From Spirogloea muscicola (lineage: Eukaryota; Streptophyta; Zygnematophyceae; Spirogloeales; Spirogloeaceae): a stretch of DNA of 53,287 bases. This document shows positions 1-53,287 of the stretch, piece after piece; the stretch's first letter is position 1; every line of letters starts with the position of its first letter. The notes beneath the pieces were generated by a model. That model was not told where the DNA came from and did not search any database. It saw only the letters and a program-made list of their open reading frames with translations. The position numbers and the translations under genes were made by a program. The DNA lies in assembly GCA_009602725.1 (NCBI GenBank), contig WELB01000163.1, forward strand, positions 6,364 through 59,650, written 5' to 3'.

Positions 1-96
<96 letters not shown>
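1..96. other. Poly-G run at sequence start (probable artefact)
   Basis: The first 96 bases are all G. A second pure G run of 24 bases ends exactly at the N gap at 21206. Homopolymer G at a contig edge and at a gap edge is what two-colour sequencing chemistry gives when signal is lost, so I read it as artefact and not as biological sequence. Confidence 0.85.
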
Positions 97-98
<2 letters not shown>

Positions 99-354
99 TC
101 AGTAAGCAAACAGCTTCAATTACGGCGATGGCTGAAAGAGGCAAGCCCAAAAAGAATGAATGAGGTCCGGAAAGTCCAAAGGGTGCAATATGTGTGCGAC
201 AGCACAGCTGACGCAAGGCGGAGGAAGAGAAGACGAAGCAGGTCCTTCTCCAAGGGGTGGCTGCGGATAGCCAGCCCCAGGAAAGAGCGACCGGCAAGCG
301 TCGAAATGGCAGTGCCACCCACCGGCTCGTCGCCAAGCACCTCTCCTCGCCCAA

Positions 355-478
355 CTGCATTGTATTGCTTAGTCTTGGCCCACCCTTTCAACATGCGCAC
401 CGCGCGCCTTCTGTCTGTGCGCGCGCGCATAGAGATGAAAGGGTGGGCCAAATTCAAGCCAATACATCGTTCAGGCAG
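355..478. repeat. Inverted pair of the GCGCGC module
   Basis: The left arm (about 355-408) is an inverted copy of the right arm (about 421-478). A 14 bp stretch, TTGGCCCACCCTTT at 375 and its complement at about 439-452, is perfect. The arms are separated by only about 12 bases. Each arm is one copy of the dispersed module that elsewhere reads roughly gcgcgcggggcgcatgaatt followed by gaaagggaggccaattcaag. Single copies are seen at about 30828, 33760, 38836, 49148 and 50717. Confidence 0.7.
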
Positions 479-825
479 ACAGTAGAGCAATAAGTGGGGC
501 TACATGAAACGAAGCCCACACAAGTAGAGGCCCCCGCTGCTCAGAAACAGCCGCGGCGCTCAAGGCGGCGCGGCGTTGCGCCCCCTCCATTGTTGACCGG
601 CCCGCCTGGCAGCCCCAACCCCTCACGTGCTCGCTCGAGCCGTGGGGCCCGGCGAGCCCGCCCAGCCAGCCCGCCGCCCGCCGCAGCTTCTGGCACCCTC
701 TGAATACACCTGCCTGGCCTTCACAGCCGCTCTTCTAACGTCAGCAGCCGCAATCTTTTCCTCGTCTAGGCGCCAGCCGCGCCGTCCTTGGCCTCGTCCC
801 ACCCGGGCCGCCGCCCGTGCCCCGG

Positions 826-914
826 AAGAAAGTGCTCGCCCATTGAGATCAGGGGCTGGAAAAGCCAGCCCAAAAAGAATGAACAGAGTACGAGAAGGGG
901 GCCAGGGGAAGCGC
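826..914 (+). repeat. Hairpin module copy (SINE-like candidate)
   Basis: This copy holds gtgctcgcccattgag, then the hairpin GGGCTGGAAAAGCCAGCCC (7 bp stem, 5 base loop), then aaaaagaatgaacagagtac and gagaagggggccaggggaag. Near-identical copies lie at 33893-33978 (plus), 32621-32706 (minus) and about 42893-43000 (minus). Confidence 0.7.
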
Positions 915-1245
915 TAAGAAAACAAGCACACAGAGAATCAAAGCAGCTACGAATCACTCGGTAACCTCTGCTAAGCAGCCGCAGGTCGGAGATGCTAGGC
1001 TCACCCGGACCCCCACCCCGTTCGCCGCAACCCCACAGCCACTCGGCGGGCCTGTGATGAGCCCGGGAGCTGACCTGCTTGGCTGCCGCCTTCTAGCTTG
1101 TTGCCGTAGGCAATCTTGTCTGCCGTTTGCTATTCCTTGGCGCCCGTTGGCAGCTCGCCCCCAAGCTGCCCTGTTCATTAGCTTGAGGCGCCACAGCCTG
1201 CACCGGTGTTCAAATCTAGCAACTAGCAAGCAATCTCTAATTTAG

Positions 1246-2011
1246 TCATATGAGATTGATGTTACGATGGCTCTGTAATTTTGAGCAAAGGATTGACGTC
1301 CTTGTGTCAGTGTGTCGGTGGTCGAATCCACTTCTAGACAAGCGAGACCTAGGCCAAGGACTAAATCGAACCATCATCTCTGGATTTGCAATCCAATACA
1401 TAACTTTTTCATACTTAGCCATGAATTGAAATAAGAATGATCTATTTTGAAGTATCCCATTGGAGTATACAAGGTGTGTGTTGTAGAGTGCTCTATTATA
1501 CAAATGAATGGAGTAACGGCAATGGTATACACGGGGCTCACGAGACCCTGTGCACTTTTTATCTGCCGACTGACTTCACCCTACACACAATCAACAGGCT
1601 AGATGCAATAAACATGCCAGCATTTGGCATCTAAAAGCTCTGGAGAGGAGACAGCCAAAGAGTCAGCCAAAGACTGATGTAAGTACTGTAGTCTACCTCT
1701 TGTATTGCAGTCACGCCCAGCTGATGCCTTGATGTTGACAGAGTTAGGAGTATCCGCGAATATTGTTGTTGCACATAATGGACAGGCAATCGTGATGTTT
1801 GATTCTTCATGACAAGACAAGGGGTCCACCATAGACATCACAGACAAGTACCTGCCAAATGCTCACAGATCCTTAGCAAAATTGCACATTGTGCATGCAT
1901 TACCACTTGATATGCAGCTACTTACAGTATGTCAGCATATCAAAGCTCTCAAACGGGCGTAGATACAAACCATATAATACCCTTTTCACAGCAACATCAC
2001 ACGAGCAAGCA
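1246..2011. other. AT-rich intergenic stretch, possible mitochondrial insertion
   Basis: This stretch is visibly richer in A and T than its surroundings and has no gene I can support apart from the tRNA-Cys-like sequence at 1351-1420. The part from about 1600 to 2011 lies downstream of the REV1 stop and probably includes its 3' UTR. Short open frames here show no family signature. Confidence 0.4.
1351..1420 (-). tRNA. tRNA-Cys(GCA)-like, mitochondrial type, probably decayed
   Basis: Read on the minus strand the 70 bases fold partly as a tRNA. The acceptor stem GGCTAAG pairs fully with CTTGGCC (one G-T wobble) and is followed by discriminator T. The anticodon arm TTGGA-TTGCAAA-TCCAG gives anticodon GCA. 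The T arm keeps the TTCGA loop, but its stem has a mismatch and wobbles, and the D arm pairs poorly. The acceptor, anticodon arm and T discriminator resemble plant mitochondrial trnC rather than a nuclear tRNA-Cys. In a nuclear setting this suggests a decayed mitochondrial insertion. It could instead be a chance or a nuclear pseudo-tRNA. Confidence 0.45.
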
Positions 2012-5000
2012 CTAATATGAACTAACCACCTGCACAGGGAAACGCGCATGTTGCTCCACTTGATTCCACAATGGGTCCACATCAGCTAGCCTGTCTTGGA
2101 TCACAAGTCAGGAGTCAGATCTATCTCAGGAAGAATTAGACTTGGGTGCCAACTCTTGAAAGGATTTCAATTTGACTACCAGAATCGATTGTGGAACATG
2201 CTCAATGGACATATATGGACATGTTACCTGCGGAGTCTTCGCATGAGAAAGTAGATCTCCTCAAGATCTGACTCAACCTTCCCTTGTACATACTGGAGCA
2301 CAACCTGCTCTAGCAAGGCCACAAGCTGCTCCTTGGGCTCAATCTTGCTCTGATGTTCTGCCAAAGGCAAGCAGGCCAATGCCTGACTTAGGCTTTGACG
2401 ACTGTCTTGACAATAAGAGCCCAACAAAGCTTGCAGCTGGCTACCTTGCCCAATTAGCCATTCCTCTGATTGTAACAATTGCACCCACTCAGGAGGGTCT
2501 CCTTGCCAAAGTCCTGTGGCTTGCTCATAGCATGCTGGAGAGTGATGAATATCTTGCTTCGCTTGAAGCTCTGCTTTCGTTTCTAGTGAGTCATTTGCCA
2601 TTTGCAGGCTCATAACATTCACCCCTCTCTGACCTCTAGGAGAGGTCGTCAATGGACTATACTGTTGCTCAGCTGGCGACGACGGTTGTGCAATTTGCAA
2701 CTCTGTAGGGAGTTGGTCAATCATGTGGTCATCATTCTTTCCACTTTCAGTGATGAAAGTGCTGGCCTTGTTGTCAGGATTCGCTTGCAAAGGCATCACA
2801 CTTCCGTTCTGCTGGGCACTGTCCATTTGAGGATGGCCTGCTTCTGGGCTGAGAACCTTCTGGTCTTTCACAACCTGAAAGAGCGTCTTCTGCCGCTTTG
2901 CAAGTGACACCACGGCGCCGGCCCTTGTGCTCTTGCCTCTATGCCTGCAAAAAGGTTGGTCATTACTGCATGCACTGCGTACATGTTGTTCATCGAATTC
3001 AGATGATTGTTTGGCAACATTTAAGCTTCTAACAGCAGCTAATCTTAACAGGCTCTGAGCATACAATAGAGGAGTTACAAGACTTATCTACAATACACAC
3101 CTTTGCGCAGCCTCCCTATTTGGAGGGGAAACAGACCCTCTGCTACTATGCAGCCGAGGATGCATGCTTGTCTGACGATTGTCCATATATGCAAGCTCAA
3201 GCTCCCGACGAACAGGTAACGGCAAGGCATCCAATACTTCTTGATCCAGCTGCATTTGCAACGCAACAAGGTATGGACAGCCTTCTCAGTGGAATGGTCA
3301 GTGTAGCCCGTTCTATTGGATGAATGACAAAGGTGACCAAGTATCATAACATATCACAGGGAAGTGGAGCACCTGCGAAGCAGGAGGCAAGGCTAATATC
3401 AAGCCCTCATTGCCAGTGATATCAGGAATATCAGGGACAGATTCAACTTTGTCGACAAAGTCGCTCTTGGTATCTCCACTGCCTGGCGAAGGAGAAGTGA
3501 CAGGCACGGCGATGGTGTGCACTGCAGGACTGGCGTCTGGCAGAGATGGGTATATTGCTTTCAGCTCCAACAGGATGTCACTTGGCAAGTCCGTGATGAC
3601 AGACTGGTCCAGCTGGGAAACCCTTGGTGGAAGCTCAAGTGTACTTGGTGGAATCTCAATCAATTTTGGAGTACAAGAGGTTGCCAGATCACAAGGCGTT
3701 TCTAGAGGCGCAGGTGTGGAGATTGTGATGCCAACTTGCTGCACAGCTTGCCCCATCACAGGTATGAAATTGGAGTCCAACAATGTCCCAGACTTGGCAA
3801 GCTGCCGAGCTGCTTCTGCAGTCTCGACCCCCTCAGCTAGAGTGTGGGGGACTGATGGGGGGGCGAGGTCATACGAGATTTCAGCAACTTCCCCTCCCTC
3901 TATTGAAGGGGAAATGAAGGCGTGCATGGAGTGATCTGCAAGTGACAACATAGACAACAAGTGAATCTTGCAAAGTGTTCCAACCTGCTTTTCTACATTG
4001 TGGCAGCAGTTTTGCCATGTGCTTAGGACCTCAAGGCAATCTGTCCCAGCCAAGGGTCTGTGAAAATCATTACCTGTAAGATGAGCAGACCCAGCTGGTG
4101 GCAAATGCTCCAGCCGCGTGACCTGCAAGCCCATCCCCCTCACCTCCAGCGGATCCAGCCGGAGAGAATCCCAGAGCTGCTTGGCGACCCGCTGCACGAT
4201 CTGCAGAGAATTGGTTGAAGTTCCAAGTGTTGCAGAGCGACTCAAATTGTCGCACCATCCACAACCCATAAACTTGGAAGGCTCCTGTGCGCCTGGCTTC
4301 CTCTTCTTTGCCTGAGCACAGAGCATGTAACTCAACAGTGTCGCACTTGCCAAGACATTGCAGAGGTGAATCAAAACCTTAAGAACCCATATGGCACAAT
4401 GAGGTGCTCAAAAGAGCCACTTGAAAGCAATGAATGACCCACCTTGATTGTGAAGGTACGGCCTTTCATGGACGCCTCAGCAAGTCTTGCACAGACCTCG
4501 CGGACAAGACCTTCCAGAAAAGTATGGCCATCCATCTCACTTTTAAAGCGAATACCCCAGTTGACTTCGGCCCCCATTGATTTCCTATCCTGCGCAGCTT
4601 GCACCGGCCTGTTGTCCTCTCCACGGGCAAAGAAGTACAACATGTCACCAGTCTTCATCCCAAATTCAGTTCTCAACCATTCCTGTCATAAGCGTGCAGG
4701 TGAAAGCAGCACACTTTATATTGTGAATGACTATTATCCCAGGCAAGATGCCAGGGTCAACCCTGTGCACACAAGTAACAAACACCGAGGCAAGCATGCA
4801 ATATGAGCCACATTCTCTACAGTATGAGCCAAAATTCTTACCTTAGAACGAGCTCGAAGCTCAGAGCATGTATCTATTCCCTTTGCTCTGAGCTTTTCCT
4901 GCAGATTCCACCCAACACCATGCAGATCTGCGACTGCCAGATTGCTCATGAATGCAGCAACCTGAGTGCATACCCAAGACTGTGCTTAGTCTTACATTCT

Positions 5001-7946
5001 ACACAGCGGACAGTTGAGTATGTCCGACAAATGCCAAGCACACGCGTCAAGCAAACGCATCAGGTTTTGGCTGCATGCATGTATCTCCGGCATGATATTT
5101 GCTGGATAGGTTGCCACCTTAATTTCTGGAAGGTAGAACAAACCGTTCGGTTTGGCCCTGCGGGTGGCTAACCGAGCCAAGAGTGGGTTGCTTGCTACGC
5201 CTGCACTTGCTGTGCAGCCCGTGTTCTCGAATATTTCATGCCTAATCTTGTGAGCGATTGCCTCCGGATCTCCAAGTCCAGTGACGTCCAAAAAAGCCTC
5301 GTCACAACTGAGAGCCTGCGCATTCAGATGGCATAAGTAAGCGATGTTCACAGGTTTTGCTTCGGATTACCGTTATCAAGAAACTTCTGTACAGTAACAT
5401 AAGGGATCCACCTTAATACTGACATCTAAACCAGCCTCTGTGGCTGTGTGGCACGTGGGTTCGTTACTGCTGCTTGCCTGTACGATGTCTGTGTAGCGGT
5501 GAAGAATCTCGTACAGTGTGTCCGCAACTTTCTGATAGCCTTCAAAATCGTAAGGCACCACCACCAGCGAAGGGCACCTGCGCTTTGCCTCCCTCATGAA
5601 CATGCCAGCCGAGATGCCAAATGTCCTGGCTGAATAATTGGCTGATGAGATCTCTGCAGAGCCATTAGCATTGTCTGAGTGGCACACAGCCACAGGCTGA
5701 CTTGCTAGCTCTGGCCTGTGCCGAATGACAGCTGACACAAAAAAGCAGTCCATGTCAATGTGAATAATTGCTGGAGGGCCCTCCTTCACTTGTATAGTGG
5801 ATGACGGAGTATTGTCTGCTGCTAAAGCCCTGGAGTTCAAGTATCTGTTACGCCAGGTCCCAATGAAATGTAGCCTGGAATATTTGTAGTAATTCTGGAT
5901 GAAATTGGGATCGTCCTGCGTGGATCTCGAGCGAGGAGCACGTGGCTGCACAAAGAGCCCGGAGCTTGCACTTGCATCTGAATTATTCTTTCCCACTGCG
6001 GCAACATCATTGGAGACTGGCTCTCTATCCCCCTCATTGTCCTCCATAATTAGCGACGGACCTGCGTTACTCATCCTCCCAGGACAATAATCGCTGTGGC
6101 CCTGTGGCCTCTGCTGGTCCGAGTCATCTCCTTCTTTGTGTCGCTCAGATGGTGGTTTTTGTCTGGAGTAGACAGGTAACTGCTCATTGGTTTGGGCTGG
6201 ACTTTCCTGACCAATGAAATGGTTGCCTGCATGTTGTGGACTAACATTATCTATTGATGGTGTGCTCTCAAGTGCGTCTGTGAGGTGCCCATTAACAAGC
6301 TCAGACTCTCTTTCAGAAAATATATCTGCAAACCCTTTTCCCCGCAGAACCTCCTGTCCATTCTGAGCTTGAACAGACGCCGTTTTCTCTTTAAGAAATC
6401 CGCTGAGATTTCGCTGACCAGGATGATCGTATGCCAATCTCTCCAGCTGGTAGTCACTGGCTGCACAGCAAAGTGAAATGGCGGCTCTAAGTAGGTGCAT
6501 AAATGATGTGTAATGCCAACATTGTCCTTTGACAAAAGGCATTAGGGTTCTACTCACTCACACCTGCCCGTGCTTTCTGTAGATGTGGAATAACATGATA
6601 ATTGAGTGCAGCTACTATTGTTGCAAGCATGCTGTAAATGTCAATCTCACACACATACCAGGTAGCAACGTTCCGGCCTTTATGGAGTCAGTCACCCATC
6701 CAGGCTTGACAATTGGTGGCAATGACCACATCTTTCTGCACAGCTACGGCTTCAGTGAGGCAGTGTGGAACCTCTCACATGTCAAGACTCATTCCTATGC
6801 CCACCATGCACTGTCTTCGGTGCAAATGGCTGGTGCTGATGCATGGCTTTCCTGGAGACTGCTATTTTTACTGTCCCAGAACAGCAAGGCAAAGCAAGCA
6901 ACGCAGCAATTTGCACCTGTACTCTTTCAATTTGCCATCTGGCAGATTAGCACAGACAATGTGAGTTACTCGTTCCCGGGAGTAGTAATTCTCGAAAAGG
7001 CCTCCATGGCACATCATCAGATGCCGCAACTCCTGCAAACAAGGAAGGCAACTGAGGACCAGTATAGCAATTTTCCAGCTATGCTCCTCTAGCTCAAACG
7101 TAGCAATAGTCAACTTCAAGATTGGGACTGACCTATTCCCCACTGACCTGATGAGGCGGTATTGTATACCCGTTCACCCAGATGGTCACACCTTGAAAGA
7201 TGTCAGTCTCTGCTGGTCGCCTTCATAAGAATCCATGACTGTATAGTCAGCATCAGTGCAAAGTCACAGCTACGCATAGCAGCACGACGATGAACGACAC
7301 ATTATTGTGTGGAAGCCACTAACCTGAACAGGGTCTCACCAGCCTGGTTGTTCTTGTACTGCTCCCGCAACTTGCGGTTCTTCTCCTCCATGTACCTGCA
7401 GCTTGCCGTGATGACACATCAAAGAGGCACCTCCTCTCAGGGACAGGGCCGACAGCGTCTGTCAACAGCGAGCATGACTCTGGTACTGTGACACGTCTGC
7501 CTCCAAGCTTTGGTAGGACGAGAAAAGTGCGCGCAGTTGCAGCCCGCCAGCATGGTGGGCATGCAAGGCGTGTGATAATCGGCTATAGACTTTGAAGGGT
7601 AAGCAAAGCCTGGAGCTATTGTTCTATTGCTGTGATATCTGCTGATGAGAAGGGCTCCTCATGGAAGCCATAGCTGAGCTAAGTGCCGCGGCGCTCACTT
7701 GCCCATGTTGCCGTTCCACGATGCATTCTCGCCCTTCTGCAGGCTCTCCCGCCGGCTGACGCTCTCCTGGCGCTGCGGCGACCACGGCGGAAGTGCAACA
7801 TCGCTCTGCCTGGTGCCGGCGCCACTACCTCGTCGCTCGCCCAGGACCGCTGCAGCAGATGGCGGAGCTGGCAATCGCGTCGGAGGAGACGGCCCTGCAG
7901 CGACCTCGCCGCAGGCTGGGACCGCTCGCGAGTGCGGCGCCGCCAT
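2012..7946 (-). CDS. REV1: DNA repair protein REV1 (Y-family deoxycytidyl transferase), 14 exons
   Basis: Translesion polymerase that inserts dCMP opposite lesions and scaffolds other translesion polymerases at stalled forks in the nucleus. Exons (minus) joined with consistent phase: 7699-7946, 7340-7395, 7148-7209, 6917-7032, 6659-6735, 5478-6460, 5118-5315, 4842-4961, 4443-4682, 4074-4311, 3373-3935, 3101-3249, 2228-2944, 2012-2090, about 1281 residues against 1251 in human. Order of parts: the YMEEKNRKLREQ motif before the BRCT domain (about residues 105-185, including FQGVTIWVNGYT and WVTDSIKAGTLLP); the catalytic palm with IDMDCFF near 420 and SCDEAFLDV near 519; the finger and little-finger parts; two ubiquitin-binding motifs (SQLDQSVITDLPSD near 890 and SQLDQEVLDALPLP near 967); and a C-terminal adaptor domain ending in a short last exon. 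The intron between 5478 and 5315 is GC-AG. Start chosen at 7946; an in-frame ATG at 8093 would add 49 residues encoded by telo-box repeats, which I take as 5' UTR. Confidence 0.93.
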
Positions 7947-8043
7947 GGCGCCGCTGCGATGCTCTCCGGCGGCCGCCGCAGCGGCGGCACCATGAGGCCG
8001 CCTGCCTGCCGCAGTGAGAATCAAGGCGGAGGCGGAGAGGGGG

Positions 8044-8064
8044 CTAGGGTTTGTGCTAGGGTTT
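8044..8064 (-). promoter_or_regulatory. Two telo-box motifs upstream of REV1
   Basis: On the minus strand AAACCCTAG occurs twice 12 bases apart (8044-8052 and 8056-8064), with a degenerate third copy beside them. Telo-boxes (AAACCCTA) are known promoter elements of plant housekeeping genes. They sit about 100 bases upstream of the chosen REV1 start. Regulatory function is inferred from motif and position only. Confidence 0.45.
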
Positions 8065-8112
8065 GTGCTGGGGTTCAGAGCCAGGGTTGGCATTTACTGG
8101 GGTTGCATGGAG

Positions 8113-8290
8113 TATGCCTTTTCGTGTATTCGAAACAACCGAACGCCAGAATGGCCAAGTACGAAGGCAAGCACACCTGATGACGTACATCACCCACTGC
8201 AGACAATGACCCGCTCAGTAACCGCTGGTCAACACGTGAAGGTCGTTGATCAATGTTTGAATGCCAGATGGCAACTTCCAAGCCCTTTCA
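8113..8290 (-). mobile_element. Degenerate LINE-like 3' end fragment
   Basis: The stretch shares the dispersed tail: a gtgtatt-gaaacaa start, a tggccaagta-aggcaagcac block, tgacccgctcagtaacc, and the complement of the LYVLTRG coding end. It is clearly more diverged than the copies at 30905 or 50295. The rest of the gap to 8768 (8291-8768) holds no gene I can support and probably includes the 3' UTR of the epsin-like gene. Confidence 0.6.
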
Positions 8291-8768
8291 CCACCAATAC
8301 GGGAGAAGGGGTGCGGTGACTGCAGCTGCTTTCGAAGAATTCGGACTTCGGGATGCTCATTCATATTGGGTCTGCAAGCTTCTCCATAACAGGGTCATAG
8401 CCGTGAGCTCAAAGGCTGTACAACAGATGCACTGGGTTGACGCACTAGCTAAACTCCTTGGTAATCGCCTTGGCAGCTGCCGCACTCGTAGTTCTTCCTT
8501 GTATCCCATGCCACAACTAGAGACAAACTACTGACTCATATCACATGTATGATATCCTCCTGCACATGGAGATGTTGGAAGTGTCAACGATGGAAGGGGA
8601 GGTGCATGGCCTCGAGTTCTTAGGACAGTGACGATTCGTCACCGTGCACTCTGTAATGTTGTGAGTGAACTGAGAATGCACTTGTGAGCCAGCTTTCTGG
8701 CCAACAAAGTGCCCAACTATGTACCTGTGCAATCAGAGCACGGGAATGGGACAAGGCTGCTGAAAGTG

Positions 8769-10724
8769 CTATGATTCTGCAGGGGTGGCGGTCTCTCGAG
8801 CCTGCATCCGCAGATGCTCTAACCTGCTAGTGAAGAAGTCCTCTTCGGGAAGAGGTGGCAGAGACTCTGGTTCTGCCTGATCGAGCCCGTTCAAAGTACC
8901 ACAAAGGGGCAACACTGAGGTTCCTGATATCATATCACCCCGTCTACCTGACCCTTGTGAGTGCGGAGACCCACTGCTCACTGCCCAAGGATGGTCGGGC
9001 CCTTCCAGTATGCTAGTGGGCGTGTCTTCGTCTCGATGGCAGTCGAGCAGAGACTCGGGACTCCATCCACGTTCAGAGGGAACATCGAACGCTTTCCATT
9101 TCTTTGCATCTTCTAGCTGCCTGCCATTGAGATGCCCCCCCTCATTGTCCGGCGCACCATTGGTACTTCGGCTGCGGTCGTCAAGATCATCTTCTGACGT
9201 GCCACCACCCAGGGGGCTTGGAGGCTGCGACTTTGCTGTCCTGGATATCACTGGCAGCGACTCCGCACTGGCTGTCCTGACGTTGTCAAAGCTGGTGCTT
9301 CGAGAGAATGCAGAGGGCGTTGCTCCAAAGCCTTGCATCTCCTTTCTGACTCGCTCACCTTTGACCCGCTCCTGCTGTAGGAATTGAGGGTCATTCAGCA
9401 TGTTGCATATCGTGGTAGCCTTGCAACGTACAGTCTGCCCAAGGTCAAAGCTGCACAAAGCCATTGTGACATAAATGATCAGGTTGCCTGATGGCCCAGC
9501 AATTCACCAACTGAGGATCCCTTGCACACCAAATTCCTGAGCCTCTGTCGACCATACGATATGACTTGTGCTGGTAAGTAAGACTTTCGAGCAGCGGTCA
9601 CTGGGTCAATAGAATTGATGTTGATTGAGCCTCAGTTTCACTTACCCCCTTTGATCATGGTGTGCAAATCTGCAGTTCTCCTCCAGGATGACCATCTCTG
9701 ATGTCCACTCTATCTGAATGCTGTCAGGACCGTGTATAATCAGGTACTCCAAAAGTGTCAGCGCTTTGAGAACCTCTCTCCAATGCTGCCCACCTGCTTT
9801 CTTTGCCAGAGCCAACCTGCATCAAAACCCTATGATCCTCAATCTCTGCAGGACGCACAGCAAACAGCAAAGTGACTGCACAATATCACTGATGGTGGAC
9901 AACAGGGACAACACTGCTGCCTAAAGGCTCCTGGTTGTTAGACTTGCCAACACTGAGAGCAAAGAGCTGCAAGTTGCACTCAGCTGAGCACTATCACATT
10001 GCATTGTGCACCTCAATGACTTGGAGGACACAACATGTGAGCAGGCCAAAACTTCATGGCTGCACACTTCGCACAGAAAATGGGTACGGTCATGCTAACT
10101 TACCGCTGGTAGACAACGCTCATGATGCGACGGCACTCCGAGGGTTGCCTACAAGCCTCCACTAGCACACCCATAACTCTGGACTCTGGGCCCCAGGCAT
10201 CTGCGTTGGTTGCCTTTTCCGCCAGCCTGAGCATGGAGGCAAGAGCTAGGGGCCAGAACCTCAGCAGGAGGGGCGTGGCCAGGCTGCGTACACTTCAGAG
10301 GACTGACTGTACTGTGACCAGTGAGATGGACGCCAAAATACCCCGTTCGCTATGGGCCACGCTGACCACACAGCATGACCAAGAGCGACATGAGTGTGCC
10401 GAACACAACGATCATAACCAACATGCTCCTGTGAGGGCTGCTAGCACAGCGCACAATGGCTTTCGTGCAGGAGGCTGCGAGCGCTTCTTAGCTCTCGTGC
10501 CTTTCGTGCAAGGCAATGCATTCGTTGCTTCTGCTCCTTTGTTGCTATACATGTGGACTGCAGGCTGGTCATGGACCACTATCAAGGAGCTGCAAGGAGG
10601 GGCTCGGTTCAGCTGCTTACAGCTGGTTGGTGCTGACGCTGGAGACCGCGAGGCGAAGCGCGTTGACCTTCTCCCGCCAAAAGCCTCTCGCCCGCGCGCC
10701 GACCATTGCAAGGCCCGCCTCCAT
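8769..10724 (-). CDS. ENTH-domain (epsin-like) protein
   Basis: Probable clathrin-coat accessory protein that binds phosphoinositides and helps form vesicles at the trans-Golgi, endosomes or plasma membrane. Exons (minus): 10621-10724, 10104-10226, 9646-9816, 8769-9450, with matching phases, giving about 359 residues. The ENTH domain fills residues 1-170: WREKVNALRLAVSS, then KATNADAWGPE (the KATN-D-WGP signature of epsins), then HWREVLKALTLLEYL, then TVRCKATTICNMLNDP. The last 190 residues are polar, rich in S, P, D and E, and end in a predicted helix (FFTSRLEHLRMQ). I see no ubiquitin-interacting motif or NPF motif, so the partner set may differ from animal epsins. The domain is certain in kind; the assignment to epsin versus epsinR is open. 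Confidence 0.85.
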
Positions 10725-12011
10725 GGGGCCGGCTTGGCACGGGCTGCAGCTCCTGGAGCGGCCTCACAAGTGCAGCGAGCAGTGGCGAGTGTGCCAGTGG
10801 AGCAGGAGGATGGTGGCGCGGGCGGCAGCGCGGCGGCGTTGGCGGCGGCGATGACCTCGGCGGCTGCGGCGCGAGAGGGGTGGCCCCGCGAGTCCTGGGT
10901 GGCGCGCCTGAGAGGGGTGGGCGTCGGCCGGCCCGCGGGAGGGAGTGGGGAGTTGGGAATGAGGGACCAGGCGCTTAGTGCGCATGAAATGAAAGGGCGG
11001 CATATATAAGCCAATACACTGTTCATGCAAAAGCTAGTGCAAGAAGTGGGGGATACATATGTTGAAGCCCAATATGATGATTCTGTAACGAGTGATGGAG
11101 GGCCAGGCGGCCAAGTATGATCAGTTCTCAGCCCTTTCAGGTGCCTGCGGAGGGGACCTTGTCCATCCTCTTGTCCATCGTGTAGTCGCCCATTGTTTGC
11201 ACAAGCTTTTGCCTGAACACACTGCATCCAACGGACTTGGCCTGCCTGCCGATTGAGTCGCACCGCGCGCGCCTTCTTTGTTGTGAGTGGCGCTATGGCC
11301 ACTCACGCCAACTGCGCCGCTGGGAAATTTTCAATCACCATTGCATCTGATGACAAGAGCACACAATTTGTAGACCACCCCCTCTGCTTTTGGGAATGGC
11401 AGGGCGGTGGGTGGCGGCACGTTGCCGCCACTCTGCCACGAGCCTCGCTCGGCGCCACGTGGCGGCCCGCGTTCCCACTATCACCGACCAGCCTGCGCGC
11501 CCACCGCACGCCCACAACAACCCGTTCACACCGGCTCCTTCCGCGCAGCCCGCCAAGTCCTTTGTTCTCATGGCAGCTTGTCTCGAGAACTTGTTCTCCC
11601 TGACCTAAAACCTAAATGGTCAGTCCACCATCGAGCCCACCACTCCCGGCGGTCTGAGCAGTCCGGAGCCGCCGGTGCCGCAGCCGCCGCCGCCGCTGGT
11701 GTGGCCCGCCTGATAGCTAGCTGCCTGCAATCGGCGCGAAGCATTGCCCCGGCAAGCCCGATCGTCTTGTGTTGGCACCACTTGCGTCCGATCAATTGCT
11801 GGCCGAAGGGTCTTCAGGCAGTTTCTGCTGCCTAGCTCAATTTCTTGGTGCAAGGCTCGTGCTGCCCTGCACAAGTCAATGAGACAATAGCTACCTCAGC
11901 TCCACCTGCGGTAATCATGAGGGACAGAGAGCAAGAGGCTCACGTCATGGGAGCATCGTAGCAAGCTGGCGGCATCTAGCAGCTGGAATTAGTACGCTGC
12001 CAGAGGCAGCA
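10725..12011. other. Intergenic, divergent promoter region with an inverted repeat pair
   Basis: This gap lies between the starts of the epsin-like gene (minus) and TRAPPC4 (plus), so it must hold both promoters. It contains a plus copy of the GCGCGC module (about 10976-11042) and an inverted copy (about 11204-11280). Long open frames at 10122-11302 and in 11250-11870 run on both strands of GC-rich DNA and carry no recognisable domain. Confidence 0.5.
10976..11280. repeat. Inverted GCGCGC modules flanking about 160 bp
   Basis: The plus copy (10976-11042) has gcgcatgaaatgaaagggcg and ends agctagtgcaa. The minus copy (11204-11280) begins gcacaagctttt and ends gcaccgcgcgcgcc. The same outer ends (tagtgcaa) occur in other copies of this module, so the two face away from each other around a 160 bp centre. 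Confidence 0.55.
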
Positions 12012-12649
12012 ATGACTACCATCTTCAATCTCTTCGTTATCAACAAGTCCGGCGGCCTCATCTACTACAAGGTGAGGATGACATCTTGCCGTTTAATATA
12101 GAGGATTTTCGTTCTATTGTCATCCTGTGGCTGTAACCTGTTAGCAAGTATTTGTTTAGCAAGCATTCGTTTCCCCATTTTCTATGCAGGACTTCGGCTC
12201 CATGGTCAGGCTGGATACGAATGAAAGCCTGAGGCTTGCAAGCGTCTGGCACTCTCTTCATGCCATCTCTAGCCAACTGTCTCCAGTAGCAGGCTGCAAG
12301 GGTATTGAGTTCCTGGAAGCTGACAACTTCGACCTCCATTGCTTCCAAACTCATACAGGTGCTGACACAGACATGCCCTATATGTTGATGCAGTATACTG
12401 GCCTGAGAATCATGGTATGGCAACTGAGCCATTCAAGGTTGTTTTGTTGCAGGCACCAAATTCTTTATAGTTGCAGAGCCAGGTGCTCCAGGAGTAGACA
12501 CGCTATTGCGAGTAATCTACGACCTCTATGCAGACTACGTGCTCAAGAATCCCTTCTACGAGGTGGAAATGCCCATCCGGTGCGAACTCTTTGACCTTAA
12601 TTTGCAGGCTGCTCTCAGAAATCGGACATTTGCAAATTCAGGCAGGTAG
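12012..12649 (+). CDS. TRAPPC4: TRAPP complex subunit 4 (Trs23)
   Basis: Core subunit of the TRAPP tethering complexes, which act as the Ypt1/Rab1 exchange factor in ER-to-Golgi and Golgi traffic. Three exons, 12012-12071, 12190-12358 and 12453-12649, encode 141 residues. It opens with [20 protein letters not shown] and continues with [34 protein letters not shown], and the very conserved [17 protein letters not shown] near the end. The short length and direct junction after the first 20 residues match the plant form, which lacks the PDZ-like insertion of animal TRAPPC4. Splice sites are GT-AG. The assignment is secure. Confidence 0.95.
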
Positions 12650-14663
12650 CCGAGGGCGTGGCAGATAAGCCTCTCAGACGAGCTTGTGTGAGTGCCCCAT
12701 CATCTTGCTGTGTTAACTGCGGGAAAGCAAGGTCCATCCTGGACACCCATGCCAGTCTCAATCCCTTGACGTGTCACGAAGTAGTGCACAGCAGATCACA
12801 AGTGCCGTATGAACTGTTGCAATTGCCACTGGATAGGCGCAGGGTTGGGGTGGAAACACACGGCGCAGGGTTGGGCCGGCGATACACGTGCCTGGATGGC
12901 AGTGTGTAGCAGTATGGGGCTTGTCACAACGTCAGCTCTTGTTGGGAGCCAACACATAAGGGAAGCTTCCGTTCGGCTACGTGCACTATGGTCGCCTTTG
13001 TTCACACCGTTGTCTCTTGCACATTAAAGAGTATTGACATGCATGTTAAAGAGCACCTTGGCTATGTAGAAGATGGAAGCGCAACACGTGCAGGCTTGAC
13101 CAAGTCAGTCCTGATGCTGTTCCGGCAACCTTAATTTTGAGCAGCGAAGCACATGCCTAGCCACTAAATCAAGCTTGCTGCGAGAGATCCTATCTCCAGT
13201 GCCACTGTGATCAGCATTGGCTGGCAATTTAACTCTTCCTTCAACCTGTGGATGCAGCTCACACAGTCGTTGTGACAGCTGCCTCAAAGAGGCAATGGCC
13301 GTGGCCAGCCCCATCATCAAGCACATATTGATGCAGTAGGACGGTACTAGCACAGGCAGCCAGTGCTGGTGGTTAAGCAGCGGCAATCAAGCGACTATGA
13401 GAGCCAGCAATGACTTCAGGACGGCAGCCAGAAGAGAGATTGGGCTCTCAAAGAAGATCGTGTATGAGGAACCAGCGAGGGAGTGTAGCATATCATGCGT
13501 GGGGTAGACAGATTGGTGCAGGGGAACGAGCAAGTGCGGCAGAGAGAGAGAGGCATGCGATGTACATTAAATGAAATGGAGGCCTACCCGAGCCTATACG
13601 TGCAAAATGCAGAACTTAAGGACGTAGAAAGAATGGTCTAGCCAAAGCGAAGACACAGGCTTAGGAGGGGCTAAGGTAGCAGGGCCAAAGCACCGCTTGA
13701 GTGGGGCTTCAATTACAACAAGTGATTACGTACAAATCGGCCAGGCTAACTCGGGGAGCCGAGCACCGCCATGGAAGCCAGTGGCCTGGCTCAAGGGGCC
13801 GCCCTTCTTCAGTTATTGGGCCCAGTAGCACGCTGATGAAGGGCCAGGACCTGCGAGCGCTGCTAGGCACAGCAAGAAACAAGACGCTTCCAGGAGAGGG
13901 CGGTGGCTAGGAGAGGCCAGCCCAGAAAAAAGAACAGCAAGAGCCCCGCACTCAAATAACGCCTGCGGCACGATGGCAAAGCATGATGCGGCTGCATCTA
14001 AACCTGCACTTGCACGAGGCAGATCGCGGCCAGGCGCTGATTGAGCTCCTGCCCAGCCTACCACTGCTGGCTTTTCGGGCGGCTTTTCACAGCCCTCGCC
14101 CCCTTTGGACTTCGTTTTCTGTAGCCCTATTGTTATGCACTAGTTGTCTGCCTGAACTATAAATTTGTTTGATTTGGCCTGCCTTTTTAAGATGTGCGCA
14201 CCGCGCGCCTTTACGTCCTTTGGGATAGCCAATTTCCTAACCAGCTGGGCGGGCCCCCCAAAGCCGGCTGCCTCGACATCCGTTTGGCCTACATTTGTTT
14301 CTAATACACGGAATTTTCTTTCTTCTTTGAATCATAAAAGAAAGATATCCGATGGCAGCGATGCACGCATCCAAAGATGTTGGCCTGGCGATCTGACGGT
14401 TCTCAGGCTCCGAGGAGGGGGCGGGGGCAGGGTTCTAGGTGCCTAGGGTTTTAGAGCTCGGCGTCCAGCCGCAAACGCCGGCCCGGCCGCCATAACCCCG
14501 CCTCCCAATCGCGCGACGAAGGACAAGTCCGGAGCGCGGCGCGGAACGGCCCCGGCGGGCGCCGCGGCAGCGGCGGCGGGGGCGGNGCGGCGGCCGCGAA
14601 GGCGGCGGCGGGCCTTGGAGTGGTGGCGGCGCCTGCCCTAGCGGCAGCGCGCCAGAGGCAGCC
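12650..14663. other. Intergenic 2 kb with decayed repeats
   Basis: The first part is 3' UTR of TRAPPC4. A minus-strand open frame at 13105-13386 shows no family signature. Decayed repeat pieces follow: a GCGCGC module relative (about 13553-13612), the reading tacgtacaaatcggccaggc typical of the retrotransposon end (about 13725-13800), a hairpin relative (13911-13935), and an inverted GCGCGC module with a tail fragment (14124-14340). From about 14400 the sequence becomes very GC-rich, which fits the promoter of the next gene; one ambiguous base is at 14585. Confidence 0.5.
14443..14452 (+). promoter_or_regulatory. Telo-box upstream of the ubiquitin-S27a gene
   Basis: CTAGGGTTTT, complement AAAACCCTAG, lies about 215 bases before the start codon. 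In plants this motif is typical of ribosomal protein promoters, which fits the gene it precedes. Function is inferred. Confidence 0.45.
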
Positions 14664-15297
<634 letters not shown>

Positions 15298-15677
15298 AGC
15301 CATATGGTGTCACCGATGTGGGCTCCATAGAATGGGGCTAGTCCTACTCCGTCTTTTACTGCTCACAGATGTGCTGAGCCATTCAGGCCAATGTGTCTGA
15401 AGAAACGAAGTGGGACTGTGTGTGCTCTGACTATTTGCAAGCAGTAGCTCAGCGACAGCTGAGGCGCATTCTGCAGTCCCTTCGCCACACTGTTGACAAG
15501 ATTGTGGATAAAGGCTCATGTGACCTCTGGACCACTTGATCGCGGTTGCTGCTCTGCATACTTGGAGGGCAGGAAATATGTTGCACCATGCATTCACTCG
15601 AGGGTATTTCCTTATAAATAAAGCACAGAGCATGCCAATGAATGACAACTGTTCCACATCTGTTACCTGATAGCATA
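15298..15677. other. Short gap between convergent genes
   Basis: This 380-base stretch separates the stop codons of the ubiquitin-S27a gene and the F-box/JmjC gene. It should hold both 3' ends. I see no gene or repeat in it. Confidence 0.6.
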
Positions 15678-18065
15678 TCAGATACTGTTAATGAAGCCAA
15701 ACCTGAATCCACCGCTGAAGCTGTCATTTGCAGTGTCCCAAAAGAAGGACTTGCGTTTGCGTGCTGCCGCCTTCTCATCAGCAATCCTCTGCAGGTCTTC
15801 CAGCTCATTTGGATATAGCTCTTCGAACCTGCTCACGAACCTGTCATGAAGGGACACCCTTTCATTGGTCCCAGAAACGAGGATGCCTGCATTGGGGTGC
15901 TTGAGGAAGTTGCGCACACTCAGGATATTCCGTCTGTGACAATCCATGGTGCACAATCCTGTCAGCGAGTACTTAGCTCACATGTATGTCAAGTGAACAG
16001 AGTGCACAGCAAACTCGCCGTGAAAGAGCAGCGCAGTACATGCGGTTCACCATTGCTGTCACAACTACAACAAAAGCAACACACCACGAGTGGACTAAGA
16101 AACCTGCATCACTTTCACCTGCTGACAAAGTTCTGGGTGATGGCGATGGAATCTTCCAGGTTGACAACAAGGTGCCACCAGCCATGTGGGACAAAGATGA
16201 CCTCCCCAGCTTTGCAGATGCACTCCAGAGGGGGCACGGCAGCCTGTCTTGCTTCTTCATAGTGGTTCATGAACCACTCCATGATGGAGTAGGGCGCCGC
16301 CACATCGGCACCATCAGCGCTGGGGTGTACGCCCGGGGGGATCGTTTCTGGGGGGTAGAGGATCCACTTCTTGGCACCGCGCACAACAGCATTCCAAGCA
16401 GAAGTGGAGTTGGGGTCGATGTGGAATGACGACCCGGACCTACCACGCGCAGGGTGCACACCTCCATCTCAAACATGTCATGGAAGTGCGAAGCCCGCTC
16501 CGAAAGTGGAAAGCTTGTACGACAGCGAGAGAAGTTGGAGGAGGAACGAATAGAGCAGGTCTTCTAACGATTATGCAAGTAGTAGCACCATAGCAGCCAC
16601 CTGGTTGCCCCGATGATTAGCCACCGGTGATCAGGCCGGCTGTCCCCAAGAATGGAGAAGAGGTCCTCCTGGAAGTACTTCGGCACACTGTAGTCATCTG
16701 CCAGAGCAGGTGCCTTGGCCACAAAGTTCGGGTCAAACAGGTACAGTGGCCTTTCCTCCTCGACCTTGTCCATGTAGGCATAGAAATCCTCAATGGCCAT
16801 CTCCACAGGCCCAACTTGCCAGGTGGCAGCGCCCGTTTGCTCGATGAGGTACTGGCGGTCCCACCGTTTGAGCGCTGGCCAGCCGTCCAGCGCATCCGTA
16901 ATAATGACTGGCCGGTTGGGCTCCTCAAAGCGCGACACAAAGTCAGCAAGCGACAGACCGGCAACTCGGGGCACGGTCTCTGCCTGCAGCCACTCTGGGC
17001 GCATCTGCAAGCTGGCGCACAGCCAGCTCTGGAACAGGTGGTCGGAGTAGAGGCCCGCCACCTTCACAGCCAAGCTGCAGGATTCAGCGGCTACGCCGCG
17101 TCTATGACAAGCAGGACCAGAGAAAGAGGCACAGCTTTGTAAGCGCCGTGCCCCTTTGCAGAGACAGCACGAAGTGACACGGCGCTGAGTGCTCAAATTC
17201 GCCATTGACGCTTGGCAGGGGCAGCGGTGTGCACTGAATATCTCAGAGCCCTCTGGTCAAGTACGAAGAAAGCACATCCAAACCTGCTGCTACGCCAGCC
17301 CGCGCACTAATCACGGGTCAGCAGGTACAGATTGATGGGAGTCTGCAAAACTTTTGCTAGTCAAGGCCCGGGCAGGCCAGGATGGGAAGCTCTTGGGACT
17401 GCAAGAGGTCGCCTCCAACTAACAGGGCCACAAGCTGGACCTCAGCCCATACTCCGCAATCCTCTGTAGCCAGCCAGGTACATTGCAGTTCTCTAGGCCG
17501 CACATCTCGACCCTGAATCAAGAGCACCTCCGCTGCTCCTATTTCTGTGGCGCCGGAATCAACCCCTGATGCTAATCATCATGGCCTGCCTAATTGCCAG
17601 CACGTGCTGCTCAATAAAGCATCAATTCGACTTTCGCAGCACCCTAAACCCTAAATCCTAGAACCCAAACCCTAATCCTGAGACTGATACCTTGAGTGGG
17701 ACGTGCGGCGCGGCCGTCAGCCCGCGGCCGGCAATGTAGGTCTGCTTCCAGGAGCCGTGAAAGCGGAAGGTGCCGCCCAGGTCGGCGAGCACGAGCTGGC
17801 GCCAGAGATCGGCGTGGTGGGCGAGCACGTACAGCGCGCGGCTGGCGGCGGCGGCGCGCGCCAGGCCCGCCGCCGGCAGCAGCGCCAGCACGTCCAGCAG
17901 GGCCTCGTCGCCCAGCGCCGCCANGTCGGCGGCGCCGGCGGCGAGTAGCAGGTTGCCGCGAGGCTGGACGCCGTAGGGGTGCGCTCCGCGCTCTAGCCGG
18001 AACGTCCGCCGCGCCGCCGCCGCGTCCGCGCCGCCCGCCTCCGCCTCCAAGGCCATTGCCGCCAT
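15678..18065 (-). CDS. F-box and JmjC-domain protein (JMJ22/JMJD6-like Fe(II)/2-oxoglutarate oxygenase)
   Basis: Probable nuclear Fe(II)/2-oxoglutarate dioxygenase acting on protein arginine or lysine, with an F-box that could link it to an SCF ubiquitin ligase. Exons (minus): 17691-18065, 16601-17061, 16119-16439, 15678-15933, with matching phases, about 470 residues. An F-box (ALGDEALLDVLALLPAAGLA, residues about 45-95) is followed by KQTYIAGRG and GLYSDHLFQSWLCA. The JmjC part has RPVIITDALDGWPAL, then the iron ligands H285 and D287 in SFHIDPNSTSAWN, and H368 in HGWWHLVVN. The tail FFWDTANDSFSGGFRFGF matches Arabidopsis JMJ22 as I remember it. All metal ligands are present. One ambiguous base (17923) lies in the first exon. 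The substrate cannot be told from sequence. Confidence 0.92.
17641..17677 (-). repeat. Interstitial telomere-like repeats in intron 1
   Basis: The plus strand reads accctaaaccctaaatcct and then acccaaaccctaat, that is about four imperfect CCCTAAA units. On the coding strand these are TTTAGGG units just inside the first intron of the F-box/JmjC gene. They match the green-plant telomere unit. They could be an intronic telo-box enhancer cluster or a relic of a repaired break. Confidence 0.6.
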
Positions 18066-18349
18066 GTTCGGCGGTCGCTCGGGAGGACGTCTGGGGCGCG
18101 GCGCAGCCCAGCCAGCGGCGGCTGCGTCCTCTCGCTTGTTGACGATCGCTTCGGCGAGCTCGGCCTTGCCCGCCGGCGGCTGCCGCGGCAGCCGCGGCCG
18201 CCTCCGCCCGGACTGCCGCTGGCCCGCGGCCATGGCGGCCACGGCGGTCCGCCAGGACCTCAGCTCGGCATGGAGGCTACCTTGTGTGAGGGTTACTGAA
18301 CCTGATGGAAGGCCGCGCTGATTCTTAACGAGTAACCCAATCCTTTGGC

Positions 18350-18386
18350 AAGTACAGTCGCCCGCATGGGCGACTAGACTGTACTT
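18350..18386. repeat. Nested inverted repeat (hairpin)
   Basis: Outer arms AAGTACAGTC and GACTGTACTT are perfect over 10 bp. Inside them, AGTCGCCC and GGGCGACT are also perfect over 8 bp around GCAT. The right arm has five extra bases (TAGTC) compared with the left, so two alternative stems compete. Confidence 0.75.
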
Positions 18387-18524
18387 GGGGCTGTCTGGCC
18401 CTCTGGCGATCAAGTACCTTCCCCACGGTTTGACTTTTACAAAGATTAAACAGCATCTGCAAAGCAAGGCAAATGGCTGCGAGAGGCCGGCTTGAAAGCG
18501 GATTGGAGCGTGTATTGAGCGATG

Positions 18525-18735
18525 GAGTGCCTAAGTGGCCAAGTACAGTGGCAAACACACCAACTGTGGTGTATCACCGGCTGCTAAGCTGACCCGCTCA
18601 GTAAGCACGAGTCAAGTTGTAGAGGTCGCTAAGTGATGCCCGAATACTGGACGGCAGATGACAAGCCCTTCTGCCACCAGCTAAAGCTTGACCAGCTTTC
18701 TGAATTACTCTCCAGACATAATAAACAAGATACAG
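18525..18735 (-). mobile_element. Decayed LINE-like 3' end
   Basis: The order is the same as in better copies: tggccaagtac, then gctgacccgctcagtaagca, then the complement of the last coding stretch (gacaagcccttctgccaccag, agctttctg). No start or intact frame remains. Confidence 0.65.
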
Positions 18736-19375
18736 CTTGCCTCCTTTCAATGAAGTTTCTTTCCCTGGCTCCTTCAACCTTTGTTCATTATAATTTCTGA
18801 GCTGGCCAATCACAACCATCGTCCTCTACTGGAGGAGTCTTTCTTCTTGTTTCTTGTTTCTCCTTCAAACCCCACCCCTATACCTAACCCTTCTTGAGCT
18901 GGCCGTTTACAGCCACCAACCCTAACGGGAAGAGCTCCCAACCTTCACAGCCACTGCCCCAAAAGGCCTCATCACCTGTTCATGGGTCAAGGTCAACAGC
19001 GCAGTGTGATTACTGCCCTCATGTGTAGTCCCCCAGCTTATACCTGATAGTTCCTTGAATGCGAGAACGAAGACAGTACCAGCTTTTTGCATGCTTGGAC
19101 TTTGTGGTCTCTGATTTCTGGAGCTTACAGTTGCTTGGTGGCCCCTCGAGTTGCTGCCCGTACACTAGCTGATTGACCAATACAATGAAGTATCAGTTTA
19201 TGCTTGCGTATTGTGGATGAGTTACAGGAAGCAATGGTATATGAATAGGGTAATATTTGAAAGTCTATATCAGATTAAGCAATGGACTCGATGTCCAGCA
19301 ATCAAGCTCTGCTTGCTGCTGACCACTGTCCGCTTTGACCACTATACAAGCACCCTATCTGTCAGCTAGCCCGAT

Positions 19376-19401
19376 TCAGGCACCCTTGCAAGGGTGCCTG
19401 A
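19376..19401. repeat. 26 bp perfect palindrome downstream of the DUF4188 gene
   Basis: TCAGGCACCCTTG is followed directly by its exact complement, with no spacer. It lies 117 bases past the stop codon of the minus-strand gene, where a 3' UTR would be. As RNA it would form a 13 bp stem with practically no loop, so intermolecular pairing or a cruciform is also possible. Confidence 0.85.
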
Positions 19402-19517
19402 GTTCAGAAACTGCAATTCTGAAAGTATAAATCATCAGAAGTTGACTGTTCTTGCTGCTCTTATTCAATCAGGCAGTCCTGACAACAAGAAGAGCACAAC
19501 CTCCGTGAGGGCGTCAG

Positions 19518-20869
19518 TTACTTAAATGGGCAACTGCTAGGAGCTTTTGCCTCACTCTCGTCATAGTCCTCATTGGCAAATTGTGCTTCCTTGGGCCAGT
19601 CGTGCTCAGAGCCGTCCATCCGACCCTTGGATGTCTTCATCGGGCCGGCCGCCGGCACTAGGCGGCCAGCCCGGCCCAGCAGCATGGGCGGACAGTTGAC
19701 ATAGATGCTCTCGTGCTGCCCACCTGAAACCTTGTAGGCCTCGTGCCAGAAGCCCACCTCCGCCTTGCCTTTTGCCGCCTTGCTCAGTATCTTCCAAGCT
19801 GCAGTCCATCCGGTATGAACAGTGTGAGTTAGGGTGCTACAAGCCACATAGAAGCTGCGCTCACAATGGTCCAGGTCGCGTAACAGGAAGGCAAGAAAGG
19901 CAGGAAAGGACCGTGGCCATCCATGCTGATGTCCTGAGAGTCCTCCTGAATGATGTGCACGCCCTCACCTTGCTCCAGTATACACAGTCATGAGCATCTA
20001 GAAGCAGCAAGCACAGCGGCAAGTACAGCAGCACAGCCGACTTTGTCACCTGAGAGGGTGAGGGTGTGCTTTCACCTGGGGAGTGTAGCAGGTTGCTGTC
20101 TCGCGAGTAAGCCAGGAGCTGATCAAACGAGCGCCAATAGCTGATATTGAAGACCTGTGGGCCCTTGACCCAGTTGTCGCCGCTGAGGCCGTGGCAGCCC
20201 ATAAAACCACTGCTCTCGGGAAGGGACTTGAGCTCATCAATCATGGCCTGAAATTGGCCGCCTGCCCACTGGAGCTCGGGAGTAAGCTTCCAGGGGGCGT
20301 TTATTCTGAATCCGATGAGGAATATGCAAAAGTCGCCATCAAGCTCCGCTGTCATACGCCCCTTCAGGACCCCTTCCATCTGCAAGGGAGCTCAAGTGCA
20401 CTGTCAACTGCTAGGCGTTTCCTGAGCCGAAATGGAGCTCGCCTCATCAAGAAGAACTGCGTGTAGAAGATCCACCACGCTCATGCCATACCTCCCGGCT
20501 CCTGGGATGTCTCAGCTGCCGAATGGCAACTCGAACGAGGGGCGGCAGCAGCAGGATGACAGCGAGCAGTGCGCCAATGAAGCGGGGGAGAAATGCAGCA
20601 ACGAGGGCGCCTGCTCCTATCATCGCCTGCAAGGCACATTACAGGTGTACGACAGGCGCGGCTTTGAGTGGCAAGCAAAAACAAGAGCCGAAGCGCGCCG
20701 TCAACAAGGGCGGCACTTGGCATGGCAGTAGCAGGTTACTGGGTAACCTCGCATCCCTCACCTCGATGGGCACGAGGGACTTGAGGAGCAGACGCTGGTC
20801 GACGCCCACATTACACTTGAGGCCCTTGGTGCGAGCATTCCAGGACGTCGGATGGTCCAGCGGCTTCAT
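19518..20869 (-). CDS. DUF4188 domain protein with an N-terminal membrane anchor
   Basis: Function unknown; the family is a dimeric alpha/beta-barrel-like fold sometimes annotated as a monooxygenase-like protein. Exons (minus): 20762-20869, 20492-20626, 20076-20379, 19518-19798, with matching phases, about 275 residues. Residues about 37-67 form a hydrophobic helix with one break (GALVAAFLPRFIGALLAVIL). The DUF4188 part follows: FCIFLIGFRINAPWKL, then FMGCHGLSGDNWVKGP, YWRSFDQLLAYSRD, GFWHEAYKV and ESIYVNCPPMLLGRAG. The C-terminus is acidic and ends SSCPFK. An upstream in-frame ATG at 20905 would add 12 residues. Catalytic activity is not shown by any motif I can name. Confidence 0.85.
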
Positions 20870-22039
20870 GGCGATGGACAGCGGGGCGCGAAGACCACGG
20901 GGCACCTCCTCGTCGCTTCGTGCTCACACCTCCCTGGCCGGCGCTCGGGCGCTGTTGGCGCGGCGAGCGGCCGGACTCCAACGCCTCTCACGAGGCCAGC
21001 GGCGAGGCTGCCGGGGCACACAGACGGCAGCTGCGGCGGATGTAGTGCGCGCCGGGCGGCTTTGGGCAGTGCGTGCCGGGAGGGCGAGAGCTCCGGGGAG
21101 GCGAGCAAAAGACTGCGGCTGCTGTTCCGGAAGAGCGGCTGTCAAGGCCAGCCAGGAGCAGGGGGGAGCGCTCGGGAGGCCGGGGGGGGGGGGGGGGGGG
21201 GGGGGNNNNNNNNNNNNNNNNNNNNNNNNNNNNNNNNNNNNNNNNNNNNNNNNNNNNNNNNNNNNNNNNNNNNNNNNNNNNNNNNNNNNNNNNNNNNNNN
21301 NNNNNNNNNNNNNNNNNNNNNNNNNNNNNNNNNNNNNNNNNNNNNNNNNNNNNNNNNNNNNNNNNNNNNNNNNNNNNNNNNNNNNNNNNNNNNNNNNNNN
21401 NNNNNNNNNNNNNNNNNNNNNNNNNNNNNNNNNNNNNNNNNNNNNNNNNNNNNNNNNNNNCGCGAGCGCCTCGGACGCGGCGCCCCGCCGCCGCTTCTGC
21501 CCGGTGCCGCGGCTGCCGGCGGCCCGCTGGCCCGCCCGGGCCCCCTCCCCTAGTCGCCGCGCCTGCTATGAGCAGCCGTCAGTCGTCAGCCGTCAGTCGT
21601 CAGCCGTCAGCCAGCGGCCCCGGCACTCGTGCACCCGGCCTAGTCGCCGTCCAGCCTAACCGCCAGACAGAGCACGCTCCTCTCCCGGTGACGTCAGATG
21701 CCACGTTGCAGGCTTGCCTCCACGGACGCGCTGGCACAGCATTTGCGCGTGCCACGTGGCGCCAGCGCCGCCGCCGCGCCGGCGCCGGAGCCGCCGCCGC
21801 CGCCTAAGCCGCCGCCAGAGCCGCCGCTAGAAGCGCCCCCTTTCACGCAGCGCGCCTGGGCGCCGGCTCCTGGCCGCGGCGGTGCCGCTCGGACTAGACG
21901 GCCGCTCCCAGGGACTGCGGCGATTGCGGGCTGCGGTGGCCGCACAGGAATCCCACAAAGCCCCACGGCCTGCCCAACCAGGGCGCCGTGGGCTCCCACT
22001 GCGGCACAGGCTCGGCCGCCGGGTGGTGGGGCGGGCGCC
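20870..22039. other. GC-rich divergent promoter region with assembly gap
   Basis: This lies between the start codons of the DUF4188 gene (minus) and the TTC33-like gene (plus). A poly-G run (21182-21205) leads into 255 N (21206-21460). A small tandem repeat of cgtcagtcgtcag units is at about 21578-21613. Open frames here run through the gap or through CpG-rich DNA and have no domain, so I reject them. Confidence 0.6.
21206..21460. other. Assembly gap (255 N)
   Basis: All bases are N. The run is preceded by 24 G, so the true sequence on the left edge of the gap is also doubtful from 21182. Confidence 0.95.
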
Positions 22040-23916
22040 ATGCTCAAGTTGAGCCCCGCCGCGGCGGCCAGGAAGCGCCGCAAGGTGGGCCCTGCCCTGC
22101 GCCTGGACGACGACGACGCTGGTGAGCCCTGCGTCCTTCCTGATCCTCTGCAGCCCGCCGCCAATAGTGCCCCCATTGCCAGCCTCGTCCCGTCGTTCCT
22201 CACTGGGAGCTCTTTGCCACTTATTGGCCTCAGGGGACGCACCAGAGGTCGGGAAACCCCGACTGGCGACGTCGTCGGCAGCTGCCGCTGACGACCCTAG
22301 CCGCAATGCCGACTCGGAAGACATCGATGCGGCGTCCAGGGCGCTGCAGGAGGAGGGAAATAGCTTGGCAGAGGTCGGCAGGGGAACACACTTAGCCAGC
22401 CATGGCTTGCGGCGCTTCGCCTGTCCACATTGACAGTGGCCTTGCTTCTCCATGCATCCTCATGCCCTGGGGCTTGTGGCCAACTTTAGCGGCTGGAGCA
22501 GCGCCATGCGCTGGTCAAGCCTCACATGCGCCGGTGCTGACGGCTGGCGCGCGATGAAGGCAGGCAAGCTCGGGGAGGCCCTGGGGAAGTGGGAGGCTGC
22601 CATCCGGCTGACCCCGGCGCAGCCTGTGCTCCACGAGCAAAAAGCGCAGCTGCTTCTGGAGATGGGCAACTCGTGGGGTTCCATCCAAGCTGCCACTCGT
22701 ACGGCTCCCGTCCTTGCTTAGAGGCAAACCTTGCAGCTGTGCAACGTTGTGGAGCCGCCTTGTCTTCCTACATGATATTGCTTCTTAATATAGGGGTTCG
22801 CGTTGAGCTCCTATGTTACACGGTCCAGAGATTTGGGCTAATCAGCATCTCTTATTGTAGTAATTATGGGTCGGGGTCTTGCTTTCATGGCCGAGGGGAA
22901 TTGGGGGCTGGAGGGTGCCTTCTGGGCCAAGGTCCAGGGTTCAGGGCTTCCTCTTGCTTGATTGGCTGGTATAATAGAGTTGGTTTGCAAGGCAACTGTG
23001 TAGTGACATCTCAAGGCTGCTACTGTGTTGCATCACGTCCTTGCCCAATCTCCTCAGACCGTTCACCAGGTGTTACTGGTGCTCAGAGGCGTTGAGGTGT
23101 TTTGCAGGTGCGACTGAGTTGAACCCGACGTGGGCAGAGGTACTTCCTCCACAGGACAAAGGCAGCCCGTGCCAGTCGCAGCTGACACTGCAGATGACAA
23201 CACCACTTTATCTTCTAATGTTGCAGCAGTGCGGACACGGCTGAGACGATCGTTTTCCTGGCCCTGTAGGCAGACCGAGGCAGACCGTACAGTGCCTCAA
23301 GGGACAGTCGTTTGTTTTCTTTGCTGGACAGGCAATATTGCATGTGGTACTGGTCCTGACGCCCCATACATGCATGTGCGCAGGCCTGGCTGACACTTGC
23401 CCGAGCGCAACTGAACCATGGGGAGCCCTCGCTGGCTGTCCTCAACTTGCAGCACAGCTTGCTGCTCGATGTATTACATCTAACCTTATCCATCTCTTCA
23501 CTTAAAAGCCAAGCCTCTGACTCTAAGCTTTTGAGGTGCTCCGTGACATGAAAGCAGTGTCCAATGGCCATCTGAATCATCATGCAATTTAGCTTACGAA
23601 TAATTCCACTTTCTTGGCTGCAGTTTGAGTGCTAAAAAGTGTGCTGCACCGATCCTCTGTATTCCTGGAAAATTAAGTTTTTACGATAGCCCGATGCTTG
23701 TGTTGCACTTTTCAGCCCAAGCAGAATGACATCCGAGCGGAGCTGGCCCAAGCTCGAGTAGTAGTGGCCAGGCAGCAAGTGCTGGCCACAAGATCAGCAT
23801 CCAGTGGGACCCTTCACATGCCAATTGCACCATTCCGACCAACATTCTTGCCACCGTCGACCATTACAAGTGTGGCTGTTGAGCACCCAAGGCTGTCTTC
23901 TGATGACCTTGACTGA
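22040..23916 (+). CDS. TTC33-like tetratricopeptide repeat protein
   Basis: Small TPR protein, conserved in animals and plants; in animals TTC33 has no firm function. Exons 22040-22121, 22234-22373, 22560-22698, 23108-23139, 23384-23470 and 23716-23916 join in phase to give about 226 residues. The start MLKLSPAAAARKRRK is basic and could direct it to the nucleus. The TPR part aligns step by step with human TTC33: EEGNSLAEAGKLGEALGKWE, AIRLTPAQPVLHEQKAQLLL, then AWLTLARAQLNHGEPSLAVL. A C-terminal tail after PKQNDIRAELAQAR is proline-rich. The donor of exon 2 (GTCGGC) is weak; the alignment supports it. Role is unknown. Confidence 0.82.
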
Positions 23917-24699
23917 ACAAGTGCGGATGCACTCAAGCTTGGTCAAGATGCAGGGATGACAATGTAGTACAGGACGCAGGAGGGCAGCATTTCGGAGGAG
24001 GACAAGCTTGCAGTAGTACCATCAGAAGAATGTAGAGTAACTTGAGGTGCAACGTTTAGCAAATTCGTCGAGCAGGAATTAATTGGTCCATGATGCAAGC
24101 TCATCTGATATACTGTATATACTGGTCTTACCCCTAGCTCTAGACTGTTCTTACATTGACAATACCTTTACCTCAATATGCACAGACCTCTTCTGTGGGA
24201 GCAAGATGCTCTCAAAGTGCAAAACGATCGAGCAGAGATGATAATGAAGGGCAGACCGATACATGTCAAGGGAGGTGCACTATGGTAAAAGTGACATTCG
24301 TAGTCTAACTGGGAGCCGTTACTGTTTGGATGCAATTGACAGCTGTTCTGGCTGGTTTTACTACTAGCAGTCGCGTGCTCCTCACATTACGGGTAAACCT
24401 CAATTTGTCTCGAAAACATTGCTTGAGTCAACCTATGGTTACAAGTCCATCTCATCCTCATGGACTGATAGTTACATACTGGTCTTGCAAGGAGGCACTC
24501 ATAATCCATATATTCAGACTTTGGCGGCCTGCCACATAGATCTTAGCAACCTCAATCAGCCCATGAGTATACTACAGGAATTTCACAATGCACTAAGCAG
24601 CATCTCCTGTCAGAAGTTTACCAGCAGGCGCTTCCAGCAAGCTTTGACAGAAGGACCTTGTCACTATATGTGTAGGAGTGCAAATCTGTGGTAGACTCA
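23917..24699. other. Gap between convergent genes
   Basis: It lies between the stops of the TTC33-like gene (plus) and the reductase gene (minus). It should contain both 3' UTRs. I looked on the minus strand for a thioredoxin exon (WCxxC) that could extend the reductase and found none. No repeats of the families seen elsewhere are evident. Confidence 0.5.
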
Positions 24700-27022
24700 T
24701 CACGCAAGCAGCTGAATTAGGAGCAAAGCACTTACCGCTACTGGGTCGCCAACATGGATTCCACACTCAGTCTTTTCGCTGCCATCCTTGTTCTTAAGAC
24801 CCTGCATACCGCACAATCCATAGGTGAGGCGTGGAACACGTGCAACTCTTGAAAGTGAGGGTTTTCACGAGGGTGAGCCCTGAAATATCTGATTTTGCAG
24901 GGACGACACAATGTGCACATATACAAGCATGTGCATGATTTACACGTAGTCATATTATCTTCTCTGAGGGAGGCAGAAAGTGATTTACACTGGTAGTAGT
25001 CTTAGTAGCCATACCTGGAAGCGGCCTGACCGCTCTCCTCCATATTCAAACCACCTGTCCTTAGGAACAGGTAGTGTGCTGTGGATATCGCCAATGCTGG
25101 GGTAGCCTTCGTCATGCAAAGGATGATAAGGAATCTGGTACTTGTCAATGTAGTCCCAGCAGTCTCTGCAAGCAGCTCAGCACCCGCAGTGTACCAGTAT
25201 TACGTACTTTCAGCAAGGCCTCCCTGGACTCAGAAAGCATGCTTAAACACAACCTGAGACTTTATCATTCTGTTCGACAAATATTGCCTGCCAACCTACA
25301 GCTCATAGTATGCTTGATGACCTGCATGTCTTCTCTCAAATATGAGAACTTCTTCTGGATCAGTGAGACTACATTTTCATGTAAGCTACAAAGAGAAGCC
25401 AGCAATCACCTGAACTCCCAATAAGCCAGCGGCTGCACCTTGGCCATCTTCCCCTCTTCAAGGCACTGCAGCATGAAGTTATTCCATCAGCCGATCAACC
25501 TTCAATGCGGACCTGCGTAGACTCACTTGCTTGTCCGACCTCTCTTGCCTTTCAAAATGCACGTCCCCTTGTCAATTAGAGAGCAATGCTACTACACCGG
25601 CTATGCATTCATTCTTCTTGCGATTGCCATATTGCAGAAGAAGGCATATTCAAGCTTCTGCATATGTACATATGTGTAGGAGCTTCTGCACTTGGAAGTC
25701 AAGTGCCAGACAATGCTCACCTCGAGGTGAGCCCTCTCCTGACCATGATCTCTACGCCTGCCATTGATCATAGCATCAACCTGCATAAGAGAAGAAGTTG
25801 GCCTTTTCAAATCAAATTGTGTGAGGTCATTGGGCCATTCTTAGCACACGAGAAGACAAGAAACAGTAGAATGACCGCAGGAAAATGTCACTTCTGGTCA
25901 CATCTAACCCAGGTTCACAGCAAGATACTTGCCTCCAGCACTTTCAAGGCACGGCCAAATGGCTCCACCTTGCAGAGCTTATCGTACTCATCAATGTCCT
26001 GCATACATTGCAGAATAAGTTGAGGGCCCTCAGCACATGCAGGGTAGTCAAGTGTGTATGACTAAGTAAAGTCCACACTTTTGCATGGCTTCCGGTCACA
26101 CTGAACATGCGCAAGTTTCTGTGTGTGAGTGTGTACAACCATAGCTGGAAAGAAGGGGGGTGTGCTTACCCTGATGAACAGATCAGAACCGTACTTGTCA
26201 ACATACTCGTCCTTGTTAGCAACGCCGTCCACGTGGAAGACCTCAGACTTGAAGCCATATCTGTTCTGCAGGCATGATCACCAGATTGAGTGAGGGTGGT
26301 GCAGGTCACAGCCAGTCGGCAAAAGAATGCTGAGTGCAACCACATGCTTTGTTGCAATGCAATGCTTGGGTTTGCCAGCTGCTTCTGGAGGGGCTGCATG
26401 CGGAGTTGGCTCTGCCAGGGGCAGCCAGCACTGCTGAGAGGCCAGCAGCTTTGCTTACCTCGCACTCTTCAAGGAACTTGTGGGTCTCAGGAAACAAGTG
26501 GAAGGTGTCGATAAAGACCACCTTCACGCTCTTGTCCTTGAAAGCGCCGAGCTTGGACAGCAGGTCCAAGATGACCTGCGTGCCAACAGTGGCATTGAGA
26601 TCGTTGTCTACCCGCAACCCCAGTCTCATAGAGGAATGCTATTCATGGGCACAACTGCACATCTATCTGATAGCAACCGCAAGTGGCCTCTGCTGGGTCA
26701 GGCGCACAGGCAGAGCTGAAAGACTCAGTCGGAAACGTACGACGTCGCCAGTGATGAGGGCACAGGGGAACGTCGGGTTCTCGAAGCTGGCAACGGTCTG
26801 GCGCAGCACGTCCATCGCCTGAGCCTCCAGGTGGTCCAGCCGCGCCAGCCGCGCCTCCTTGTTCAGCGCAGCCACGTCCACCTCCTTGCGCACAGCTGCC
26901 ACGGCCGCGCGCAGCGGCGCGGCGCTCGCCCTCGCGCCTCGCTGGCTGGCCCGCAGCCGCGGGTGGACGCCCCCCCGCCAGGCAGCGACCAGCTCGGACG
27001 GCGCACCCTGCAGGCAGCCCAT
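24700..27022 (-). CDS. APS/PAPS reductase, cluster-free APR-B-like form
   Basis: Reduces activated sulfate to sulfite in sulfate assimilation, probably in the plastid. Exons (minus): 26741-27022, 26459-26575, 26170-26265, 25933-25998, 25721-25780, 25410-25465, 25015-25165, 24700-24801, all in phase, about 309 residues. The first 50 residues are rich in A and R like a transit peptide. Then CALITGDVVILDLLSK, VVFIDTFHLFPETHKFLEEC, DEYDKLCKVEPFGRAL, MINGRRRDHGQERAHLE, YHPLHDEGYPSIGDIHST and the active-site ECGIH (Cys about 289). The paired cysteines that bind the 4Fe-4S cluster in plant APR are missing (a single Cys at about 174), and no thioredoxin domain follows. This matches the cluster-free APR-B described from moss and some algae. 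The intron after 25933 is GC-AG. The last exon reads through a good donor (GTAAGT) to TGA; an extra downstream exon is possible. Confidence 0.88.
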
Positions 27023-28545
27023 GGCGAGCCTGCGGGAGCGCACGCTGCATGGTCAGAGCCTCGGAAGCGACTCGCTCAGCTTGGCTCTGCCAGAGCCCCA
27101 GAGCCCCAGAGCCCCAGAGCNGGCGGCGGCCATGGCGGCGAGGCCGCGGGCGCGCGCGGGCGCAGGGGATGCGGAAGGGGGCCTGATGCTGGGCCCAGGC
27201 GAACGGCAGCTACTGCATTATGGGACGGAGTCCTGGGCGCACCTTATCGGCGGCTTGCCCCCTTCTGGAGACGGGAGAGCCTCGGCTACTGGAGATGGGC
27301 GCCCGCGGCGAAGCCCGTCTCGTCCCTCGGGGCTGACGGCAGCGGAGCGGAAGCACAGCCCTCGCTTCCAGGACGCCGCCGAGCCGCCAGAAGCGCGGCC
27401 CCTGTTCCGAAACCCTCAAAAACCCTGAGCAACCCGCCGTCGACCGTGGCCCACCGCGGCCGACCCTGGGCATCCGGCACCAATGCCACAGTGCCAGCTT
27501 GCCCGCGCAGAGTCGGAGGAAGGACGTTCTTACAGAGAATGAGCTCGCCCATAGAAGAGAGGGGCTGGCAGAAGCCAGCCAAAAAAGAATGGACAAAATC
27601 CAAAGAGCTACAGGAGAATCACTCAGTAACCTCTGCTAAGCAGCCGCAGGTCGGATGCTAGGCTCGTTGAAGTGGGTCCCCTTACAGAAGGGGACGACTG
27701 CAGTGAGAGAAGAAAAAAAGGTCGAAGCGGCTCTTCAAACGGAGATGAGGAAAGCTGGCTAAGGTGATAGTACGATATTAGTACACAAGGGTAAGCACAT
27801 ACAGATCTGATAGGCTACCTCGGGGAGCCGGAGAATGAGAAGAAGAAAGTAAGCTCTTCCAAAGGGGGCGCGGGCTGTAAAAGGCCAGCCGAAAGTAAGT
27901 AAGCTCATCCAAGGGGGGGCGAGGGCTGTGATAAGCAAGGCCGAAAAGAATGGACATGGAAAAGGACCAAAAGGGCCAAAGGTCTGAATGGGCCGGAAAG
28001 CTCAGAGGCCAGACGGACTAGCAGACAGGGTAATGGCCGCACTGCTCAGCCTCCCCAGCCCTGCTGCCTCCAGTGTGAACTTGCGCAACCATTCACATCC
28101 TGTCACTGTGCGTCCTCACTAAAAAGGGCCTGGACAAGGGGCTAGATTATGGTTGGTGAGCCTTGACTCAGCATCTGCTCTGCACAGCTGTGCACAACCC
28201 AGGGGCCTGCTACACTCCTGATGCGCTAGCCCCTTCCTTCTCAAGGGAGAGGCTACAGAGCGGATTAAAGCTGCAAGGTCCAACAATAGTAGCTCTTCAA
28301 ACCCAGCTCACTGCCACTGCCTAGCAAGCATGTTATCCTTATTGTACACGAAGTCTCCAACCTCTCTACCAGTTTATCACCTATATCTCAATTGAATGCT
28401 CAGACCTCTTCAGCAAGTCAGAAGTTCTGCATTGGTGGTGTAAATGATGCTGGCAAATCATCTTTATCTACGGCGGGCAACTGGCTTATTGAACCATACC
28501 AGCTGTCGACACAGCTGCCAGGCTGCAATATGAGAAGAGCAATGG
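27023..28545. other. Intergenic, repeat pieces
   Basis: Contents: the promoter of the reductase (minus); a GAGCCCCA tandem run ending in an ambiguous base (about 27090-27121); hairpin-module relatives at 27555-27600, 27870-27895 and 27920-27955; a retrotransposon end piece at about 27785-27840; and a segment at 27600-27665 shared with 940-1005. A plus-strand frame starting at 27132 has no partner exons or domain. The methyltransferase stop is at 28546. Confidence 0.5.
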
Positions 28546-30541
28546 TCATGTTAGGCCAACAACATAGGCGTTCCATGCGTCTCGTTGGTCGAAGTGCTCC
28601 ACCTCCATGTACCTTGTTGTCACATCAGCATCCAGTTGCTCCTCGACATCCTCCCGGCCTTGTAAGTCTGGCATATCCTTCATCCAGAAATGAACCTGCT
28701 TGAAACCTGCTTCCAGGAGGCATTCCCTCACTTCTGGCAAAGTCCACCTGTTTACAAGTGCCAGTTCCATGTCAGCATTTTGTCAAGGCAGCTGTTTATC
28801 AGCTCAGGAGAGAAAATAAATCACGAGTCTGCAAGTGTCTCAAGGGAATTCAAGATGCATCTCACAGGCGCCACTGGTAGGTGAATGCTCGCCGCATGAC
28901 GCGCTTGGACTTGATAAGGTGAAAGTGGATGCTAATGCGCGTCATCCGGGTGAGGGTGTCAAAAGCCTCCTGCTCCCAGGTGTACTGTCCACCTGCCCAA
29001 ATTGCAGGTCGTTATATAGTTGCATGGCATGGCGGGATGACAAGCTCCGAACTTACCAGGCTGAACACTCTCTTCTGGCAGTACATAGGAGTCAGCTTTT
29101 ACTGGTCGTGAGCCAGAGAAGCATGCAGATAGCCGAGGAGAATGTAAAGGCTGTGCCACACTGACAGTGAAGTCACCAAAAGGTCGCCTCAGCTTCAGTG
29201 CACATTCAGAAGATGTGCCACCATATAGGTCCAGTGCAAACACGCCCCCGTTCAGGCTCAAGCCTTTTCGCACAAGGCAGAAATACTTTAGAAGGTCTTG
29301 CCGGTTATGCAGGCAGCAGATACTGAAGTTGAAGGCGCAAGTGATGTCAGCTCCCTTTGCGACTTGCTCCCATCCGGCTCTGGAGTCCACGTGGTGCCAT
29401 GTAAAAGTCTGCGGACTATTGTGCAATGCATCATCTTTGCTGCTTGAAGTGATCATGGAAGCAGAGGAGTTGAGCAATTGCCCAGTCTCATGACACAGCT
29501 CGGCCTCTTCGAGCTTGTCTGCTCTTCGTCCAGGATGCAAGTTGCTCTCTGAAGAATTTTTTGGTGCCGCCTCCATAGGCAAGCTACTTAGATTGCTGCT
29601 GCCAACAAATCTTGCATGGTCCGCTTCAGCATCTTCCTTGTAGAGCCTCCCTGCCACAGCACCACTAGCAGGCACTTCTTCTTCAGGAAGTGACACGTGT
29701 ATCATCCGAGCAGCTTGGAGAGGTGCAAGGACGTTGCCATGGAAAAGCGCCACTCGGTCTTGGAAGGCGGACAGGTGCTGGCACGCCCCCCACCGCAGTG
29801 CCTCCTCATCCAAGTCAAGTGCAATTGCTGTGCGCCTTGCATCAGCCTTCAGCCACTCTGCGCTGCATCAGCAGGTCAAGCTATTAACATCAATTGCAGA
29901 TAACTTATAGCCATTGGGTTCAATAAAAGACAAGTCAGCTTGTTCTTCTTGACTAGACTCCGGAAGCCATTGATGAAGATAGCTTCTGCTTCCAATGAGG
30001 CTGGTCTTCGGCAGGCCTACCAACAGCTTAGTCCGGGGGGCTGACCAAATAAGTGCAGTGCCACAGAAGTCCTCGCGTAGACACAGCGGTACGCGCCCAC
30101 CCACATACATAAGGAAGAACTTTAGCAGGTAGCTAATGTCGCCCCGAGGCCTCTGCTTTGTCAAGGGCAGCAGATTGAGGCGTTGGAGTCAACCGTAATG
30201 TTGAGCATACCAACCGGTTCCTATACCATTGGTGTAACTACTGCGCTCAGCTGGAGGAAACGCCTACATGAGAAATACGCACAAGCCTAAGGTCGTGCCT
30301 TACGCACGCACTTGATTGGCCTGGAAAAGCCAGCAGTCCTGGCGATGAATAATACAAGCATGGAGCAGTCTTCAAGAGGATCGCCCACCTGGACGGCGCG
30401 CTGATAAAGGGCGTGCTTGTTGTCCCAGGCCGTTAGGTCCTCCGCAGGATTAAGCCACCTGGACAGGTCCGGCTTCTCGCCGGGCGCAGCGGGGGCAATG
30501 GTGCTCCCCTCACCGCGCTTGCTCTTGTCCTTCTTCCCCAT
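28546..30541 (-). CDS. Class I SAM-dependent methyltransferase with a large insertion
   Basis: Predicted S-adenosylmethionine-dependent methyltransferase; substrate unknown. Exons (minus): 30389-30541, 30046-30152, 29057-29862, 28866-28992, 28546-28747, in phase, about 464 residues. After a basic start (MGKKDKSKRGEG) come WDNKHALYQRAVQ and the SAM motif LREDFCGTAL (residues 76-85), then IALDLDEEALRWG (motif II, acidic). A low-complexity stretch of roughly 120-130 residues rich in S, E and A follows and has no counterpart in the bacterial relatives I know. The fold resumes with ADITCAFNFSICCLHNRQDL and GGVFALDLYGG, then YTWEQEAFDTLTR, ISIHFHL and WTLPEVRECLLEAGF. The family (LREDFCGTA...EQ-FD) is well known in bacteria and plants but is not characterised in detail. 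Confidence 0.86.
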
Positions 30542-30904
30542 GCCTGGCCTTTCTCCTGCGGGGGTCGTGCTCAAGGACAACGTCTGAGCCGCACCATTCC
30601 TGGGGCTGCGCCCGCCCGCTGCGTGACGAGATGGGCCGCTGTCGCGGCGGGCTCACTGGCGCAGCCGAGGTGGCCCGAAAGCAAACGCGTCTTTCAGTTG
30701 CTGGAGGCTAGAGACTCACGATGTCCTCGTCACAGTATAGCCAGCCCTACCCAAAGCCTGGCCGCGCTTCCTTTACCCAGAGCCCCTCTACTCAATGGGC
30801 GAGCACCTTCTACTCCCGCCCAAAGAGAGAGAGAGAGAAGGCGCGCGGGGCGCATGAATTGAAAGGGAGGCCAATTCAAGCCAAAGACGAAAGTGAGCTC
30901 TTCC

Positions 30905-31480
30905 AAATAAATTACGTGTATTTGAAACAAAAGGAGGCCAAATGGCCAAATACAAAAGCAAGCACATAACGTACATAACCTATAGCAGATTGACCCGCTC
31001 AGTAACCACGGGTCAATACATAAAGGTCGCTAATCGATGCCTGAATACTAGATGGCAGATATGAAGCCCTCCTGCTACCAACTAGAGCTCGCCCAGCTTT
31101 CTGGTGCAAAGCATTAGCCTGAGCACGCTGCAAACAGGCCGATACTCATCGTCGCAAGAACGACAGATTTGCAGCTGGCAAGCACATCTCAGCCGGAAAC
31201 ACATCTGCATGTCGTGCATGGCCTAGAGTGGCAATGGTCTGAAGGAGAATGTGGAAACGAGGACTAAAACAGCCAAAGATGTCCATTGCCTCTGGCAGGA
31301 GCTGATCGCATTGGGGATAATCGGAGTAGTGCTGCAGCTTTCTTTATTATGCACTGCCCACTGCGTCGCCAGCGATGTGCGTCGATGCTTTATAAGCCTC
31401 CGTAACAACAACATCGACCAAGGCCCGTGGTCCTCCACCAGGTTGCTCGCCCACAATGACAAGCGTCCGTGTCTTCCAAA
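30905..31480 (-). mobile_element. LINE-like 3' end, truncated
   Basis: Coding strand is minus. From right to left it reads the ALVDVV-type block, the AEQ/SSCQ block, the LLQ..LGYARR block, QRAQA, the SDLYVLTRG end, a stop, and the tail with GGCCATTTGGCC. All frames are broken. It is closest to the copies at 49380 and 50295. Confidence 0.75.
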
Positions 31481-32430
31481 GGGTCTGTCTGGCTTGGATT
31501 GGCCTTCATTTCATTTCATGTGCACCGCGTGCCTTCTCTCTTTATCGAAGGGGGCAGGGGCTGTGAAAGCCAGCCCAGAAAGAATGATCAAGAAAGTGGC
31601 TCTCTCAAAGAGGGCAAGGGCTGTGAACAGCCAGCCAGAAAAGATATGACAAGGTCCGAAGTGGCCGAACAGCTGCTTTCCCAAAGCTCTTCCGCTAGGT
31701 AGTCACTTAGATAATCACTTAGATAGTCCTTTCAATCTCATGCGCACCGCGCACCTTCTCTCTTAGTAACCGCTAACTAAGAGCCGAAAGTCAGAAAGAC
31801 TAGCCGCCGGAGCAATCCCTTGGACGGAAGCTAGAGCTGCAGCTAGAGCACGGCCAGCATGCAGATGCAAGGTGTGGCCATGGACCGTGGAGTGATATTG
31901 ACAGGCGCATGCGAAACACCTGCGCTAGCCACCCAGCGGCGAATGTGCAGAGCCCAAAGCTGGTTACTCCAGAAGAGGGCGATGGCGGTGAACTCCTCAA
32001 CCCAAAAGAAGAATGAACAAAGTTCTAAGGGGCCAGAAAAGTTCTAAAGCATACTGCGAGTCAAGTGCCACTTTCGAAGGAAGTGAGCTCTATCAACCTA
32101 TGGGCAGAGGTCTGCAACAGGCCAAAGCGGGGATAGACAACTGAGGGGGAACTCGAGTACCCACGAATGAGCACGTACATATCTGCCAGCCTAATCTGGG
32201 CTGGAGCACCAGCCGACCCTGCGGAAACGGAACGCGAATAGCACGCAGGACATGAATCAGTCACTCGGACGGCCGCTAAGTAAGCCCTGGTCAACTTAAA
32301 CACACAATATAACACCTGATTAGTGGCCGCAAGCTCCAAAACGAGAGAATTTGCAGCTTTTCATAACGCTCTTCGACGCTTTTCGGACCTCCATCAATCA
32401 AACCACCCTCCATTCTCTGGAGGGTGGTTG

Positions 32431-32765
32431 ATGCGCGTCGTCGAAGTGGGGGGAGCAGCTTGGGCCACTCCAGCATTCCGCAGGCCTTAGTTGCATATAA
32501 TAGAATGCGGCTCTCACTTAGTTTGCAGCGCTCGCAAGCATTGGCTCTTCATCAACGTGCAGGGCGCGCTCTAAGTCATGCCTCCGGCTTTCGTGGCGGC
32601 GCTTCAGCTCCCCAAGTTCGCTTCCCCTGGCCCCCTTCTCGTTCTCTGTTCATTCTTTTTTGGGCTGGCTTTTCCAGCCCCTATCCTCACTGGGCGAGCA
32701 CTTTCTTTGTGCTCACCCGTGGGTATTGATGTCACCTTAGGCACCTTACTTTCGGTCTCCGTATT
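32431..32765 (+). mobile_element. LINE-like 3' end carrying a hairpin-module insertion
   Basis: The first 190 bases match 32905-33097 at an offset of 474 with only scattered differences and small indels. They encode MRLSLSLQRSQALALHQRAG in one frame. At about 32621 it leaves the sister copy, runs through a minus-strand hairpin module, and rejoins the sister at ttgtgctcacccg (about 32707). Confidence 0.8.
32621..32706 (-). repeat. Hairpin module inserted in a retrotransposon copy
   Basis: It contains the hairpin (here GGGCTGGCTTTTCCAGCCC) with flanks matching 826-914 reverse-complemented. The sister copy at 33098-33110 has about 13 other bases (agcttgtcggatt) at the same place, so this is a filled site beside an empty site, with some local loss or exchange of bases. 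Confidence 0.7.
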
Positions 32766-32904
32766 ATGTAGCAAGAAGGAGCGGCACTACGAGGACCATC
32801 CCCGAGGGGACCATCGTGTGCCATGGATTTTACGCCGAAGCCTCTACGGAGGCTACGGCGTTAAATGGTCCTCCCTGATCCAGCATCTGGCCCGGCTGGT
32901 TGAG

Positions 32905-33175
32905 ATGCGCGTCGTCGAAGTCGGGGGGGCAGCTTGGGCCACTCCAGCATTCCGCAGGCTTTAGTTGCATACTATAGAATGCGGCTCTCACTTAGTTTGC
33001 AGCGCTCGCAAGCATTGGCTCTTTATCAACGTGCACGGCGCGCTCTACTAAGTCAGGCCTCCGGCTTTCGTGGCGGCGCTCCAGCTCCCCAAGTTAGCTT
33101 GTCGGATTTGTTTGTGCTCACCCGGGTTCTGATGTCACCTTAGGCACCTTACTTTAGGTCCCCGTATTATGTAGC
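32905..33175 (+). mobile_element. LINE-like 3' end, sister copy without insertion
   Basis: It encodes the same MRLSLSLQRSQAL stretch and continues straight through SDLFVLTR and a tail gatgtcaccttaggcacctt. It serves as the empty-site reference for the copy at 32431. Confidence 0.8.
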
Positions 33176-33181
33176 CCTGTT

Positions 33182-33345
33182 TAGTTTGCCCTAGACTCTG
33201 CCTGAACAATGTGTCGGCTTGAATTGGCCTCCCTTTCAATACATGCGCCCCGCGCGCCTTATCTCTTTCACAGCCCTCGCCCCCCTTCCAAAAAGAAAGC
33301 TCATCCAAAGAGAGAGAGGCGCGCGGGGCGCATGATATGAAATGC
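33182..33345. repeat. Inverted GCGCGC modules
   Basis: A minus copy (33182-33270, ending gcgccccgcgcgcc) faces a partial plus copy (33315-33345, gcgcgcggggcgcatgatat). Between them is a run ccctcgccccccttccaaaa that recurs inverted at about 33720-33750. Confidence 0.65.
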
Positions 33346-33384
33346 GCCTCTCTCTCTTCCCTACTCGAGAACATAGCGAGTCTG

Positions 33385-33700
33385 GGATATGCACGACGCG
33401 AGGATATGCTCCCAGCCCAGATGGGTATGCCGGCAGCCTATCTGTCATTTCTGCGACGTCGAGTGTCAACCTGTCTGCAACGAGCTCAGGCGTATGCTCT
33501 GCATCAGAAAGCTGGTCGAGCCTTAGCTGCTGGCACAAGAGCTAGTCAATTGCCGTCCGGTATTCGAGCGTCAGCTAGCGACCTCTATGTGCTGACTCGT
33601 GGTTACTGAGCGGGTCAGCTTAGCAGCAGGTGACGTACATTTGTCCAATGTGCTTGCCTTTGTACTTGGCCACACATGGCCTCCCCATCTCTTAATATAC
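33385..33700 (+). mobile_element. LINE-like 3' end, second subfamily
   Basis: It encodes, in one stretch, YARREDMLPAQMGMPAAYLS, QRAQAYALHQKAGRALA, SDLYVLTRGY and a stop at about 33607, then the standard tail to cttggccacacatggcc. It is among the better preserved C-termini in the window but begins abruptly, as a 5'-truncated insertion would. Confidence 0.78.
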
Positions 33701-33892
33701 ACGCATTTTCTTTGGATGAGCTTTCTTTTTGGAAGGGGGGCGAGGGCTGTGAAAGAGATAAGGCGCGCGGGGCGCATGTAATGAAAGGGAGGCCAATCCA
33801 AGCCAATACATTGTTCAGGCAGAGTCTAGTGCAAACTAAACACGGCTACACGATACGAAGAACTAGACTAGGGTGCCTAAGGTGACAACAGA

Positions 33893-33978
33893 GTAAGTGC
33901 TCGCCCATTGAGAATAGGGGCTGGAAAAGCCAGCCCAAAAATAGAGTACGAGAAGGGGGCCAGGGGAAGCGCTAAGAA
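33893..33978 (+). repeat. Hairpin module copy
   Basis: Nearly the same sequence as 826-914: gtgctcgcccattgag, GGGGCTGGAAAAGCCAGCCC, gtacgagaagggggccaggg, aagcgctaagaaa. It lacks about 13 bases after the hairpin (the gaatgaac part). A minus-strand retrotransposon end piece follows directly (about 33985-34090). Confidence 0.75.
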
Positions 33979-34270
33979 AAACAAGCACACAATAGTACCG
34001 ACGGGTGAGCACAAACCAATCTGACAAGCTAAACTTGGGGAGCTGGATCGCCACCATGAAAACCGGAGGCAATGTGAAAGAATGAATGCTCATCCAAAGG
34101 CGGTGGAGCGCTGTGAAACGCCAGCCCCAAACAGGCAATGAACCAGAGAAGAGTGTCAGCCCGATATGGTCCCAAGCATCCACCGAATAGGCAGATGACA
34201 GCCTTCACCTCCTCGCAGCCCACGTGAATAAGACTCGTGCCCCACCCACCACCCCGGTTCTCTATGTTGA

Positions 34271-36540
34271 ATGCTGGCCGCTGGTTCCCCCCTTTTTCCC
34301 CTTGTCCCCTTTTCCAACCCCCAGCATCCTGCCCGCCGCTCGGCCGCCCTGCGTGGACGCGAGCGAAGGTGCTCGTCCCTCGCTGTCGCTCCTCCTTCGC
34401 GGGCTGCCAGCGCGCCTTCCTCAGCTCTTGACGGGGCCGTCGACCTTCCCTGTGCTACGCGGAGGGGGCGCCAACCGATGGTTGGAGCGCAGATCCTGAG
34501 GCAAGCGGAGGCGGAGCTGCAGATCCAGGCTCAGCTGCGGCGCCTGCGCGCCGCCAGCGGCCAGGGCCAGCAGGACGTAGCCGCGGCTGCTGCCGCCGCT
34601 GCGGCCGCTGCCGAGCGCGAGAGCTTCCACTTTGAGAGCAAGCCCGAGCTGCTGAGCCTCGACGACCCCGCCTACTACATGCTCATGCCCTTTGTTCCGG
34701 ACCGCCAGGCTGTCATCCTCCTCTCCAAGCTCCCGGCGCTGTTAGAGAAGAGCAACAGCAACAGCAAACCCCCAAGCGTGCGAGAGAAGACGCGCTGGCT
34801 GGATCAACAGGTAAGGCCCCTTGCTGATACAGGGACATCCGCAATGTCTTTACCGTCTGTCACTATGCTGCTCTAGTCACCTGGAGCCGCGCAGTGTCTC
34901 CTGGCAATAGGTGATGTTAGCGCTATGCTTTATGAAGATACTGTGATGCTGATATTGTTGATGACTTGTCACCAGCCCGTGACATGTTGTTCTGGTGCAC
35001 TTGTGCAACTTGGTCGTGCTTGTATGTCCATGTTGGGAATCACTAAGTACTTGCTAAGTCTCTGTATGCTTTTCCCAATGTATACAGTCCTTTAAGGTCA
35101 AGGTTTTTGTGCACCGTTGACGTTCTGGCTTCTCAGGTTGCAGTGTCCACTGCAAGAGTCCAGATTTTGGCTCACGTATTGCACAGTGGTGGTGTGAAGC
35201 ATTCCCAGCTTGTTGCAGGCATCTTGCTGCACACCTGTTCATTCAGTTGTAATCGAGGTTCTGCAGATATCACACCAGCAGTGTCCATATCCTATCAAGC
35301 ACATAGAGTACACGTGCACAGGTGACGCTGGTATGCCATACTTAACCTCCTCTTATCGAGGATTCGGGGAGATCTCTCGATTGTGAGGTGCAGGTGTCAT
35401 GTGACCTTCGCAACACATCAGTCATGATATTAGGTATTTGAGGTGGATGTAGAGGCAAGCATGTTGCAGCTGGCTTTAGATAGTGACAGCTTGTATGCAC
35501 CTTAATTTAAGGTGCTTATGAGGTCACTATTTTGAGTGTAGTTGCTCTTGAAGTTTCTGGTTCTTGGGCTTTGAGCTACCAAGGCAAAGTGTCTAAATTC
35601 TCATCTCGGCTTGTTGTTCAAGAAGGAATACTGGTCCGCCTTTTCAGACTAATTGAGGAATTTGGCTTTTCAAGTGCCTATCTCCACGCACTGTTGTCAG
35701 CAAATTGATTCCCAACACCTGCTTCATGCTCTGCTCATGGCCTGCTCCATGTTGTTTTGCTTTGACAGTGGTACTATTTGTCTCCGAGAAGGCTGCCAAG
35801 CGAGCATTAGCTCAGTCACCATACAAGTGGGAGTCGCTGGAGATACCAATTCGGCCGTGTGCCGAAGATGATATCCGAGCTTTATATTGGATAGGAATAT
35901 CTGGGGCTCCTCAGGACCTTTACCCGTTTGTTGAGCAGGTAGCACACCTGTTGCAGATGCCGGCATTGTCAATGTCAATGTCAATGTCAACAATGTCAAT
36001 GATGGTCGATAGTGATCTTCTGAGTGACTCATGCTCTCACCCCTGCTGCAGGCACTTCTGCAATTTGGGGAGGTCAGGGGTGAGTATCCCCTTCATTCAA
36101 GCCAGACCACACGTGCTGGGATGTTGAAGTATTACTTTGTGCCCAATCCTCGGAAACGGATACCACCTGTTATCAAGTTCATCCGGCCAGACACGTAAGC
36201 AGCACTTAACAGCACATTTTTTGCTGTGTCCATGCAAATATTCTGCACCCTCAAGCACCATCGGTTTGTTGTATGTGCTCAAATCTGTGGGCCAGGTATA
36301 CAAATGCAACACGATGCAGCTGCTCCATAAGGTTTTGCAACAACCACAGGTTGACAGAGCTATCTTGATCAATTTTGCAGGCCAAAGGGGTACCCTCCGA
36401 CAACAGTGCGAGTATTTACACCTGATGGAGCTTTGTCTCCGAAGTGCATTGACTTTGGAAAGGAACACTCTGGTAACAGTTGTCCCGAGTGCTTCCGCAG
36501 AAAGCAGCAGCTACAGATGCAGACTGCAATGGTGCACTGA
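34271..36540 (+). CDS. Unrecognised protein, possible plastid transit peptide
   Basis: I do not recognise the family. A phase-consistent model uses exons 34271-34810, 35137-35257, 35769-35938, 36052-36072, 36130-36194 and 36381-36540, giving about 358 residues. An internal start at 34481 would give 288. The first 70 residues are rich in A, S, R and P with few acids, like a transit peptide. A coiled-coil-like stretch follows (ILRQAEAELQIQAQLRRLRA), then a run of alanines, then LDDPAYYMLMPFVPDRQAVI. The 3' half contains PYKWESLEIPIRPCAEDDIR, YYFVPNPRKRIPPVIKFI and a C-terminal CPECFRRKQQ with Cys at three nearby sites. Exon 2 has a weak donor (GTTCTG) and is the least certain; the end exons look firm from splice sites and phase. 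Confidence 0.6.
35967..36003. repeat. Short tandem repeat in an intron
   Basis: About six units of GTCAAT, one interrupted, lie between exons 3 and 4 of the unrecognised gene. Confidence 0.8.
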
Positions 36541-37234
36541 AGACAGGCAAGCATGGTAGTGGTGCTTCTGTGCTGCTTGAGCTGCGGTTTGTTCATTGAC
36601 CAAAGCATGTAAGACCTGACGCATGGCTGGACAGATTTGTCACAAAGAAGCTCGTGCCAGTGTATGTCTAATTGTTACCTGCTGCTGTTGTTAAACCACA
36701 GGCCTGTGGAGGTCACAGAAATGAAAGACATTGTGGGCGCGCGACAACGATGCACGTGTCCTGAAGGTTGTTTTAGTGTAGGCAAGTGAGAACTGAGGTT
36801 GTGCATTAGAGCCAGACACGCCCTTTGCAACGTCCTTCTTGTCCTGAAGGACTTGCCAGTCCACCCATACTCATACTTGCGACACAAATCACGGTGCAAC
36901 TGCCTTTAACGCTTTGGCGTTTTGGCGTTTCTTAGTTACTTGAAGCATGATAGGACAGTTATTTACATGATTGCCCCACCTTAGGATGAGTGGGGCAACT
37001 TTGGCGCACAGCTGCCTTCTTGACCTCGCTGCTGATACTTTATCTAGACTTTTTGACAGACATGAGCAGTGTCCTAGCAGTACAGCTTGGAGCTTTTATG
37101 GCTTCACGATATGCAGACACCTTACACCTCTGAAGAAGCATGATACGAATTGCCTGTTGGTCAACCATCTTACAAGGCACGACCAGTACTAAGCACCTAG
37201 TCCACCCTTGCCCTCAATCATTGTACACGTGTTC
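36541..37234. other. Gap between convergent genes with a hairpin
   Basis: The stretch holds the 3' ends of the unrecognised gene (plus) and RPA12 (minus). A 9 bp inverted repeat, TTGCCCCAC at 36971 and GTGGGGCAA at 36990, encloses 10 bases. A doubled ggcgttttggcgttt is at about 36912. No gene is supported. Confidence 0.55.
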
Positions 37235-38512
37235 TCATGTATTTTGATTGTACTTATAGCGGCACTTGGGACATTCGTAGAAAACTGTTTGTCCTTCATC
37301 TGCAGACCGCAGCTACAAGGACAGGCACCAGGGAGCCACACATAGTAAGTCTGGAAGCTGAAGTGCGGACAGGCAGTCACCAAATGCACATCAAAGGTAA
37401 CATCATCAGACGAACACCCCTCCGTTGTGCTAATTATTGTTTGATCAGAAGGCTGCCAAGGTCTCAGTATTGTTAGACCAGAAGCCGTGCTAAGGGTGGA
37501 GCTTAAACTCTGGACGAATACCTGCATTGTGTAGTACTCCATCTCTGGATTTCCACACTTGGGGCAAGCCTCTTGCACCTGTGATCGAGGGTAGCAGTGC
37601 GAATATCAGATGATCATATACGACCAGTACACTCGCTTTGCCTAAGTATGTCCCTCCACCAAGTTTTGGTCAACACATGACATGAGCAAATTGCACCTAA
37701 TGACAGAGTGAATCATGACCTACGCGAAGGCACTCAGGCAGCTGCCCAGGGAGCATGCTTGGCGCATGAGCTTATTAGCAGCTGAGCTTGCCAGCGCCCT
37801 CGACACTTGAGAGCGCTTGAAGTCTCACCAGGCAGGCACGATGCCATGTGCAGCTGCTAACCAGTAGAAAAGTTCGCAGAGAAAGAGTGTCACGCCCCTG
37901 AGACGGACCTTAGCACGCTCTTTGCTGTCAGAGGCTGTGGCTGCGGAGGCGGCAGCAGCGGAGTCCACCGCCAGCGGCACAAGGGGCTCAATGCCATAGC
38001 GCCGCATAAAATCCTGGGGAGCGACGAACGAGCATCACACGAGGGACATCGCACCGAGAAGCCTGGCTCGCAGAGCTGAGGACCAAGCAGCTGCTCAGTC
38101 CAATTTGGGTCTCACCTCCGGCCCGCTGGACGTCACGAGGGACACGCCGCTGAGCTCTACATCGGGGCAAGGTGCGTCAAGCCGGGAGACGGTCGGTCAG
38201 GCCTTGTGCTGCACAACATGCAGGCACGGCCCTTGAGTCGCGGCTGCCACTGCGGCCGCGACTGTCTGGCCTCTGGAGGAGCTCGGCCCGCCATCGCGAC
38301 CGTCAATTTGGGCTCTCAGCGGCTCTCGAGGAGTTGATTGAGGCCGTGGCCGCCGCAGCGGAAGGGCTCGCACACGAACCCGCCAGGTCGCGCTGGAAGC
38401 GACAGAGCGGGCAGCTGCCGGTGGTGCCCGTGGCAGGCAGGTCCAGCAGCGTGCCGCAGCGCGGGCAGAAGAGGTGCGCGTGGCCCGCCGCGGCGCGCAG
38501 AGGGCCGGCCAT
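37235..38512 (-). CDS. RPA12: RNA polymerase I subunit RPA12
   Basis: Small subunit of RNA polymerase I needed for transcript cleavage and termination in rRNA synthesis in the nucleolus. Exons (minus): 38380-38512, 38116-38156, 37909-38013, 37522-37578, 37235-37312, all in phase, 137 residues (human 126). The N-terminal zinc ribbon has FCPRCGTLLDLP and CPLC. The C-terminal ribbon has CPKCGNPEMEYYTMQ, then LRSADEGQTVFYEC, the acidic hairpin shared with TFIIS that reaches the active site, then CPKCRYKY. RSADEGQT with TVFY favours RPA12 over the Pol II and Pol III homologues (RPB9, RPC11). The linker has an alanine-rich run. The third-exon donor is GTCCGT, weaker than average. Confidence 0.93.
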
Positions 38513-38929
38513 GGTAACGTCGAGGGGGCTTTTAATGGCCGAAGCTCTGCCCCCAAGCGACAATCAGTCGGAGTCTGGCGCTGGGGGCTTAAAACCCGAA
38601 GTTGACTCTCCGAAAGAGTGACTCTCCAAGTGACTCTCAAAGCATGCCAGCCTTTGGCTCCGTCATGAACACCTGTATGCATCTGGCTGGCAGTTTACAG
38701 CCGATTCTTTAATATCAGCAGCCGCATTTCTCTAAGCATGCCAACAGGACCTCTTTGCCGCATACCCGCCTCTGGTGAATGAGCCTGTGAGTTTTGCTGC
38801 CTGGGCTGACGTTTCTGATGTTAAGGCTCAATCAGAGAGAAGGCGCGCGGTGCGCATGAAATTTGAAAGGGAGGCCAAGTCTAGCTTTACAAATGTCCTA
38901 TTAACTGGGTAATGAGCTGGCTAAGTGGG

Positions 38930-39270
38930 ACACTAATTATCCCCGAGTGAGGACATGCATGTCTGACAAGCTATACTGAGGAGCCAAACCACCACCACGG
39001 AAGCCACTAGCCTGGGCTAATGCACGACTAGCACACTGGTGAATCGCGAGTGCTTGGGAGCGCTGCAGACTCAATGATAGCCGCATTCTATAGCATGCAA
39101 CGATGGCTTGCGGGACGCTAGAATGGCCTAAGCTACCCGCCCGACTACGTCGGCAGGCATCAACATGCATTGCCAGGCGATGGAGGAGGGAGCACCACTT
39201 CGTTCCATAGCCGCCGTATATGTCCCATGGCGCATGGGAAGAAGTGGTCGCCCCGGGGGTGGTCATCATA
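38930..39270 (-). mobile_element. LINE-like 3' end, first subfamily
   Basis: A single minus-strand frame without stops covers nearly all of it: PWDIYGGYGTKWCSLL, YRMRLSLSLQRSQALAIHQ and SDMHVLTRG at the end. It meets the next copy head to head at about 39275. Confidence 0.78.
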
Positions 39271-39279
39271 GTCTCTCCG

Positions 39280-40345
39280 TCAATCGCGGTTTCCCGTGCT
39301 GCAGACGAGCAACCACTTGGAGCATCTCCGAAGTCTCCTCCAAGGGAATGCTCGAGGCCAGGCTCGGCTCCTATCTGTTTCGTCTCTGGGAGCGTCTAAG
39401 TGGCTCCGCGCTTTGCCTTTGCATGCGTGCTTGCGGATGGAAAATGCTTGGTTTTGCGATGCTATGCGCCGCCGTCTTGGTCTACCATCCCTGTGCTTGG
39501 CAGGGGTGACACAATGTGAAAGTGGGCTTATTGAGCATGATGCAGTGCACATGGGTGACCACGTGCTCAGGTGTGCCAAAGGCAGTGAGCGCACGGGCTC
39601 CCACAACCTCCTACGTGACGCCATGTATATGGCATCGTCAAGGAGGCGGGATATCAAGTGGCGTTGGAGAGCAGGAAGCGCGGCCAGATTGACTGGTGGC
39701 TGGGAAAGGCCAGCCCAAAGGAATGGCGTTGGAGAGCACCGGGGTGATGCCCGTCCAACTCCGCAACGCGGTCCCTCGGACGAGGCGTGTCGATCTGCTT
39801 GGCTTCCCCCTGGGAGGTGGCAAGTGGCTCCTCATGGACGTTGTCCTGACCGACAGCTTCCGGACGAAGGGCCCCGTAACTTCTGAGACCGGCTATGCCG
39901 TGAAGGTGGCCGAACAGAAGAAGTTGCACGAAGAACAAGGAACACCCGGCGGGTGATGCCTTTAACCCCCTGGCCATGGACATCCATGGGTGTTACGGGG
40001 ATCGGTGGTCTCGTTACTTTCGCTGCTGGCATTTCAAGCTGACCAGCGGCGCCGGGAACAGGGTGCAGCCCTTCCCGGTGGCTCGGTGCCTTTGGGTCTT
40101 GTGTCCTGCTACCGCATGCGTTTGTCTATGTCCCTACAGCGGTCCCAGGCGCTTGCTTTGCACCGCCGCGCTGGTCGCGCCCTTGCAGCAGCCTCTGTTG
40201 GTGGCAGAAGGGCTTGGAAGTTGCCATCTTGTACTCAGGCATTGAATAGCAAGACCTTTATTTGTTGACCCGTGGTAACTAAGCTGGTTAAATTGCAGTG
40301 GGTAATGTGCGTCATCAGATGTGCTTGCCTTTGTACTTGGCCACT
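39280..40345 (+). mobile_element. LINE-like element, longest C-terminal region of the first subfamily
   Basis: In plus frames, interrupted by at least three frameshifts, it encodes SLGASKWLRALPLHACL, the zinc-binding-like MGDHVLRCAKG, HNLLRDAM, RRVDLLGFPLGGGKWLLMDV, GYAVKVAEQKK, MDIHGCYGDRWSRYF and RMRLSMSLQRSQALALH, then the tail to 40345. The order GAS-WL-ALP, GDH-L-C, HN-LRD, R-VDL..G-LL-DV..K is typical of the region after the reverse transcriptase in algal and oomycete non-LTR elements. The RRVDL...LLMDV...K part resembles a PD-(D/E)XK nuclease core. No reverse transcriptase domain is present here. Confidence 0.8.
39674..39723 (+). mobile_element. 50 bp hairpin-bearing insertion with 15 bp target duplication
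   Basis: TGGCGTTGGAGAGCA occurs exactly at 39659-39673 and again at 39724-39738. The 50 bases between contain agcgcggccagattgactgg and the hairpin GGCTGGGAAAGGCCAGCC. Removing 65 bases restores a plausible junction in the retrotransposon frame. A second, diverged copy of the first 33 bases is at 43314-43346, so the insert is itself a dispersed element. Confidence 0.75.
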
Positions 40346-40349
40346 TTGG

Positions 40350-41070
40350 CCTGCACGAATTCTTGCAACACCTGGGTTACCAACTGGCTCATTGCTCACG
40401 CCATCCACATTGCCTTGATTCAGCCCCAAGGCCTATTGGACGCTCCTCCAATTGTTCCTAGGCCTGCCCCCCACCTGCCTAATCGGAGATTTCAGTGCAA
40501 GTACTGCTTCCGCATGGAGGGCGGAGACCTCGCTACGCTTATGCTGCAATGTCCCACTGGCCCTGAAATGGTGGGCGTTTCTACTGCCGAATGCCGTGGC
40601 GAACTTGATGGGTGACGCCGGCTACTGCGCCATCGTGAAGGGAACAGCATTCTGCCAATCACCACGGACGCTCAATGAAGCCATCACCGTCGCACCCTAG
40701 ACATTGTGGGTGTACAACATTGTGGAGGTCCACGAGCCTTGGTTGATGTGGTTGTGATGGAGGCATACAAGTGTCCAGCATCGACCCACATTGCTGGCCA
40801 TGCAATGGGAATTTTAGAGCAAAGCTGCAGCCCTACTCTGACTACCCCCGTAGCGATCACCTGCCGCATTGACACCTTTGGCTGCATGGGTCCTCTGTGT
40901 TCATACCCTACTTGTATATATGGCAAGTCTAGGATATGCACGTCGTGAGGATTTGCGTCCAGCCGAGATGGGCATGCTGCAGCCACGCGGCATCGGTTGT
41001 GCGATGTCGTGTGTCAGCCGTCGTGTGTTTGCAGCGAGCTCAGCCTCATGCTTTACACCAGATAGATAGA
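40350..41070 (+). mobile_element. LINE-like element, second subfamily, truncated
   Basis: Broken plus frames encode CLGLPPTCL, CKYCFRMEGGDLATLMLQCP, the HRRTLDIVGVQH and ALVDVVVMEAYKC blocks, the AEQS..YSD block, and LGYARREDLRPAEMGMLQ. It ends at a stop near 41064. It forms an inverted pair with the minus copy that starts at 41085. Confidence 0.75.
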
Positions 41071-41084
41071 GTTCGTATTGAGTG

Positions 41085-42660
41085 ATGGAGGGCCTGAATG
41101 GCCAACTACACAGGCAAGCACATGACAGATGTACATCACCTGCTGCTAGCTGACCCGCTTGTGCCAACAGCTAAAGCTCGACCAGCTTCCTGGTGCAAAG
41201 CATGACCTGAGCTGGCTGCAAATAGGCGGTCATACGCATCGCAAAATCGACAAAGGTTGCCTGCATGCCCATCTCGGCTGGAAGCCTCACGACGTGCTTA
41301 TCCCCGACTTGCGATGTTCTCAAGTAGGGTATGAAGACGAGGACCCCTGCAGCCAAAGGTGTCAATTGCGGCTTGTAGGAGGTGATCGCTACCGGATTAG
41401 TCAGAGTAGTGCTGCAGGTTTTTCTGCTCTGCACTTCCCACTACGTGGCCAGCAATGTGGGTCGATGGCGAAATTTGTGCCTCTGTCACAATCACATCAA
41501 CCAAGGCTTGTGCATCTCCGTCAGGTTGTACACCCACAATGTCAATGGTGCGACGGCGATGGCGCCCCTGAGCATAAGTGGTGATGGGCATGTTCACCTC
41601 CATATCTGCGCTGTAGCCGGCATCAAGCATCAAGTTCACCAGGCCATCTCGCAGTAGATCCTTAACGCCCACCACTTCAGGGCCAGTAGGACATCGCAGC
41701 AACATGTTTGTAGCGAGGTCTCCTCTCTCTGTGCAAAAGCCGCACTTACACTGACGGATTCCAGTCAGACAGGTGGGAGGCAGGCCAAGGCACAATTGAA
41801 GGAGCGTATAATGCGCCTAAGGGGCTGATCTTGATGGCACTGTGGATGGCATGGGTAGTGAGCCAGTCAGTAGCCCCAGGTGTTGCAACAGAGGTGAGTC
41901 GTGCTAGACTCCTTGGGTTGTTCCTGACTTCTGGCATCCTCCTCAGCTCTTGAGATGCTCATCTTCAAGTGGAGCAATGAGTCTAGCCTGTGCCCCTTTG
42001 TCTGGTGCTTGGGCAAGCTCATTAAGGAGTGAGGAGAGGTTGCAGGGAGGGGAGGGAGCAGATTGCTGACTCGCGGATGCTCCTCAGTTGCGCTTGGATC
42101 GGAAAGGAGCCTTCCTCCACCACGGCTGCAGGGCCAGCTAGACAAGGGAAACGCAAGGGAAGTAGGGAGGCCGCCTGGTGCCAACAACCCAGGAAGGCTG
42201 CTTGCGCTGTCTGTTCCAATGACCGGCAGCCCAGGCCGTTCGTGTGGGTAGGGATGCCTGCAAGGAGGATGAAGGTGAGGGGAAGGATGGGCGGGCGTTG
42301 TAGCAGAAGCCAGGGTTTGCAGGAGTGAGGTGGCGTACTCCTTGTACAGCTCGACCACCATATCCGATGGGGCGATTGTCCGCTGCAGGTAGCCCGCCCG
42401 TTGGCCGATGTAGCGTGTGAGGATTGCCAGCGCCAACTGTGGATGTCCGATGCTGCCAGAGGAGGGAGTCACTACATCGTGATGGGCTGACGACAATGCC
42501 AACTGGGGTCCATGTTTGGGGTCTTGAGGTCTGCGTCCGAAGTGGCCGAGCCGGAATGCGCAAGCTGCTGGGCTGGTCCAAGAGGCGCAGTCTCTCCTGC
42601 GCCCAGGAACTCGGGCCCCTGTTGTCGACGCCGTCGTCGTGGTCGCCTCAGGTGTGAGCA
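41085..42660 (-). mobile_element. LINE-like element, second subfamily, longest copy
   Basis: A 1.6 kb minus-strand copy. Its 3' part (41085-41795) encodes CKCGFCTERGDLATNMLLRC, GRHRRRTIDIVGVQPDG, ALVDVIVTEAQ and GHVVGSAEQ. Its 5' part (41867-42660) has an open stretch with LALAILTRYIGQRAGYLQRT, which looks like the thumb region that ends non-LTR reverse transcriptases. The two parts are joined by a frameshift near 41880. No catalytic reverse transcriptase motif (YxDD) is included, so it is 5'-truncated. Confidence 0.75.
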
Positions 42661-42892
42661 CAATCTGAGGGTTGCGACCCTCGTTGGGAAGGGCCCTCTG
42701 CGTTCAGTGGAGCTGTAGATCTTGGCGGTGCACTTGCAGGGAGGAGTTGGAGGGGCCGCTGGAGGTTGAGGAGCGTGGCCATTGAAGCAGTGGCGGCGCT
42801 GCCGCACGCGGGGCAGCTGGCAGCGGACGGCGGCGGCGGTGGCGGCGGAGGCCAACAGCTGTAGCTGCTTTCTTTCTTTGTCTGCTTTTGGT

Positions 42893-43000
42893 TTCTTAGC
42901 GCTTCCTTTGGCTTCCTCTGGCCCCCTTCTCGTTCTTTGTTCATTCTTTTTTGGGCTGGCTTGTCCAGCCCCTATCCTCAATGGGCGAGCCCTTTCTTTC
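42893..43000 (-). repeat. Hairpin module copy
   Basis: It reads, inverted, as 826-914: ttagcgcttcctttggcttc, ggcccccttctcgttctttg, then GGGCTGGCTTGTCCAGCCC and tcaatgggcgagc. It directly precedes another retrotransposon tail (43020-43145). Confidence 0.75.
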
Positions 43001-43019
43001 AACAAGGAACTACTCGGCC

Positions 43020-43545
43020 ACCAGTGACCTTCAGGCTTTGACCCGTGGTTACTGGTCAATCTGCTGAAATTTATGTAGATCTTTTGATGTGCTTGCCTTT
43101 GTACTTGGCCATTTGGCCTACGTTATTTTCAAATACACGAAATCCTCCATAGAAAAAGAGGGGCTAGCAATGCCAGCCCAGAAAAGAATGGACAACAAGG
43201 GAGGCGACGGGGAGGGCAAAGGTGGGCTGTACAGAGAAACTTCGTGTATTTGAAACAAGCGAAGGCCGAATGGCCAAGTACAAAGGCAAGCACATCTAAA
43301 GACAGAAAGAGCTAGCGCGGCCAGAATGAACTGGTGGCTGGGAAAGAACAGGAAGCTGGTCGAGCCTTATTAGCTGGTGGGTGGCACGGGCTTGCCAATC
43401 TGCCGTCCGGTATCCAGGCATTCGCTAGCGACGTCTATTATGTGCTGACTTGTGGTGTACTGAAAGGGTGAGCTTGGCAGCAAGTGATGTACAGTATAGT
43501 TGAAGTGCTTGCCCTTGTACTTGGCTACTGCAATTGGCCACCGTC
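43020..43545 (+). mobile_element. Two short LINE-like 3' ends and a second copy of the 50 bp insert
   Basis: Tails at 43020-43145 (plus), 43225-43310 (minus) and 43345-43545 (plus) each carry the tggccaagta or complement block. Between them 43314-43346 repeats agcgcggccagaatgaactg and gtggctgggaaag from the insertion at 39674. Confidence 0.65.
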
Positions 43546-43628
43546 CGTCCCGCCTGCTCGCCGCGAACTCCGCCGGACGCGGCGGCGGCGGCGGCGGCGG
43601 CGGCCGCGGCTGCGGCGGGTCGGCCGCC

Positions 43629-46600
43629 ATGAGTGCGGCTGCGAGCGCCTGGCAGGGCCCGGCAGCGACCGCCAGCGTGCGCCGCCAAAGTGGGGCCTCT
43701 GGGCCACCGCACGGCCTCGTCCCGAGCCCGCCGCCGCGCACGCAGCGTCGGAAGGCCGCCGCGCCATTCACGAGCGCAGCCGTGCGAGGCGGTGGCGGAG
43801 GATGGTGGGGAAAAGTGTTCCGGCGAGGACCTCCCAGCGGTGCTGCACCCCGAGCTGCCGCCTCGTTCTCCGGGAGCGTGCCTGCCCCGCCACCGGTGGG
43901 CGAGGACCTGCTGGTGAGGGCCCGCTTCCGTCCGTTCGACCGCTTGTCCTGAGCTTGTGAAGCCCTCAGCCGTCCAAGAGCTGGCCAGTCGCCTGCATTG
44001 CCCGCTCTCAGCCCAGCGGTGGAGCTCAGGCGGCCGTGGCCTCTGTCAATGGCCGGCCGGCACCACTGAATGCCTCACTGGCCGCTGCTCCTTGGAGGGG
44101 TGTGAACGCTCGAGCGACTTCGTGTGGCAACACTCTTTAGTCCCTCAGAGCCCTCAACAGCGCCTCGGCAGCGCTTCTGAGGCCTTGAGTTGCCATGGCA
44201 CGCAGTGCTAGTCATGCCATTTGCTGCTTGCTCTGACTGGTCGCTGTGCCGCTGGCTGCAGAGCTGCATGGAGGATGACGGCGGGCAGCTCGACGACAGC
44301 GGCACCGCTGTCTCCTTTGGTAACGACGATCTGGCGCTCCACGCCGTGGCAAATTCTGTCGTGGTGAGTGCTGGCCCAAATACAGCTCTTGCGGGCAGGG
44401 CCGTGCTTGGTGACAGAAGTACTAGGGAGTGTGGCGGTTTTCACTGGTCATTGCTCGAGAGGGCCAGCTGGTGTGCCTGGGCTTCACATAGAAGCTTGTA
44501 TCTCTCCAGTTTCCTGCAGCATTGAAGATTGTGGTGATGGCATTGTGCACCGTGTACGTTGTTGAGCCTAGCATGTGCAAGCGCCTACTGTCAATTCACA
44601 ACCTTCCCATGGCAGCGGGACAAGCAACTTCACTGACCAATCACCCAATTGTTGCATGTGTGAAGGTTGCTGATTTGTCACGCTTGGGGCGAATTCGTGG
44701 TAAGTGAACTGATGGCCTCAGCCCTACGCGAGGTTATGTAGCTGCAGCAAGAGGGTCATGCAGCAGCTAGAGGAGCTGCAGTGATGACTTGCAGCAGCCC
44801 ATATTTGTCATACAATGGATTGTTAGTGATGTCTGTGTCAAGGTGTGCAGAACTTGTACTATTTTATGTACTTGTACGGTGCTATATAGTCATGTAGCTC
44901 GGATCTTAAAGGCTCCAATGATCATTGTAATGTCATTCTCAGATGTTGATTGTAGAGTGGAATCATACGTGCAATATGAATTGCGGCTGTAGATGGGCTC
45001 TTTCCTATGCTCTGGGATGCCAAGTGCAGTGACCGGAGAAGATCGATTGAGGTTCCTGCACAATCAGAGTACAGCAGACTTCCAGTCTCTCAGAGAAGGA
45101 CAAGTAAGCGAATCCTTCTGATTCTATGTTTCAGAAGATCTGTGTGATGGCCCTGCTCATGTCATCTCCTCAGCTGGAGGTTGCAGGCTTGTTGTGCACA
45201 CAGTGGCTTTTGTTTGGTGCGCACTTGGACATGGTTGTGATCACAAGCAATCTCACATAAGTGACTGGAGCTTTTCTTTATTGAAGGTGTTATTTCTGTA
45301 ATTTCTGTGTGATTCCGTGTAACATTCCCTCTGCATGCTTTGGTGCTTGCAGGGCTGTGACACAGTATTCATCACAAATACGGCAAGGACAATTGATAGG
45401 GCATCGGCACTGGTCATGGTGTGTTATGCTCTCACTCAGACTCCCTAAGTGCACACGTCTGCACCACTGTGTCTGCTACACCCACTGACTTGCTTACTAT
45501 CAATCTGGATTGTGTCCTATCTGTCATGTCATCAGACAGCATGACCATGTCAATGTGGTATTACCACAGGAGAATGCAGTCATCATCTCAACCTCAGCTG
45601 ACAAGCGCGAGGAGATACTTCACATGCTTGACAGGTATGCCTTTTGGGAAGGTCATCAGTTGTAGCAGGCAGGCTCCTGTAAGATCTCGAGTATCATAGA
45701 GGCCTTGCAACATTCTCACTGAAGCTTGACCAGTTTTGCTATTTCGTGCGAAGTAGTCCTTATCTTGAATTTGTGATGTGCTGCTTGATGAGCTGTTGCA
45801 AAATTGTCTTGACCACTTGTTAGGTACATCTTCTTTGCCGACAAGGTTGAGGTGCAGGATATCACGTTTATGACAAATCTAATAGCTGTAGTTGGTCCTC
45901 AAGCTGACCAAGTGAGTTATTGATCAACACTTAAGACCACGTCTTCCAGCATCATGGTATTTGTGGAGAGCCTCGATGCATGTGATGCGTCATCTTGGAT
46001 GTCAGTCATTGTAGTTGTTGTGCTCGCGCTCATACGTGCTCTAGCACCGCTGTAAATATGACTTGCTTCTTTGCAGAAGCATCTGACTTCTCTCCAGTCT
46101 TTATTTGACTTGTGCACCTGTTCAGCTTCTCATCAGTCTGAATCTTGGCAACATTGTTGGACGGCCCTTTGGCAGCCATGAGCACTTCCAAGTAAGCTTG
46201 CTGTGGACTACCTGAGCCAATGTGCTTAATGCCGTTTGATAGTTTTGAATGAATGAGCTAAGAATGTGCAACGCCAGGCACACCATCAGTATTTAAATCA
46301 GGCATGCCAAGGCTTGGAGCAATACTGCCATCTCATACAGATCTGGTGGGTCGTCTGGGGTGCACAGTTTCAGGGTACTGCCGTGACTGTTGCGGTGGGA
46401 TGCCACGCCAGCAGTAGTGGTTACACGTTCTTGCTGTCGACTGAAGGAGCTGGCCTGGTGTGGAGAGCATTGGTGCAGGGGGGTGCGGTGCCCATGGGCT
46501 CTCGTGCTTGGGAGATCTACAGGATACTGCAAGGTGGTCCTGAGTAGCAACTCTAGGTGGTGTCGCAGGGTTCCTACCTAGGTGTTGTTGCAGGGTATCT

Positions 46601-47594
46601 TCTACCTCACGTTGATTCTCCAACTGAGTTAGCCTGAGGAGCTTATAGGAGATGTGTGCAAGTTGCACACTATGGAGTGGCATGATGCACTATTATTTTC
46701 ATGGTTTCCTGTAAGCTGCTGCATGATGCGTTGTGCCCCGTCTTGATCGAGCTCGTATTGCTAGGACAAAAGAGCCAGCGTGATTAAGAGGGACTGCTGA
46801 GGCAAGACAGTTGACTTATCTCTCCTTGCTATGTTGTCGGAGCTATAGGGGTTCCAGTGCCAGGGAAGGAGCTAACAGAGGAGTTCAATCCCCTGGAGGC
46901 CGGATTATGGCATACAATCTCGACCACCAAAGGTAGGCTTGCTCGTTCAGGTCTAGTCAGCCCACTGCAATTCGAGATCAGCACCATACTCTGTGAGGTC
47001 GTGCATTGAGAGCTCAACACCTATATCCTACAACACCTACAATAACATCAGCGAGTATTTAAAAGCAGTAGTGGTTGGCTTTAGTGACGTCTTTTCACAT
47101 CCTCTTGCTGCAGGTTGTTACATTGGTCAGGAGACCATAGCGAGATTGATCACATATGACGGTGTAAAGCAGCACCTGTGGGGAGTACAACTTGAGGGCC
47201 CTGTTGAGTGCAACACAGTGATCACTGTAGGAGATCAGAAGGTTCGGACTTGCTCTCAAGTCGTTGTCTTTTGCACTTCTGATCTGTGCATCCAAAGGAA
47301 TCAATGATCCGCTTCGACCCTCTTTCGTGCACTAAATTACTAGCACTTCATGCCTTGGTCATGAGATCAGCTGTGCCGCTAACGTTGCCTTTTGTTGTTG
47401 AAATTGCTTCTCAGGTCGGAAAGCTCACAAGCTACACTAGGGTTGGCGATACAGAAGAGCATTTTGGATTGTGCTACATAAAGCGCAAAGTAGGGCAATC
47501 AGGGATGGAAGTGGATATTCAAGGTGTGAAAGGCTCTTTAGTAGAGGTATCATATGGAACCCACTTAACTGGTCAGACGTTAATCACTAAGTAG
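43629..47594 (+). CDS. Plastid COG0354 / YgfZ-IBA57-type folate-binding protein
   Basis: GcvT-fold, folate-dependent protein that supports assembly or repair of iron-sulfur enzymes; this form is the chloroplast one (like Arabidopsis At1g60990). Twelve exons in phase: 43629-43913, 44262-44363, 44666-44699, 45030-45103, 45353-45418, 45540-45634, 45824-45911, 46126-46191, 46374-46533, 46849-46932, 47114-47241, 47415-47594, about 453 residues. The first 90 residues look like a transit peptide. Then LDDSGTAVSFGNDDLAL, TGEDRLRFLHNQSTADFQ, GCDTVFITNTARTIDRAS, KYIFFADKVE-type YIFFADKVEVQDI, and the signature GCYIGQETIARLITYDGVKQ with the conserved cysteine. The last exon ends inside a diverged tandem duplication (47491-47692), whose second copy supplies the stop codon. 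Confidence 0.93.
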
Positions 47595-47692
47595 GGCAAT
47601 GAGGGGCTGAAGTTGATCATCAATGACGCGAGACACTTTGGTAGAGATGTCATGTGGAACTCACGCACTTGGTCCAACGTGAGAAGCTGATG
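47491..47692 (+). repeat. Diverged tandem duplication of the gene's 3' end
   Basis: Two units about 101 bases apart both start tagggcaat: 47491 and 47592. They share gaagt-gat, a-c-ctttg/ttagtagag, gt-atatggaac and cac-ttggtc blocks. The period is not a multiple of three. In unit one the bases are read AAA-GTA-GGG, while in unit two they are read AAG-TAG, which is the stop. Confidence 0.7.
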
Positions 47693-48609
47693 TTCGACAA
47701 TGAAGCGGATTGCCCACACTGAGATCATTCTGAAGATCCGCGCCTCCTAAACTTGCTCAGAGAGTCAGGCCATCACTGCGTGTGAATTCTTCCGCCATTT
47801 ATTTGCAGGACTTGAGCGACCACATGATCAGAAACTTTGAAATACCTCCAAACGTTGGCCAGTGGCACAGTCAATCAATGTGCTTTTTTTGGTGCTTTTT
47901 TGATTGGTCCTCTAAGCTTCTTCCACCCAAAACTTGTCCAAATTTGGAAGGTGTCCCTGGCCAACCTACTTGGCTAGAGCCTAGAAGGTTATCATCAGCA
48001 CGCCCAGCTAAGGCTTATGGAGGGTCTTGCTGATGTACTGGCTGGAGCCCGCCCTATCTGAGTTGCCTTCAAAATTGAGTATTTACGAGGTCTCAGAAAC
48101 AGAGTCCCTCGCTGAGCAAGTGGATAAATGTGGGAAATTTCAGTGCAGTAAATTATCTGTTACTTACGGAGAGGCCTTGAGCTCATGGTCCGCCACAACC
48201 AAGGCACTCTTGTGCAACACGAAGGGCTCTGCAACTGAGCTTCAAAACTTGCAAGCTTCACATGAAGGCTTGTCTAGCTTGCTGTCACTGCTGCACAATG
48301 AGACTGGAACTCATGCTGCCGGCTGTAGCTGGGCCTCTGCGTATCATTTCAAGGTGGACAAGGTGGTCAAGATCGCCAGTCACGACCCATTGCCAGATCT
48401 CCTTGCTCCCTGAGTATTATCCTCAGCAGGTGCTCTACTCCTCGCTGAGACTCTTCCAAGCATACCTCGGCAATCTTTGGAAGTGTGCATGGCTAAGTCT
48501 TATAGCAAAAGCTCAGAAGATATGGCAATGTGCAAACGATCTGCGCGACTTACCAAATTTAAAGTCACCCTGATTCTTGGGAGTGCATTGACTGGCCCTC
48601 GGCACTGAC
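47595..48609. other. Gap between convergent genes
   Basis: The stretch lies between the stops of the COG0354 gene (plus) and the LYRM2-like gene (minus). Apart from the second unit of the duplication it shows nothing I can name. Plus-strand open frames at 47782-48033 and 48027-48413 have no domain or consistent splice partners. Confidence 0.5.
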
Positions 48610-48873
48610 TTAATGGCCTTGAGAGTGAAGAGTGTCTCCAAGGACCTTCAGTCTCAGCAAAGCGTCGCTAAGCAGGTGGCGGATCTGGGCTGTATCTGTC
48701 GTCGCCCTATGCTGGTCCATCTCCTCTCTCATGAGGGCCTTCAGCTCGCCGCGCTGCGGCCGCGGCGCTCTCCGTGCAACGCGGAGGGCTTTGCGGTACA
48801 GCGTCAGGACTTGCGAGCGGAGGATGAAGGCCTTGAAGAGCTGCTTGCCAGCGTCGATGCTGCGACGGGACAT
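48610..48873 (-). CDS. LYR-motif protein, LYRM2-like
   Basis: Small mitochondrial LYR protein; LYRM2 in animals is linked to respiratory complex I assembly. A single exon encodes 87 residues. FILRSQVLTLYRKALRVARR carries the LYR motif at 25-27. The spacing to LKALMREEMDQHRATTD and IRHLLSDALLRLKVLGDTL follows human LYRM2 closely (REEF..N...T..D.I..M...G...LKELE). The length (human 88) fits. It contains no signal that I can see besides a basic N-terminus. ISD11 and other LYR proteins are less similar. An upstream coding exon is not needed. Confidence 0.85.
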   Translation of the reverse strand: MSRRSIDAGKQLFKAFILRSQVLTLYRKALRVARRAPRPQRGELKALMREEMDQHRATTDTAQIRHLLSDALLRLKVLGDTLHSQGH

Positions 48874-49072
48874 GCTAGCTCATGGTGCAAGGCTGTAGCT
48901 GAGCTTCCGTCGACGCCGCCTGCGGCGGCGGCGCTCACGATGGCGACGGCCTCAGAGGGCAGTGGCGCAGCGCCAGCACTTAGGGCGCGTGAGAGCGCGC
49001 GGATAAGCAGTGGAAGCCCTGCTAGAAGAATGCGGCTACTGATGCGTTTCTCCCATGCTGATATTAGACGAG

Positions 49073-49208
49073 AGAGAAGGCGCGCGGTGCTCATGAAATG
49101 GAAGGGTGGCCGATATTAATCGTACACAGCGAAGAAAGTCAGTCGGAGAGAAGGCGCGCGGGGCGCATGAATTGAAAGGGAGGCCAATTCAAGCCAATAC
49201 ATTGTTCG
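49073..49208 (+). repeat. Two GCGCGC modules in tandem
   Basis: Copies at 49073-49120 (gcgcgcggtgctcatgaaat) and 49148-49208 (gcgcgcggggcgcatgaatt, then gaaagggaggccaattcaag and ccaatacattgttc) lie in the same orientation. The second is close to the consensus. Confidence 0.75.
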
Positions 49209-49379
49209 GAAAGAAAGCAACACCGCTTTGTCCGTGCCATTTTCCTTTATTTTGCCCCTTCCGGCCCTTTCAGACCCTCTTCTTCGTCTTTCTTCTTTTA
49301 GATCTTGTACTTTTTCCCAGGCCTTTTTCCCAGGCCCCTTTCTATGTCTGGGCTGGCCTCTCACAGCCATTGCCTTACA

Positions 49380-50080
49380 TCTGAAGGATTTTGTGTATTT
49401 GAAACTAACGAGGGCCAAATGGCCAAGTGCAAAGGCAAGCACATTGATAGACCTACATAACCTTCAGCAAATTGACCCCCTCAGTAACCACGGGTCACAA
49501 TACATAAAGGTCACCAACCGATGCCTGAATACTAGATGTCAGATATGAAGCCCTTCTGCCACCAGCTAGAGCTCGCCCAGCTTTCTGGTGCAAAGCATTA
49601 GCCTGGGCACGCTGCAAATATGCCGATACTCGTTGTTGCAAGAACGACAGATATGCAGCTGGCAAGCTCATCTCAGCTGGAAACACATCTGCACGGCGTG
49701 TGTAGCCTAAAGTGGCAATATTCTGGAGAAGAGTGTGGAAGCGAGGACCCAGACAGCCAAAGATGTCGACTGCCGCTGGCAGGAGCTGATCGCATTGGGG
49801 GTAATCAGAGTAGTGCTGAACTTTCTTTGTTCTGCACCGCCCACTGCGTGGCCAGCAGTTCGTGTCGAAGCCAGACATTTATACGCCTCCGTAACGACAT
49901 CGACCAAGGCCCGTGGTCCTCCACCAAATTGCATGCCCACAATGCCACGTGTGCGGCGATGATGACGTCCCTGGGCGTCCGTGGTGATAGGCATGATCGC
50001 ATCAAGCTCCGCCAGGGCATAGCGGAGGAGGTTGTGGATGCCCACCACTTCTGGTCCAGAGGAGCATCTCCGAAGAGCTA
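49380..50080 (-). mobile_element. LINE-like 3' end, second subfamily, well preserved
   Basis: The minus strand encodes, with one frameshift, AQGRHHRRTRGIVGMQFGGG, PRALVDVVTEAYKC, GHAVGGAEQ, AAVDIFGCLGPRFHTLLQN, LGYTRRADVFPAEMSLPAAY, QRAQANALHQKAGRALA and DLYVLTRG. It ends with the tail through ggccaaatggccaag and fttcaaatacac-type sequence at 49383. Confidence 0.82.
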
Positions 50081-50294
50081 CTTCTTCCGGGCTGGCCTCT
50101 CACATTGGAAGAGCTGTTACGCACAGCCTGTCGCCTTACTTCGCAAGAGCTATTTTTTGTCTTTATTGAGCTAGTTTCCCTAAAAGGCATGGCAGTGAAC
50201 GGCCAGGCCACATGAGAAAGACAGTTTAATGATGATACGGCTGGGCTCTGACATGAGACATGACGAGCAGACGCGGCTGCTGATACCATTTGGC

Positions 50295-50680
50295 CTTCGT
50301 GTATTGAAACAAACGAAGGCCAAATGGCCAAGTACAATGGCAAGCACATCTAGAGACCCACATAACCCTACAGCAGATTGACCCGCTCAGTAACCACGGG
50401 TCAGTACATAAAGGTCGCTAATCGATGCCTAAATACTAGATGACAGATACGAAGCCCTTCTGCCACCAACTAGAGCTCGCCCAGCTTTCTGGTGCAAAGC
50501 ATTAGCCTGAGCACGGCCGAAACTCGTCGTCGCAAGAACGACATCTATGCAGCTGGCAAGCCCATCTCAGCCGGGAACACATCTGCATGTCGTGTGTAGC
50601 CTAGATTGGCTATATGCTGAAGGAGAGTGTGGACCTAAGCAGCCAAAGATGTCGATTGCCGCTAGCAGGAGCTCACCATG
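50295..50680 (-). mobile_element. LINE-like 3' end
   Basis: The plus strand shows gtgtattgaaacaaacgaag, gccaaatggccaagtac, ttgacccgctcagtaaccac and the complement of the coding end, nearly identical to the first 300 bases of the copies at 30905 and 53045. Confidence 0.8.
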
Positions 50681-51214
50681 GAGTGGCTGTGAAAGCCAGC
50701 CGTATTATTAAGAGAGAGGAGGCGCGCGCTGCTCATGACATGAAATGGAGGCAGATCAAGCCAATCGCTGATCAAGCACAGGCAACAGCCAGTGTAGACA
50801 ATGGGGCTACCTTAAGCGGCGCCCTATGCTCAGGAGGCTTTCATTGGGTCAAAACACGGCTGAAGGGAGACTTCAAAACCCACAAATCAGCTTGTAAATA
50901 GTTGCCAGGCTAACCTTGAAGAAGCAGTCTCTCAAAGGAGAACAAAAAGCCAGGCCACAAAAGAATGAACAAAGTCGTAAGAAGTCCATCCAATGTAAGG
51001 CAATGACTGTGCGAGACCATCCTTCAATAAATAAGCAGGGTGCAACAAGACAGGCCCTTCAATGGGAGCGAGGAATATGTGGAGCCGGAACACCGCCACG
51101 GAAGCCAGTGGCTTGGCTTAGTGCGGTGCTCAATTATGGTGCCTAAAGAAGAATCGGCCTAGAAGTGCGGCGCCACGATCTGGGAAAGATGCGCCAGCCG
51201 GAAGGGCGCCGGCT

Positions 51215-51935
51215 GGGGAACGGAGTGTGTATGTAGTGATGAAGGGCACGAGTGCCAAGTATGTAGGCAAGCACATTAACAGTTGTACATCACCCGCTGC
51301 TGAGGTGACCCGCTCAGTAAGCACGAGTCAGCCCGTAGACTTCGCTGACTGATGCCAGAATATGGATTGGCAAATGACAAGCCCTTGCTCCACCTGAAGC
51401 TCGACTAGCATTCTGGTGCAAAGCATGTGCTTGGGCTCGCTACAGACAGGCTGACACGCGGCGTCGCAAAACGACGAATATGCTGCAAGGCAATGCCAAC
51501 TCGGCTGGAAGTATATCCTTACGTCATGCATATCCTAGACTTGCGATGCTTTCTAAGTAGGGTATGAAAACATGAAACCCATACAGCCGAAGGTGTCATT
51601 TGCAGCCTGTAGGAGGTGAGCGCTACGGGTGTAGTCAGAGTAGTACTGCAGGTTTCTGTGCTCTGCACTGTTTGGCCAGCAATGTGAATTGGTGCTGAAA
51701 TCTTGTGCACACTCTCTTGTGCCTCCGTCACAATCACATCAGCCAAGGTTCGTGGACCTTTGCCAGGATGTTATTCCATAATGTCTAGGCTGCGATGGTG
51801 ATGGCGTCTCCGAGCGTCCGTGGTGATGGGCATGATGTTGTTCAACTCCACATTTGCGCGGTAGCCGGTACCAGGCATCAAGTCTGCCAGGGCATCCCAT
51901 GATAGATTGTGAACGCCCAGTATCTAAGGGCCAGT
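51215..51935 (-). mobile_element. LINE-like 3' end, diverged
   Basis: Same order of blocks as at 49380 (tail, coding end, heading into the ALVDVIVTEAQ-type and HHRR-type blocks by 51800), with more changes. Closest in tail to 18525 and 41085 (gtgatga-gg, gtaagcacgagtca). Confidence 0.72.
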
Positions 51936-52319
51936 GAGGCTGGGAGAGCAGCCCTAAAGGCTGGCCTGGGCGGCACCCTGATGGCCCTGCATTCAGCAAT
52001 GGCAGGAGATGGCAAAACAAAAGTGCGCACTGCGTGTAAAGGGAGGCCAAGCTGAGCCAACACTATCTTTATGCATCGGGCAAAGAAAGAAGTCTGACCG
52101 GGGCTAAGGGAAGATAACAAGATATACAACTGTAGGGGAAAACTATTACCCACGAGTGAGCACGTACATATCAGGCAGACTTATCTGGGAAGCCGGAGCA
52201 CCACCTCTGGAGCAAGGAAGAGAATGCAGGGCAAAAGCACGCTTTAGGCACAAAAAATTTGTTAGGTCGCCACCGAGAGGAGAAAAGAAGCGCTGACGAA
52301 GCAGCTTTATTAAAAATAA

Positions 52320-52940
52320 CGGCTCTTTCAAGGGGGCGATTGGCCAGCCCTTATGGTCCAGCGTGACAGGTCTTCTCAACAGAAAGCGATGGCCCCCTGT
52401 TGAAAAGAGGAGCTGGGCTCTTCCAGCCACCGCCCTCTCATGGAAGCGCTTTTCTCTGATGGCTGTTGAAGGCCGGCCCAACGAAGATCCGACGAAGTCT
52501 CAAGCGGCCGGAAAGGGCTGAATCACAGAAGAAGAGCAATCCAGAAGTAAGGCTATGGCTGTGACCTCTTTTTGAATGAGCTTCTTCTGCTGTGTGGGCC
52601 AGCTCAGAAGAGAAAAAGGACTCTTCCAGTACAGGGCGATGGCTGTGGTTGGCCAGCCCAGAATAAGAATGAACATAAACCGAAAGGGGCCCGAATAGCT
52701 CTAAAGAAAGTAACTCTCCCAGTGGCGCGTTGCATCTGCGTGCCCGTTGCACTTTGGCTGCAGACTCTGGCTGTAGCCAGGAGACCCGCTACCTAGAGAC
52801 TAGCTTCTCTGACCTGCGATTGCTCAACAGGGGGTATTGTGTGCCTAGTGGCCATCTGCGTCGCTGTGTGCTTTAGCACTTTCCAGGCCCCTTTGAACTT
52901 TGTTACATTTTCAATCTGGGGCTGGCCAGTCACAGCCACC
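52320..52940. repeat. Cluster of hairpin-module relatives
   Basis: Diverged relatives of the hairpin occur at about 52340, 52410, 52455, 52625 and (inverted) 52915, for example ggctgtggttggccagccc followed by agaataagaatgaac. The flanks (ctcttcca, aggggcga, aaagctctaaag-type) recur at a spacing of roughly 100-150 bases, suggesting an old array. Confidence 0.55.
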
Positions 52941-53044
52941 GCATCTGCTGGATGAGTCTTTCTTTCTCCCCAACATGGAATAGACAGGGTTCGGAATGGC
53001 CAGAAGGTGCTAAAGCAGAAGAAGTAGCTCTTGAAAAGGAAAGA

Positions 53045-53287
53045 GATCGTGTATTAGAAAGAAATGTAGGCCAAATGGCCAGGTACAAAGGCAAGCACAT
53101 CTAAATATCTACATAACCTACAGCAGATTGACCCGCTCAATAACCACGGGTCAAAACATAAAGGTCACTACTCGATGCATGAATACTAGATGCCAGGAAC
53201 GGAGCCCTTCTGCCACCTACTAGAGCTCGCCCAGCTTTCTGGTGCAAGGCACTAGCCTGAGCACGCTGCAAACAGGCCGAAACTCGA
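53045..53287 (-). mobile_element. LINE-like 3' end cut by the window edge
   Basis: Near-identical to the starts of the copies at 30905 and 50295: gtgtattagaaagaaatgta, ggccaaatggccaggtac, attgacccgctcaataacca. The coding end continues past 53287. Confidence 0.8.

What the first reader, a model, noticed from the sequence alone, without database searches (positions are those of the whole stretch)
39659..39738. A 50 bp hairpin element with an exact 15 bp target duplication inside a retrotransposon copy
TGGCGTTGGAGAGCA flanks the insert on both sides without a mismatch. The insert carries GGCTGGGAAAGGCCAGCC, and its first 33 bases recur at 43314-43346. Duplications of this size are typical of target-primed reverse transcription. 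So a very short hairpin RNA seems to be mobilised, possibly by the LINE-like family it landed in. At 50 bp it would be far smaller than known SINEs.
Basis: partly seen in the sequence, partly recalled or inferred. Interest (0 to 1): 0.8.

Follow-up and report, generated by a model that had tools for sequence, protein, structure and literature searches.

The report
Tiny leftover of a retrotransposon's end
The 50-base hairpin insert is the last ~54 bases of a much longer genomic parasite (a LINE retrotransposon) that was copied very incompletely and pasted backwards into a related LINE; it is a clean example of an ordinary process, not a new ultra-small mobile RNA.

Summary
In detail: an exact 15-bp duplication (39659-39673, 39724-39738) flanks a 50-bp insert, and 36 of 37 paired copies of the host LINE found elsewhere have one 15-mer and no insert. 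But the insert is not a free-standing hairpin element. On the minus strand it is the 3' terminus of a LINE: 57 nt identical to the end of a long LINE copy. Four long open frames (1350-1521 aa) with reverse transcriptase each have a related 3' end starting 61-80 nt after the frame ends. The exact 23-nt terminus occurs 337 times. In the 73 copies read, the other end varies from 24 to >500 nt, without a pile-up near 53 (3 of 73 at 50-57). Flanking repeats of at least 7 nt occur in 21 of 70 against a shuffled mean of 1.84. So it is a severely 5'-truncated LINE copy, most likely made by target-primed reverse transcription, antisense in a relative. The LINE resembles R2-type elements. That the hairpin is the RT-recognition stem-loop is inferred. 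Ordinary mechanism; interest low.

The parts
39659..39673 (.). left copy of the target-site duplication TGGCGTTGGAGAGCA (its last bases also fit the LINE end)
   Evidence: single copy in 36 of 37 paired empty sites
39673..39726 (-). 54-nt 5'-truncated LINE copy: 3' terminus of the LINE in minus orientation; LINE 3' end at 39673, truncation point at about 39726
   Evidence: 100% over 57 nt (window 39726-39670) with the L049 3' end; 98% over 54 nt with the 3' end of L114
   Evidence: sequence; predicted fold; related 3' ends after 4 of 4 long frames
39724..39738 (.). right copy of the target-site duplication (its first TGG also fits the LINE)
39272..40265 (+). host: C-terminal coding remnant (open pieces in several frames) of a related LINE, interrupted by the insert at the start of its RLE-like region (placed by eye)
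   Evidence: homologous C-termini; other genomic copies
43314..43346 (-). second, diverged and still shorter fragment of the same LINE 3' end (33 aligned columns, 94%); no clear flanking duplication

Best explanation
A LINE RNA with a stem-loop near its 3' end was brought to a target inside another LINE copy. The LINE protein nicked the plus strand after ...GGAGAGC(A), primed reverse transcription at the RNA's 3' end and stopped after about 54 nt. Second-strand cleavage and repair across a break staggered by about 11-15 bp joined the short cDNA to the target, with up to 3 nt (TGG) of microhomology at the 5' junction, leaving the fragment antisense to its host between a duplicated target. Shown: insertion with one-copy empty sites; identity of the insert with a LINE 3' terminus; a family of copies with variable 5' truncation and an excess of flanking repeats; long RT frames upstream of the same kind of 3' end. 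Inferred: target-primed reverse transcription itself, early RT stop as the cause of the shortness, a restriction-like endonuclease as the nicking enzyme, and the stem-loop as the RT-recognition element.
For: Empty sites: 36 of 37 pairs with exactly one 15-mer. Insert equals the LINE 3' end, 100% over 57 nt with L049. RT in L049 (RVT_1 2.1e-16) and in 4 of 4 long frames (E 2.3e-10 to 8.4e-16). A sequence profile of the 3' ends hits 61, 67, 65 and 80 nt after the frame ends of L114, L113, L115 and L116. 337 exact 23-nt termini, reversed control 0. 73 census copies, alike at that end by selection, run from 24 to >500 nt, median 81; without 9 interrupted copies, 64 with median 82. Repeats of at least 7 nt at both ends in 21 of 70; shuffled-pair mean 1.84, maximum 5 in 200. 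A-rich target before the 3' junction (A in 39 of 73 at -4, 37 of 73 at -3, 58 of 73 at -1; window A content 23%).
Against: Most copies show no clear duplication under the exact-match rule (49 of 70 below 7 nt), and for copies of 70 nt or less the signal is weaker (5 of 31 at 7 nt or more; control mean 0.59, maximum 3 in 200). 9 of 73 census copies resume downstream, so they are interrupted rather than truncated. The fixed 3' end is imposed by the search pattern. The profile used has 21 hits in 37.6 kb of the five long loci (E up to 1), so such ends are common there and the position, not the presence, is the evidence. The insert's fold is not unusually stable (z -1.34; 19 of 200 shuffles as stable), and in 2 of the 7 LINE-strand folds (L113, window 42938-42999) the best structure does not hold the GGCTGG/CCAGCC stem. 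The RLE assignment rests on motifs read by eye; Pfam and a PDB profile search did not recognise that region.
Confidence: 0.93

Rival explanations
1. A free-standing ultra-short hairpin RNA (a ~50-nt SINE) is transcribed on its own and mobilised in trans by the LINE.
For: The insert has a clean duplication; 31 of 73 census copies are 70 nt or less; at one locus a truncated LINE and a short-RNA copy look alike.
Against: No dominant length: 3 of 73 end at reference 50-57 and the largest pile-up is 4 of 73 at 36. Copies merge into longer ones that run into LINE coding sequence. ARAGORN found no tRNA in the window and Rfam no match at the element.
Confidence: 0.03
2. Filler DNA: a fragment of LINE sequence was captured during repair of a staggered double-strand break, without reverse transcription at the site.
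For: Microhomology at the right junction (TGG); a TTTAGGG-like stretch also sits inside one copy (L090); many short copies lack a clear duplication.
Against: The window insert begins at the LINE's extreme 3' end, as do long copies with the same kind of flanking repeats and A-rich nick context. Because the census was chosen by that terminus, it does not show that fragments come only from there.
Confidence: 0.03
3. A miniature DNA transposon (MITE-like) with target duplication.
For: Small size and exact duplication.
Against: No inverted repeats of 12 nt or more in 39400-40000 (shorter ones were not sought); one end varies between copies; the flanking repeats vary in length.
Confidence: 0.01

Closest known systems
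5'-truncated copies of R2 made by target-primed reverse transcription (PMC7650587, passages seen, part of the abstract among them)
   Same: Variable 5' end from incomplete first-strand synthesis.
   Different: Here copies are dispersed rather than in 28S genes, and many are only 24-70 nt.
RLE-bearing LINEs (R2, R4, NeSL, HERO, CRE; PMC5678591 and PMC4640811, passages seen)
   Same: One long ORF; among solved proteins the RT matches R2; D..D..KX2KY pattern behind the RT.
   Different: Zinc-knuckle spacing by eye CX1CX12HX3C, not CX2-3CX7-8HX4C; insertions dispersed in the sample; host of the green lineage.
Dualen/RandI LINEs and SINEX SINEs of Chlamydomonas (PMC3747384, passages and part of its tables seen)
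   Same: LINEs and SINEs of a green alga that share 3' ends; SINEX-2_CR ends in (CTTT)n, compare the family-B end CACTTTCTTTCTTTCTT in L012.
   Different: No apurinic-type endonuclease found in the four frames; Dualen encodes both endonucleases (PMC4640811, passages).
3' stem-loops of stringent LINEs such as ZfL2 and UnaL2 (PMC4176376, passages seen, part of the abstract among them)
   Same: A stem-loop near the RNA 3' end; deleting it abolished retrotransposition of ZfL2-1 and ZfL2-2.
   Different: Requirement not tested here; no sequence relation shown.
R2 template jumps and short internally deleted elements, SIDEs (PMC3414825, passages seen)
   Same: Some copies here abut another family's 3' end within 40 nt of the break (9 of 73).
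   Different: Three of those nine (L046, L066, L089) resume downstream, so nesting explains them; no 5'-end segment was seen joined.

Membership tests
[quoted passage not shown]
[quoted passage not shown]
   73 copies, 24 to >500 nt; 9 of 73 are interruptions. The fixed end is imposed by the search pattern.
[quoted passage not shown]
   Window copy. Family: 21 of 70 at 7 nt or more against mean 1.84; 49 of 70 show none that long.
RLE LINE (R2-like group) | Single long ORF with N-terminal zinc fingers | tested here: inconclusive
   One frame of 1350-1521 aa in four copies; zinc-finger-like motifs by eye in L114; only sub-threshold Pfam hits: Zn_SUZ12 0.029 in L113, C2H2 types 0.097-0.4 in L115
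RLE LINE (R2-like group) | RT closest to R2 | tested here: met
   Among PDB sequences only: R2 proteins, best 2.7e-4 with L049 (two unrelated chains at 0.49 and 0.78) and 1.9e-7 with a four-sequence profile. The whole L114 frame found only an unrelated chain at 0.51. No tree built.
RLE LINE (R2-like group) | CCHC knuckle CX2-3CX7-8HX4C before the endonuclease | tested here: not met
   A C, C, H, C set is invariant in 4 of 4 but spaced CX1CX12HX3C (by eye)
RLE LINE (R2-like group) | RLE catalytic pattern D..D..KX2KY | tested here: met
   D602, D617, K647, K650, Y651 invariant in 4 of 4; a profile of this region finds no PDB chain up to E 10
Dualen/RandI | Both apurinic-type and restriction-like endonucleases | tested here: not met
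   No Pfam endonuclease family reported up to E 1 in the four frames; sequence outside these frames not examined
SINE | Discrete length and internal pol III promoter (tRNA, 5S or 7SL head) | tested here: not met
   Continuum of lengths; no Rfam match at the element and no tRNA by ARAGORN in the window; A and B boxes not searched
MITE | Terminal inverted repeats and two fixed ends | tested here: not met
   Variable end; no inverted repeats of 12 nt or more
Stringent LINE 3' stem-loop | Stem-loop required for RT recognition | not testable with these tools
   Related 3' ends in five long copies; function needs an assay

The most novel reading that the evidence does not exclude
The 3' stem-loop segment is itself a preferred minimal template: a small processed 3' RNA, or a programmed early RT stop or jump near the hairpin, yields a distinct class of 24-70-nt retroposed hairpins (31 of 73 copies, 26 of 64 after removing interrupted copies) that in turn serve as landing sites for sister families, making ultra-short retroposition a regular output of this LINE.
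Probability: 0.05. Interest if true: 0.55.

Novelty: new member of a known kind. Interest (0 to 1): 0.2.

Why it matters
It closes a tempting claim of a 50-bp SINE, and gives a documented case of an extremely short LINE copy with empty sites, from a dispersed R2-like LINE group in a green-lineage genome. Such fragments can be mistaken for new small elements, hairpin RNAs or regulatory motifs when a window is read alone. The many copies with long open frames and a common kind of 3' end would be a useful set for asking how RLE-type LINEs choose targets outside rDNA.

Tried and rejected
Considered and rejected: free-standing short hairpin SINE, MITE, filler DNA at a break (see rivals). At first the plus-strand orientation suggested odd 3'-truncated copies; the long copies showed that the plus-strand left end is the LINE's 3' end. 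I first took all 73 census lengths as truncations; one search showed that 9 resume downstream (my criterion: restart within 25 nt of the break and within 400 nt downstream; some of these could be separate fragments). A template-jump reading of the nine copies that abut family-B ends is possible but not needed: three of the nine resume (L046, L066, L089). A covariation test of the hairpin was not run, because the stem hardly varies between families.

Limits: the census is 73 of 337 exact termini (the first 73 places listed, up to C31:213704), so diverged copies are under-sampled. Three of the 73 ran to the end of the fetched stretch (L020, L055, L091); their lengths are lower bounds and they were left out of the duplication count (70). 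One search scored 40 of 936 candidates and 40 of 687. Host identity is only green lineage (chlorophyll a/b-binding protein genes).

Full report
What was claimed. A 50-bp hairpin element with an exact 15-bp target duplication sits in a retrotransposon copy at 39659-39738, and might be an ultra-small mobile hairpin RNA.

Observation. The 15-mer TGGCGTTGGAGAGCA is present twice without mismatch, 65 bp apart. The window is C163:6364-59650 of a 153-Mb genome in 471 contigs. A search with window 39600-39800 (40 of 936 candidates scored) gave 78 matches: the window itself, 39 to the right half of the site, 37 to the left half, and one short one. 37 pairs could be formed, of which 36 overlap by exactly 15 nt and one by 11. 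These are empty sites with one copy of the 15-mer, so the window carries a true insertion with a target duplication. Two right-half matches stay unpaired; one of them (C124:103830, L002) has its own related fragment just upstream, at a different point.

Identity of the insert. A search with the insert gave 42 matches (40 of 687 candidates scored). Of 45 other copies with the full core in L002-L048, 43 continue with the same GACAA beyond the window insert's end; L030 and L040 do not. Followed further and read in reverse, that sequence leads into LINE coding sequence. L049 (C45:633600-640100) carries a reverse transcriptase domain (RVT_1, E 2.1e-16), and 57 nt at its 3' end are identical to window 39726-39670. 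Four further loci (L113-L116) have single open frames of 1521, 1517, 1350 and 1433 aa with RT. A sequence profile of the 3' ends hits shortly after each frame: L114 at 6032 (frame end 5971), L113 at 6098 (6031), L115 at 5761 (5696), L116 at 5848 (5768). The profile has 21 hits in the 37.6 kb of the five long loci, so it is the position that counts. The insert is therefore the 3' terminus of a LINE, lying antisense in a related LINE copy.

Copy census. The exact 23-nt terminus occurs 183 times forward and 154 times reverse, with no match to the reversed control. I read the first 73 listed places of the 337 (72 loci). Their lengths run from 24 to >500 nt, median 81; 31 of 73 are 70 nt or less. 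At most 4 of 73 end at one position (36), and 3 of 73 end between positions 50 and 57. Nine of the 73 resume downstream by my criterion and are interrupted rather than truncated; without them the median is 82 and 26 of 64 are 70 nt or less.

Target duplications. For 70 copies with both ends in hand, an exact repeat of at least 7 nt at the right place on both sides occurs in 21, against a mean of 1.84 and a maximum of 5 in 200 shufflings of flanks between copies. Split by size: 5 of 31 copies of 70 nt or less (control mean 0.59, maximum 3) and 16 of 39 longer ones (control mean 0.93, maximum 4). Good single cases are L094 (34 nt of LINE, 25-nt exact repeat) and L086 (12 nt). The 49 others have nothing that long under this strict rule. 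The target just before the LINE 3' junction is A-rich: A in 39 of 73 at -4, 37 of 73 at -3 and 58 of 73 at -1, although -1 may belong to the element.

The hairpin. The stem GGCTGG/CCAGCC recurs near the 3' ends of the LINE families seen here, with different loops. By folding energy it is unremarkable for the window insert (z -1.34, 19 of 200 shuffles as stable) and for L113 (z -0.01), but L115 and L116 are well below their shuffles (z -3.54 and -3.41, none of 200). In L113 and window 42938-42999 the best fold does not hold this stem. Since the stem hardly varies, covariation could not be judged. By analogy with ZfL2 LINEs, whose 3' stem-loop is required (PMC4176376, passages), it is likely the RT-recognition site; this is inference.

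Kind of LINE. Among solved proteins the RT region matches R2 proteins (best 1.9e-7 with a four-sequence profile; 2.7e-4 with L049); the whole L114 frame alone did not find them. Behind the RT lie an invariant C, C, H, C set and D602, D617 and KxxKY (647-651), invariant in four of four, which fits the KX2KY signature of RLE LINEs given in PMC5678591 (passages). The spacing of the C/H set does not fit the published CX2-3CX7-8HX4C, and neither Pfam nor a PDB profile recognised the region. No apurinic-type endonuclease was found in the four frames, which speaks against Dualen/RandI. Most RLE LINEs are site-specific, HERO holding many that are not (PMC4640811, passages); this family is dispersed. 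The host genome has chlorophyll a/b-binding protein genes, hence a green-lineage phototroph; I could not name it.

Verdict. A severely 5'-truncated LINE copy with a clean target duplication. The mechanism is well known; the LINE family may be undescribed, but I could not check that against a repeat database.

Noticed in passing
window 1-96: An uninterrupted run of 96 G at the very start of the window, possibly a sequencing or assembly artefact.
   Followed up: no
window about 30834, 33314, 38836, 49073 and 49147: A GAGAAGGCGCGCGG motif, twice 74 bp apart near 49.1 kb; similar sequence stands at element junctions in L042, L081 and L084: another dispersed repeat family.
   Followed up: partly
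window 828-885, 27538-27596, 31556-31590, 32647-32705, 33895-33943, 42938-42996, 43157-43194: Seven further matches to the LINE 3'-end sequence profile, mostly a sister family (B) ending ..ATGGGCGAGCACTTTC.
   Followed up: partly
L090, about position 97-115: A telomere-like stretch (GTTTAGGGTTTAGG) lies in the loop of the LINE 3' hairpin of this copy, which then resumes.
   Followed up: no
L046: A family-B fragment of about 52 nt is nested in a family-A copy with a short TGAAG repeat at its ends: an insertion of almost the same size as the window one, from another family.
   Followed up: partly
window 1351-1420 (-): A tRNA match just above Rfam's threshold (30.1 bits, E 0.042) that ARAGORN did not report; a tRNA-derived repeat or pseudogene is possible.
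   Followed up: no
G000, matches: 16 places of one LINE subfamily give the same RT score (594.4 bits, 71% to L049) with open frames of 1142-1403 aa: a recently expanded group.
   Followed up: no
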